Positions 1 to 64,000 of a DNA stretch of 64,000 bases are shown piece by piece. A model generated the notes under the pieces. It was not told the origin of the DNA. It worked only from the letters and a program-made list of their open reading frames with translations, and searched no databases. Each line of letters starts with the position of its first letter. Position 1 is the stretch's first letter. The DNA is taken from positions 62,001 to 126,000 of the forward strand of contig JAEBUN010000046.1 of assembly GCA_023014365.1 (NCBI GenBank), given 5' to 3'. The position numbers and the translations under genes are program-made. Source of the DNA: Lepiota brunneoincarnata (lineage: Eukaryota; Basidiomycota; Agaricomycetes; Agaricales; Agaricaceae).

Positions 1-2
1 AC

Positions 3-2566
3 ATAGGAACGCTGACCGACCTCGAGGAGGCAATTAAATATCAACAGCAAACAGTATTGCTCACCCCTGATGGTCATCCCGAAAAACCAATGTACCTAGG
101 CAACCTCGGTATTTCCTTCGGGACCAGGTTTAGGCGCATAGGGATACTGAGCGACCTCGACGAGGCTATCAAGTATCAACAACAGGCACTGTTGCTTACC
201 CCAGATAATCACACTCACAAACCAAGCCAGTACAACAGCCTCGGGATTTCCTTTGGGAGACGATTTCAGCGCACAGGCGCACTGGGCGATCTTGAGGCGG
301 AAATCAGGAATCAGCAGCAGGCAGTGTCACGTACCTCAGATGGTCATCCTGACAAGCCGATTTACCTTAACAGCCTTGGGATCTCGTTCGGGACGCGGTT
401 TAGGCGCACGGGGACACCCAGCGACCTCGAAGAGGCGATCAAGACACACCAGCAGGCGGTGTCGCTCACCCTAGACGGCCATCTTGAGAAACCAAGGTAC
501 CTCACCAATCTTGGGATTTCCTTTGGGACTAGGTTTAAATCCACAGGCGCGCTGGGTGACCTCGAGGATGCAATCACGAACCAGCAGCTGGCAGTTTCGC
601 TCACTCCCGATAGTCATCCCGACAAACCCATATGGCTTGACAACCTCGGTATTTCCCTTGAAAGTCGGTTCGGGCGCACAGGAGCGCTGAGCGACCTCGA
701 GGAGGCGATCAAGTATCAGCGGCAGACAGTATCGATTATACCAGATGGTCATGCTGACAGACCGATGTACCTCGTCAATCTTGGGACTTCCATTGAGAGT
801 CGATTTGGGCATACCAAGTCATCAAATGACTTGGATGAAGCGATTTCACATTTCCAGTCAGCTGCGACATCCAACATTGGCTCGCCGTCACTTCGCTCTC
901 ATGCTTCTCGGCGATGGGCTCGTTTAGAAGCAAAGCGGGATCCCCCTTCTGCATTATTCGCATATCGCCGAGCGATCGATCTCATCGCACAAGTTGCTTG
1001 GATTGGAGATCCCATCGATACACGCCACTCCCAGCTCAAAGAGCTTGGTGACATCCCGAGAGAGGCTGCTGCATTTGCTCTTGATTTCGGCCATTCAGAT
1101 CTTGCGCTCGAGTGGCTTGAACAAGGACGCTCGGTTGTCTGGAACCAGTTGCTCAGCCTCCGAGCCTCAATCCATGACCTCCATCAAGCGCACCCCGACA
1201 TCTGCATCGAGTTCACACAAGTCTCACAAGAGCTCCAGAGTGCTGTCACACGAGGGCGCGCCATGAGCCTATCTGATAATGCCAACATCTCACTCGAGGA
1301 AGAAACTCGACGCCACCATCGCCTTGCGGAGAAGTGGGATTCGCTCGTGGAGAAGATCAGATCTCTTCCAGATTTTGAAGACTTCCTTCTCCCCAAGAAA
1401 GTCTCGGTATTGAAGAAAGCCGCAAGTTCCGGTCCTATCGTTGTCATCAACGCCCATCAGCTCCGCTGCGACGCACTGGTGCTCGAGCAAGGCAGAGACA
1501 AAGTACTCCATATCCCGTTAAATAACCTTCGTTACGAGGACGTGGAGAATATGCGGAAATCAATGAGACAGTATCTCGCAAACCCTCGTCATGCTCAGAG
1601 ATGGACAGACCGTGCTGGTGCCCCAGTCCCAGTAAGTGGACCGCGTATGGCGGGGGTTCTCGAGAGGATCTATTCGGTTATCGTAGATCCCATTCTTCGA
1701 GGCTTGGGTTTGGCGGTAAGAGTTGCTCGCTCCTAATTATGAATACACTCGCTGACATCGGTTCGCAGGTAACCGGATCCGACGCCATGAACCTTCCTCA
1801 TATTTGGTGGTGTCCGACAGGCCCCCTCACCTTCCTTCCACTTCACGCCGCCTGCCGCAAGGTCGGAACCAGAATGGATGGAATTTTCAACTTTGCTGTC
1901 TCTTCATACACACCGACAGTCAACGCCCTGCTCGAGGCAAGAGCAGTGAAACCACGGCCGTTCAATCAACTTGTCGGTATTGCCATGACCGACACACCAG
2001 GTCAAAGCGCTCTTCCGGGCGCTGATACGGAAATAGCGAAGATAACGGGGCTTTTCTCTAGTGACAGGGGATGGAAGTTTGAAGTGCTTCGGAACGAGCA
2101 GGCAACGGGAGAGAGGGTGCTGACTCGCATGGCGAGCAGCAGCTGGATCCACCTCGCATGCCATGCCATCCAGGACGTGCAAGAGCCCACACGGAGTGGT
2201 TTTTGCCTCCATGACCGGCGTTTGGCAATCACTGACATCATTGCGAAGCCGTTTGCCAATGCTGACCTTGCGTTCTTGTCGGCTTGCGAAACAGCGACTG
2301 GAGACGAGAAAGCATTGGACGAGGCCGTGCATATTACTGGCGCGATGCTAGGAGCAGGATATCGTAGTATCATTGGGACGATGTGGTCAATCCCTGATGA
2401 AGCGGCCCCGGTAATCGCTGAGAGGGTCTACGAGAGCCTTCTTTTTGGGGGAGAGCCAAACAGTGAACGAGCAGCACTGGCGCTGCATGAAGCTATAGAC
2501 AAGTTGCGAAAGTCGAGCCATAATTCATTTGATTCCTGGGTACCCTTTGTACACTACGGTGTGTGA
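3..2566 (+). CDS. TPR-CHAT domain protein (5' end outside window)
   Basis: The reading frame is open from the window edge, so the N-terminus is missing; 836 residues are visible. About seven 45-residue TPR-type repeats (core DLEEAIKYQQQ..., each ending near SLGISFGxRFxRTG) precede a linker and a C-terminal CHAT domain. CHAT is a caspase/separase-like cysteine protease fold. The likely catalytic His is in HLACHAIQ (about 2160) and the Cys in LSACETATGD (about 2285); IWWCPTGPL marks the domain start. One intron, 1716-1768 (GTAAG...CAG, branch CTGAC), joins the TPR and CHAT exons in phase 0 and the frames match exactly. The stop is TGA at 2564-2566. No internal lesion is seen. It is a paralogue of the genes at 24162-27300 and 46600-50623. 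Substrate and partners are unknown; a role in regulated cell death or self/non-self response is inference from the family. Confidence 0.9.
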
Positions 2567-2924
2567 TAGCATGAGTTTACATACCACATTGCGACCTTTT
2601 CTACGAGTCGAGTAGCTCTTCCTTGTATTTTGGTGATGCCGCAGATATGTTCGCGTACATTGCAATGCCTCATGTATCAATTGGTTTGTCACAAATACCC
2701 TCATAATGCCGAACGCTCCATAAATCACTGGGTAGGGGAACACACGCCAAAGAGCCTTGATTGATGTATCGAATTATGGAATAAATGGCAGATGCGAGTT
2801 TCCTAGCTGATGGTGGGAAATAGAACCAAGGAAGACACCGCGGCCCCGAGTGTAAAGCAAGTGGCGGTCTCATTCCGATGCTATGGATGTGTAGTGAAGG
2901 AGGATCCAGTATGTCATCGGAACC
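2567..2924. other. intergenic, nothing recognised
   Basis: Sequence downstream of the CHAT gene. Short open frames here show no family motif, and no RNA gene or repeat terminus was recognised. Confidence 0.5.
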
Positions 2925-3900
2925 TCTTGTGGAGTTGTCTGGAGACGACAGTCATATGTACCCCGATCGCAGTCTATCCAAACTCCCTGGTCCATATGAT
3001 TTTCGGTTGACCGAGTTTAAGCGAGAGTTGGTAATGATGGTATATGCGGGGACGATGAGGCGGTGGTCAGAAGCCCGGGTGGTTGTAGAGGCTCTTTACA
3101 AGGTGAACGGAAGAGCAGGTTAGTAAGAAACACTTGTACTTGGAACGAACACTTATCTGGGGTGGCTAGAGTGTGGTTTCGACATGCAACACCTTTGTCT
3201 AGATTGGTGGCTTCAAGTCCTGTTTGACAACCAAAAATCAAGGTGCGCCTTCGCAGCCAGTGGCCCGCAGCAGATAAATAGTGAGGGCGTAACATCCCAA
3301 CATGGATAGCAGAGTCGATGTACCGAGGTCGCTGATGATGTGCATGGTACAGTCGTGGTCAGCATCGTGGGAGACGGCTTCAACAAAACCAACAAGGGGG
3401 GGCGAATTAGCACGGGACAGCTACCGTTCAGGAAGGAAATACTCACCCGAGACGCGGGGGAATAGGAGGGGGGGCTATCGTGACACTTGCAGCATGTGCT
3501 CGCCAACTCAGTCACTGGATGGATGTGCGGTACTTTCACCCTCAGCTCATCGTCAAGCGCGTCGACCCATCAACCCTGGCGCTGGCGCCCATATCCTGTT
3601 CAGCATCGAGTTGCTGGATGTGGTTGAACAGGCATGCTGTTTGACAAACACAGGGAGTCGTGTGGAGTTTCTTCGAGTTGGCGATGATATTTGCATTGCG
3701 CCTCTCAGATCTCAACAATACCGCTCGAGAGGATGGTCAAGCCACGTGCCGGTGTGACGTCACGCGCCTCGAATTCTCGCTGATGGCGAACAACCACTGG
3801 ATTCGCGGTTTCCGTTCCCACAGCCGTCATTTGACAACCACCGACACCACCTCCCAAGTCATTTTCCACGCATGCCCCAGATCCCGTGGGAAGATGGTTG
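2925..3900. repeat. dispersed repeat, copy 1 (pairs with 19360-20110)
   Basis: This stretch aligns with 19360-20110 in the same order and orientation. Shared blocks begin with GGAGACGACAGTCA, then GCGAGAGT...GGTAATGATGGTATAT, AAGGTGAACRGAAG, GAACACTTATC and GGTGGCCCGCAGCAGATAA. The copies differ by many substitutions and indels and neither has a long conserved reading frame, so it reads as an old non-coding or decayed repeat. Family unknown. Confidence 0.55.
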
Positions 3901-6900
3901 CTGTAGAACACTATGAAGTGATATTAATGGTGCCTGAGAACTCAAGCCATGACCTCCACCCAGCGTGCTGTTGTCGGGCACGCCTCAGCAGCAGCCATGG
4001 CCGTTGACGGATCACCTGCGACGCCTGATCCCTTTCTACCCTTGGCCAATCCACCGACATTGAACTCTGAGCTCATCATCTCCACCACCGTTAATCTAAC
4101 CGATACTGTATCAAAGATTGCAAAGGAGGTTGGAGAACTGTTCAAGGATGTGCCATATGTGAAAGCCTTTCCAGGAATTTTGCTTCAAATTATCAAGATC
4201 AGAGAGATGCACAAACTTACTTGAACCCGAAGGTTCATCTAACAGCAGTGACATAACAGGAAATACAAACCAAAAAGGATTGGTCTCAGGAACTCATCGA
4301 GAAGATACTGGGCAGGTCAAAGGTCATTCTCAATGGCCTGTGCCAAGTTGCTGCATCACCAAACAGGAACCAGCTGAAGGACACAGAGGAGAAATTAGGA
4401 GAGTATAACTGGTAACACCACCCAATCTCTTTTTCCTCTTTGTGGATTGGCTGATCCACCACTCAGTCTCCTTGAAAAAATCTACTGCACACTCATGACG
4501 GAGGTATCAAAAGGTGTGCAGGGGAAATTTAGCAAGTGGATAAATTGGAATTCAAGGATTGAGACTCTGGCCAAGTATGACTGTCTCATTGATAGCATCC
4601 ATGCAAATTTCAATGTATGTCTGGGATCCTATTCATATTGCTTGTCTACATTCAACCTCTACAGACCAGACTCCTACTCAAGCTTGTCAATCCATCTCAA
4701 TCTACTTGAGCATCTTCAGGTCCAGCCAGGTACAACAAACCTCATTCTATCTGTATCCAGTGCCCTCACACTTCCCCTCCCCACCCTCCCCCCCCTGCCC
4801 CATCCAGTACTCTCTACAAGCCCTTTACTTGTCCTGATCAGATGATTGGGAGAGATGAAGAGAAATCCATGGTCATTGGAACACTGCTCAATGACCCATC
4901 ACTGCAGGTCACAATCTTAGGGGCTGTTGGGATGGGTAAAACGACACTCAGTCTCACTACTATACATGACCATGCAGTGATTGAGCAATACCTTTTGCAG
5001 TACTTTGTCTCCTGCAGGGCAATCACATCATTATCTGGCCTGATTCAGGAAATTGCTAATGTGCTGTGTATCCCACCTTCCAAACATAATAAACGCTTGA
5101 TCAACATTGTTCTATCTTGGTTTCATGCAAGTACCATCCTATGCTTGGACAATTTCAAGACCATTTGGGAGGACAAGGCGATCCAATGGGACATAGAGGA
5201 CTCCTTATCTCACCTTGATCATGTACCAAACCTTGTGATCATTATGACCATGCAGGGTACCCAGCATCTTTCTGGAGTTGCCCAGTCCAAGCCTTTGCTC
5301 CCACCCCTGAAGAAACTAAGCACTGTTGATTCATACTTGAAAATTGTCAAGTGCTAGTGGACAAGTTCACCAAAAAGTTGGTCCAAGTTGCCAATGGGAT
5401 ACCGCTGGCCATCAAACTTATCATTGCTCAACTACAAGAAGGGAATAAGAGCTCTGAATCCCTGTGGGTCCAGTGGGAGCAGATGCAGACAAGGGCCATA
5501 GCGATGGGCACCAAGAACCACCTATCCAATCTCAACATATCTATCCATCTGTCAGTGCACAGTCCACGTATGCAGGCAGATCCAAATGCTATCCTGATCT
5601 TTACCATGCTATCAGGCCTTCCAGATGGGTTCCTGTGTTGGCGGGAGGCTATTGATGAACTCTAAACCCACTTACCGGCAACAGTCTGTCTTCAGGAGAC
5701 ACTGGTGTCCCTGCAACATGTATCACTCATCTATGTCGATGAAATTGGGGGAAACCTCAGATATCGAATGCTTGTGCCAATCTGGGAGTTTGGCATGAAG
5801 ATGGGGATGAATTGTTCTCTCGATAGCTGCTTAAGCCCCTTCTATGCCGAGATGATGAATCATTTTGCGAATTATTCAGATCCTGCTGGTCACAATATAA
5901 TCCCACCTAAACTCCTCAATGTACACTTGGTGTTCACGGGGGCACTGAAGACAGACTGTGTGGATGAGAAGATTATCCACGCTGCCATTAATTATACCCT
6001 CTGGTGCCTTTATATGGGCAATCCCACTTCGGAGATCATCAACCTGGCATTGCGACAGGAGGTGGTTAGGTCATCATACTTACATGCGCGATGCATTTCA
6101 GCCTTGTTGCGTGTGTATTTGGGATGGAATGAGCTCGATGAGGCCGAGGTGTCTTTCAAGAAAGCGATGGAGCTCCATCGACAGTCACATGACATGCTTG
6201 GTTAGGCCTACGATGCCCAGAAGCTAGGAGAAATGTATTTGCGACAGGATAAGCTAGAAGAGACCGAGTCATCTTTCAAGAAAGCAATGGAGCTTCACCG
6301 GCAGTTGCACGACCCGCATGGTGAGGCCTAATGTTGTCCAGAACATGGGAGAAGTGTATATGCGACGGAATAAGCTGGACGAGGCCAAGTCATCTTTCGA
6401 GAAAGCGATGGAGCTTTATCAGCAGTTGAATTCCATGCTCGGCGAGGCCAACAATGTCCAGAAGCCAGGAGAGGTACACTTGCGATGGGATAGGCTAGCC
6501 GAAGCCGAGTCATCTTTCAAAAGGGTGATGGAGCTTCATCAGCAGTCGCATTCTGTGCTTGGTGAGGCCAACGACGTCCAGAACCTTGGAGAAGTGTATT
6601 TGCAATGTGATAAACTAGACAAAGCCGAATCGTCCTTCAAGAAAGCGATGGAGCTTCATCAGCAGTCACATGACGTGCATGGGGAGGCCAACAATCTCCA
6701 GAAGCTGGGCCAAGTATATTTGCAACAGGAAAGGATAGACGAAGCCGAGTCGTCTATCAAGAAAGCGATGGAGCTTCATCAACAGTCACATTCTGTGCTT
6801 GGTGAGGCCAATGATGTCCAGAAGCTGGGGGAAGTGTATATGCGACGGGATAATCTAGCCAGGGCTGGGTCGTCCTTCAGGAAAGTGGTAGAACTTTATC

Positions 6901-7081
6901 AGCAGTCACATTCTGTGATTGGTGAGGCCAACAGTGTCCAGAAGCTGGGAGAGGTAAATTTGCGACAGTCTCGGCTAGACAAAGCCAAGTCGTCTTTTCA
7001 GAAAGCGATGGAGCTTCATCAGCAGTCACATTCTGTGCTTGGTGAGGCCAACAATGTCCAGAAGCTAAGAGAAGTGTATTT

Positions 7082-7419
7082 TGTTGAACTGAGTAGAGTC
7101 AATAGTATCAGTGACACACTGATCACTAGTCACTAGCTCGAGTTGATCAACAATCACTGATGTATTCACACGTTGTTAATAATAGTGTGATTTGATAAGC
7201 CCACTGATTTGGTCAAGTGTAAAGGTTCTTCGTATGTAACTCCCCTTCACATAATAGGATTTGGCTAGTCTAAGGTCCCATCCTGTCAAAATGGACACGA
7301 GGCGTGAAACTCGGTGTCCACTAATTGACATCCCCAAGGGATGGGTGTACATAACAACTAATTACTTATATATCATAATTCGTTACTAACTAATAAGTGA
7401 TCTGTCACTTTATTTAACA
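7082..7419 (-). repeat. 3' LTR of copia element 1
   Basis: 338 bp, TG...CA, identical to 11718-12055. It is the 3' LTR because the element reads on the minus strand. It is preceded by target duplicate TATTT. Confidence 0.95.
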
Positions 7420-7519
7420 CAACCCCCTGACAGAACACTTCTTTAATTTGTGTAGTGGATCACCAATGCACAACCCCCTGATCCACTCCACACCTTCACT
7501 TATCCAACTTCCTATTCCA

Positions 7520-10500
7520 TCATTTCCTTAAACCTATAAGATCACAGAACTTCTCCACCTTGACTTGGGCAAGAGGTTTTGTAAGCAGATCAGCTGGCAT
7601 GTCATCAGTAGACAGGTGCTCAAGCTGTAGCTTTTTCATTGCCACCTTCTCCCTCAACCAATAATAACCCATGTCCAAGTGTTTCATCCTCCCATGGTGA
7701 TCAGGGTTTTTGGCAACAGACATTGCAGACTGGCTATCAGTGTATAGTACCGATGGGGCACATGGAGTATATCCAAGCTCTCCTAGCAATTTTTGCATCC
7801 ACAGGATTTCTTTTCCAGCTTCATTTCCAGCCACATACTCTGCTTCAGTAGTTGACTTGGTGACTACAGGTTGAAGCTTGCTTCTCCAACACACAACCCC
7901 CTGACCCAGCTTCACCAAATATCCTGTTGTGGATTTGCGAGAGTCCTTGTCTCCTCCATGATCAGCATCACAATATGTCACAAACATCCTATCACCAATA
8001 CTGGAGTCAGATCCATATGTGAGCTTATAGTCCAATGTACCCCTTAAGTATCGGAACAGGTGTTTAACAGCTGACCAATGAGCCATTCCAGGGTTAGCAT
8101 TGAAGCGTGCTAGTACCCCTACAGCATAAGCAATGTCCAGACGTGTTGTAGTGGCCAAATACATGAGAGAGCCAACAGCATTCATGTAAGGGATATTAAC
8201 CATCTTTTGCTTTTCCTCTGGAGTTTTTGGACAGTCATCTAGTGTAAGGACCTTATTAGGTATCATGGGTGTTGTTCGTGGTTTGCACTCTGTCATTCCA
8301 AACTCTTCCAACTTCTTTAGAATATATTGATGTTGGAACAGTGTCAATATGTGCTGTTGCCTATCTCGTTTGATTTCAACACCTAATAAGAATGATGTTT
8401 CACCTAGGTCCCTCAATTTGAAATGTGAAGATAATTCTTCCACAAACTGGTCCATTTTCTCAACAGATTTTGATGCAATTGTGATGTCATCCACAAACAC
8501 GGGGACGATTACCCGTACATCATCCCGGGCATAGAGGTAAACTGATGGATCACTGTGCAACCTATGGAAATTCATCCCTTCCATTACAGTTGCAAGTTTT
8601 TCACTCCACAGACAAGGTGACTGCTTTAACCCATATAGGGACTTGTTCAGTTTACAAACATACTCTGAACCCCCTTGCTCAAACCCTTCTGGCTGCTTCA
8701 TATATACTTCAGCATCAATATCACTATTGATAAAAGCATGAGATATGTCCATAGTACGCAGATTTAGGTCTTCAATAGCAGCCAGAGCAAGTATAGTTCG
8801 GATGGTACTCTGATGCATAGTTGATGCAAAGGTTTCAAAATAATCTTGTCCTGGTCGCTGACTAAATCCCTTTGCTACAATACGGGCTTTGTAACGCTCT
8901 ATAGAGCCATCTGCATTGTGTTTAACCTTGAACACCCATTTAGACCCAATTGCTTTCTCCCCTGGAGGCAGTGGTACAAGTGACCAAGTTCCATTTGTGA
9001 GGTGGGCATTAATCTCCTCTAGTGCTGCCTCATGCCATTTATCACCCTCACCATTTGGTCGCTCTAATGCCTCAGAGTATGACTGTGGTTCCATCTCTTG
9101 GCTATACTGAGCATTCTGTTGCTCATCCTCTGATTCTGAGTCAGTGACCAGTGGTTTGGGCTCTCTATGCTTCCAATATCCTAATGGGCGTGCCACATTC
9201 CGTTTGGGCTTTCGAATAGCAATTGGTCTAGAGTCAATTTCAGGTTCACTTGGTAGGCCTTCTCTGATATCATCATTCTGTTCATCATTTGCTTCAACTT
9301 GTCCAGTTGGTGGTATTTGTACACATGGAGTCAATGGGTCAGTGAGTGGTACCAGGATTGGTTCAGGGGCTGGTAGAACAGGTTCTTTATCATTTATATC
9401 ATTAGGTTGCAATTGGTGATGGAGAGGACCATTTAAACCAATATGCTCATCAAACTCTGCACGTTCACTGATAACTATTTTCTTTGTAACAGGATTGTAA
9501 AATTTCCACCCCTTATATCCTTCAGGATACCCAATGAATACACACTTTTCCATATGACTTCCAAGTGGTGACCTTTTATCCTTTTGGATATGGACATATG
9601 CGATACACCCCCAAACTCTAAGATGACTAACATCAGGTTTCTTGCCATACCATGCCTCATATGGTGTCATATTTGGCAGTACAGATGTGGGACAGCGATT
9701 CCAAACATGAACAAGTGCAGCAAGACATTCACCCCAGTACCCCTTTGACAGATTAGCTTCTGAGATCATAGCTGTGATCCTTTCATTAAGTGTTCTGTTT
9801 GCTCGTTCAGCAACACCATTCTGTTGTGGCCTATTTCGCACAGTATATTGTCTAGCAATGCCACAATCATCAAGGAACTTGATAAAGTTTGATCCCATAT
9901 ATTCACCCCCTTTGTCACATCGGAAGGTTTTCAGAGTGTGTCCAGTTTGATTTTCTGCAAACACTTTAAACCGCTTGAATGCATCAAATACATCACTCTT
10001 TCTCTTTAAGGGTATGACAACCCGAAATCGAGAGAAGTCATCAATAAATGTAACCCAATAATTGAAACCACCCAATGATGTTACTGATACTTGGTGAAGA
10101 TCAGAGTGAACAAGTTCTAATGACTGTGATGCTCTATGTTCTGAAGGGGGGAATGGGTTTGCATGCATTTTTCCTGCTAGACATGGCTCACAGATTGGAT
10201 CAGGCTTCTCAGATGAGCTTACTGTCATTCCACTAACTATGTCACTTTTGATCATCCATTTGATGTCCTCATAGTTGTGATGCCCAAGCCGTTTATGCCA
10301 CAGAGATAGATTCAGAGGGAGAGTTGATGCAATATGAACATTTTCTATATTTTCTACAGTAGAACCATCAAGATAACCAGTAGTACCTTTAACTGAACCA
10401 GTAAATAGTAATTGGTCTTTTTGGAAGAACTGTAGTTTATCAAGAGAAATGTGAACATCAATCCCTTTATGAAGAGTTAGGTATAGAACAGCAAGAAGAT

Positions 10501-11575
10501 TACTCCGTAATGCCGGAACATGTAGTACTCTGGTAAATTCAACATCTCTTTCTAATTGTCCATTAATAACTGGTCTGAAGATAACACGTCCAATACCCTC
10601 TGAATATACAATACTGTTGTCCGCAAGTCGAACAGGAACTCTAAATGGAGTGTAATCTTGTAACCAGCTTTTATGAGGGGTCATATGAGAAGAGGCCCCT
10701 GTGTCTATAATCCAATGGAAACTATTAGATGATGTAAAGCATGCCTCAAAACCAGAAAGAGTACTTGCCACATGAGCCGACTCTGGCATCTTCTCCCCAC
10801 TTTCCTCAACTCTGTGTGCCTCTGCTGTATTTGTCCCAACTTTGTCTTTGCGATCATGACACACTCTCGCAATATGCCCCACTTTGCCACAGACATAGCA
10901 AGTGACTACAACCCCTGGTGTCTTTGGTTTCCACTTTTTCTTTCCTCCAAAGCCTCCCACCATTGCCCGATTGGCTATCTCTGTTCGCTTTTGACGATTG
11001 AGGTCCTCATTTCGGAAGGCAGCAAGGACAGTTGACTTGGTCAATTTGTCCTGTAGTAGTAGTGCTGTTGACAGGTGCGCATAGTCCTCTGGTAATGCTC
11101 GAATCAATGCCATGCATTGTAGTTCCTCATCAAGATTGGTAATGGTGAACTTGGTAGGACGTAAATCCTGTATAGTTGCCATTGCCTTCTCTATTCGTGT
11201 CCCCAGATCAACTAATGATTCCTCATCATTCTTACGAATGGAGAAGAGATCATCATATGCATTGAATCGAGCACCAGGTTTCTTGGACTGATGCACCTCC
11301 TCAAGCTTCTTCCACATTTCAACTGGTTCCCCCACTAAATCTCGAACATGCACCCTTTGGTCACGATCCAGTAACAGATATATGTCACCAGCAGCCTTTT
11401 GCACCTTCAATTCCCAAGCATCTATATTCCCCTGATCCTTTTCAGGCTTTTTCTCCTTCCCACTGACCACATTCCACAATCCCTTTGACATCAACCATGC
11501 CTGCATTTCACCTGACCACTCTCCATAGTTGGAGTTGGTAAGAGGTGTAATTCTAGCACTGACTGAGTCAGACAT
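7520..11575 (-). CDS. copia Gag-Pol polyprotein (element 1)
   Basis: 1351 residues from the ATG at 11575. The frame stays open about 36 codons further upstream, but only from a TTG, and the sequence after the chosen ATG matches copia Gag starts. Order: Gag with a UBN2-like region (NYGEWSGEMQAWL); CCHC zinc knuckle CYVCGKVGHIARVC at residues ~226-239; aspartic protease DTGASSHM at ~291; GAG-pre-integrase LWHKRLGHHN; integrase core with HSDLH, CDKGGEY and NGVAERANRT; reverse transcriptase with FVDD near residue 1025, where YVDD is commoner; RNase H (YCDADHGG, YTDSQSA). The usual copia length is 1300-1450 residues, so this is full length. It copies the element's RNA to cDNA in cytoplasmic virus-like particles and integrates it. 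No stop or frameshift is seen. Confidence 0.95.
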   Translation of the reverse strand: MSDSVSARITPLTNSNYGEWSGEMQAWLMSKGLWNVVSGKEKKPEKDQGNIDAWELKVQKAAGDIYLLLDRDQRVHVRDLVGEPVEMWKKLEEVHQSKKPGARFNAYDDLFSIRKNDEESLVDLGTRIEKAMATIQDLRPTKFTITNLDEELQCMALIRALPEDYAHLSTALLLQDKLTKSTVLAAFRNEDLNRQKRTEIANRAMVGGFGGKKKWKPKTPGVVVTCYVCGKVGHIARVCHDRKDKVGTNTAEAHRVEESGEKMPESAHVASTLSGFEACFTSSNSFHWIIDTGASSHMTPHKSWLQDYTPFRVPVRLADNSIVYSEGIGRVIFRPVINGQLERDVEFTRVLHVPALRSNLLAVLYLTLHKGIDVHISLDKLQFFQKDQLLFTGSVKGTTGYLDGSTVENIENVHIASTLPLNLSLWHKRLGHHNYEDIKWMIKSDIVSGMTVSSSEKPDPICEPCLAGKMHANPFPPSEHRASQSLELVHSDLHQVSVTSLGGFNYWVTFIDDFSRFRVVIPLKRKSDVFDAFKRFKVFAENQTGHTLKTFRCDKGGEYMGSNFIKFLDDCGIARQYTVRNRPQQNGVAERANRTLNERITAMISEANLSKGYWGECLAALVHVWNRCPTSVLPNMTPYEAWYGKKPDVSHLRVWGCIAYVHIQKDKRSPLGSHMEKCVFIGYPEGYKGWKFYNPVTKKIVISERAEFDEHIGLNGPLHHQLQPNDINDKEPVLPAPEPILVPLTDPLTPCVQIPPTGQVEANDEQNDDIREGLPSEPEIDSRPIAIRKPKRNVARPLGYWKHREPKPLVTDSESEDEQQNAQYSQEMEPQSYSEALERPNGEGDKWHEAALEEINAHLTNGTWSLVPLPPGEKAIGSKWVFKVKHNADGSIERYKARIVAKGFSQRPGQDYFETFASTMHQSTIRTILALAAIEDLNLRTMDISHAFINSDIDAEVYMKQPEGFEQGGSEYVCKLNKSLYGLKQSPCLWSEKLATVMEGMNFHRLHSDPSVYLYARDDVRVIVPVFVDDITIASKSVEKMDQFVEELSSHFKLRDLGETSFLLGVEIKRDRQQHILTLFQHQYILKKLEEFGMTECKPRTTPMIPNKVLTLDDCPKTPEEKQKMVNIPYMNAVGSLMYLATTTRLDIAYAVGVLARFNANPGMAHWSAVKHLFRYLRGTLDYKLTYGSDSSIGDRMFVTYCDADHGGDKDSRKSTTGYLVKLGQGVVCWRSKLQPVVTKSTTEAEYVAGNEAGKEILWMQKLLGELGYTPCAPSVLYTDSQSAMSVAKNPDHHGRMKHLDMGYYWLREKVAMKKLQLEHLSTDDMPADLLTKPLAQVKVEKFCDLIGLRK

Positions 11576-11699
11576 AGTGATATCCAATAAATCCCCAATA
11601 AACTTGCAATAAAAGCGCAATATGGTGGCAATAAGCCAATAGTCACAGTAGCAGCAATATGCAGCAGTATCCCCAACAATCAATGATTAAAATGGTGTA

Positions 11700-11717
11700 G
11701 AGCCGGGGCCCATAACC
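11700..11717 (-). other. primer-binding site of copia element 1 (half-tRNA-iMet type)
   Basis: Read on the minus strand, GGTTATGGGCCC directly follows the 5' LTR. This is complementary to the anticodon loop region (GGGCCCAUAACC) of eukaryotic initiator tRNA-Met, not to the tRNA 3' end. That is the half-tRNA priming known for Drosophila copia. Confidence 0.75.
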
Positions 11718-12055
11718 TGTTGAACTGAGTAGAGTCAATAGTATCAGTGACACACTGATCACTAGTCACTAGCTCGAGTTGATCAACAATCACTGATGTA
11801 TTCACACGTTGTTAATAATAGTGTGATTTGATAAGCCCACTGATTTGGTCAAGTGTAAAGGTTCTTCGTATGTAACTCCCCTTCACATAATAGGATTTGG
11901 CTAGTCTAAGGTCCCATCCTGTCAAAATGGACACGAGGCGTGAAACTCGGTGTCCACTAATTGACATCCCCAAGGGATGGGTGTACATAACAACTAATTA
12001 CTTATATATCATAATTCGTTACTAACTAATAAGTGATCTGTCACTTTATTTAACA
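11718..12055 (-). repeat. 5' LTR of copia element 1
   Basis: 338 bp, identical to 7082-7419. On the minus strand it carries a TATA-like TATATAAG at 12001-12008, a plausible core promoter for the genomic transcript. Target duplicate TATTT follows at 12056-12060. Confidence 0.95.
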
Positions 12056-12970
12056 TATTTGCGATGGGATAAACTAGCCGAAGCTGAGTCGTCGTTCACG
12101 AAAGTGATAGAGCTTTACCAGCGGTCACATTCTACAATTGGTGAGGCCACCGGTGTCCAGAAGCTGGGGAAAGTGTATTTGCGACGGAACAAGCTACACA
12201 AAGCTGAGTCGTCTCTCAAGAAAGCGATGGAGCTTCATCAGCAGTCACATGACATGCGTGGCGAGGCCAATGATATCCAGAATCTGGGAGAAGTTTATTT
12301 GTGGCGGGCTGGGCTAGATGAAGCCAAGTTGGCTTTCAAGAAAGCAATGGAGCTTCACCAGCAGTCACATTCCGTGCTTGGTGAGGCCCATGATGTCCAG
12401 GGGCTGGGAGAAGTGTATTTTCGACAGAATAAGCTGGACAAAGCTGGGTCATCTTTCACGAAAGCGATGGAGCTTCATAAGCAGTCGCATGATGTGCTTG
12501 GCGAGGCCAATGATGTTCAGAAGCTGGGAAAAGTATATATGCGGCAGGAGCAACTGGACGAGGCTGAGTTGTCTTTCAAGAAAGCAATAGAGCTTCATCA
12601 GCAGTCACATTCTGTGCTCGGTGAGGCCAGTGATGCTCAGCTGCTGGGATATGGTTATTTGCGATGGAATAAATTGGACAAAGCTGAGCACTATTTGAAC
12701 CAAGCTCTTCTTCTTTACCATCAATGTCAGTCACCACAAGCTGAGGCCGTGGCCTTACTGCTACTTGAACAGGTTCGGAAGCATAGGTAGATGCTATCCA
12801 TGGCATAAGGCATTTTTGGTACTTTATGCATTACCTCATGTTTCTCATCTTCAGTTATTTCCAGTGGTTTGACTTTGTTGCAGGTAGTTGGGCATCTCTG
12901 GAAAGATCTCCATGCTTGTTTGTTTCAGTGGAGTGGCATAAGATCTCTAGGTCACAAAAATCAATACACA

Positions 12971-14567
12971 TGCAATGTCCCGTTCCTGCTCCTTCATCTA
13001 AACTAAGTTTGGTCGTCGCGTATATCGCTTACGCGTCGACTTTCAAATGGGTCTGCACGATGGAGATTGATAGGATCGCGACGGAATGAGGGCTGAGCAA
13101 GGGACTATCTAAGCGTCCAAAGAGAGGTGACCCAGAATTTTCCATAGCAAGTCCTTTTTCCGGCCATGATGGGTGAATCGTCCGACGGTATGGAAACAGC
13201 TCAGAACCTCGTGCAGTAACCGAAATATCGCTTTGAAACATAGTTTTGGTGTGATATAACTATTGTACTGGTGTCAATTGGCGCTGGATACTTTCCTGGA
13301 ACAAAGTCTCGGTCAAATCATACCCCAACAGTAGAACGTTCCTCAGAGAGCGCTAGCTTGCATATGGTCCCTGAGGGGAATGATTGCGAGATGATATGCA
13401 ACTTGATTCTGTGTTCGCTGTGCTAACAAGAGAACTAGGTTTTCACCTTGGAATAACGACCAGAAAGATTGCTGCCCAGTGAGTCGACCTATTTCTGTGG
13501 AATGGGACAGCTAATGCTCAAAGTGCCAGTTAGATGCTCGCAATGTACTATCTTTGTCTTCATCCCAAATCCAACCCATAGTGTTAAGCTTAGACACGCG
13601 ACATTGGCGTGCTACAAGGCGTTACACACAACAAATCCAGTGGTATGTTCATCGGTCCGCGCCAATTACCAATTATCAATATCCGATTCTATCGCAGCTC
13701 CTACGACAATGGGAACATGCAGGGTTTGTCAACTGCTCATAGTCACACTTTGCTCGCGTTGGGTTATAACCTTCATTCGCAGGCGACCTAAATCGCCCTC
13801 CGATGTTCCTCCAAGACGAATTATTGCCGCTCCAGGACCAAGCGACAGGCCTTAACCTGCGCGCGGGTTCCATTCAAGACGAATAATTCCTTTCACTCTA
13901 TGCTTTACGTCTAGTCTCAGGAACAATGGGTCAATGGAAGGACGCAAATCGCAGCCGGGTCGAGAACTGTTCTCGGTATTGCGGGTACGTCGTTTAAATT
14001 GCTCTGGTAGATGGTTGACCTTCAACGCTGCCTCTCACAGGGCTAAGTTACCTTATAAATAAAGTAATAGGAACACTTCGTCTGTTGCAATAACTCCCGT
14101 TATAAACCCGCTCATCAACACCATGCCTCCTGCCGGTTGATGCCTCCACACCAATGCATTAGGAAATCAGAGCCCAATCATGGATTAGAGAATTCTCTGC
14201 GTTCTCGATTCCGAACCTCCCTCCACCGGTTCAAGTGGTATCAAATGTTGAAACAACATACGATCGGGTAACCACCGCATATTCTCGGCGCCCGCTTGTA
14301 TGAAATACCCCTCACGGACTCAGTCTACAACCCACACACTGCAGGCACCTCATTGAAATAATCGAATGGTCTCTCACCTCCCTTCCGCCCTGAAGTTTTC
14401 GACCCTTGTCTCGAACGGTCATGTTTTATCCCAGAAGCGCTATACACTCCTAGATGGATTCTGCTCGAAACACCTGGGACGTATCTTCGCCATGACTATG
14501 ACTGCCTATTACATTTAGGGAGTATTCGGGGGAGGGGGGGGGGGATATTAACACGGATACAGACTTA
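12971..14567. other. intergenic, nothing recognised
   Basis: No frame shows a recognisable family. Frames up to about 128 codons (13469-13855) have no motif. A run of 12 G lies near 14527-14544. No repeat partner was identified. Confidence 0.45.
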
Positions 14568-15240
14568 TTACGGAGTAGGTTTTAAATCAAACACCATCTC
14601 GTACCAAACTCCAGTTCCGAGCACAACGTTACTCTTTCCCCCACAAGTAAATCCCACTTTTTCGTAAAATGGCCTCACATCTCCGTGGGAGATGAGTAGT
14701 ACGCGTTCGGGTTTGCCTGTCGTGGTGATCTCGTCTGCTGCAGGGCGATTTTTGATTCTGGAAAGAAACTCTCGAATGAGCTTCGAACCAATGCCCTTTC
14801 CGCGATAGGAGTCGTGGAAGCAGACGGAGTGTACACAGATGGAGGGTGATAATGGTATGTGCACAAACATGGACTCTCTTGTGTAATGGGTGAGGGGCGA
14901 CTGTGTTGCACATATATGTCCAATCAGCTTTCGACCGTTGGGCTCTCCTGAGGCAGAATAGGAGGGCACGAAAGCCCCTATAAATAAATGCCGTGCGTAT
15001 TTGTACCGATATCTAAAAAATAACAGCTTAATTTTACCCATTATTCTAGGGGATAGGTATGTGTCGTACCTGAATTGTTCGGGGCTGTCAGCCTCATCAG
15101 GTGGAAATGCTAGAAACAAGTGAGCTAACCCTACAAATGAATGCGGGTTTGAAATACTTGCCTTGATGTTCGAGGTCTATAGCTGCCTGAACTTCGTTTG
15201 AGGTTACAAAGTCAAAGAAGACCTCTGAAACGGACGCCAT
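14568..15240 (-). CDS. GNAT N-acetyltransferase, AANAT / polyamine acetyltransferase-like
   Basis: Predicted 206 residues. Exon 1 is 15162-15240 (ATG at 15240, MASVSEVFFD...), the intron 15110-15161, exon 2 14568-15109. The intron would be GC-AG: donor context AAG|GCAAGT, acceptor TTTCTAG. The alternative GT donor 4 nt further on runs into a stop, whereas GC-AG splicing gives EHQAFPPDEA, which suits this family. GNAT motif A is RGKGIGSKL (acetyl-CoA pyrophosphate binding), preceded by the beta strand ICVHSVCF; motif B includes RPFYEKVGF and ends VWYEMVFDL. This resembles yeast Paa1 and serotonin N-acetyltransferases in length and motif order. Likely reaction: acetyl transfer from acetyl-CoA to an arylalkylamine or polyamine in the cytosol. 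Substrate choice cannot be read from the sequence. Confidence 0.85.
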
Positions 15241-16681
15241 CTCGAGTGTATAAAAGTTAGAGCTTCAAAGTGCCCTCGTCGGTAGTGAGCGGGGGTGGCA
15301 AGCGAAGGAAAGCCACCAACCCATAGTATATAAAGGGCACTAATATGAACGCCAGAAACCACCCACACTGTCACCGAGGGTTCTTTCGTCACTGCCATGT
15401 GTTGCTCCGGTTACGGATTTTAATGGCGCCTAGAACCCTTGCACAGGTTTTTCCCCGGCAAGTTCGTTCGAGAGGTTAATGATGCAACTTGAGCCGACAA
15501 CTCGTTTTGTGGAAGAATTCCAAAGATGGTCGCTCAAAAACCAGGCGTATAAGCTATAACCTGCAGTCATCACCAGTCAGATCGTCAAGCCTGAGAAACG
15601 TGGATCTATTGCTCGCTTGTGCAATTGAAGAACGTCACCTGAGCTCTTCTGCACTCCCAAGGGTTCCGTCCCGTTGTAGGAGCTGTGGAATGAAATGGCG
15701 TCGGTCTAACAGTGGAGTTGAGAGTGGCTTCACAGCATAATTTAAAAGAAACATAGCCTACTGCTCTGCCTCAAGTGTCAGACTTGACTTGCCTCGAGGC
15801 GGGGTCGTAAAATGCGGAGATTGAATTGATAGGGTCGCGTGCCTAACTGACACCTTTTTCGAGATGACACCTATCTGATTGCGATGAGGAGAAAGCCACG
15901 CTGTGCCAAGAACATCCTTCCCTTGCTACAAATGGGGACTAGGTATGCTGAGCCTCAACCAATAACCTGTTTGAAGGCTTTCGATACAGCCACCAAGCCG
16001 CCGGGATAACCACAACGCCATGTGGTTGAACGCGCAATCCGCAGGTTAACGAAATGGCGCAAGGACCTCCGTAGCCGCCCTCAATGTCTTTTCAACTCCC
16101 GCTACCTCCCACGCTAGATTCCTGGGACAGCATTCCACCCTATCGCGGATAATGGCAGGCAGGATGCGCTTAAATTGTTGCTTTCCAGTATGCCAAGATA
16201 TGTATGGCGGCTGTCCCTCCTCGAATCTAGCCAATAGCCAGATCTACGATGATTACGGTGTTATGGTGGTCTCATTGGCAAGGGATGCTTTCCTTCGACT
16301 GAGTGCTTGCTTATCCTCCTCGCCCTCTATACGTGCGCCTGCACTGTCTCCCGTTCTTAGTTAAGACCCTTCATCTCTGCAGCTGATACTCTCCAAACGC
16401 GACTCATACCAACCCTCATCTGCTCATTTTCCCCACTCTGACATTCTTCCCACGTCCTATGGCCTCGACCAGCTATGTACCTAATTAACTTTGACACAGG
16501 GAGATGCACCTTTCCTCCCCTTTTTCCGATTCGATCATTAGTATTTTATATGTGCTTCCCCCAGCTTATCGTGACGGAACGTACCCAACTATCGCAATGA
16601 GATGAATATATTATCGAAAAAAGATGAGTATACTCGGCGGGCGGTAATAAACATGTTAACTGAAGATATCATGATCGCCGC
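15241..16681. other. intergenic, nothing recognised
   Basis: Includes the presumed promoter of the acetyltransferase (TATA-like sequences near 15245-15251 and 15325-15332). No other coding or RNA feature could be supported. Confidence 0.45.
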
Positions 16682-17150
16682 CACAGCCACCTCTGATCCA
16701 AAGGCACCTATGGCTGAGCCCGCCGGCTGGGCCCACCGAGGGAAGTAAAGCCTCAGGTACACCTTTCCGGATTCAGTACTAATAGTATGCAGCCCCACAG
16801 ATCACTGGGGGAAAACAGGCGCCGATGAGTGCCCTTAGCGGAGGTATGCAGGCCAACTCCTGACGCGCGGCTGTTGGGTCCAGGTTGTTGGAGACGATCT
16901 TCCCACTCTCGAGCGCAATGCTCCTGACACTCGGTTTGTTCTTGACAAAGCCTGATATTTTTTTCTCGTCAGTGTTATATTGGCGAAACGGGATGAGCTC
17001 ATCGACAAGGAGGTGTAGGTCACCCCCCAATTCTTTATCATTAGATGAGAGGAAGGTGGCCGGGAGAACGGCACATTGTTTGAAATGTCAGCCGAGCAGG
17101 CACGAGGGGACTCCGAGGTTCTGATATTGCAAATTTGCCATAGCTGGCTC
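16682..17150 (-). repeat. segmental duplication, copy A, left block
   Basis: Pairs with 21541-21940, sharing for example CACCTCTGATCCAAAGGCA and GAGGAAGGTGGCCGGGAGAA. On the minus strand it keeps partial open frames (IPFRQYNTDEKKISGF, SIALESGKIVSNNLDPTA, FPRWAQPAGSAIGAF), which look like the decayed C-terminal part of an unidentified fungal protein. Both copies are frameshifted, so no CDS is called. Confidence 0.5.
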
Positions 17151-17343
17151 ACCTGTCGAGTCCAACCCCCCTATGGGGTGTCTACTCCGGAAAATAGCCC
17201 AAATTCGGACGGGGCTTTGTCTACGTGCACTCGGAAAGGTCGGTGGATATCAGGTCAGTCCGACGGTGTGATGTTAGAGCTTGCACACACGAACCTACCT
17301 ACGGTATCAAAGCCACGCAGGGAGGAATGAGGAGCTATTCATA

Positions 17344-17790
17344 TCATAGAAAGGGCGCAACAAGGCTGTCATATACATCACACACCGTAATGTGTAAAGG
17401 GCACTCATTAGCCAAACGAGGCAAAGCGGGACTACTGCAACTCCTCCACGGCTTCGTGGAGCGCCTGTGCTGCTCGTTCACTTGTTTTGGTTTCCCCTCC
17501 AGAAAGAAGGGTCTGATTGACCCTTCAGCAATGATCGAAGCTACCTCATCGGGTATTGCCCATATCATCCCAATGACGCTCCCATATCCCGCCCCCAGCA
17601 TCGCACTGGTAATGTGCACCGCCTCGTCTGACACTTTCTCATCTCTAGTTGCAGTCTTACAAGCTGACAGAAATGCGAAATCAACATTGACAAACGGCTC
17701 GGCAACAATGTTGTTGATTGTCAAGCGCCGGTCATGGGGGCGAAAGCCACTCTGCGTGGGCTCGTGTCAATCCTGGACCGACACAGGATG
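17344..17790 (-). pseudogene. CHAT domain relic
   Basis: The minus strand encodes a piece of the CHAT C-terminal half: FAFLSACKTATRDEK (Cys kept), EAVHITSAMLGAGYGSV, IWAIPDEVASIIAE. It then shifts frame and ends in a degraded form of the family's C-terminus. The codon before HEPTQSGF is a stop, and the catalytic His region and TPRs are absent. It lies in copy A of the segmental duplication but is missing from copy B, so it was inserted there or deleted from B. Confidence 0.8.
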
Positions 17791-18513
17791 AGATCGTTGT
17801 GTACACAGTAGAATTCGCTAGTAGTTATTAAAGCATACCCAGATTGAAGCTCTGGGCTATTTGCTTGCATGATATCAGTCACCTGTGGATCAGCACGATA
17901 TAGGAATCGTGTTCAATCAGCGGTATCGGAAGTCACTCAAGAACTCGTCGCAAAAATGTTGGGATGGTCGAGGAGATTGTTAGCGATGGGTAGATCCCAT
18001 TCTGGTAACGGCTACGTTAGTCGCATAAGGCGCCTGGTGGTTTCATTGAAGGTGAGGTAGGTTTTCACTCGCTGAATTCTCGCTGAACCCCCCCAGCGGA
18101 TGCACTCCACTTACTGTTGAAATCAGTCAAGAAGGTGAATGACAAAACAGCGATATCTGATGGAAACGCAGCGGACAGGGTATCTACATAGAACTACGCG
18201 TGTATATAGCTAACTACAGCCTAGCCTCCATGAGGCGGTGAGGGGTACCGAGTACCCGCATTCCGACAGTTTGCCGAAATCGCCAATTCCAACACGAACG
18301 TACATTACACATGTCAGCTGTGGCTCAGATTACTCTTCCATTTGTGTTTCACCTGTTGATTTGAAATGAACTAGGACATACTGCGGCTCTGGAGTCCCTT
18401 CCCTTGCGTCATCCATCACGAAATACAAGACCCATGAGCCCAGATTATCGACGCTAGAAGTGAGCTTATTTCGGATCTCTTTCGAGCAGGTTGATAAGCA
18501 CCACAACCTATAG

Positions 18514-18520
18514 TATAAAA
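18514..18520 (+). promoter_or_regulatory. TATA box of SSP1
   Basis: TATAAAA in a context kept in both copies (AACCTATAGTATAAAAGGAC), about 245 bp upstream of the ATG. A probable 5'-UTR intron 18575-18644 (GTAAGC...CTGACC...TTTCAG) lies between. Confidence 0.6.
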
Positions 18521-18758
18521 GGACACCGACCTCATCCAGAGAGATCTAGTGCCCAGCCTCGAGTCTTCTCGAAGGTAAGCTCTTCTCCCCTCCCCCTTTA
18601 CCCTTGCAGAGGTCTGACCACTCTCACTCGTATTCATGTTTCAGTATTTGCCACTTGACCGCACCTATCGGACGCCCTCCTCCATACCTCATTTTGTAGT
18701 ATGTCCTTTCCCGAGCTGAAAGAAAATGTCAGCGGATTGACTATATTGTTACTAGACA

Positions 18759-18935
18759 ATGAAGTTCAACTTTGCTGGGGTTGCTCTGTTCGCATTGCTT
18801 ACTATCGGCGCCAATGCGAAATCTTGTCAGGACGCTGGCGGCGAATGTATAGCGAGGAGCGATTGCCCTCGTGTTATCACACACCCTGAGTACCAATGTG
18901 GCGCGTACAAGGTCTGCTGCATCTGGTTGACTTGA
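18759..18935 (+). CDS. small secreted cysteine-rich protein SSP1
   Basis: 58 residues. The start MKFNFAGVALFALLTIGANA is a textbook signal peptide with likely cleavage after the Ala-Asn-Ala motif at residue 20. The mature ~38 residues hold six cysteines spaced C-x6-C-x5-C-x10-C-x5-CC, ending CCIWLT. Six cysteines with a terminal CC pair suggest three disulphides, as in defensin-like peptides and many fungal effectors; no family is claimed. A strong TATA box and an apparent 5'-UTR intron support expression. The paralogue at 22950 keeps all cysteines and the exact length while flanks drift, which argues for constraint. It is secreted; the target is unknown. Confidence 0.8.
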   Translation: MKFNFAGVALFALLTIGANAKSCQDAGGECIARSDCPRVITHPEYQCGAYKVCCIWLT

Positions 18936-19359
18936 GGGATTCGTCACCGTGTTGTCGCCGGGGTGTACCTAGTCGTTATTCGGAGAATTACATATTCACG
19001 ACAGTTTGTGCGTGGAGCGACTGAGTATCGCGTCTTACACCCAGGAGCAAGTAGTTCACCTCAGCTCGCTAAGCGCCCGATCCTGTCCTTGATACTGGTG
19101 ACGTTAATATGCTGTTCACAGTGGTGAGCGCAGGTCTCCTGGACGTGCTGACCAGAAAGCTATCAGGCAGCGCAGAAAATTGCGTGAGTTGCCTGATGAT
19201 GATATTCATGCGCCTAAGCTGCGGTTAATTCCCAATCGCCTTGTTCAGAGACTGAGGCAACATACCACAGGAGGCAACTGGGCGTTGTGATCCTGTGATG
19301 GGGATCCTTACGAACGGGGACGAGAGGATCAACGGGCATGTAAGTTGTCGGAAGTTTGT

Positions 19360-20110
19360 GTGAAGTTGCCTGGAGACGACAGTCACATGCACCTGGATCG
19401 CGGCCTATCTCAACTTTCCTGGTCGGTATGATTCTGGGCCGACCAAGTCAAAGCGAGAGTCGGTAATGATGGTATATATGGTATTTGCACCAGACTTGGT
19501 GGTAGTAGGGACGATGAGGCAGTGATCAGAAGCCTCCCGGGTGGTTACAGAAGCTCTGTACAAGGTGAACAGAAGCTACGGTAGGTTTGTACTAAACACC
19601 TGTACTTGGAATGAACACTTATCCGGGATGGCTAGAGTGTGGTTCGAACATGCAGCACCTTTATATCTGGATGGGTGGTTTCAAGCCTTCATCTTGTTTG
19701 AAAGCCAACAGTCAGGATGTACGCGCGCACCTGGTGGCCCGCAGCAGATAATTAGCAAGGATGTAATACGCAATATGGATAACTGGGTTGATGTACCGGG
19801 TTTGTGACGATGTGCGGGGGGAGACGGCAGAAGAGTTCAACAAAACGAACGGAGAGAATGAGTACGAAACCTCAGGAAGACAATACTCGCCTGAGACGCG
19901 AGACAATAGAGGGGGTATCGTGGCACTTGTCGCATGTGCTCGCCACGCCAGTCCCTGGATGTGTGGTACTGTCACCCTCGGCCCATTGTCAATCACGTCG
20001 ACCATCAACCTGGCGCTGGCGCCTATGGCCCATTTGGCACCGAGTTACTGGGTGTCGAGCGAGCGTGCTGTTGGGCAAGCGCAGGGAATCGTGTGGAGTT
20101 TCTTCGAGCT
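19360..20110. repeat. dispersed repeat, copy 2 (pairs with 2925-3900)
   Basis: Same order of conserved blocks as copy 1. Minus-strand open frame 19712-20008 (VDVIDNGPRVTVPHIQG...) has a shorter damaged counterpart in copy 1, so a decayed coding element is possible, but no known family is recognised. Confidence 0.5.
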
Positions 20111-21540
20111 ATATTTGCGTGCACCTCCCAAACTTCGCGGCCAGTACCGTCCCGGGTTGACCAAACGCGTGACAGTCGGCAGCGAAGTGGTTCCAGGAGA
20201 CAACATATCGGTAGATCAAGTGCACCTTTCCCCGGCCGCGTGCAAGATTTTCGCGGAGCAGCCAGTCAGAGTTCTGGGTTGGTGATTGTCTAGAGTGCGA
20301 TATATAATGCACGTCGTCCCATGTAGATCCTCCCAGGTTATGACTGGTGGTAGTATTTGAATGATGTTCTATTGCTCGTGGGCTTTCTTCGTCTCTCCCA
20401 ACATTGCAAGTGGGGGCAAAGTTGCATTGTCCCAGAAGACATTCTAGGCGCCTTCGCGGTCAAGCCAGATTCAGAACAATGTGGGGTTAGGGTTGAGACC
20501 GAGGCGCCTGAGTTCGCTTTATCACTCGCAGCATTGCAGGCTACGGGGCACGCTGGCTCGTCGCGCGATTCAGGAAACCTTTTTCAGAACTTGTAGCTGC
20601 TCCTGGTGATTTGTCCTGCATGCATGCTCACTCAGGCCCCCAAGTCATTCCTTTGGCGCTACAGGGCCCTGGTTGGTAGCAATGCCGACTTTCTCTCTGG
20701 GATTTGACCGTTGACTGTAAGGGGTCCGTCCACCTTGCCCGCCCTTGTTGACTGACACCTCCACTAGTGTATTTGATCAATACACACTCAACATCCCTTT
20801 GACTCGATGCTCCAAAGGTATGTGCAGGCTTGTAGCCAGTGGCACCACCCAAATTTCTCACCTTGGACGGGAGTTTCTGCCTGGATGAGCAGATTTAACA
20901 CGCCCTTCCCAATGCACCACAGCTCCACGTATATGACCTTGCACTCTTCATCCTAGCCACGTTCGAGTCTCTTCCAGTCCAACCTATGATCACCGCAGCC
21001 GCTTTCCTTTACCTCATGACCAACCTCCTGCTTTTCCCATTGCAATGCTTTTTGTGTTCGTTTTCCCTACGAACCGCAGACCACCGACCACCTTGATCTT
21101 TTCTGATGATAGTCGCGAGTCCCCTACAACACGGTCTCTGCAGGTCCCTCGGCTCCCTCGTCTCCTTTGCCCAACCCGACCTATCACATCCACTTTCCCT
21201 ACCTCCGTAGCTTGTCCTTCTACTGCGTCTTCGATACCAGAAGAGTCGCCAGTGACAACGGTCTACAACTCTTCCAGGGTCCTCTCGTTTTTTGTCCTGT
21301 TGGAAACTTTCCTGACATATCCCTGTCATGCTAGCAGTCTACTCTTGGACATTTTGATGGTCAGGCTTGGACTATCCCTATACGAGGCTCGGTGAGATAA
21401 TTCCGCACTGGGTCGTCGGGTAAGGGATATACAAACCCTAAGGAAATATAGCTATAAGGGAGAGGCGGTCCGATGCTGAAGCTGATAATTCAACTGGGCT
21501 TTGTTTTTTGCGGACTGCCGAAGATTGAACGGGAGGGTGA
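20111..21540. other. intergenic, nothing recognised
   Basis: Frames on both strands (for example 20357-20596 and 21045-21395) have no family motif and no supporting splice structure. Confidence 0.4.
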
Positions 21541-21940
21541 ACAGCCACCTCTGATCCAAAGGCATAGTATGACTGAACCCGCGGACCCCCCCTGAAGGAA
21601 GTAAAGCCTCAGGCACACCTTTCTGTATTCAATACTAATAGTGTGCAGCCGCGAAAATCACTGGAGGAAAACAGGCTGGAGGAGTGCTCTTGGCGGAGGT
21701 AGGTATGTGGGGGCCAACTCCATCCGCTCGGCTGTTGGGTTCAGGTTGTTGAAGACAATCTTCTCACTCTCGAGCACAATGCTCCCGAAGCTCGGTTTGT
21801 AGGTCGCCCTCGAATTCTTCATCATTAGATTAGAGGAAGGTGGCCGGGAGAACGGCACATTGTTTGAAGTGTCAGCCGAGCAGGCACGAGGGGACTCGGA
21901 GGTTCCGGTATTGTAAATTTGCCATAGCCGGCTCACTGTG
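21541..21940 (-). repeat. segmental duplication, copy B, left block
   Basis: Shorter, more indel-ridden copy of 16682-17150. The partial protein frame conserved in copy A is broken here. Confidence 0.5.
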
Positions 21941-22702
21941 ACTGCGAGCGCGAGATGGTCGAGGTCGCGTCACACTAGGGACCTAACTCGAACGAAAGCT
22001 AACGGTTGACAACAATCGCATTTCGGATAAGTCTAAGGCAAAGAGTCGAGTGGGCCTCGGCGGCCCTTTTATCCACTTGGCCTATTTGTTAAAAGGGCAT
22101 TCTACGGTTCAGAGATGGGAATAAAAGAAAAGGCTTGAAGAAAAAGAAACACAGCCTGAGCTCTTCACGGAGCCACCCTACTTCCCAGCATCAGGGGCAG
22201 GTTGGCCATCTTGCTTGGCAACAAGATTGGCATCTGCCAAGGCCTTCATCAGCGCTCGCTGAAACCCTCCAGCAGATACACTCTACTCCGAACTGTTGGA
22301 ATCAGCCAAGAAGGCGAGCGACGAAACGGCATATATTCGAAGGAGAAACAACGACAAGGGTGGGAGGTAAACGGACAGGGTATCTACCAGTGAACTACGT
22401 GTGTATATATAGCTAACTACAGCCTGGCCCTCCGTAAGGCAGTCAGGTGTACCGGTTTCCGGAATCGCGAATTCCAACACGAACGTATGTACATTACACA
22501 TGTCAGCTGTGGCCCAGATTACTCCTCCATTTGTGTTTCACCCGTTAATTGAAATGAACTAGGACATACTGCGGCTCTGGAGTCCCTTGCCTTGTGTCAT
22601 CCATCACGAAATACCAGACCCGTGGACCCGAGATTGTCGGCGCTGGGGGTGAGCTTGTTTTGGATCTCCTTCAAGCAGGCTGATAAGTATCGCAACCTAT
22701 AG

Positions 22703-22709
22703 TATAAAA
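22703..22709 (+). promoter_or_regulatory. TATA box of SSP2
   Basis: TATAAAA in the same context as SSP1. The probable 5'-UTR intron is 22764-22832 (GTAAGC...TCTGACC...TTTCAG). Confidence 0.6.
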
Positions 22710-22949
22710 GGACACCGATCTCGTTCAGAGAGAGCTAGTGCTCAATCCCGAGTCTTCTCGAAAGTAAGCGCTTCTCTCCTCCCCTCTTCCCTCGCACAGG
22801 TCTGACCAATTTCACTCGTGCTCAGGTTTCAGTGTTTGTCAATCGAACATATAAGACTCATCGAACGTCTTCTTCCATACCTCACTTTGTAGTGTGTCTT
22901 TCCCAAGCTAAAAGAAGACGTCAGCTGACTAACTATATGTTACTAGACA

Positions 22950-23126
22950 ATGAAATACAACTTTGCTGGGGTTGCTCTGTTCGCATTGTTTACCGTCGGC
23001 GCCAGTGCACAATCTTGTCAGAGCGCTGGCGGTGAATGTATACCGAAGACCGATTGCCCTCCTGTTATCAGACACCCTGAGTACCAATGTGGTGTGCGCA
23101 CGGTCTGCTGCATCTGGTTGCCCTAA
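22950..23126 (+). CDS. small secreted cysteine-rich protein SSP2
   Basis: 58 residues, paralogue of SSP1. The signal peptide begins MKYNFAGVALFALFTVG with probable cleavage after Ala-Ser-Ala; the mature peptide begins QSCQSAGGEC and ends CCIWLP. All six cysteines and their spacing match SSP1. Differences fall mainly in exposed positions between cysteines (for example IARSDCPRVIT versus IPKTDCPPVIR), as expected of paralogues under constraint on fold but free or selected at the surface. It is secreted; function is unknown. Its length is below common annotation cut-offs, so it is easily missed. Confidence 0.8.
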   Translation: MKYNFAGVALFALFTVGASAQSCQSAGGECIPKTDCPPVIRHPEYQCGVRTVCCIWLP

Positions 23127-23520
23127 GAGATTCGTCACTGTGTTGCCGCGAAGGTGTACCTAGTCGGTATTCTGAGAATTACATATTCATGACATTATGT
23201 GTGAGTGGAGTGACCGAGCATCGCGCCTTACGCCCAGGATGGGCAAGTAGTTCACCTCAGCTCGTCAAGCGCCTAATACTGTCCCTGATATTGGTGACGT
23301 CTATGCGCCATTCACAGTGGTGGGTGCTGGTCTCCTGGACATGCTGATCAGAAAGCTATCGGGCAGTACAGAAAATTGCGGGAGTGAAGATATTCATGCG
23401 CTTAAGTGTGGCTAATCCCAAATTGCTTTATTCAGAGACTGAGGCAACATACCAGAGGAAGCAACTGAGTGTAAGGATCCTGTGGTGGGGATCCTTACGA
23501 GCAGTGCGTATCAGATGAGA

Positions 23521-24161
23521 GGATCAACGAGCACGTGAGAGGCCACCGATGCATTGTGTTCGGGCTCGAGGACGCAAGATCACTGGGTATGTACGCATCA
23601 AAGATGAAAGCCTGAGTTATAGTCACTCTGAATACTAACCCAGGTTCCGGGTGTTCTTATACTCTGTTTCCGCCAATTTGATCACATCAACCAGCTCCGG
23701 AAGTTCGTGTGGAAGCTCCTTTGCTTTCTTCGTACTACAATCGAGCATTCCCTCTCTTCAGCAACCGCCATGAAGATATCAAGAGCTCCCCCACCTGCCA
23801 TTCGTCCATTCCATCTGGAATTATGCTGATCCAAGGATGCCTGTGCCCTACATTGCTCGTCTCAGTGGAAGTCCCAGTATTTAAGGTACCACATCAAGTA
23901 AGGCAATCGAATAGCTGGAATGGACATTGGGGTGGATTTCACTCTTTCCCAGAGCTGATATGCTTGCTTGTCCTTGAGATACTGACGATGTCCGCGCCCC
24001 AACCGCAGTCTTCAAAAGAGCTATTGATAGCGGGAGTGTTCAGGATTGATACAGAGCCAATAGGCCGTTAGAGGAATGATACCGTACATGAACTTGGTTG
24101 TAGTATCGACGACATACAAGGTACAGAGGCAGTAAATTTACCAATGTGGTTGTTGTATACA
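23521..24161. other. intergenic, nothing recognised
   Basis: Frame 23709-24071 (+) has no recognisable motif. Nothing else is supported. Confidence 0.4.
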
Positions 24162-27100
24162 TCATATACCATAGTGTACAAAAGGTACCCAAGAATCAAA
24201 CGATTCATGACCCGACTCTCGCAGCTTCTTGACGGCTTCATGCAGCGCTCGTGCTGCCCGTTCGCTGTTTGGTTGGTCCTCGGAAAGAAGATAGGAATAA
24301 ACGTTTTCAGCTATTATCAGAGCCGCTTCATCGGGTATTGCCCACATCGTCCCAATTACACTCCGATATCCTGCTCCCAACATCGCACCAGTAATGTGCA
24401 CTGCTTCATCCGACGCCTCCAAGTCTCCAGTCGCCGTTTCGCAAGCTGACAAGTACGCAAAGTCGGCATTGGCAAGTGGACTGGCAATGATATCTGTGAT
24501 TGCCAAACGGCCGTCATGGAGGTAAAAACCACTCTGCGTGGGTTCTTCTTCATCCTGAACAGCATGACATGCGAGATGGATCCAGCTGCTGTTCGCCATG
24601 TGAGTCAGCACCTGCTTTCCCGTCGCCTGCTCATTTCGAAGTCCTTGGAATTTCCACCCAGAGTCCGCTGAGAAAAGCTCTCCTATCTTAGTCATCTCTG
24701 TCTCTGCACATGGTAGCAAGCCTTGACCCGGGGTGTCGCTCATGGAGATACCGACAAGTTGGTTGAATGGCTGTTGTTTCATCGCTCGCGCCTCCAACAA
24801 AGCATTGATTGTTGGTGTGTATGACGAGATCACATAATTGAATGTCCCATCTATCCTAGCTCCCAAGGGACGACAGGCGGCATGAAGTGGAAGGAAGGTG
24901 AGGGGGCCGGTTGGACACCACCAAATGCGGGGAAGGGTTAAGGGATTACGCCCACCTATCTGAAACTATTGTCAGTGAGTGCATTCTATGATAGCGAGTG
25001 ACCATTGCCTTCAAACCCAAGGCATGAAGAATTGGATTCACGATACTTGAATAAAGTTTCGAGAGAATCCCGACTAGACGTGAATTTCCCCCCACTGATC
25101 CACTGCTTCGGCGGTGATACCCGCGATCGGAAAGATCATGCCCGAGGGATTTCCACATCTTATCCACATCCTCGTAGCGGAGCCTGTCCAGTGGAATATG
25201 GAGCACCTGATCTCTGCCTCGTTCTAGAATCAAGGCATCGCGCCGGCGCTCATGAACATTAACAATAACCACAGGACCTGAACTGGCAGCGTCCTTCAGA
25301 ACGGTGACCTTCTTTGGAAGTAGAAAGTCTCCAAACTCCGGAAGCGATTGGATTGTCTCGATAAGCGAGTACCACTTTTCAGCAAGGCGATGATGGTGCT
25401 GAGTTTCTTCCTCGAGGGAGCTCATCGGATCATCGGACATCATGGCATGTCCTCGGGTAGTTGCATGCCGGAGCTGATTTGAGACTTGGTCAAACTCAGC
25501 GCAGATATCTGGGTAAGCTTGCTGAAGGTCGTGTAATGAAGGTCGGAGGTTGAATAGCTGATTCCAAACGACTGCATGGCCTTGTTCAAGCCACTCAAGT
25601 GCAAGATCTGGTTGGCCAACATCAGGGGCGAATGCAGCGGCTTCTCTGGAAACGTCGCCAAGGTCGTTGAGTTGAGAATGTCGCGTGGAAATGGGATCTC
25701 CAATCCAAGCGACCTGTGGGATGAGATCGATGGCTCGGCGATAAGCATCCAAGGCGGAAAGTGAATCCCGGCTAGCTTCCAAGCGAGCCCATTCTCGGGA
25801 CGCACTGGATCTGAGTGAAGGTAAGCCAATGTTGGAGGTCGCGGCTGACCGAAAATGTGAAATCGCGTTATCCAAGTCACTGGATGACCCAGTGTGGTGG
25901 AACTAACTCTGGAAGGAAATAGCGAGATTTCTGAACCATTGTGGTTTGTTAGGATGGTCATCAGGGGTGAGCAACAGGGCCTGCTGATGATTTTGGATCG
26001 CTTCCTCAAGGTCACTAAGCACCCCTGTATGCTCGAACTGAACGTCGAAGGATGCTCCGAGGCTGCTGAGATGTTTTGCCTTGTCAAGATGGTCATCAGG
26101 AGTGAGCAATACTGCCTGCTGCAGGTTTTTAACCGCCTCCTCGATGTCGCTAAGCACCCCTGTATGCTGAAACCGAACCCCAAAGTGTGTTCCGAGGTTG
26201 GTGAGACGTGTAGGTCTGTCAAGGTGGTCGTCAGGAGTGAGCAGCACGGCCTGCTGCTGGTTTTTGATCGCCTCCTCGATGGCGCCAAGCGCCCCTGTGC
26301 GCCGAAACTGACTGTCGAGGCACATTCCGAGGTTGCTGAGATATGTTGGTTTGTCGGAGTGGTTATCAGGAGTGAGCAGCACAGCCTGCCGCAGATTTTC
26401 GATCGCCTCCTCGAGGTCGCTGAGCACTCCGGTACGCCGAAACCGAGCCGTAAAGGACATTCCGAGGTTGCTGAGATCTGCTTGTTTGTCAGGGTAGTAT
26501 TCAGGAGTGAGCCGCACGGTCTGCTGCAGATTTTTGATCACCTCATCGATGTCGCTAAGCACCCCTTTACGCATAAACTGACTGTGGAAGGCTGCTGCAA
26601 GGCTGCTGAGACGTGCGGCTTTGTCAGGATGATCATCGGGAGTGAGCAATACTGCCTGCTGCCCGTTCTTGATCGCCTCATCGAGGTCGCTGAGCACCCC
26701 TGCACGCTCAAACCGAATTACGAAGGATCTTCCGAGGTTGCTGAGACATGCTGGTCTGTCGGGGTGGTCATCAGGGATGAGCCGCACGGCCTGCTGCAGA
26801 TTTTTGGTCGCCTCTTCGATGTCGCTAAGCGCCCCTGTACACCGAAACCGATGCTCAAGGAATAATCCGAGGTTGCCAAGATGTGCTGGTTTGTCAGGAT
26901 GGTCATCAGGAGTGAGCAGCACGGCCTGCTGCAGATTTTTGATCGCCTCCCCGATGTCGCTAAGCACTCTTGTACGCCTAAATCAAATCCCAAAGCATTT
27001 TCCGAGGTTGCTGAGATGTGCTGGTTTGTCAGGGTGGTCATCACGAGTGAGCAATACTTTTTGCTGTGCGTTCCTGATCGCCTGCTCGAAGTGACTAAGT

Positions 27101-27300
27101 CCTCCTGTACGCTGAAACTGATCCATGAAGGATTCTCCGATGTTGCTGAGATCTGCTGGTTTGTTGGGGTGACCATCAGGAGCGAGTTGCACAGGTTGCT
27201 GCAGATTCTTGATCACCTCCTCGATTCTATCGTTAAGCGCCCCATGCGCTCGGGCTGGTCGTCGGAAGTAGCCCCAGTTGCAGAAAAACTCCGATGTGCT
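24162..27300 (-). pseudogene. TPR-CHAT gene 2 with two in-frame stops
   Basis: Minus strand. The TPR exon runs from about 27300 to 25009 and the CHAT exon from 24959 to 24162. About eleven 45-residue TPRs (SDIEEAIKNLQQAVLLTPDDHPDKP type) lead to a linker like that of the other CHAT genes. The CHAT exon keeps His (HLACHAVQD) and Cys (LSACETATGD). The intron 24960-25008 sits where the two sister genes have theirs; its donor would be GC (AAG|GCAATG) by homology, a GT donor 6 nt downstream also being in frame. Two stops interrupt one otherwise continuous frame: TGA at 26983-26985, where repeats normally have Arg before FRRTG, and TAG at 25903-25905. The N-terminal start is not resolved: an upstream ATG at 27350 is out of frame. 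Probably a recent pseudogene, though readthrough or sequencing error is possible. Confidence 0.8.
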
Positions 27301-27698
27301 CTATCCGGGTCCTTATCATCCCCATCTTCTCTAGAAGCGACATTACCCATAAGATTCGCTGTGCTGTGAGTCAGTGGGTTATGTGGGTGATGTTAAGATA
27401 AAGCAGAGAAGACAATCAGTCGGACATAAAGCAGATCTATAATAAACAGTGCCGGTGATGTGGCTGTGCAAAGAGGGCACAAAGATCACGGTTCAACGTT
27501 CAACCTTCAGCAGGCAGACCTAAGTGGTAACGTGGTGTCGCTGAGCACAGGCTGGAAACTACCTGTACTGGCCTAGTGAGATTGGTTGCGCTTTGAACTG
27601 CGGTTGGAACATGTGATTTGACTTTGGGTACCCGGCACCATGCTTGTGGTCCTTTTTTGGATTCAGCGTTTATATACCGCAACAAGCAAACTAGGGCT
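27301..27698. other. upstream flank of TPR-CHAT gene 2
   Basis: Presumed promoter and 5' region of the minus-strand CHAT gene. It contains an out-of-frame ATG at 27350 and no other recognisable feature. Confidence 0.4.
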
Positions 27699-27875
27699 CA
27701 GCTGAGGGATACCGAGGAGGAATTAGGAGAGTACAACCGGTAACGACATTCGATCCCTTTCCTCCTTTGCGGATCAGCTCATTCACTGCTCAGTCTCCTT
27801 GAACAAATCCACAGCACGCTCGGAACAAAAACCCAAAAGGGTGTGCGGGGGAAACTTGACAAGCTCGTGAATCGG
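27699..27875 (+). pseudogene. relic of NLR-like gene exons 2-3
   Basis: The end of exon 2 (QLRDTEEELGEYN), a GT...AG intron and the start of exon 3 (LLEQIHSTLGTKTQKGVRGKLDKLV) match 35699-35870 closely. The similarity stops on both sides. It is a third, truncated member of the NB-ARC/TPR family in this window. Confidence 0.75.
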
Positions 27876-28900
27876 CTTACATACGAGCATTGGTACAATA
27901 GATCAATTTTTTCGTACTCCCGAAAGCAATAGGAGGGTGTAAGACAAATGGAACTAAGCTACTTGAGAGACAGGGAATGTGAAACAGGAGAGAAAAATGG
28001 GAAAATTTTGTAGCTACGTGAGGAGGGGAGTAGTCTGCGAGGTATAGAGACAGCGAGGAATTATACTCTGCTCGGGAACTCAGGGAAAAGAATGGAAACA
28101 GCGAGAAAACTTTTGAATGGGTGACGACGGAAGTGGAACGGGGAGGTTTGTCAGAATGATCGCAGCTGCCTTAGATGTGGGCGCTACGAGGTTCCTGATC
28201 TGGGTACGCCAGGGGGTCCATCAGGGTTCGTTCCGGGTTCATCACACAACTACTAGAGGTGATGAGTGGTGGCCGTTAGACCTGCAGCCACTCGTCCACC
28301 CCTACAATACCACACAGACAAATGTATGCAGCCATTGCATTGAATTGAGTAATTGCCACCCTATGCTTTATTCACTGTTACGGTATTCTCTCTAACAATG
28401 TCTCTGGTAGGCACCCTATCAATCCTATGCATCTGTTATTCATCAGATTCATCAAGGGATTTGGTGAAGCTGAGGGTCCTCACCGCAAAGGAGTTGACCC
28501 CCATAGATGGGTCTGCATACACTGATATACCTACAACGCCCGACTCGAGCTGCACGGAATTTACCTGCATGATATTATCGTTATGTGACTTGCAGCGATT
28601 TAGCCTAGGTGCATGCTCCGTTTGGGTGGGTATTTTCGCATGCGGAGCTGTGTAAACGACTCACGTCACCAATAACGAGATGATGTGAACTAGGCATGAG
28701 AGAACACATTAATCTTCATCTTCGAAAGAGAGCTTGCAGGTGACCGACAAACCTTTGCTTAGAACTGCAAAGAAGGGAGCCCATATGAAGTTCTGCGGCA
28801 TGATGATGAACCAAATGCTTATGAATGAGAGGGAAATCACCCGGTAATGGTGTATGCACACACAAGAGTCATAATGAGTATTTGGATGGTCCTGCACAAA
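27876..28900. other. intergenic, nothing recognised
   Basis: Purine-rich stretch near 27950-28110. Frame 28353-28655 has hydrophobic residues but no recognised family. Confidence 0.35.
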
Positions 28901-29623
28901 TATTCACTCAGCCATCCTGAAGATAACAGGTAGAGGAAAAGCTGGTGCTTACGCTGTTGCAATTCCACGATTGACAGTGTAAATCACTAGTTTATCCAGA
29001 AGCATGTCAGTCCTGTGCAGCAAGAATCAATGGGACTAAATAAATGGGTGGAGGAGTATATAGAGGCCTACTTCTTGAGGTCTCCCTTGTGGAAGCAAAA
29101 ATAATAGCACAGGGAAATTGTGATTGAGATATCACAGAGTGCAGCCAAACCAAATTGAAGCCTGAATAGAACCCAGGACAGGCAACAGTGAGGTAAACAG
29201 CAGGAACATGTTGTTGGCACTTGTGATTCACCCACTGCCTATAAACCCCCAGTCCAGCAAAATAAACATGAACAAAAATGCTCTGTGCTACCACTTTCAT
29301 GGTCTTCAATGCTACTGGAAGCTGCACCAGCTATAAAAAGCACATACCAAGTCCCAGAGCTGGAGGTTACCATAATTGGCCAAAGTATTTACAGAGCTGG
29401 TTTTGGGACAAATGCTCAATGTACCAAAGGTAGTGATTGCAAGGATGTACTGATATAGAATCAGTTCACAAACTGGTTGACCTGAAGTAATGCTACTTAC
29501 TATGAATCCAGTGACCATTAAATTCTTGTTTGAGACTGATGATGTATGAAATTATTTCGAGACAATCCTTGCCCAAATGATGAATTGTATGCACCACTCC
29601 AAACACTATAACTGAAGAAGCTA

Positions 29624-31228
29624 CAGTGACCCACAAAACTGTTCCAATGTTTTGTACTTTTGACTTAAAGTAGTAATAGCTCAGTTAATAAAATGGATAG
29701 ATTTGTGAATATATTTCTAAACATAGCCAAACATGTCATATCTGACCCTGCAAATTCACGTTATGTAATACTTCCAAATAAGTCAATTATGAATTTTGTA
29801 AGCATCTTAAGTCATTGGAACAGTTTTGTCAATGGTAATTTTTGATACTAATTCAAGCAATTACATGACTTTGTTGATTGTAAATCAACAAGATCATGTG
29901 ACTATGTGTCTTTGACATATAAATAGATGTGCTAACAGCCATGTCCTATCATTCTCAACCCCCCCACTTACCATAAAACCATTATCTTCTATTCTAAAGA
30001 AAACCATCCTCTCTATGCTAAATTCTCACCATTCCTATACTAAAATTGAGGCAATTGCTGGTGTTGGGCACAGTACCATATCCAGGCTAGCCTCTAAAAA
30101 TTGTTCCAGCCTTACCAAATCACTTGAAGGACATCCTTCAAAACTCTCTACTACCAATATCCAGTGTACTATCTATCTTATCTCTGCTGGCAAGGCTGAA
30201 ACTGTTGTAGATATAGCCAAATCTCTTGTTCCCATCATTGGAACATCAGTCTCTTCACAGATTGTGTTAAGGTATCTCAAACAGGCAGGAATGAAGGCTA
30301 TAGTCAAGCAAAAAAAGCCTTTACCCTTTGACAAGTATAGGAAAGCTAGGCTAGATTTTGCTCTGACACACCAGCATTGGACTGTGGAAGACTGGAAGCT
30401 GGTTGGATGGTCTGGTGAGACCAAAATCAATTGTTTGGGGTCAGATGGGAGGAAGTGGGGATGGAAAAAGAAGGGAGAGGGACTCAGTGAAAGACTGGTT
30501 CAGGAAACTCTGAAGTATAGAGGAGGATCAGTAATAGTTTGGGGTTGTATACTGTGGGATAGCCCAGGTTACACAGTGAGGATTGATGGAAGGATGGATG
30601 CAGAGTTGTTTGTGCAAATTTTGGAGGAGGATTTGAAGAAGAGTCTCCAGTGGTACAAGCTTAAACCCCAAGATATCATCTTCCAGCAAGATAATGATCC
30701 CAAACACAAGAGTGTATTGGCCCCAGAATGGTTTCAAAAATATCATTTTAGGCTGCTAATCTGGCCAGCACATCACCTGACCTCAATCCCATTGACCACT
30801 TATGGGATTATGTGAAGAAAATGCTGGGAGAGTATGAATCTCCTCTCAAGGGTATAAAGGAGTTGTAGTAGGAGGTAGAGAAGGAGTGGGATGCTATTTC
30901 AGCTTCTGATTATCAGAAGTTAATTGAAAGTATGCCTAGGAGAGTAGCAGCTGTTCTCAAAGCCAAAGGGAGCCACTCTAAGTACTAGAAATAATATGAT
31001 GGCCTGGTATAAAATGTCATTGACAAAACTGTTCCAATGACTCAACATGCTTACAAATTTCATAATTGCCCAGTTTGGAAGCATTACATAACGCGACTTT
31101 GCAGGGTCAGATATGACATGTTTGGCTATGTTTATAAATATATTCACAAATTTAGTCATTTTATCCATTGAGCTATTACTACTTTAAGTCAAAAGTATAA
31201 AACATTGGAACAGTTTTGTGGGTCACTG
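29624..31228 (+). mobile_element. Tc1/mariner-type DNA transposon, inactive
   Basis: 1605 bp with TA target duplicates at 29622-29623 and 31229-31230. Termini are CAGTGACCCACAAAACTG and its inverse. Terminal inverted repeats are unusually long, about 220 bp (29624-29849 and 31005-31228). Each arm has the outer motif CACAAAACTGTTCCAATG and, at its inner end, nearly the same motif in reverse (CATTGGAACAGTTTTG). The single transposase frame is damaged. Confidence 0.93.
30015..30990 (+). pseudogene. Tc1-type transposase, frameshifted
   Basis: ATG at 30015; 266 codons stay open. An N-terminal helix-turn-helix (KIEAIAGVGHSTISRLA) is followed by the DDE catalytic region. The first catalytic Asp appears to be Gly (WSGETKIN where the family has WSDE). 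The second is in FQQDNDPKH. A one-base deletion near 30770 changes the frame before the third acidic residue (NPIDHLWDYVKK, next frame). Two tandem TAG codons near 30866-30871 then interrupt that frame, which ends near 30988. It would bind the inverted repeats and cut and paste at TA if intact; this copy cannot. Confidence 0.88.
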
Positions 31229-31840
31229 TATAGGTTAATGCTTTCAGCCACAAGCATATTCTTGGTTACAAGGATTCCTACCATTGCACAATGAAGGTCA
31301 CCAAGACCTGCAATACCAGTAGCCATAATGATCAGCAAATAAAGCATGCTCTGCATCTCACCATGCTCAAGCACTCAAACTGTTCTCACATGATCATTGG
31401 TGAGAGATTCTACAGTCAAGTATATGTTAGTATGTACCTCAAGTCCCCTAGAAGTCAAGCACACCATTAGCAAGCTGCATGTACCTGGCTGAATGGACAT
31501 ACTTGTCAATGATCACCAGTGTTAAGGGATCACCATAGTGTGTTATGAGATACCAGTATACCCCTTGAGCAGTGTCCCCAGTGCCAATATTATCCAAAAG
31601 CCTGAGAGCAATTTGATTAAGATGCATCATGCTCACCAATCACTTGGGTGTACATGGCCAGGACAACCTACATACCATACACAAATCATATCTCAGCTAC
31701 AAGAAGCACAACAAGAGATATTGAACTCATGGTTATATTTGGAATTATGTGGTCATGAGGGAATTTTCTGTAGTAGTTGTACATCTGTAACAGCTGCACA
31801 TGTGCATTGTAAGGTGAATTAGTGGTGGGAACATCTGACA

Positions 31841-32419
31841 TCAACTCACATTCACTCCATATAGGCTATTGGATCATAATAAAATTCAAGTTGTCATGAT
31901 CAGCTTGTACAGGATAGCCATTGCCTCTTACCATGTTGAGAGAATGAGGCCAATGAACAACATGCTATGGGTGGAGCCAAGTACCACCATAGTGATTGTC
32001 CAGCAAAATTCACTTGTTAGGGGTGTAGTGCTTGGTGGTTGGACAAGAGTTGTGATATGAGATTAATTTAAGATTGGAAAGTTGCTGCTTGTACACTTAA
32101 ATACATTCTTACCTATATAAGAGTGGAGTAAATTTGGCATGTTGTGCTGCCAGCACCTCAACAACACGTCAATTGTTCATCACAAAATGCAGTTCTGTTC
32201 TGTTTTTTTAGAGCCCTTCCTAAAATCAGGAATCAGCACAACTAGAGAGATTAGTTGGAAAAATGAAGTGATTATAAATGTATTTTGATAAAATGATTTT
32301 CCAGATGAATAGACAGGATGGTGCATGGGTAATATTTCTTTCTTACAGCTGTACAGTTCCTATGAGCATGAGAGGTCATCTTCAAGCAGCCAGGGTATTG
32401 CTGCCAGAAGATGGAGACC
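31841..32419. other. AT-rich sequence, nothing recognised
   Basis: Low-GC stretch between the DUF6534 relic and the solo LTR. No coding support. Confidence 0.35.
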
Positions 32420-33078
32420 TGTTAGAGCCGTGCGGGTCGGGACCGAAGCAGAGGGTCGGGGTGGTATCCTTGATATAAGGGAACTGGGGGACGGGGCGAA
32501 GTCAGTACGTAGACTTCGGGACCGAGGTGGAGTACGTCGGGTGGGGGGTTGGACTTGCGGCCTCAGCATATGTGCTGTGCCCTCCTACTGTCCTAGTCCG
32601 TATTTCAGGAAGTTGGGGCCGAAGCGGAGCGAGGCAGAAGAGAGGAGAGGATAGAGAACAGGGAGCTAGTCTGCTGCTCGATTCGATTATCAGACTGAGG
32701 AGTACAAGCCAAGTACCTACAGTATATATACTACTGGCCTTATGAACTATGACTCGTACTGATTACGTGCGGAGCGAAGCGGAGGCCGATATAGTTACAA
32801 CGGATTACGAACAGATTACGAATGGAATGGAAACCGGTACAGGTATGGAGACCGATAACGTATCTTGACTACGGACGGGAAATGGAGACTGGAGCTAGAG
32901 ACACTGAGTGTCAGGTGACCATGGCACATGTGGAGGTGGTCGCGTGATCGGGGCAGTGGGTTGCGGTCGGAGTAAGTCGGGGCCGAGTCGGAGGGCAGAG
33001 GGTTGTTGTGTGGAGCACACGTGGAATCGAGAAGCCGAAGTTTAAGTGATTAGACTCTGAGTTGGCATGGATATGACA
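32420..33078 (+). repeat. solo LTR, 659 bp
   Basis: Begins TGTTAGAGCC and ends ATATGACA (TG...CA), flanked by the 5-bp duplicate AGACC at 32415-32419 and 33079-33083. Its GC content is well above the AT-rich flanks. A TATA-like TATATATA at 32723-32730 would serve a plus-orientation promoter. There is no internal coding sequence, so it is what remains after LTR-LTR recombination. Superfamily not determined; gypsy-like by length and terminus. Confidence 0.75.
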
Positions 33079-33083
33079 AGACC

Positions 33084-34621
33084 GGAATTACCATTGTAAG
33101 GTGACTGAATTGATGCTGCAGCTCTCTTATTGACCAGCACCCTGGACTTCTCTTGCATGAAGCCTGGTTTTGCTCAGGGATGATGCTATCGGCACTGGAG
33201 GAAAGTTGATTGCCAGAGTGCTTTGCTGAAAGATGCTCTCCACTTTCATCATGAATGATATCTAGGCTAACATATCTGGGTATTGATCCAAAGAATTGCT
33301 GGAGGGGGGGATCACTGATGAATCCTGCACAGAACTACTTCTTGATCGGATCCAAATTGTGCTAGATGTTGAGAAAGGCTGAAGGTGAATGAACTGGGGA
33401 GGTTGTTGTGGGGCCCTGAGAAGCAGATGATGTAGAAGTGGGTGAAAGTAGTGTCTGTTGGATCCTCTCCATGGCAGGTAGGTGGGTGAACTGGTTTAGC
33501 ATGACTGCACTTTGAAATACCATACTCACCAACAACACAAACCCAGATGCATCATAAAAGTTGCCTGTGTGGAGGTGGAACATTGGGGGAATTGTCCATA
33601 TACTGACAGAGGTGTCCTGTGTGCAAACCAGTGATGGATGAGCTGCTAGTGAGCTGTTGATAGCCACTGATCTAGCCAGCTAGTTTGAAGCTAGCTAAAG
33701 TACTAGTAGCAGTGGCAAAGGTAGTACCTGCACAGGAAGCTAAGCTTGATCTTACCCATGCCTCAAAAAACCTATGCAAATGTTTACTGGCTTGAAAATC
33801 ATCAAGATAAAACTACATAGTAGCATTCATTCATATATATCTGAAGTTAAACACCAAAGAGAACTTGTCCTACAGTTGCATCCATCTTGATATCATCCCC
33901 ATTGTCACTGGCAGCATTCGCACTCAATAATAATTCACAAGCTCTGCCTCCTGAGGTTGTGAGATATCACCTTCAGATCTCACTAGCCATATCACTTCTG
34001 ATGGCTTAGAACAGGGAAATTGGCACAAAGCTGAGGAGCCCACACATTAGTGATGATGATATCAATTACTAGTATCATGCTAGCCATGAGCTATTTGGCT
34101 TTGATAGCTAGGCATCAAAAGCTATTGACTTCAGATTGGTGACTGACATACTCTCAACTGGTTTGCCCATCACTGGCACAAACAGGTGGTGAGGGGGCCC
34201 ATGATTCCCACATGTCAGGAAAGGCACAGTTCTGGACAGACCCCTAGAATGTCCCATAGAGGAGTGTAATTTTTATGGGTGGTACTTAAACATTTGGCCA
34301 GGCTATTGGAATCCAAAAAAATAACAAAGCAGAACAGTCAATTGCCTGGTGGCTAGGACACACTTGGTTGGCTACCAGTGTAGTATTTGTTCCCACAGCA
34401 GCTCTGATCTTCGCTGGTTACTGGGACCTTGTTCAAGCTGGAGCCTCTGACATTTGGCCTTCCTGTCACTCAAAAGCCTGGGGCACAGATCTGATCTGAG
34501 GGTCAGATTTGCCCATGTTCATCCTCACATCCACATTGAGATTTTCCAGGGGCCTACCTGTACATGCAAGGAAGACCCCTGCATGCTGTAGGCAACCAGG
34601 CACAACCATAGACCATTTCTC
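33084..34621. other. AT-rich decayed region
   Basis: Minus-strand frame 33362-33667 (NSSLAAHPSLVCTQDTS...) may be the tail of a decayed fungal membrane protein. I cannot name the family. Confidence 0.3.
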
Positions 34622-34985
34622 TTGTACCCCTGCCTACCCCTGTTCACTACATCCATCACCTCAGTCAAGCTGATATTTGATGGTAGGTTCAAATTTGTGA
34701 CCTCTGACTTGATATCACCACAAATTCTTGGCTGCTTGCACCTGTTGTTTGGTCTCTATATGCTTGTTGCAGGCATCTTCATCCTGGGATGGGAGAGTGT
34801 CAAGTTTGACAAAGCCAACATGTGAGTTTTTCACCAGCATTCATATTCTACATCAATAACTTACAAGTGGGTCACACAGGTACTTTCCACACTTCACCTA
34901 TCTCTCATATACTGGAGTTGCCCAATGGTTCTGGGCTTCAGGTGTCCAATCACTTGCCTTTGCACTAATCAACACTTCTGTTGGA
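34622..34985 (+). pseudogene. FAR-17a/AIG1-like membrane protein fragment
   Basis: The first part (LHLLFGLYMLVAGIFILGW) and the second (YFPHFTYLSYTGVAQWFWAS) are joined by a probable intron of about 60 bp (34821-34880, GTGAGT...CACAG) that keeps frame. The pattern of a hydrophobic helix followed by FTYLSYTG...WASGVQ resembles FAR-17a/AIG1-like proteins (androgen-induced family, six-helix fatty-acid-ester hydrolases in animals). Similarity ends abruptly at about 34985, so it is truncated. Only moderately sure of the family. Confidence 0.35.
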
Positions 34986-36053
34986 CCTAGAGACGTTAAT
35001 GATGACTACGCCATCTCTATTTATGCCTGTCCAATGACAAGCACCTCCCGCCTCAATGCTTTTGTACCTGGGGTGGTTGCCCTTACATCTGTATGAAAGT
35101 GAGGAACAAAATGCCCGAGATTGCAGCCCGTCTGAATGAGCTCAGTGCCTGGTTGCATGCAATGGCAGAACATACAAGTCGGTCCTTGTTAATGATGCCG
35201 CCAAATTGTTCCCGCGATCAAGACCTCATGAGAGAAATGCTACTACACAACGATACAGCATTAATGGCACCCAAAGACTCAAGCCATGACCTCCACTCGA
35301 CCCACTGTCTTACAAGCCTCAGCAACAGCCATTTCCGCTCGCAGATTACCTGTCATCCCTGGCATTAGTGGACCCTCGGCCATTCCATCAACATCAAACT
35401 CCGAATACACTACCTCTTCCACCACTAACTTGACTGTTACCATATCAAATGTTGCAAAGGAAGTCGGCGAGCTGTTCAAGGAGTTCCCATATGTCAAGGC
35501 ATTTGCAGGGGTTTTAATCCAAATTATCAAGATCAGAGAGGTACACAAGCTTACTGGGAATCGAAGGTTTGTCTGACCGCATAACAGGAAATACAAACCG
35601 AAAAGGATCAGTCTCAGGAACTGATTGAGAAGATACTGGGCAGATCAAAGGTCATTCTCTATGGCCTGCGCCAAGTCGCTGCATCACTGAACAGGACCCA
35701 GCTGAGGGATACCGAGGAGGAATTAGGAGAGTACAACCAGTAACAACACTCAATCCCTTTCCCCCTTTGCGGATCAGCTCATTCACCGCTCAGTCTCCTT
35801 GAACAAATCCACCGCACACTCACAACAAAAGCCCAAAAAGGGGTGCGGGGGCAATTTGACAAGCTCGTGAATTGGAATTCGAGGACCGAGACTCTGGCCA
35901 AGTACGACCGTCTCATCGATAGCATCCACGCGAATCTCAATGTATGTTCGGAATCCGTATTCATATCACTTGCTCTCATTTGACCTCTACAGACCGGACT
36001 CCTGCTCAAGCTCATCAATCCACCTCAAGCTACTCAGGTATCCTCAGGACCGG

Positions 36054-37337
36054 TGATACGCCGATTTCACGCCTATACATGAATTCCGTACTCCAGAACG
36101 ATTCTCTACATAGAATCATTGGCTATATCATTAAAGAACTCTATAGAGGATTGGTACTATGTCCCGTAGTAGCCAGTTCGACCGAATTGAGGATATTCGA
36201 GCCTTGGAAGTGTTCAAACCAGTTCATTATCACTAAGCTTAGTGAACCAAACTATCGGAACGCTTTCCAGAGGGATTCAGGGCTCTACATAGTCTATCAA
36301 GTATACTCCAGTCGCATCAAGGGACCTTACGAGCAGTTTTCTGATGAACCCAGATGCGTTTGAATATAAAGAATGTACCTAGCGGCTGTCGCAGGAGTAT
36401 TACGTCGAAAGCGAGCCCAATAATGATGACTGGACCACGGAACGGAACGTTCAACGTTCGGGAGGCGACACCCGATGCCCAAAACCCTAGAAATATCAAA
36501 GACTCCTAATTAACGAGTGCTTTGTGGGTCCCGGCACCTCGGCCTATTGCTTAACTGAGATTAATTACAACGGATCAAGGGACTGTCCATCCGCTATACG
36601 TTCCGATCATAATTGATCCGGAGTCTTAACGCGCTCGTGTGGATGCAGAATAATGCAGGCAAGCACGGAACACGTCTGGCCGGATTGCCATTCGTTAATC
36701 AGAGAAAAACCCATAACCCAGGGCAAGGTAGAAATGCTGCCGAACCTTCCAAAATGTTCTACAGTGCCTGTAACAATTAAGCTTATTGTTTTCTATTTCA
36801 TATTTACTATCTCTCGTATGTATCTAAACAATATAAATACGGTCGCACTTGTTCGTGGAGAAGCAAGAGGTCTCACCCCCGCTTCCACACGCAAGTCTGC
36901 GAGCCGTGATCAAGAACGGTTTCAGAGGGCTATTTAGTGTGCGTCGTTAAGTGTGAATTCTTCGGTCGTTGACCAACCCAGAGACAGAGACAGAGACCAG
37001 AGTTCAGAGTTTAGAGTTCCAGAGTGCTAGAGACAGAGACAGAGACAGAGACCAGAGACCAGAGACTAGAGACCCCGCGCTTTGAATTGACAGGGATTGT
37101 CCTTTCATTGTTGCACCGTACGGCTAAGATAACTGCAACGGCTGTTCGTTAACCTCTAAAACACTACTCTCTTGAATTTCGCTGTCAGAACGCACCCCCA
37201 GAACACCCTAAAAGACGAAACTGTTCCTTATCTATCTCATTCCACTTGTATTAGCTTAAGCTTATCGAATTTCGGCTAAGCTTAGTGAAAACAAGCCCAC
37301 TATCCATATTAAAACATACGAACGTTTCTACCTTTTC
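36054..37337 (+). mobile_element. LTR-like insertion in an NLR intron (1284 bp)
   Basis: The paralogous intron of NLR 1 (4615 to about 4815) lacks this segment. It is bounded by ACCGG at 36049-36053 and 37338-37342, a 5-bp duplicate, and the intron sequence reads on directly (CCAGGTACAACAAACCT in both genes). It begins TGATACGCC. With a 4-bp duplicate CCGG the end would be TTTTCA, giving TGA...TCA. It has no coding frame, a TATA-like AATATAAATA near 36828, and a GAGACA/CAGAGAC-rich simple repeat near 36976-37078. A long solo LTR or TRIM-like element is the likeliest reading. Confidence 0.6.
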
Positions 37338-38611
37338 ACCGGCCAGGTACAACAAACCTTATCCTATCCGTAACCAAAGTCCTAATCCTTGCCCCCTCTA
37401 TTCAGTACTCTCTACAAGCCCATTCCCCACCCCGATCAGATGATTGGGAGAGACGAGGAGAAATCCACAGTTATTGGGACATTACTCAATGGCCCATCGC
37501 CACAGGTCACAATCCTGGGCACCGGTGGGATGGGGAAAACGACACTCGCTCTTACTGCCATACACGACCGTGCAGTAGTTGAGCGATACTCTTTACGGTA
37601 CTTTGTCTCTTGCGAGGCGATCACATCGTTATCTGGTTTGATTTGGGAAATGGCCAATGCGCTGTGTATCCCGCCTTCCGAACGCAATGAACACTTGATT
37701 GATACTGTTCTATCCCGGTTCAATGATAACACCATCCTATGCTTGGATAACTTTGAGACTGTTTGGGAGGATGAGAAGATCTGATGGGATATAGACAACT
37801 TCTTATCTCACCTTGATCGTCTACCCGACCTCGCGATTATTATGACCATGTGGGGTACACAGCGCCCTTCGGGGGTCACCTGGCCCAAGCCATTACTCCC
37901 ACCCTTAAAGAAGTTGAGTGACGTTGACTCAAAACTGATACTCAAAAAGTCCCAAGTGCCGGTGGACGAGTTCACCAAAAAACTGGTTCAAATTGCCAAT
38001 GGGATATCTCTGGCCATGAAGCTCATTGCTGCCCATTTACAGGAAGGCAACGAGAGCCCTGAAGCGTTGTGGGCGCGGTGGCAGCAAACACAGACAAAGG
38101 CTATAGGGATGGGTACCAAGGACCGCTTATTCAATCTCGATGCCTCCATCCATCTGTCAGTACATAGCCCACATATGCAGGCGGACCCAAATGCCATCCC
38201 CATTTTTACCATGCTATCAAGCCTCCCGGATGGGTTCCCGTGTTGACAGGAGGCCATTGATGACCTCCAAAGCCACTTACCAGAAAACATCCGCCTTAGG
38301 GAGGCATTGGTGTCCCTACAACGGGTATCGCTTGTCTACGTCGATGGAACTGAGGGAAACCTCAGATATCGAATGCTTGTGCCGATCCGGGAGTTCGGCA
38401 TGAAGATGGAGCCAGATCATTCTCTCGATGACTGCTTAGGCACCTTCTACGCCAAGATGATGAAACATTTTGTGGATTATGCAGATCCCGCTGGCCATAA
38501 CATAATTCCGCCGGAACTTCTCAATATACACTCGGTATTCATGAAAGTGCTGAAGAAGGACCGAGTGGATGAGGAGATTTTCCATGCTTCCATTTATTAT
38601 ACCCTCTGGTG

Positions 38612-38938
38612 TGTCGTGACATAGCGCAGTAGATAGTCGAGAATAAAAGATGTATTCTGAAGTCTGGCGAACAAAGCTGTGTTATCATACATATTAGATA
38701 AGGCAAAATGAAACATACCTGAAGTCCGGCGAACGAAGCTGGACTTCAGGTGTAACAGATACATAATATTTATACATTACACTACATAGGAGAAGTTAAG
38801 AAACAGAGCTATAATGAAACATAAACATCTCAGAAGATAAAGGAGAAACATACAGATCTCCTTTAATGAGGAGCGTTGTTAAACATAAACTCCTACAGGA
38901 CGTCATTGAACAAGTTGTTCTGACGTCAAACTCCAACA
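38612..38938 (-). repeat. 3' LTR of copia element 2 (327 bp)
   Basis: Lacks one copy of a 20-bp unit (GAAGTCCGGCGAACGAAGCT) that is doubled in the other LTR, and has several substitutions. It contains a perfect 10-bp hairpin, CCTGAAGTCC at 38718-38727 and GGACTTCAGG at 38741-38750. Confidence 0.92.
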
Positions 38939-38979
38939 CTCCCACTTGACGGTACAACGAGTACAATGCCTAATCGCTC

Positions 38980-41900
38980 TCAAAATTTGATGAAGGCCTC
39001 CCTCGGAAGGGCCTTAGTGAATATATCGGCAATCATTTGTTTAGTCGGCACATATTGTAGTGCGATTTTGCCTCGTTCAACGCGTTCTCAAATAAAATGA
39101 TAACAGATGTCGATATGTTTTGCACAAGAATGAGAAACCGGATTTCCAGATAACGCGATACAGCCTTGATTGTCAGCATGTATGATAGTAGTGGCCTCCT
39201 GAGGATAATCGAGCTCTTTGAGGAGGGTTCGAAGCCAGATTGCTTCCTTGGTGGCCATCGATGAAGCTATATATTCAGCTTCCATTGATGACGTGGCAAC
39301 AGTAGTCTGTCTCTTGGAAGACCAGGAAACCGAACTTCCGCCAAGTTCGAAAACAAAACCACTCACGGATCGCCCATTATCCGGATCCTGAGCCCAACTC
39401 GCATCACTCCAGCCAACTAAATCAATTTCTCCATTATTTCGGCATCTGAGAGCAAGTTGGAGGTCAATTGTCCCTTTGAGATATCGTAGAATGCGCTTAG
39501 CAGCGCTTAGGTGGGGAATTCCAGGATTATTTGCGAATTGAGTGATGAGTCCAACCGAAAATTGAATATCGGGTCGCGTTTGTGTCACAAAAAGTAAAGA
39601 ACCAACAAGCGAGAGGTAATGTATACCTCGGGCATATTCTTCATAAGCCTCAGTTTCGTCAACATATTGTGGGGATTGAGAATTCGATAAGCAATGATTG
39701 ACAGCGAGAGGAGTAGAAACTGGGTGTGAATTATGCATATTGAATCGTTCGAGAATTCGGTGGATGTATGCAGTTTGATTGAGAAAAATACGCCGATTCA
39801 ATCGATTGCGAGTGACCTGAATGCCAAGAATGTACCGAAGTTCCCCAAGATCCGTGATATCAAAGTGATCAGTAAGATTTTCCTTGAAGGAAATAATCTT
39901 ACAGAAGTTTGGGCCTGCAACTGCCATATCATCCACATAGACAAGTACCATGAGAAGCAATTTTTTGCCGTTCTGGAGAATGTAAAGGCAATCATCAGCG
40001 ATTGCATGAGTGAACCCAAGCGCAGATAATGTTTCATGTAGGCGTATTTTCCACTGTCGTCCAGCCTGCTTTAAGCCATACAGGGCTTTTCTCAGTCTCC
40101 AATATCGGCCATTATTCTGGATGTCATCTACTCCTTTCGGCACTTTCATATAAATTTCTTCATCTAGATTCGCCTCAAGATAGGCTCCTACAATGTCAAT
40201 TTGATGGATTTCAAAGTTGAGTGAAGCGGCTAGCGATAAAAACGCTCGAAGAGTTGTGAATTTCACCACGGAGGAAAAGGTTTCATTAAAATCAATTCCC
40301 TCGATCTGTGAGAATCCTTGGGCCACAATGCAGGCCTTGAATTTGATGTGATTCCCGTGTTCATCAAGTTTTCAGCGAAGCACAATTTTGCTTCCCACGG
40401 CTTTCTTTCCTTCTGGCAATTTGTCCACCCACTCGAAAACATTTCTTTTCTCCAATTGAGAATACTCGGTTTTAATGGCCTCCTTCCAACCATCGGCATT
40501 GGCAGAAGATATTGCTTCTTCATAAGTAGGTTCGTCAATGGCTATGAATGCAACATGACCATGTGATTCAAATTCGGTGCCATATCGTTTAGGTTGCCAT
40601 TTTTCACGAGTTGAAGGATCTTGTTTAGGGAAATTCTCCCACTTCTTCAATTTCCTAGGTACAGGAGGAACATTTGGTTCTTCTGAGGGTGCAGTAAGTG
40701 GCGTAACCGGTTCATTTTGAGGAGGCACTTCATAGGGTTCTTCAAGTTGGGGGATTTCTTCAGGAGGAGTTGAATCACCAATCGTGTCGTCAACTAGGTT
40801 GTTTACGTCTTCAGGCAAGGAATGAGTGAGTCCAATGTCCACAGATGCAACTTCACTTGGAGTATCATCTTCACTGAATTGAACGTCGCGGGATGTAATC
40901 AATTTCCCATTTTCTAGATCTTCAAGTCGATAACCTTTTGTTTCATCATCCCACCAACCCAACATCCGGACTCGAACAGCTCAAGATTCCAATTTACCAT
41001 GCTGAACCTCTTTTGGAATGTGTGCCCAACCAAGAGATCCAAAAATCCAAAGATGGGATACATTTGGTTTGCGACCTGTCCATGCCTCGAAAGGAACAAT
41101 TCCCTTGAGCGCTGAAGTTGAGGTAATTTGTCGAATGTGGATTGCATACATGAAAGCCTCACCCCAATATTGCAGGTCAATTTTGGCAGTGTGAATCATA
41201 CAACGGATCATTTCGAAGAAGACAGCGATTGCGCATTCAGCGATCCCGTTTTGTTGAGGTGTGTAGGGATTTGTGGTTTCGTGAATGATGCCGTTCCTAT
41301 GACAAAAGTCTCTCATTTCAGAGTTTACAAACTCATTGCCACTGTCGGTTTGGAGACGACGTGTTTGAAGGCCAGATTGTCTCTCCAACATAAAGACAAT
41401 ATCCCTAACAGCAACTCCAACATCCTCCTTCCTTTTTAGCAGCCTTCCCACAGGATAACGACAGCTTGCCTCAACCACTACAAGAGCATACAAATATCCA
41501 TCCCATGTCGGCACGCTTAATGGACCTGTCAAGTCCATAACGAGGAGCTCCATTTTCTCATATTTGGTAGTGCTCGAATCAGGAAGTGGGGCATGGTGTG
41601 ATTTTCCATGGGCACAACCGCTACATAGGTGGTCAAATTCATGAGGTGCATGGATTGATAATCCGTCTACAAGTTTTTGATCGGCCATAGTTTTTATGGT
41701 TCTAGGACCAATATGACCCATACGACGGTGCCAAAGGCGCATAGTGGAGGATTGTGCAACATATGCAACATGCTGTGCAGTTTCAATACTTTGGATTTGG
41801 TACAATGTACCGGTGAGTCCAATCAGATTGGCGCGGAGTAATTCATGACCTTTCCAGTATAGGATAATTCCACCATCAAAGCTTTGGATTTGTGCTCCAT

Positions 41901-43193
41901 CACACTGTAATGTCCCCATGCTGATCAAGTTTGCACCTAGACTCGGAATGTGAAGGACGTTGTCCAAAGTGATGTCCGTGATTGTAGAGTCTTGGTTAGT
42001 CCGAAAACGAATAGCTCTGTGTCCGAACACTTGGACCTGATGATGACCACCAACAGATACGTGTTGATCCTTCGTGTCATTGTACAATGAGAACAGTTTT
42101 CGATTTGCGACCATATGACAGCTCGCAGCACTGTCAAGAAGAAGACCAGAAGGCAAGTTTGACGAATCAACGGCCATTAAAACCTTTCCAACCTCGCGGC
42201 TTTCGATTTGGATGGGTTTGAGTTCATCGACAGCGATATTTGCAGTACCCATATTCCGTTTTTTTACCTTTGTAGGGCATGTTGGACTCCAATGACCTTT
42301 TTGACCACAAGTGTGACAAACGTCATCCGGTTTGGGTTCTCGTCTTTTCTTTCCCTTCTTCAGCTTATTTTTGTTGTCCATCACAGGCTTGGTTCCGCTC
42401 TCCCTATTCGAAGGATTGGTTTGTGTAACGAGTGCCAATGTTTTAGCCCTTTTGTCGGTTACAACAGCAATATCCTCTTGAACTAAACGTTCATAAACAG
42501 AAGTCAATTCTGTCATTACCATATCAAGGGTGAGTTTTGTTCCTTGATATAATAAACTCTGTTTGACGACTTCCCATGTCGCAGTATGCGGAAGTGACGA
42601 GAGCAAGGCATTGATGATAATGGTGTCATCCAAGCGATGACCAGCTTCGTGGATCTGGCGACGAATGTTGATATAGAAGGCGGTGTGTTCGGAGATAGGT
42701 AAGCTTCCATCCCATCGTTTCGAATAAAGCTTCTGATGCAGATAATGAACATTTAAGCCACTTTGCCTATCAACATAAAGAGTCCGAAGGCGATCCCACA
42801 TGTCCTCGGAGGTTTCAATATCAATGATGGATTCTCGTTGGGCGAATTCGATGGCGCCTCGCATTAGGCCCATAGCAGCATCGTCCTTGTTCAACCATCG
42901 ATCGTATCGATCTGTAGCTTGTTCCCAGCTCTGGAACTCCTTCAACTGGAAGATTTCAAGTTCACTAGAGACAGTTGATGTACTTCCTTCTTTATCCTTA
43001 TCAGCAACAGAAGTTGACATAGCACCAGCTTTAAGGGCAGCAAGTTTAGGAAACACATGAGGGGGCACAGGGGGACAACGCTCTCGACCTGTAACGCAGC
43101 TTTCATATTGTCAGCCCAGACATGATAGTTGCTGCCATTGAGCTTCGGAAACTGTAAGGTTTCGGAAGTTGTTTCGCGTTCCGTGGGGCCCAT
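38980..43193 (-). pseudogene. copia Gag-Pol of element 2, three stops and a frameshift
   Basis: The Gag start MGPTERETTSET uses an ATG inside the primer-binding site (43191-43193). Gag shifts frame near 43085, apparently through a small deletion just after NMKAALQV. Then one frame carries CCHC knuckle CHTCGQKGHWSPTC, protease LLDSAASCHM, GAG-pre-integrase LWHRRMGHIG, integrase (TDSGNEF, PQQNGIAE), RT (YVDDM) and RNase H (GWSDASWAQD, HADNQG). Stops are all TGA at 40981-40983, 40372-40374 and 39088-39090. Each is where the copia family usually has Arg (SRA..R, R-KLDE, YHFI-R-E), consistent with CGA to TGA. The true stop is at 38980-38982. Confidence 0.9.
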
Positions 43194-43197
43194 AACC
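43186..43197 (-). other. primer-binding site of copia element 2
   Basis: GGTTATGGGCCC on the minus strand, immediately after the 5' LTR and the same as in element 1. It complements the initiator tRNA-Met anticodon region. The ATG of the Gag frame lies within it. Confidence 0.75.
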
Positions 43198-43544
43198 TGT
43201 CGTGACATAGCGCAGTAGATAGTCGAGAATAAAAGATGTATTCTGAAGTCCGGCGAACGAAGCTGAAGTCCGGCGAACGAAGCTGTGTTATCGTACATAT
43301 TAGATAAGGCAAAATGAAACATACCTGAAGTCCGGCGAACGAAGCTGGACTTCAGGTGTAACAGATACATAATATTTATACATTACACTACATAGGAGAA
43401 GTTAAGAAACAGAGCTATAATGAAACATAAACATCTCAGAAGATAAAGGAGAAACATACAGATCTCCTTTAATGAGGAGCGTTGTTAAACATAAACTCCT
43501 ACAGGACGTCATTGAACGAGTTGTTCTGACGTCAAACTCCAACA
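43198..43544 (-). repeat. 5' LTR of copia element 2 (347 bp)
   Basis: Contains the doubled 20-bp unit and the hairpin arms at 43324-43333 and 43347-43356. A minus-strand TATAAATA at 43373-43380 is a likely core promoter. Confidence 0.92.
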
Positions 43545-44879
43545 TGGTGCCTTTATATGGGCAATCCCACTTCGGAAGTCATCAACCTAGCACTGCAACA
43601 GACAATGGTCGGGTCATCAAATTTACATGCACGATGTATTTCTGCCTCATCGCGTGTGTATTTGCGACAGAATGAGCTAGACGGGGCCGAGTTGTCTTTC
43701 AAGAAAGCGATTGAGCTTTACCAGCAATCACATGATGTGCTTGGTGAGGCCAACGACGTCCAGAGCTTGGGAGAGCTGTATTTGCGACAGGATAAGCTAG
43801 ACGAAGCCGAGTCAACTTTCAAGAAAGCGATGGAGCTCTATCAGCAGTCGCATTCCGTGCTTGGTGAGGCTAACGACATCCAGAGCCTGGGAGACGTGTA
43901 TTTGCGACGGGATAAGCTAGATGAAGCCGAGTTATCCTTCACGAAAGCAATGGAGCTTCACCAACAGTCGCGCGACGTGCTTGGTGAGGCCAATGATGTC
44001 CAGGGCCTGGGAGAGGTGTATTTGTGACGGGATAGGCTAGATGAAGCCGAGTTATCCTTCAAGAAAGCGATGGAGCTCCACCAGCAGTCGCATTCCGTGC
44101 TTGATGAGGCCACGGATGTCCGGAAGCTGGGAGAAGTATATTTGCGACAAGATAAACTAGACAAAGCTGAGTCCTCTTTTGTAAAAGCGATGAAACTTCA
44201 TCAGCAGTCGCATTCTGTGCTTGGTGAGGCCAATGATGTCCAGAAGCTGGGAGAAGTATATTTGCGACGCAATAAGCTAGATGAAGCTGAGTCGTCCTTC
44301 AACAAAGCAATGGAGCTTCACCACCAGTCGCACTCTGTGCTTGGTGAGGCTGCTGATGTCCGGAACCTAGGAGAAGTGCATTTGCGGCGGGATAGGCTAG
44401 ACGATGCCGAATTGGCCTTCAAACAAGCGATTGAGCTTCATCAGCGGTCGTTTTCTGTGCTTGGTGAGGCCACTGATGTCCAGTTGCTGGGACAAGTGTA
44501 TTTGCGACAGGATAGGCTGCACGAAGCTGAGCAATATTTGAACCAAGCTCTTCTCCTTCACCGTCAGTGCCAGTCACCTCGAGATGAAACTACGGATTTA
44601 AATCTCCTTGAATGTGTTCGGAAGCACAGGAAGGTACCGCCTGCAGCATAGGACATTTTCGGTACTTTATGCATTATCTCATGTTCTCATTTTCAATCGT
44701 CTCCAGTGGTTCGACTTCGTTGTTGGTAGTTGGGTATGTAAATCTTCGAGAAGGATCTCATTCTCATTTGTTTCGTTGCAATAAACAAAATCTCTACTCT
44801 CAAACGAAAATCAACACATATACAATATCGGCAAATAATTTGTTAACGAGACCGAGGGAAATGAACAAGAAGAGATAGA

Positions 44880-46599
44880 GGAGAGTGGTGAGAAGGATTA
44901 ACTTGGTGCACTGAACGGGTCAAAATCTTGAGGTGGTGTGAGATCAATAGACAAGAAATTGAAGCACTGATATGCCGGCCGGCAAGATTAGCTTAAAGAT
45001 CGTAACTACTTCACTTCTCTGATGGTAGGTTTGATCTCATTGTGATGGGCCTAGATGAGGGTTAAACGCAAGAGAAAAAAGATGGGGGCTGGACGGCACA
45101 CGGAATAGGAGGGAGGACAGGGACAATCGCTGTTGATAGTTGCGGGGTGTCGGTGTTGTATGCAAGGCAGTCAGATCGGGAAGGGCTTATGGATCTGGGG
45201 GGTGTTCCTAGCAATTACCCCCAGTTTGGCTTTGATAATTACAGTAACACCGTGAAAATGGACTTTCCCAGAAGTCGTATCGGTCCTCGCAAAAAAAAAC
45301 CTTGTCGAAGTTCTGGCAGCGACACGGTTTAACCGGGGTGGACATATCAACATTGCTACGCGGGGGATGCGTGGATTCTTTGTGCAGACTAGCGTTACGG
45401 TGGTAGGATGCTAATGTCGACATTCGGTGACAAGAACCGGGGTGACAGGAGAGTGGAGGGAGGGCCGGCGCAAGTGCGGGAGTGGGAGCTGGACTATGTG
45501 AGAGAGCTGGAGAAGAGACCGCAGTAGGACTGGGTGCAATTAGAATGGGGGGTGCTAGCGAAGGAGCGGGCGCGGTAGCTGGTGCCAACCACAGGAACAC
45601 TTCAGCGCTTTTTCTGTTCCCCATTGTCATGCATGTGTTCTGGTATAAAAATGCGGAAGATGCCTTGATGGCACCTGTGACTGGCCGAAATTAAGCGGCG
45701 GTGGAGGCCTGGTAGGACCTAGCGATAGTAGCCAAGCAGAGCCTGGTGCCGGTAGTGTGGTAGCGAGTCGGGCAGCGGCGGTTGCGGGTAGATGGCAAAT
45801 ACGGTGTACCCCAAACGGAAATGAATGGCTGGCACAGAAGAGGGAGAGGGTATACCTGCAAAAAGATACGAGCAAAATAATGCATTTGGGCTTGGGAATT
45901 AGCCTTATATCTACATTGGGGGGGGGGGGGGTGGGGATCGGGATGAGGACACTGAGAGTAGAATGGGAGTCGAGGAGGAAGATGTGCAACTAGATACATG
46001 GCCTTCCGTGTCCCTTAGGAAAGCAGCAACGCAGGAGTGAGTCTAGACGGGTACTGGAATTTGGCCTTGAGCGCCTCGCAGGGGTTGGGGTCACGTGATA
46101 ATAAACACTCAAGAACTTCCTCTCTGAGGACCTCACGATTCCAGGCACCCATCTTCCTCACTCAAGTCAAATGAAAATTTGAGTTACAGGACTCGCTTGT
46201 GGTCTGTTATCCTGTGGGTCGCTCGCCGGGCATCTTTCCGAGCGGTGACTAAACTCGAAGCCATTTCTGCAGTCCGGCTCTGGTCGCCCACAACCTCACA
46301 CAGCGCCTCTCTAAATAGCCCTCAGATACGACTCCTTTTGACGTCCCGATCACTGTCTATCTTGGTAAGCAGGAGTGGTACAGCTACTTCGCAATGTGAT
46401 GACGTTAGCTCTCTGCAACACTCAGTAGCGATATCAACTTGTTGCAACCGCCAACGCTCTCTCTTACTTTGATCTCCTGCCAGCTGTGTTGTGTTTTCTA
46501 ACTTGTCGTGGGTACCATAATATTTTTTTTAGGCCCGCTCTCCGCCCAACTAATTGTCATGTCTGTCTCTTCCTAGCGTCGCCTAACTTGGCATACATA
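44880..46599. other. intergenic, nothing recognised
   Basis: Ala/Pro-rich frames on the minus strand (45208-45630, 45691-45999) look like composition effects. A run of 12 G lies near 45919. Presumed promoter of the CHAT gene at the right end. Confidence 0.4.
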
Positions 46600-49500
46600 A
46601 TGGCTCACAGTATCGCTGTGCCCGAGGGAGATCGGCATGGTATAGGCCCTGCCAGAGCAAGGAGATTTGCTGTCATCGGGGATACCCTCTATGATCGATT
46701 TGAGGAGACAGGAAAGCTTAGTGACCTGGAGAAGGCGATCACGAATCAACAACAGGCAGTGTCATTAACGCCGGACGGCCACCCCGACAAACCAGGGTAC
46801 CTCGACAGCCTCGGGAACTTCTTTCTGGGCCGGTTTGAGCACACGGAGATGCTGAGAGACCTTGAGGAGGCGATCAAATATCAAACGCAGGCGGTGTCGC
46901 TCACCCCAAATGATCATCCCGACAAACCGTCGTACCTCACCAACCTTGGGAATTCCTTCCAGAGTCGGTTTGAGCACTCGGGCACACCGACCGACCTCGA
47001 GGAAGCAATCAAGTATCAACGGCAAGCATTATTACTCACCCCAGATGGTCACCCCGACAGGCCGATGTACCTCGACAACCTTGGGAGTTCCCTCGAGAGT
47101 CGCTCTGGGTGCTCGGGAACACTGAGTGACCTCGAGGAGGCTATCCAGTATCAACGCCAGGCAGGGTTGCTCGTCCCAGATGATCATGCAGACAAACCAA
47201 TGTACCTCAACAATCTTGGGACATCTTTCGAGAGCCGTTTCGAGCGCACGGGAACACTAAGCGACCTCGAGGATACAATTAAGTGCCGACAACAGGCGGT
47301 GGCACTCACCTCAGATGACGATGCCGACAAACCAGGATATCTCAATAGTCTTGGTATTTCCCTCGAGAGCCGTTTTGAGCGCACAGGGGCACTGAGCGAC
47401 CTCGAGGATGCGATCAAGTACCAACGACGGGCCGTGTCGCTCACCCCAAGTGATCACCCAGACGAACCGAGATACCTGAACAACCTCGGGATTTCCCTTG
47501 AGAGTCGGTTCGGATGCACAGGGGTACTGAGTGACCTCGAGGCGGCAATCAGGCACCAAAAGCAGGCATTGTCACTCATTCCAGATGGTCATCCTGACAA
47601 ACCAGGGTACCTCAACAACCTCGGGAGTTCCTTCCGGAGTCGTTTCGATCGCACAGGGACACCGAGTGATCTCGAGGACGCGATCAAGTACCAACAGCAA
47701 GCACTGTCACTCGCCCCGGATGGTCATCCAAATACCCCAGGGTACCTCAACAACCTCGGGAGTTCCTTTGAGAGGCGGTTTGGACACATGGGGACAGAGA
47801 GCGACCTCGAGGAGGCACTCAAATATCAACAGCAGGCGGTATCACTCACCTCAGATGAACATCCCAAGAAACCAATGTATCTCGACAGCCTCGCAACTTC
47901 ATTTGAGAGTCGGTTTGAGCGCACGGGGACACTGAGCGACCTCGGGGAGGCGATCAAGTATCAGCAGCAGGCGTTATCACTGACCCCAGATGGCCATCCT
48001 GACAAGCCAGTATATCTCAACAACCTCGGGAGTTCATTCCAGGGTCGGTTTGGACGCGTGGGGACGTTGAATGACCTCGAGAATGCGATCAAGTATCAAC
48101 AACAAGCGGTTTCGCTCATCCCAGATGATCGTGCCAGTAAACCAGGGCACCTCAATAACCTTGGGGTTTCCTTCAAGAGTCGGTTCGAGCACACAGGGAC
48201 ACTGAGCGACCTCGAAGAGGCAATCAAATACCAACAACAGGTGGTGTTACTCACCCCAAACGATCATCCTGACAAACCACTATACCTCAACAACCTCGGG
48301 AACTCCTTCGAGAACCGGTTTGGGCGTACAGGGACACTGAGTGACCTCGAGGAGGCAATAAAGTGTCAACAGCATGCTGTGTCACTTACCCCAGAAAGTC
48401 ATCCCAACAAACCCTTGTATCTCAATAATCTCGGTATTTCCTTCCAGACTTGGTTTGGACGCATGGGAACACCGAGTCACCTCGAGGAGGGACTCAAACA
48501 TCAACGACAGGCAGTCTCACTCACCCCCGATGATCATCCCGACAAACCAGGGTACCTCAACAACCTCGGGATTTCCCTTGAAGGTCGGTTTGGGCACACG
48601 AAGACACTAAGTGACCTTGAGGATGCAATCAGGTATCAACAGCAGGCGGTGTCACTCACCCAAGATAGCCACGCCAGCAAACCAATGTACCTCGACAATC
48701 TTGGGCATTCCTTCCATTGTCGATTTGGATACACGGGGGCACTGAGCGACCTTGAGGACGCGATCAGGTATCAACAGCATGCGGTATTGCTCACCCCAGA
48801 TGGTCATGCCAATAAACCAATGTACTTCGAGAACCTGGGTGTTTCCTTTAACAGTCGATTCGAGCATACTGGATCACTGGGTGACCTGAATGAGGCTGTC
48901 TCGTATCATCAATCAGCTGCAACCTCCAGCATCGGCTCGCCTCTACTCCGGTCCCGTGCATCCCGACGATGGGCTCGCTTAGAAGCCCCACGAGATCAAC
49001 CTTCCGCCTTGGCCGCATACCGTCAAGCTATCAATCTCCTTCCACAAGTGGCTTGGATCGGAGATCCCATTGCTACACGCCATTTCCAACTGAATGACCT
49101 TGGTGATATTCCAAGAGAGGCCGCCGCATTTGCCCTTGATGCTGGCCATCCAGATCTTGCGCTCGAGTGGCTCGAACAGGGTCGTTCGGTCGTCTGGAAT
49201 CAATTATTCAACCTCCGTACTTCGGTCCACGGCCTCCATCAGGCTCACCCACATATCTGCGCCGAGTTCACACAAGTCTCACATGAGCTTCACCGTGCAG
49301 CCACCCGAGGGCGCACTAGAAGCACATCTGACAATGCCAACATCTCACTTGAGGAAGAAACCCAGCGTCATCACCGCCTCGCGGAGAAGTGGGATTTGCT
49401 TGTAGCGAAGATCCGATCTCTTCCTGATTTTGGAGACTTCCTTCTCTCAAAAAAAGTCTCTGTGCTGAAGGAGGCTGCCAGCACAGGTCCTGTCGTGGTT

Positions 49501-50623
49501 ATCAACATCCACCAGCGCAGGTGCGATGCGTTGGTGCTCGAACGAGGCAGAGACAAAGTCCTCCATATCCCTTTGGAAAAGCTTCGCTATGAAGATGTGG
49601 AAAGCATGCGGAAATCACTGGGACAATATCTCGCGAACCCTCATCGTGCTCAAAGACGGGCGGACCGCGCTGGTGGACCACTCCCAATGGGTGGTTCGCG
49701 CATAGTGGGGATCCTTGAGAGGATTTATTCGAATATCGTATGCCCTATTCTTCAAGGCTTGGGATTGACAGTAGGCACCCCTTACTATAGTGGAATGCAC
49801 TTACTGATATCGGCTGCAGACAGGTGGATCTGAACGAGACCCCTCGAACCTTCCTCACATTTGGTGGTGTCCGACAGGACCCCTCACCTTCCTCCCGCTC
49901 CATGCCGCCTGTCGCAGAACTGGCACTGAAATAGACGGGACATTTGACTACGTCATCTCGTCATACACACCGACAATCAATGCCTTGCTCGAGGCAAGAG
50001 CAGTAAAGCGCCGGCCATTCCACCAAATTGTCGGTATCGCCATGACCGACACGCCGGGCCAGAGCTCACTTCCAGGCGCCAAGACAGAAATAGCGAAGAT
50101 AGGAAAGTTTTTTTCTGATGATGCTAGATGGCGATTCGAAGTACTTCAGAATGAGGAGGCAATGGCAGAGCGAGTGCTGACACACATGGCGAACAGTAGC
50201 TGGATTCACCTCGCGTGTCATGCTATTCAGGATAAGCAAGAACCCACACAGAGTGGCTTTCGCCTCTACGACAGGCGTTTGTCAATTACTGACATCATTG
50301 CCAAACCTTTTGCCAATGCCAACCTTGCGTTTTTGTCGGCTTGCCAAACGGCGACCGGAGACGAGAAAACATTGGATGAGGCGGTGCACATTACTGGTGC
50401 GATGCTAGGGGCGGGATATCGGAGCGTCATCGGAACGATGTGGGCAATACCTGACGAGGCGGCTCCAATGATAGCTGAAAGGGTTTACGAGATCCTTCTT
50501 TCTGGGGGAGAGCCAAACAGCGAGCGAGCAGCACTAGCGCTGCATGAAGCCGTGGAGGCGCTGCGGAAGATGAACCATGATTCATTTAATTCCTGGGTAC
50601 CATTTGTGCATTATGGTGTATGA
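46600..50623 (+). CDS. TPR-CHAT domain protein 3, complete
   Basis: 1324 residues. Exon 1 is 46600-49770 (MAHSIAVPEGDRHGIG), the intron 49771-49819 (GTAGGC...CTGATA...CTGCAG, phase 0), exon 2 49820-50623. Residues ~40-790 hold 16 full and one partial 45-residue TPR (DLEEAIKYQQQAVSLTPDG...YLNNLGxSFxxRF), which form a superhelical sensor or partner-binding surface in this family. A linker like that of genes 1 and 2 (AAYRQAINLLPQVAWIGDP) leads to the CHAT domain, with catalytic His in HLACHAIQD and Cys in FLSACQTATGD. The usual Glu after that Cys is Gln here, unlike both sisters. No lesion is seen, so this is the one complete CHAT gene in the window. A cysteine protease activated through its TPRs is the expected biochemistry; the substrate is unknown. 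Confidence 0.93.
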
Positions 50624-51330
50624 TGTATCCAACGACCGCATTGCTACAGTCTTCCTTGTATATCTCCGATACTGTTCATGTAAAACACCCCCACTGTACC
50701 ACCGTTTGTTCCTATGTATCGATGGCTTTGTCTCAAGCGTTCTCGTAGAGGTGAGCGCTCCTGAAACACAACAGGTAGGCCTATCAAGGGGTGATGGACT
50801 GTACGGGTGTACGTGAAAGAGCAAGTTAATGTTGGTAGAGCTCGAAGATAGAGTATTATACATCTGGGCATAAGCTTACCACTTCACTATAGTGCTTGTT
50901 GTGTTTTTTAATACTCTCGGCCCCCAGCTCATCACAGAGTCCATCCATCACTGTCCCTGACGTTGGTGACGCCCATTCCTCATTCGCAGCCCACTTGGGT
51001 GAGCCATACCAGCCGATCAGTGTTTGTGATCCTATGTCGGGTAAGCAGAGGGGCCGGATCAAGGCACCGTCGCGGAACCCTAAGACGAGGAACACAGAGC
51101 GCCTCCTTGGGTTTTTCAGATTGCGACTATAGTTGGAGTGGGTCGTATCACCAGACACCAGTGATCTGGGGTTCACTGGTCGGAACGCACCCAAGTCCAG
51201 AAAAGCGAGTGGAGAAGTATATTCGGGACAACATCAACTCGACTTGCACATCTAGCCCCGCATTGTCTCGATCCTGAAGGGGGTGCGAGGACTGCATTGC
51301 CCGGGTTACACGTGAAGTCGAGGTCATCAT
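50624..51330. other. intergenic, nothing recognised
   Basis: 3' flank of the CHAT gene. Small frames on both strands lack family motifs. Confidence 0.4.
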
Positions 51331-51770
51331 TTCGCTTTGGCATTACTTTTTGAGTAAGTAGTACTAAGTTCCTTTGCGATGCTCATACACAAGTTCAACC
51401 CAACTCCGACGACGGGGCCGGCCGGGATTCGAACCAGATAACTTAAGATGTCGATTGTGAGCCAACGGCTTATTTGGGAAGTAACCAAAGCTGTGTAGAT
51501 AGAAGAACAGGACACGAAGAACAGTAATTATTTTATCACTTCTTTACCTCTTACGAATAGTATCTCGAGTCCCTTGTATCTTCGTGTCCTCTCAGGAATT
51601 GTTCCCCATATCCTTTCTCAGTGGGGTTACTCACCGTAACCTTTCATCGATAATCGTTCTCTTCCCCACCGTTTCGTTGCCGGTCGGCTGTCGCACCCTC
51701 AAGCCAAAAAAAAAAAAAAACACAAAGCGCAAACGCTCATTGATATCTAATTCTGGGACTTGAGCCGGCT
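51331..51770 (-). repeat. SINE-like repeat, copy 1
   Basis: Shares with 54110-54387 and 59345-59631 the blocks TTTTTGAGTAAGTA, ACACAAGTTCAACCCAAC, a B-box-like site and GCACCCTCAA. On the minus strand GGTTCGAATCC (about 51430-51440) is an exact Pol III B box, with TTGGCTCAC upstream as a weak A-box candidate. A run of 15 A is near 51705. The middle differs from the other copies and contains a 12-bp inverted repeat, AGGACACGAAGA and TCTTCGTGTCCT (about 51510-51592). Confidence 0.5.
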
Positions 51771-52022
51771 CCTCCCCAGCCGACCTCGCCGCGCTTTTGG
51801 GGAGGAGGCTGGGACTTGAGAGCGAGATTAAAATCACCAAACATCCACAAACATGCACCACCATCTTCGACTCGTCCCTCTTTGCTTTGTCCAAGTGAAC
51901 ATAATAAGCCTGTTGTGCCCCTCCCCTTTGCCGACAGCGACGACGAGCTGGATTCTACTTGGCGCGCGCACACACCCCGCATATACAACGCTCTCTTCTA
52001 GTGGTGACGGCGTCACTCATCG

Positions 52023-53396
52023 ATGCCGGGTCCCCACTTGACGCAATTGGAAACCTCTCGTCCGTCACCGGTCAATCACGAGCGTGCTCACACAACACAT
52101 CCCACCGTCAAGATCATGCCCGTCCTGACGCAAAACAGGACCAAGTCCGACAGCTTAGGCCCCTCGGGGTCCGAGGATAGTGCAAGATGGAGTTGGAACA
52201 GGAGAAACAAACCTACCTTTACTGTATCACAGAGGGGGCGAAAGATTAGGCAGGTTGATTTCCACGACAGCTTAGGCCCTTCAGGGTCCGAGGACAGTGC
52301 GAGCGAGAGGCTCCAGAACAAACCTACTTTTACCGTATCAAAGAGGGGGCGAAAGATTAGGCAGGTTGATTACTACCGCAGCTCCGAGCAATCCGACGAA
52401 GGGGATGTGAATGATACCCGTCGGTCATGGGGGACAAAAAGTTTATTTGATGACGACGAAGAAGTCAGAAAGGAGCAGGAGCAACGCGAAAGCAATGTAG
52501 CACGACACGAGAAAGCAACGATGCCGGATGAGGAACCAGTGCATGCACAACCCTTGCGCAGAGGCAGGGCCACAAAGTCAATACCCCACGTCATACGCCC
52601 TCCCCCTCGCTCAAATCGACGAGCCAAGTACAAGGCCATAGACCCCCAATCCGCAGAGGTGAAGACGGTTGAGAAGGAAACCCAAGGTACGTCCCACACA
52701 CAGGTTTCTACTTGACCTACATGGACTAACATCAGCTCGAGGTCCTGCCCCTCATTCCGCCCCACTGGTAACCACTACCTCACCTCTCCCGCTTCGACAC
52801 GGCCTTGCGTTTTATTCAGCAAAATCGCAGAAAAATGTAAGGTTTTACATTCTAGGCATCACTCTCTGATTCTCAACATATATTATCAGCCAGAGCCAGC
52901 TCCCGACGGGCGCGTTTACTGCGACCGACTCCGCTGGATTCCCGCCCCTGTCAAATGTGGTAATTGCTCGGCCTGTTGGGTCCCCGAACATCACCCTTGC
53001 TATGAGTGTAGCTCTCACAAACGGCCCTGCCCACTCGTTCCAGACAACCAGGGGATGTCAACAGGGAAAAAAAGGTCCAGGGACAATGACACTGACCTCG
53101 ACGACCACTCCCATCCTCTGCCCCCCAGTAAGCGACAGAATACAGGACAAGGCAAATCGGACGACAGCACCGCACTCGCTCAGATTGCCACAATCGTGAA
53201 CCAGATGTATGAGGCCCAGGAACAAGCCCGGCATGAACTGAAGGAGATCAAGGAGCTGATGCGTGCCCAAGTTCGACTTGTCAAAACACGTGAACCCCAC
53301 GAAAAAATGCTGCTGCTTACGAAGCTCGCCAAGAATAGGGTCAATCCCTCGGACGACCACAACAAGGGTGCAAGAGACACCGGGATGCGACAGTAG
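52023..53396 (+). CDS. cysteine-cluster, coiled-coil protein with tandem duplication
   Basis: Exons 52023-52686, 52736-52836 and 52890-53396 give 423 residues; introns 49 and 53 bp (GTACGT...ACTAAC...CAG and GTAAGG...CAG) keep frame. Residues ~40-120 hold a direct duplication of about 37 residues (SLGPSGSEDSA... RGRKIRQVD), near-identical in DNA (52149-52259, 52266-52373), followed by an acidic/basic charged region. Six cysteines at ~278, 281, 284, 292, 295 and 302 (CGNCSACW...CYEC...C) suggest a zinc cluster with spacing unlike the GAL4 Zn2Cys6 type. Basic KKRSR next to it may be a nuclear signal. The C-terminus (MYEAQEQARHELKEIKEL) is a likely coiled coil. A nuclear DNA-binding role is inference; no family is named. 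Confidence 0.65.
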
Positions 53397-53882
53397 AACT
53401 TGTCAAAAACAATTTGGTTTCGCAATCGGAGTGCAAAAGAGAATATCCAAGACACTGATGAGGAAGACGAAGGGGATTAATGTGTGGATGGAGTATTGTA
53501 TTTTAATTAATTAATTTGATATGCATCTTGGTTCGATTCCAAGACCTCGCACTTTCGCAGCTTGCTGCCCTATCTTCGGAGACGGCCGGCCTGATGCTTA
53601 AGTAAGGATCTGGCTAAGGAATTACACACAGACAGACGGACGAAAAAGCCGTAGTGTAAAAGACTACGCAGTGGGCCGGCCTCTCATCAGGTAACCATGC
53701 CGTGAGGGGTCCCGAGTGGGAGGGATGCCCCAGGCCCAGCCCCCCTTCCTACCTACCTGTATGGGGTCCCGGAGGCACCCCGGCACGCTAGCCGGTCCGC
53801 CAGATCAATTAATATATTGATTCATACTCCCCCACAGCCATCCTAAGTTAGGTAGTCTAATTCTGTCGCTACATGAGCCAAG
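53397..53882. other. flank between cysteine-cluster gene and ribozyme
   Basis: Includes GGTTCGATTCC on the plus strand near 53529, a Pol III B-box-like sequence, and a 6-bp hairpin CGTAGT...ACTACG near 53649-53668. No complete tRNA fold is visible. Confidence 0.4.
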
Positions 53883-53940
53883 GCGGGTTAGGGCAGCGGT
53901 TAAGCCCTCTGATGAGCCCCTTCGCAAGGGCGAAACCCGC
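53883..53940 (+). ncRNA. hammerhead ribozyme, type III fold
   Basis: All core elements occur in order. Stem III 5' strand GCGGGT (53883-53888); U at 53889 as position 17, giving the cleavage triplet GUU; stem I AGGGC/GCCCT (53890-53894 with 53904-53908) closing a 9-nt loop; conserved CTGATGA (53909-53915); stem II closed by G53916-C53931 with CCC/GGG inside; GAAA (53932-53935, its last A pairing with T53888); and stem III 3' strand CCCGC (53936-53940). Every stem I and stem III pair is Watson-Crick. It would self-cleave the plus-strand RNA after 53889. GUU is an allowed NUH triplet but weaker than GUC or GUA. Activity and host transcript are unknown. Confidence 0.8.
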
Positions 53941-54109
53941 ATAAGTCCCCCCATCATTGCATGATTTCTGAATGAAAAAAATGGGATCTAAATAGTTTTT
54001 TGTTCCTTCGGTCAGGGAGAAAGCTGACTTACCAGCTAACCTCTAGGACTAGGTCCTAAGAGTGTGAAATTCACCTTTTCAGGCATGCTCACTAAATCTA
54101 AATAGTTTT
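53941..54109. other. spacer with a 15-bp direct repeat
   Basis: ATCTAAATAGTTTTT occurs near 53985 and again near 54098, about 110 bp apart, possibly the target duplicate of a small insertion. Confidence 0.4.
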
Positions 54110-54387
54110 TCGGTAATGCTAAGACCCTTTCCGATGGCCATGCACAAGTTCAACCCAACCTCAATGATGAGCCGGCCGAGATTCGAGCCAGAAAACGTAG
54201 GATGACAATAAAGATACTCTTCCTCATTATCCTTTGAAGGGGGACACGTTGGGGTCTGGTTGGGCTTAATTTAGTTCTCTGCCGATCAGCGGTTGCACCC
54301 TCAAACAAAAATAGGACGACAAAGCACAAATGCCCAGTGATATCCAAATATAAACTTGAGAGATTACAAACGAGGACAGATCATGAA
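54110..54387 (-). repeat. SINE-like repeat, copy 2
   Basis: Aligns with 59345-59631 over nearly its whole length, from the CACAAGTTCAACCCAAC block to GAGGACAGATCATG. The minus-strand B-box region is GGCTCGAATCT, two mismatches from consensus. Confidence 0.55.
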
Positions 54388-54435
54388 AGGTTGACACTAG
54401 CGATGATGATACAATAACGAGATCAACAAGATGTA

Positions 54436-57400
54436 TCAAGTGTATCCAGGAGGCAAGTCCGCATGGTCACGCACAGCTTGCAGATCCCGCCTCAGCTGTG
54501 CGACTTCAGCTCGAATGTCTTCTGTTCCAGAGACAGAAGTTGAATTCCTGTTCCCGGAGTCCGAGGTTCCGGACACATTGGTCATTGGATAGTGCCCGAA
54601 GCGACCAAGGGCTTCTCTCTGCTTGTTTATCCTTGGAGCTACGTCAGTCCGAGATCCTTGCTCAGGTGCAAAAGACGGGATAGGTGCAAAGGGATTTGGC
54701 TGAGTGTAAAGGCTCTCCCTGTGTGCCTTCGCTTCGATTGCCCTTCTGCGTCGATTCCAGAAAAGAAACCCAAAGGCTACGACGAGGATGCCGGCAAGAC
54801 CGCCGATCACACCACCTACGGTGGCCCCAACGTTTTTCTTGCCCTTGCCAGAGTTTGAGAACGAAAGCGTGTCAGTTCTGATGTCCACATTTGGTAGACT
54901 GAATGTTTTCGTCAGAAACACCAAAGTAGTATTGGGGGAACGCACTTACTTCAGGGCTAACAAGCCATACGCAGCACCGAAGATAGCGCTTGCATTGACG
55001 TCAGCACTTTTACAACTCGGACGCTGGGACGACGGTACCTTCCAACGGTTCCAAATGATGCAACACTAGTAGAACCGGAATATCTCATCGGCAGAGAAAT
55101 GTCCCCATTAACGTTGGATGTGCGCTGGTGGATTGAGGCAATTAGCTGGTTCCGAATATTGGTCTGATTATCGGGAATAGTGGCTGCAGTTAAAAGTGTC
55201 CAGTCTTCAACCGGAAATGAGTCGACGAGTAACTTGGAATTCTTATGGCTCTGCTCACAGGGATATACGATATCTTCTTGAAAACTTCCTAAGCCCAGGA
55301 CCGATTTCACGCCTATGTATTGCGCCATTAGCTGGGGGAAATACGCTTCTCCAAAGCTCGAGACTGACCGCTCTGATTCCCGTAAAACTGTGCTTGGCGC
55401 GTCAAGGCCTGTGGAAAGTGTTTATAAGGGGCAAAGTACAGACAAGATAGACTTGAAACATACACCACCATCAATTATATTGAAATCTAACCAAATGTCC
55501 GGGAATATGTTGTACATCAGACCCCACGAGTCCGGCTGGTCGAAGAGGGACTTGATATGAGTGTCTGTCATGGCAAGCTGCGTCCATTGTTGTGTGAGTG
55601 CCACGGCGTGACCCTACAGTAACAACTGTTCAGAGAACTCTTTAAGGTCGACAAGCATGATATATGACCGACCATGTAAGAAGTATTCGACAATCCTATA
55701 GCCTCATTGATTTTTGCCATCGAGTAAACACCCAAAATACCCTTGAGCGCCAGATAGCTAGATTAGCCGCTTCAACACCGGAGACGTCGTCGATGGTCGT
55801 AGAATCAGGTGGAGGATTGAGTGACGTCAAAACCAGGTAATCCGCCCATCGCTGTAGGGTGGAGTGCTATACACTTGACTTGAGTCGTATGTGTTGAACA
55901 AGTGCGGTAAGACACTCACGTAGCGAGATATGAGAGATCCATCACCAGACTTGACTGCATGAGCACAGGCCATGATCAGCATACTTCCAGAGCCTGTCGC
56001 CAATTCAGCACCACCAAATATAAGACGAGTATAATGAAATCGCACTCTCAACAGCAAGTCTGTATGTGTCACCAGAATTGCCGAATACGTTGGGATAAGT
56101 GTTCCCTTGGGATAATGTTATTCTTGGAGAGGAAATCAAGCTTCTCCAACATACCCAGATCAGGAGCCGCATATGGAGAAGCGATCTGTAGCTCGAGAAG
56201 TGGTTCAAGTAGGGCTCGCGCAATCGTCGAGTTGAAGTAAAGGAGTGCAGGGAAGGCGCCATAGATGGCATCAACAGGGTTTGTGCGTCTGGATTGGGTC
56301 ACCGCATTGAAGGCAACGCACACTGTTGAGACTTGTGTGCACTCACGTTGACACTCCTATGTCTTTCATGAATATTTTGAGATCAGAGGTATCGATGCGG
56401 CCATCCTCCTTTCTGACCAACGTTATATCCATAGATGCAAAGATCTGTCTGGTCACAAGGGACAGAATGTCCACGTATTCGGGTGATATCTGGCTCGCAG
56501 CAGAAATTATCTCGGCGTCGAAGACCATACTCCGATTGCGAAGGTCATCGAAGCCACCGAGAAAGTCAGAGATCTGGACCAGAAACATGTCAAGCTGAGG
56601 TGGTTGTAATGAAATAGCAACATACCACCGAGTCGATATCCGAGTACCTGGACTGGTAATACCCCACACGGTTTTGAGCGGGGCTCGAATACGAAAGTAG
56701 AGGATCGCGAACAATACCAATCGCCCAGATGAGTGGGTCTGGTGATGAACCGGGCGATATGTTGCCGAGATCGATAGCATAAGCAAATGCCGGCAATGCG
56801 CTAATCGGCGTCAGTCTCGATGGGGAAACACGAGCCGTAAGATCTTGAAACTCACTCATTCACGGCCCGGAAATTATCATCCTTCGTGTTGTTCAAAAAT
56901 CCATTCGTTGCGAACGCCGTACGATCTACAGTAGCGTGTCCCGTCCGCCAAGTAAGTTGTGAACGCTGTTCGTACATCATCAGAGTCAATGGATTGAGAC
57001 AAAACACTTGCAGCTCAACCTTCGGCGCTGCAAAATACACAACGGCATCCTGAGCAAAGCCACTGTCCTCCTGTAGAGATTTAGGGCTTGTGGGGCCGAC
57101 ATGGTGATAAACTGCTGTTCCTCCTTCAACAGTATCCCACTGGACCACAACGCCGCCGTCCCTTGATACCCATTCTTTACGGCCACTGGTTAGGTGTGTC
57201 CCTCTGTAAACGTCTGATAACCCACCTGCTGTAATATCAGAGTACATCTGCACGAGATGCGGTAAACTGTCGTTGGAAGAAAACCCATCAATATACAGGT
57301 AGGAAAACGGTATCGATTGGCGAATGTAGTCACTAGGCTATCAATCGGTCAGGAGGCTTTGGGAGCTTCAACGGAGGAAAACATTGCGCACTTCAATCGG

Positions 57401-57826
57401 CGTGAAGAAAGTAGCATTGAACTGGATCGGGCCCGCTTCGATCCTGAAGACAGTTTTCGTCGGCGTGATTGTGCTCATCACCGTCCGTGTGATATTGAAC
57501 ATCGTTCCCATCCATTGATAGACTTGTTGGTCGACCCGAACCAAGCCGGTCCATCCCATCAACTATCAGAGGTCAGATGATTGTATTAGTGTAAAGTGTC
57601 TTAAGGTGCTCACCCTATTGTTGGCGAAGTGTGCGGGCGCATCATGTGCGGGGGACACCGCACCATCGCCATTGTGAAGCCATGCATTCAGATACGGCGT
57701 CTTCACGGCGACCGGAATGAGCGGCATTGGCAGTATCGTTTGGGCATGCGCCAATAGCCCATAGAACAGGGCGACATGGAGGAGGAAGGGGAAAATCATC
57801 GCCAGAGGGCAACCCCACTGAGCCAT
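54436..57826 (-). CDS. gtaA: glutaminase A-like secreted/membrane-anchored protein
   Basis: ATG at 57826 (MAQWGCPLAM, then a hydrophobic signal sequence). Exons resolved: 57614-57826, 57392-57562, 57226-57337, 57020-57174, 56856-56965, 56626-56800, 56347-56594, 56155-56288, 56073-56105, 55920-55993, 55673-55851, then from 55613 through three or four more to the stop at 54436. Family motifs in order: VAVKTPYLNAWLHNGDG, MGWTGLVRVD, SDITAEWVS (across a splice), AVNDALPAFAYAIDLG, TNPVDAIYGAFPALLYFN, SMLIMACAHA, FGAAYGLLAL. It hydrolyses L-Gln to L-Glu and ammonia outside the cell. Unlike Aspergillus GtaA, it ends in a helix (GGVIGGLAGILVVAFGFLFW) plus a cytosolic tail. Oddities: an apparent one-base frameshift near 55750-55760 (before ALKGILGVYSMAK) and a splice at 56595-56625 that would be only 31 nt. 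It may be a young pseudogene or an assembly error. Confidence 0.78.
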
Positions 57827-59344
57827 CTTTAAGTTCCCCGCGAAATGTCTTTTTCCAATGCATTTGTCAGCGCCCTCACGCACCGGTTACCAAGATCTGT
57901 GCCAGGCAACATCGAAGGATCAGGATATCTTGACAGGACAGGGGGCAGCTGCCGCGGAGCCCGATGCGGCATCCTTCGTCGTGCATGAGGGGAGATGTCG
58001 GAGACACACGCTGTCTGCACCAACGTTGAGGTCACGGCGTGCTTGGTATTTGTGGTAGAAATGTAACCTTTGCAACCCTAACCATAAACAAAGAGGCAGT
58101 AGCCCTCGGTTGAAGTTTATTTCGTTCGTGTGAGAAATGTGGGTTTTCGTCCAAGCCCGTGTGATGAAATTTTGACACTGTTAAAAACGGTGAAAAATGG
58201 ATTACATAATATATTGAGCAACAGGAAATTTCAGGCGGTTTCCCATAATCCACGCGAGACTTCAACCCCGGAGCACCAACAGAACATCCTAGCGATAGTG
58301 CTACGACTGGATAATGTTAACACACACGTAGATACAATGTGCACTTGGCCAAGGTGTTGAAATCAGCTCAAGAGGGTGAACCACAGGAATCGGCATTCCA
58401 TCAGTTTGCCGGAATCACTAATTCCTATCAACGTGTGCAATGTGCATCACGTGACCATCATATGATGGACCTTGAAAACATCACGCTTAAAGACCGTGCA
58501 GGGTCGACTCGAGAAGTCGTCTATGTACGTTTTGTCAAGCGTGTACCAAGTCCTGACAACAACAGGAGGGTTAATAAAACGGGAGGTTGAGGTGTCCGCG
58601 GAACGCTGGCCAGGACTATTCGGGGCACAGCAACCATTGTCCCAGACGACGATATCGAGAGATGTGGATAAGGGTTTTGGGACAATTTGCACTCGGGCCA
58701 TAACTTCGGTAATCGCGGGTTGAACATCAAGCGAGTCGGGGTGTGGGACAGCAGCATGTGGTGCAGAGTCCCCACACTAGACAGCCCACAAGCGTCGCTA
58801 AATAGCCTGAGGAAGGCGCCGCTTCTGAGCATGAGAGATCCGGAGGATAGAACCGAGTTATTGGTAATGTACATCCGGACCGGCGGCAATGAATCAATCA
58901 TGAGAGCTAGAGTCAGTGGGCCTCAGTACAAGAGAGTTGTTAGTGGTCGGTCAGCCCAGCCGACTTGCTCATTATTTATGTTACCAGTTCATTAAATACT
59001 AATTAGCTACCCTGAGAGGACTACATTGCTGAGGTCACATGAAGTCAAGTTTTAAAGTCGTTGATCTATAGTCAGGTAATGAGAATATTTATGCAGCGCG
59101 GCACATCGAGACAAGGATATGTGTAATATCGCTAGGATCCGAACCGGAAAGTTGGACCCTAGCAAGGCTACCCATCACCAAGACTAAGCACGGTGAGGAT
59201 TATGTACCACTGTTTACGGAGGAATCTACACCGATTGTAGTAGCTACCTAAATCATTATGAGAGCTCAATCGTCTACCTACGGTGTCCATAAAAAATATG
59301 AATAGTTTGAGCTGTACACTCGATATTCGATATAGGGTTGTAGT
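57827..59344. other. intergenic; faint copy of SSP upstream sequence
   Basis: 58340-58470 resembles the upstream region of the SSP genes (GTTGAAATCAG, CAAGA-GGTGAA, GCATTCC...CAGTTTGCCG, AATTCC), but no SSP gene follows. Nothing else is supported. Confidence 0.35.
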
Positions 59345-59631
59345 CATCTTTTCAGTTTGGCATCGTTTTTTGAGTAAGTAATGCCAATATCCTTTTTGAT
59401 GCATACACAAGTTAAACCCAACTTCAACCGCCGAGATTCGAGCCGGATATCCTAGGATGATTTTCTTCCTCATCGCCCTTGACGGGGGGCACGCTGGGGT
59501 TCGGTTGGACCTTATTTAGTTCGCTGCCCGTCGGCCGTTGCACCCTCAAACCAAGAAAAAAGACAAAGGGGAAATGCTCATTGATCCTAAAACTTAAGAG
59601 AGAGTAAAAATGAGGACAGATCATGTAAGCG
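59345..59631 (-). repeat. SINE-like repeat, copy 3
   Basis: The same blocks as copy 2, including GCCGTTGCACCCTCAAACCA and GAGGACAGATCATG. B-box-like GGCTCGAATCTC on the minus strand. Confidence 0.55.
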
Positions 59632-60095
59632 GGCGAGGCATGAGCCAGATGTCACCACATACCCTCCCTCGCTTGTCGGCCTTCAATTTCGCGTGTATAC
59701 CGCGCAATATCTAGTTCATTTCCAAACCCACCTACCCATACCCTTTTATTTTATTTTATTTTTGCGTCCTTCCTTCCCTCACTTTCCCACTACTGGACTC
59801 GATACAGGTGCAGTCGATAGGTGCGCAGTTCCGGGTGACCCGACCGCGCCCGCTCCTCGGCCTCATCACCCAAGGTCAACAGAGCTTGAAGAAAACCCTG
59901 TCCCTCTCCCCCAGCCTACACAATATCGATTTCTAATATTCTATATAGCTTGTAATTTATAATTGGTATGTTATGTTTCTGATAGTTTATTATCATATCG
60001 GAGCCTCTAATCTGGAGTGAATAGATTATGATGCGTTAATACAGGTCGTGACGCGGTGGTGTCACAAACCGTCACAGGTCATGTGATGGCCCCGT
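59632..60095. other. intergenic, nothing recognised
   Basis: Pyrimidine-rich start, TTTTATTTTATT run near 59746. Frame 59693-59962 has no recognised motif. Confidence 0.4.
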
Positions 60096-60560
60096 TTGTG
60101 CTTGAAGTCTACCTTAGCTGTCTGGTCGCAGAACAGGTACCTCGTCGGCTTCCTTGTCCTTGTCATTCTTGGACGCTGGTCTCTCCTCCTACATGGTATG
60201 TCACCGTTATATCCCCAGCGCATATATGCTCATTTAAGTAGGTGTTCTACTCAAGGCCAACATGGGTGGACGGTATGGGGTGTGTAATCACCAGTACCAG
60301 CAACCCAATCCTGGCCATCAGCTTTATCTACTCCATGACCTTCGACTTTATTGTCCTCACTTCCTACAAGCTCCTCTATCCACAAACCGGACACTCCCAT
60401 CTGATGGAACTAATCTTCAACGATGGTTTTATTTACTTCCTCGTTGCGTGAGTAATCTTTCTCAACTGCACAGCCGCAGTCATCCTGATCATGTGCGTTT
60501 TGGATTAGATTCCTGGCATGCGCGACCGGACAAGTTAAAGGTGACCACTATGATCCAGAA
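60096..60560 (+). pseudogene. DUF6533-like multi-span membrane protein fragment
   Basis: Pieces RYLVGFLVLVILGRWSLLLHG, then after a probable intron (60195 to about 60255) TWVDGMGCVITST...ILAISFIYSM and a further helix ending GFIYFLVA match the order of helices in the Agaricomycete DUF6533 family. The frame then ends: the expected next helix begins (AAVILIMCVLD) and stops with TAG. N-terminus and C-terminus are missing. Confidence 0.5.
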
Positions 60561-61970
60561 TCCCAAAACATCAGCGAGGGAGGGTATTTATACGGTGCAG
60601 AGCTGGGTTTTGTTTTCCCCCTCTTTCCCTCCCCCCCTCCCTCCCTTCTTCCTTCTCCTTTCCCCCGTATGAACCACATACGGCTATCTGAGTGACAGGC
60701 GGTGTTGGCTGTTTGCTGGATTTGTGGTTGATCATCCGATAACGGGTATACATGGCCTTGGGGTTGTTTTACCGTACGGTTGGTTCTATCCCTCTTGAAG
60801 GGAAAGGAAGATACCATTTTCTTTCTGGATTTTTTTGAAGCCTTGTCATCGGGGGTTGGGTAGGTCCATGAGTATCAATGAGTAGGATATGAGCACTAAG
60901 CCAAGGGGGTGGCAGCGGCGGCCGGGCTACCTAGAAGGAAGTCAAACATTCAATGGACTCGGAGCAGCAGGACCCCCATTTAGGAACAATTTCTCAAGCT
61001 CCCTTTTTGAATCCCCGACTGCCGAGTGCCCGCTGGCTCAAAAGCTTTTCAAGTCCTGGGCCGTGGGTTTAGGGCCCCTATGGACAAAAGCAAACGTTGG
61101 CACCTGATCTTAAGAAGATTTTTCCTCACCCCCATCAGCCTACCCGGTGGGGTGAGACTATTTAGAGTAAATGAAAACCTGATAATAGTTCAGTCCGCTC
61201 CTAGTCCCTTAGTTTTTCTGCCGGCCAGCAGTCCCAATCACGCATGCTCTCTTGATATAGTAGAGCCTCAGTTGTGTTGGGGAGAGCTGTGTGCTTGCAG
61301 CTGAATTTCGGCTGTTCATTGTCAGTTGCGATTCAAGTTCAAGATAATTTCTTCCCCCCCCCCCCCCCCCGAACTCAAAGCTGAAGTAAGTTGGATCTAG
61401 CTAATCCGCTAAATCATCACTCTGTGCCTTTTCTTGAATCTGCCTAAGAATGTGTCAGGCTGCTGGGGGTGTTTGATTGCCTGGAATCAGGATGTAGTGT
61501 ATTTTGATAGTTGAGCAATTCTTACATCATAGGCACCAATAAGATGTTCCAGAGATATCAGAAACCACAGCAAGCTATTGCGTAAGCCATGATATTGCTC
61601 CTTGATTCTGCAGATGAAAGAAAGGGTGGCCATCCTGGAGAGCATGTTATGATCCGTGCTCCTTCTGTATCCGAGGATAACTGGAGATGGCCTTCAATCA
61701 CTCTACAAGGTGTCCGAGATGGTTGGCCTTGCAGAGCTTAGTGGATTGCACTCAATGAGATAACAAGGGAACACACCAAGTTAAGGCAGAGAGGGTTAAC
61801 GACTGCTGTTAACAAGATTAAAGCTTAGGGCTTTAATCTCTACTTGTACAGGCCTTATATACCTATGAGACACTATATACTCATTATAGGTAGTTGGGCT
61901 GTTCTACTTGTCATCCACAGTCTTGACCATGATGCGTATCCTAGCTGATGGCATCCTACTGTTATTTATA
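60561..61970. other. intergenic, nothing recognised
   Basis: A run of 16 C lies near 61355-61371. Minus-strand TATA-like GGTATATAAGG near 61855 with flanking repeats could belong to a decayed LTR, but termini were not found. Confidence 0.35.
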
Positions 61971-62261
61971 TTACAATGAGTCAGTGTCCTCGTTCTCACT
62001 GCTGTGCGATGTTCCATTGCTTTCCTCTGACTCATAATCTCCTTCTCCCAATTCTATCTCCATGGAATCTCCTCCATTCTTGCTCTCCACTCTCTCGGTA
62101 CTTCCATCTGCATTGGAGGTTGGATCGGTTGATCCATGGCTGTCCTCTTTGTCCTCAGGGTATTCCAGAATATCCTCCAGAGTTATCTCCATTCCTGCTT
62201 CTCTCGCCAGGTCCTGCATGGCATTATAATATTCCCCTTCTTCATCTTCATACTCCTGCAC
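61971..62261 (-). CDS. acidic hypothetical protein fragment
   Basis: 96 codons rich in Glu, Asp and Ser (DLAREAGMEITLEDILEYPE, ending SENEDTDSL). The frame continues a little upstream (TRWVQETTDQLQ) to a stop near 62327. Together with the TATA-like region at 61855 it may be the end of a retroelement or host gene. No family recognised; may not be expressed. Confidence 0.3.
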   Translation of the reverse strand: MQEYEDEEGEYYNAMQDLAREAGMEITLEDILEYPEDKEDSHGSTDPTSNADGSTERVESKNGGDSMEIELGEGDYESEESNGTSHSSENEDTDSL

Positions 62262-64000
62262 TTGTAACTGGTCTGTGGTTTCTTGTACCCATCTTGTAAA
62301 GTCAAATAGTTGTTCCTGTTCCTCTCAATCTGGACTATTCATAACAGAGCAGACTTCCAACACCCAGATAACTCATGTGCCTGAGAAGCAGCTGGAGGAA
62401 GAATTAGAACTGGATTTACTTGGTCGAGGAGCCATCTGCTAGTTCATAAATTGTTGGATAGGAGATGTAAAGGATATTTATCCATAAATATTTGAGGGTT
62501 TTGTTTGTTGTAGATGAGGGGTGGGAGTCACATGTGACTTGGTTGAGTGTATTATAAGTGTTGAATGTTAGGGGAAGTAAGAGCGCCGGAACCAATTTGA
62601 TATTCAGGTGGCGATTACAATCGCCACCCACGCTACATATATACATAGCGGTCTGCGCACAGACTGGGTAACCAAACACTACAGTAGCTACCAGAAATAA
62701 CACGCACAAACAATATACAAACAACTATAGATGATAAGGTCATCCGCGGATCGGGCTCGGGGATGGGGGTGGCCGAAGGCCGAGACTGGGCTTGGACATC
62801 GGGCATCGGCTAGGAAGGCCAAGCCCAGACATCCAACCACAAGTCTCTAGACGTACCTTGCGTAAGGGGGGGCACGACGCAGAACACGACACCCGTCCCC
62901 TTACATTGAATGCTTGATAAGAGTGTTCATGGATTGGAGAGGGTATCTCTTTGGCAGATTAGGAGAATGATCATAAAAGCTGTGCTTGTGGATAATCGAT
63001 CTCAATTCACTGACAGCCTCCCACCAGAGCAAATGAGAACTGCTGCCCATAAACAGTCTTTGGTGTTACCCAGCAAGGATGCAGGCTGAAAGGCTCTAGG
63101 TCGGGCATGAGTGCCCTCAACCTTGAGATATAAGGGGCGCCATTTTGCAATTGAATATTAATATTCATGCTAACCTGTTGGGTTGCAAGAACAACTAGTG
63201 TCATGGCTACACGGTTGCAGCCTAGGCGCATTCATGAGCTACCAAAGGATTCAAGCAGATAATTGCAGACTTGCAGATACGCTCCTTTCTGCATAGGTAG
63301 ATCAATGGCTTGGTTTGGGTTGCAAGAGTATCTGAGGACTGTTGAAAGATGGTGTCAGTGGGAAGGTACTCGAATAAGAGTAATTTTTTGTGCTGGGGGC
63401 CATGATATGCCCCCCACCAACCCAGTCCTATCAGAATCCGGTTAGCTTGGATGTTCAACCTGCATCGGTTTGGCTTACTGCCCTGGGACAATGTTCTCCT
63501 GGTTATACATTGGTTGGCCTGTAGGTATTTGAGAGGCCGGGTGGGAAGACCTGCCTTCTAGATTCTGGTTGTGTATGACCCGAATAGACTAGCTTCCTTA
63601 TAGGTGATTTTCGATCCGCCATTTCTAAAGATAAAGGCTGATAGAGGGATGGAAAAAGATATGGATTAGATGCCCATCAATTGAGGTCACAAGATGATGG
63701 GAGCTGTGTCGTGAGGGAGGTTCAGAGAATTAGCTCAAACGGACACGGGGCCCCGAGTGTACTAGTCAGGCGAAATGTGGCGATATGCAAGAGACCCACC
63801 GAAAGCCTTCGGAGTTTTCCCTTCATTAGCGAGAATGAGTGAAGGATACACAACAGGACCTGTTTGACTCTCTCCATTTTGGGCGTTGGGCAGAGTAAGA
63901 AAATTTCTAATGATGGAGTTTCTGGTCACAAAGCAGCTTCGTAGTATCGTCTGGGCAGCGTGTGATCTATACCCTGGATGACGTCTTCGGTTCCCTATCA
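62262..64000. other. right-edge region, nothing firmly recognised
   Basis: Contains a near-perfect palindrome, GGTGGCGATT at 62607-62616 with AATCGCCACC at 62619-62628, and a 9-bp inverted repeat TGGGCTTGG / CCAAGCCCA (62787-62795 and 62819-62827). Minus-strand frames 62416-62724, 63007-63231 and 63222-63491 have no recognised motif. Confidence 0.35.

Follow-up and report, generated by a model that had tools for sequence, protein, structure and literature searches.

The window, by which we mean the whole 64,000-nt stretch of DNA analysed, holds a complete type III hammerhead motif at 53883-53940 (+), and this raises the question of what carries the motif and how its carrier is copied. The motif, claimed in the initial annotation, could be read directly from the sequence. 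Its parts stand in the right order and 15 of its 15 pairs are Watson-Crick, which bears out the claim. The parts are as follows.

53883-53888 and 53935-53940, + strand: stem III, GCGGGU with ACCCGC, 6 bp
53889, + strand: U17
53889/53890, + strand: cleavage predicted here, 3' of U53889 in the triplet GUU, from the RF00008 alignment
53890-53894 and 53904-53908, + strand: stem I, 5 bp
53909-53915, + strand: CUGAUGA
53916-53919 and 53928-53931, + strand: stem II, 4 bp, with an 8-nt loop
53932-53935, + strand: GAAA
53909-53935, + strand: the 27-nt core (CUGAUGA, stem-loop II and GAAA), used for copy counting

Loops I and II have 9 and 8 nt, respectively. The features of the class RF00008 (Rfam hammerhead type III) are present, namely the core CUGANGA...GAAA, three helices, an open stem III and an NUH site. 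RF00008 was also the top Rfam match of the window, with 33.0 bits. The E-value was 2.3e-5 when 451 nt were searched and 0.0033 when both strands of the 64 kb were compared with 4227 families, and dividing the latter by 4227 gives about 8e-7 for a single family. At the Rfam gathering cut-off, which requires 48.5 bits, RF00008 gave no match. The MFE fold of the 58-mer contains the three hammerhead stems plus one extra junction pair, and its fold energy was not unusual (z -1.09; 29 of 200 shuffles were equally good). The stronger argument against chance is recurrence: across the 55.6-Mb genome, the 27-nt core turned up at 118 places when at most 3 mismatches were allowed, and the reversed-pattern control at 0. 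We regard the hammerhead motif as confirmed, and self-cleavage is predicted from its sequence.

The hammerhead had been placed between a gene and a SINE-like repeat. This was wrong, since the hammerhead is the 3' part of that very repeat.

53526-53953, + strand: complete copy of the hammerhead retroposon, with boundaries common to many copies
53941-53953, + strand: 3' tail ATAAGTCCCCCCA, the putative start of reverse transcription, with a 3' end common to copies

The element has 428 bp and 57% G+C, contains no ORF of at least 150 aa, and is represented in the window by this copy only, as far as was found. Just downstream of it lies a 15-nt exact direct repeat, ATCTAAATAGTTTTT, at 53986-54000 and 54096-54110, 110 nt apart. 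The boundaries of the element came from a comparison of the window copy with L002-L060, comprising 43 distinct copies including L001. The end statistics were drawn from L001-L104 (104 loci), which yielded 60 distinct matching stretches from 54 loci. Overall, the full 5' end was present in 32 of these stretches, the full 3' end in 46 and both in 26. The 3' end fell on the last base of the tail in 46 of 60 and at most 3 nt away in 8 more, so that copies mostly keep the 3' end, their 5' end is variable and shortening is chiefly 5'. The core was exact at 43 of the 100 core places listed. The tail GCATAAGTCCCCCCA was counted 52 times exactly and 83 times with at most 1 mismatch in the genome, and it also occurred at a few places beyond the 100 listed hammerhead places. 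Six 5' heads without a listed hammerhead were fetched and turned out to be copies broken at six inner places. Two regions, G000:C20:128742-134350 and G000:C26:238598-244186, each hold two element copies at near-equal spacing and with flanks identical on both contigs, which represents either a segmental duplication or an unmerged haplotype. Exact element patterns gave 0 matches in bacterial and archaeal genomes. An RF00008 search of the genome itself gave 0 matches among the 68 candidates scored of 11264, but since 0 of 14 control genomes matched as well, this result carries no weight. The element shares with SINEs that it is short, non-coding and dispersed and that it has 5'-shortened copies. 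The repeat family, its ends and the motif are thus established, as are the permuted tRNA-like halves described below. We interpret this hammerhead-bearing short dispersed repeat as a non-autonomous SINE-like retroposon. The suggestion that the carrier is a small retroelement is supported.

We then asked how well the hammerhead is kept among the copies. The alignment had 54 rows: 34 came from 40 similarity-search places, and the other 20, absent from the list of that search, contain a match to the 27-nt core as well and were mostly brought in by it. In the 52 copies spanning the hammerhead, the core was kept in 44, all 15 pairs in 35 and both in 30, and the low divergence in this set is partly a matter of choice because the 20 core-matching rows favour intact copies. 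The check proposed in the initial annotation, a covariance-model search together with preserved pairing among genomic copies, thus came out mixed, as the 33.0 bits lie below the 48.5 of the gathering cut-off and the pairing is intact in 35 of 52 copies of a core-favoured set. For the 34 similarity-picked copies, non-CpG divergence was 15/1632 in the hammerhead against 48/3065 in the adjacent body (Fisher p 0.08). In a shared-versus-singleton test, shared variants were rarer in the ends, though weakly so: p was 0.05 when the hammerhead was taken whole, 0.13 when its 27-mer was left out and 0.02 when the T-arm was added to this remainder. Double changes from G-C to A-U in stem III (L029, L030 and L053) were considered as compensatory covariation and set aside, because there are CpG sites on both sides and L029 and L030 had also lost a core G. 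Therefore, the divergence, shared-variant and covariation comparisons of the aligned copies gave no clear signal of selection on the hammerhead. As to the kind of change, G>A (160) and C>T (145) outnumbered A>G (86) and T>C (98) in the aligned copies. The CpG columns of the hammerhead differed at 21/340 letters and the other columns at 15/1632. This excess of CpG change resembles methylation-like decay.

Beside the hammerhead, the two ends of the element carry the following tRNA-like features. Box A and box B were identified by their consensus, that of box A being relaxed at one place.

53527-53543, + strand: hairpin CTTGG-TTCGATT-CCAAG, resembling a T-arm and lying at the very 5' end, from the T-arm scan
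53530-53540, + strand: box B GGTTCGATTCC, full consensus match in a both-strand pattern scan
53544-53550, + strand: ACCTCGC, in the tRNA-like fold the 3' strand of the acceptor stem, pairing at 6 of 7 positions with 53883-53889
53883-53889, + strand: GCGGGUU, the 5' strand of stem III plus U17, and also the 5' strand of the acceptor stem
53889-53899, + strand: box A-like TAGGGCAGCGG, the sole match that the relaxed box A pattern gave on either strand
53890-53908, + strand: hammerhead stem-loop I, overlapping the D-arm of the tRNA-like fold

Within its first 25 nt, the element thus has a T-arm that includes a perfect box B and then a strand of acceptor type. One A-like box and one box B were found on the + strand and none on the - strand. 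The internal Pol III promoter that SINEs have at the 5' end is absent here, because boxes A and B are inversely ordered and at opposite ends; in the element's own order, the tRNA-type boxes are not a promoter. When the 3' end of the element is joined to its 5' end, the outline of a tRNA-like cloverleaf appears, with 6 of 7 acceptor pairs, a 3-bp D-stem and a 5-bp T-stem. A scan for cloverleaves in which box A precedes box B gave one hit in the element, across this 3'-to-5' junction. Of the shuffled elements, 1 of 20000 gave any such hit, and 48 of 5000 did so with the genuine T-arm end left unshuffled, under permissive criteria for the acceptor, D- and T-arms that were written after the candidate was seen. 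By the same after-the-fact criteria, the element has the feature of a permuted tRNA gene, a 3' half lying upstream of the 5' half and folding with it as a cloverleaf. ARAGORN at default settings called no tRNA in the window and none in the joined ends. At relaxed settings it called a low-scoring tRNA at the joined ends, but also another on the opposite strand of the element. The tRNA-like halves therefore do not form a working tRNA, but are either the mimic of one or the relic of a promoter-like sequence. Stem III 5' strand, U17 and stem I share their letters with the acceptor 5' strand and the D-arm, so that hammerhead and cloverleaf compete for one strand. A genomic tRNA parent of the two halves was also looked for, and none was clear among the tRNAs in 30 loci, out of 59 tRNA matches. 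The genomic tRNA genes include some with introns, which, like the Copia and TPR/CHAT genes of the window, fits a eukaryote.

The sites of insertion bear on how the element moves. On the tail side (n=35), certain bases were over-represented: C at +2 (18 flanks, p 0.005), T at +3 (19, p 1.6e-4), T at +5 (19, p 3.9e-4) and G at +6 (15, p 0.007); positions +1 and +4 gave p of about 0.1. On the head side, the lowest p over 12 positions was 0.044 (29 flanks). A one-sided target preference is expected of non-LTR elements, in which the nick made by a LINE endonuclease primes reverse transcription. The common 3' end, the 5'-shortened copies and the base preference on the tail side indicate a LINE-type, TPRT-like mode of retroposition. 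Unlike in a textbook SINE, no target-site duplications were found in 28 copies, the mean longest shared word being 4.54 against 4.48 in shuffled flanks. As for a possible partner, the endonuclease family PF14529 matched 128 genomic places, several of them inside 1310-aa open frames; the same search also matched 3 of 14 prokaryote control genomes, and the family suggests that these places are LINEs. Clusters of the matches lie on contigs C9, C11, C23 and C27 of G000. Several of the frames share the length of 1310 aa, suggesting a recently active family. Helitrons have a 5' TC, a CTRR 3' end and insertion between A and T. A Helitron was considered and dropped, as the element ends in CCCCCCA and its flanks vary.

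How, then, is the element copied? We tentatively favour a SINE-like retroposon, probably LINE-mobilised, that carries a type III hammerhead within the 5' half of a tRNA-like promoter and is copied by way of a circle. The element RNA would cleave itself at 53889/53890, and the cleaved ends would be joined into a circle by a reaction of the tRNA-ligase type, which has been reported in vitro for retrozymes. In the circle, the tail and the body would remain linked. A LINE reverse transcriptase would start at the CCCCCCA tail, copy the circle and stop at TCTTGG after one lap. Copying of one lap would explain why the full copies are cut at one place inside the tRNA-like fold. Self-cleavage of a linear RNA at 53889/53890 would sever the tail that starts reverse transcription from the body.

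The copies themselves allow this to be examined. The cleavage site was ungapped in 43 of 46 aligned 3'-complete copies, the exceptions being L037, L044 and L056, which means that the template was either uncleaved or religated. A cleaving linear RNA might be expected to leave some genomic ends at the cleavage site. No genomic place had the exact 17 nt upstream of the site followed by a non-A, and no 5' end lay at 53890 among the 60 stretches, the nearest start being at 53885 (L098). L110 and L048 break near GCCAAGG, just 5' of the hammerhead; with distances of 6 and 12 nt to the predicted cut, these breaks were ruled out as cleavage ends. Intact sites together with the absence of ends at the site leave two options: either the hammerhead has next to no activity, or the ends that it produces are ligated again. 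The dinucleotide CA, with which the element itself ends, preceded 14 of 46 exact 5' ends, where about 3 are expected at 1 in 16; this excess may be a target preference, and it includes duplicated loci, at least 2 pairs sharing duplicated flanks. The cost of the hammerhead fold over the MFE was 1.2 kcal/mol locally, 7.3 in the circle and 7.0 at the head-to-tail junction; masking of this sort is described for a plant retrozyme (PMC4918200). The source of the RNA is the weak point of the circle model, as a monomer with a single hammerhead cannot release a circle unaided. A head-to-tail dimer or an unpermuted parent was found 0 times by exact patterns and was not among the 40 candidates scored of 272. 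GUU is a weak hammerhead triplet, which also counts against the circle.

Because neither a dimer nor an unpermuted copy was found and each transcript has one hammerhead, our preference for the circle is no firmer than tentative, and a linear SINE-like retroposon with a weak hammerhead is a rival of real, if limited, plausibility. Here, read-through transcripts would be trimmed to the 5' T-arm hairpin and copied from the CCCCCCA tail; the hammerhead would be weak or masked, or the tRNA-like region would bring it along as a by-product. The copies found are all monomeric, as a linear element would have them, none ends at the cleavage site, and the 5' end lies exactly at the base of a 6-bp hairpin. 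The hammerhead gives no clear sign of selection and does not diverge clearly less than the body outside CpG. It is also masked by 3.3 kcal/mol in the full-length linear fold. What a linear element leaves unexplained is that its two ends complete one cloverleaf, and that 30 of 52 copies, some of them chosen by their core, retain this core together with all 15 pairs.

From algae, permuted tRNA genes are described whose maturation passes through circles (PMC3978253, in the passages cited), and they inspire another explanation, which we consider improbable: the element would be a permuted pre-tRNA-like RNA whose TCTTGG and CCCCCCA ends are made by the tRNA-splicing machinery, and the hammerhead would later open or regulate the circle. 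This would account for the sharp ends without any dimer, and, as in those genes, the 3' half comes first and a spacer separates it from the 5' half. Nevertheless, ARAGORN calls no functional tRNA, and the spacer has 332 nt here against 7-74 nt in one alga (PMC3978253, same passages).

An integrated viroid-like or ambivirus-like circular RNA, as once suggested for this locus, is very improbable: its 428 nt and hammerhead fit the viroid-like range of size and motif, but the hammerhead matches on one polarity only, self-complementarity is ordinary (z -0.49; 60% paired as a circle, with no rod-like fold), the element carries tRNA promoter boxes and a LINE-like target bias at its insertions, and one 26-nt element pattern had 0 exact matches in viral contigs.

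Returning to the circle, a bolder version of it seems to us unlikely as a whole, but is worth stating. The hammerhead would have arisen within a Pol III promoter of tRNA-like form, where one strand folds either as cloverleaf or as hammerhead, and each circularly permuted copy would be one lap of a hammerhead-made circle, LINE-primed at a fixed internal tail. This would make the element a non-LTR retrozyme of type III. Circular RNA has been proposed as the template of retrotransposition for retrozymes, and it is hard to prove from DNA. Permuted tRNA-like halves are a footprint not readily left by linear copying, so that the sequence of a single junction would be a direct test of the circle. If true, the reading would tie type III hammerheads to a SINE-like family and suggest that a hammerhead stem can derive from the D-arm of a tRNA.

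Plant retrozymes and viroid-like RNAs are the best-known carriers of type III hammerheads. The element described here is a hammerhead retroposon that departs in tested defining traits from LTR retrozymes as well as from metazoan retrozymes, typical SINEs and viroids. With the plant LTR retrozymes, for which a circle is proposed as template, it shares a type III hammerhead, the nature of a non-autonomous retroelement and the masking in the full-length fold (PMC4918200, in the part cited). The plant elements have two hammerhead LTRs, PBS, PPT and 4-bp duplications (PMC7761336, as excerpted), whereas no second hammerhead or duplication was found here. Metazoan non-LTR retrozymes are likewise small and non-coding, without LTR, PBS or PPT, and have circular RNA; in the excerpts cited they are of type I and mostly tandem repeats, whereas the present hammerhead is of type III and no tandem copy was found (PMC7229834, PMC7761336). 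Sm-alpha and Sj-alpha of Schistosoma are also short dispersed SINE-like elements with a hammerhead (PMC2770079, PMC8490949, passages cited). Their hammerhead is of type I (stated there for Sm-alpha) and their copies exceed 10,000, in contrast to type III, 118 core places and permuted tRNA-like ends here.

Among fungi, genomic hammerheads of Yarrowia are tied to interspersed repeats (PMC3088659, in excerpt), but are of type I by the descriptor used (PMC4870747, in excerpt), unlike the type III here. In Pleurotus, five Rfam type III (Hammerhead_3) hits are listed, with no element assignment given in the cited part of the paper (PMC5040776). Helenus, a TRIM with a tRNA-like LTR, provides a tRNA-type promoter in a small retroelement, also within Agaricomycetes. 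It differs in having LTRs, PBS, PPT and, in fungi, 5-bp duplications, and the cited part of its description does not mention permutation (PMC10886601). The titles and abstract openings of the open-licence literature held no description of this architecture, a fungal SINE or retroelement with a hammerhead, which is not proof of novelty.

The window contains other mobile and repetitive sequences. A Copia-type region at 7520-11683 (-) has a single 1387-aa open frame with gag, integrase and RVT_2 domains, and a second one at 39088-43068 (-) has RVT_2 in the frame 39088-40326. The frame 30015-30815 (+) encodes the Tc3-type transposase DNA-binding domain HTH_Tnp_Tc3_2. Finally, frames with TPR repeats and CHAT-like frames recur at 57-2566, 24162-26967 and 43557-50623; those at 46486-49833 (TPR) and 49985-50623 (CHAT) were assigned by profile scan and the others by eye.
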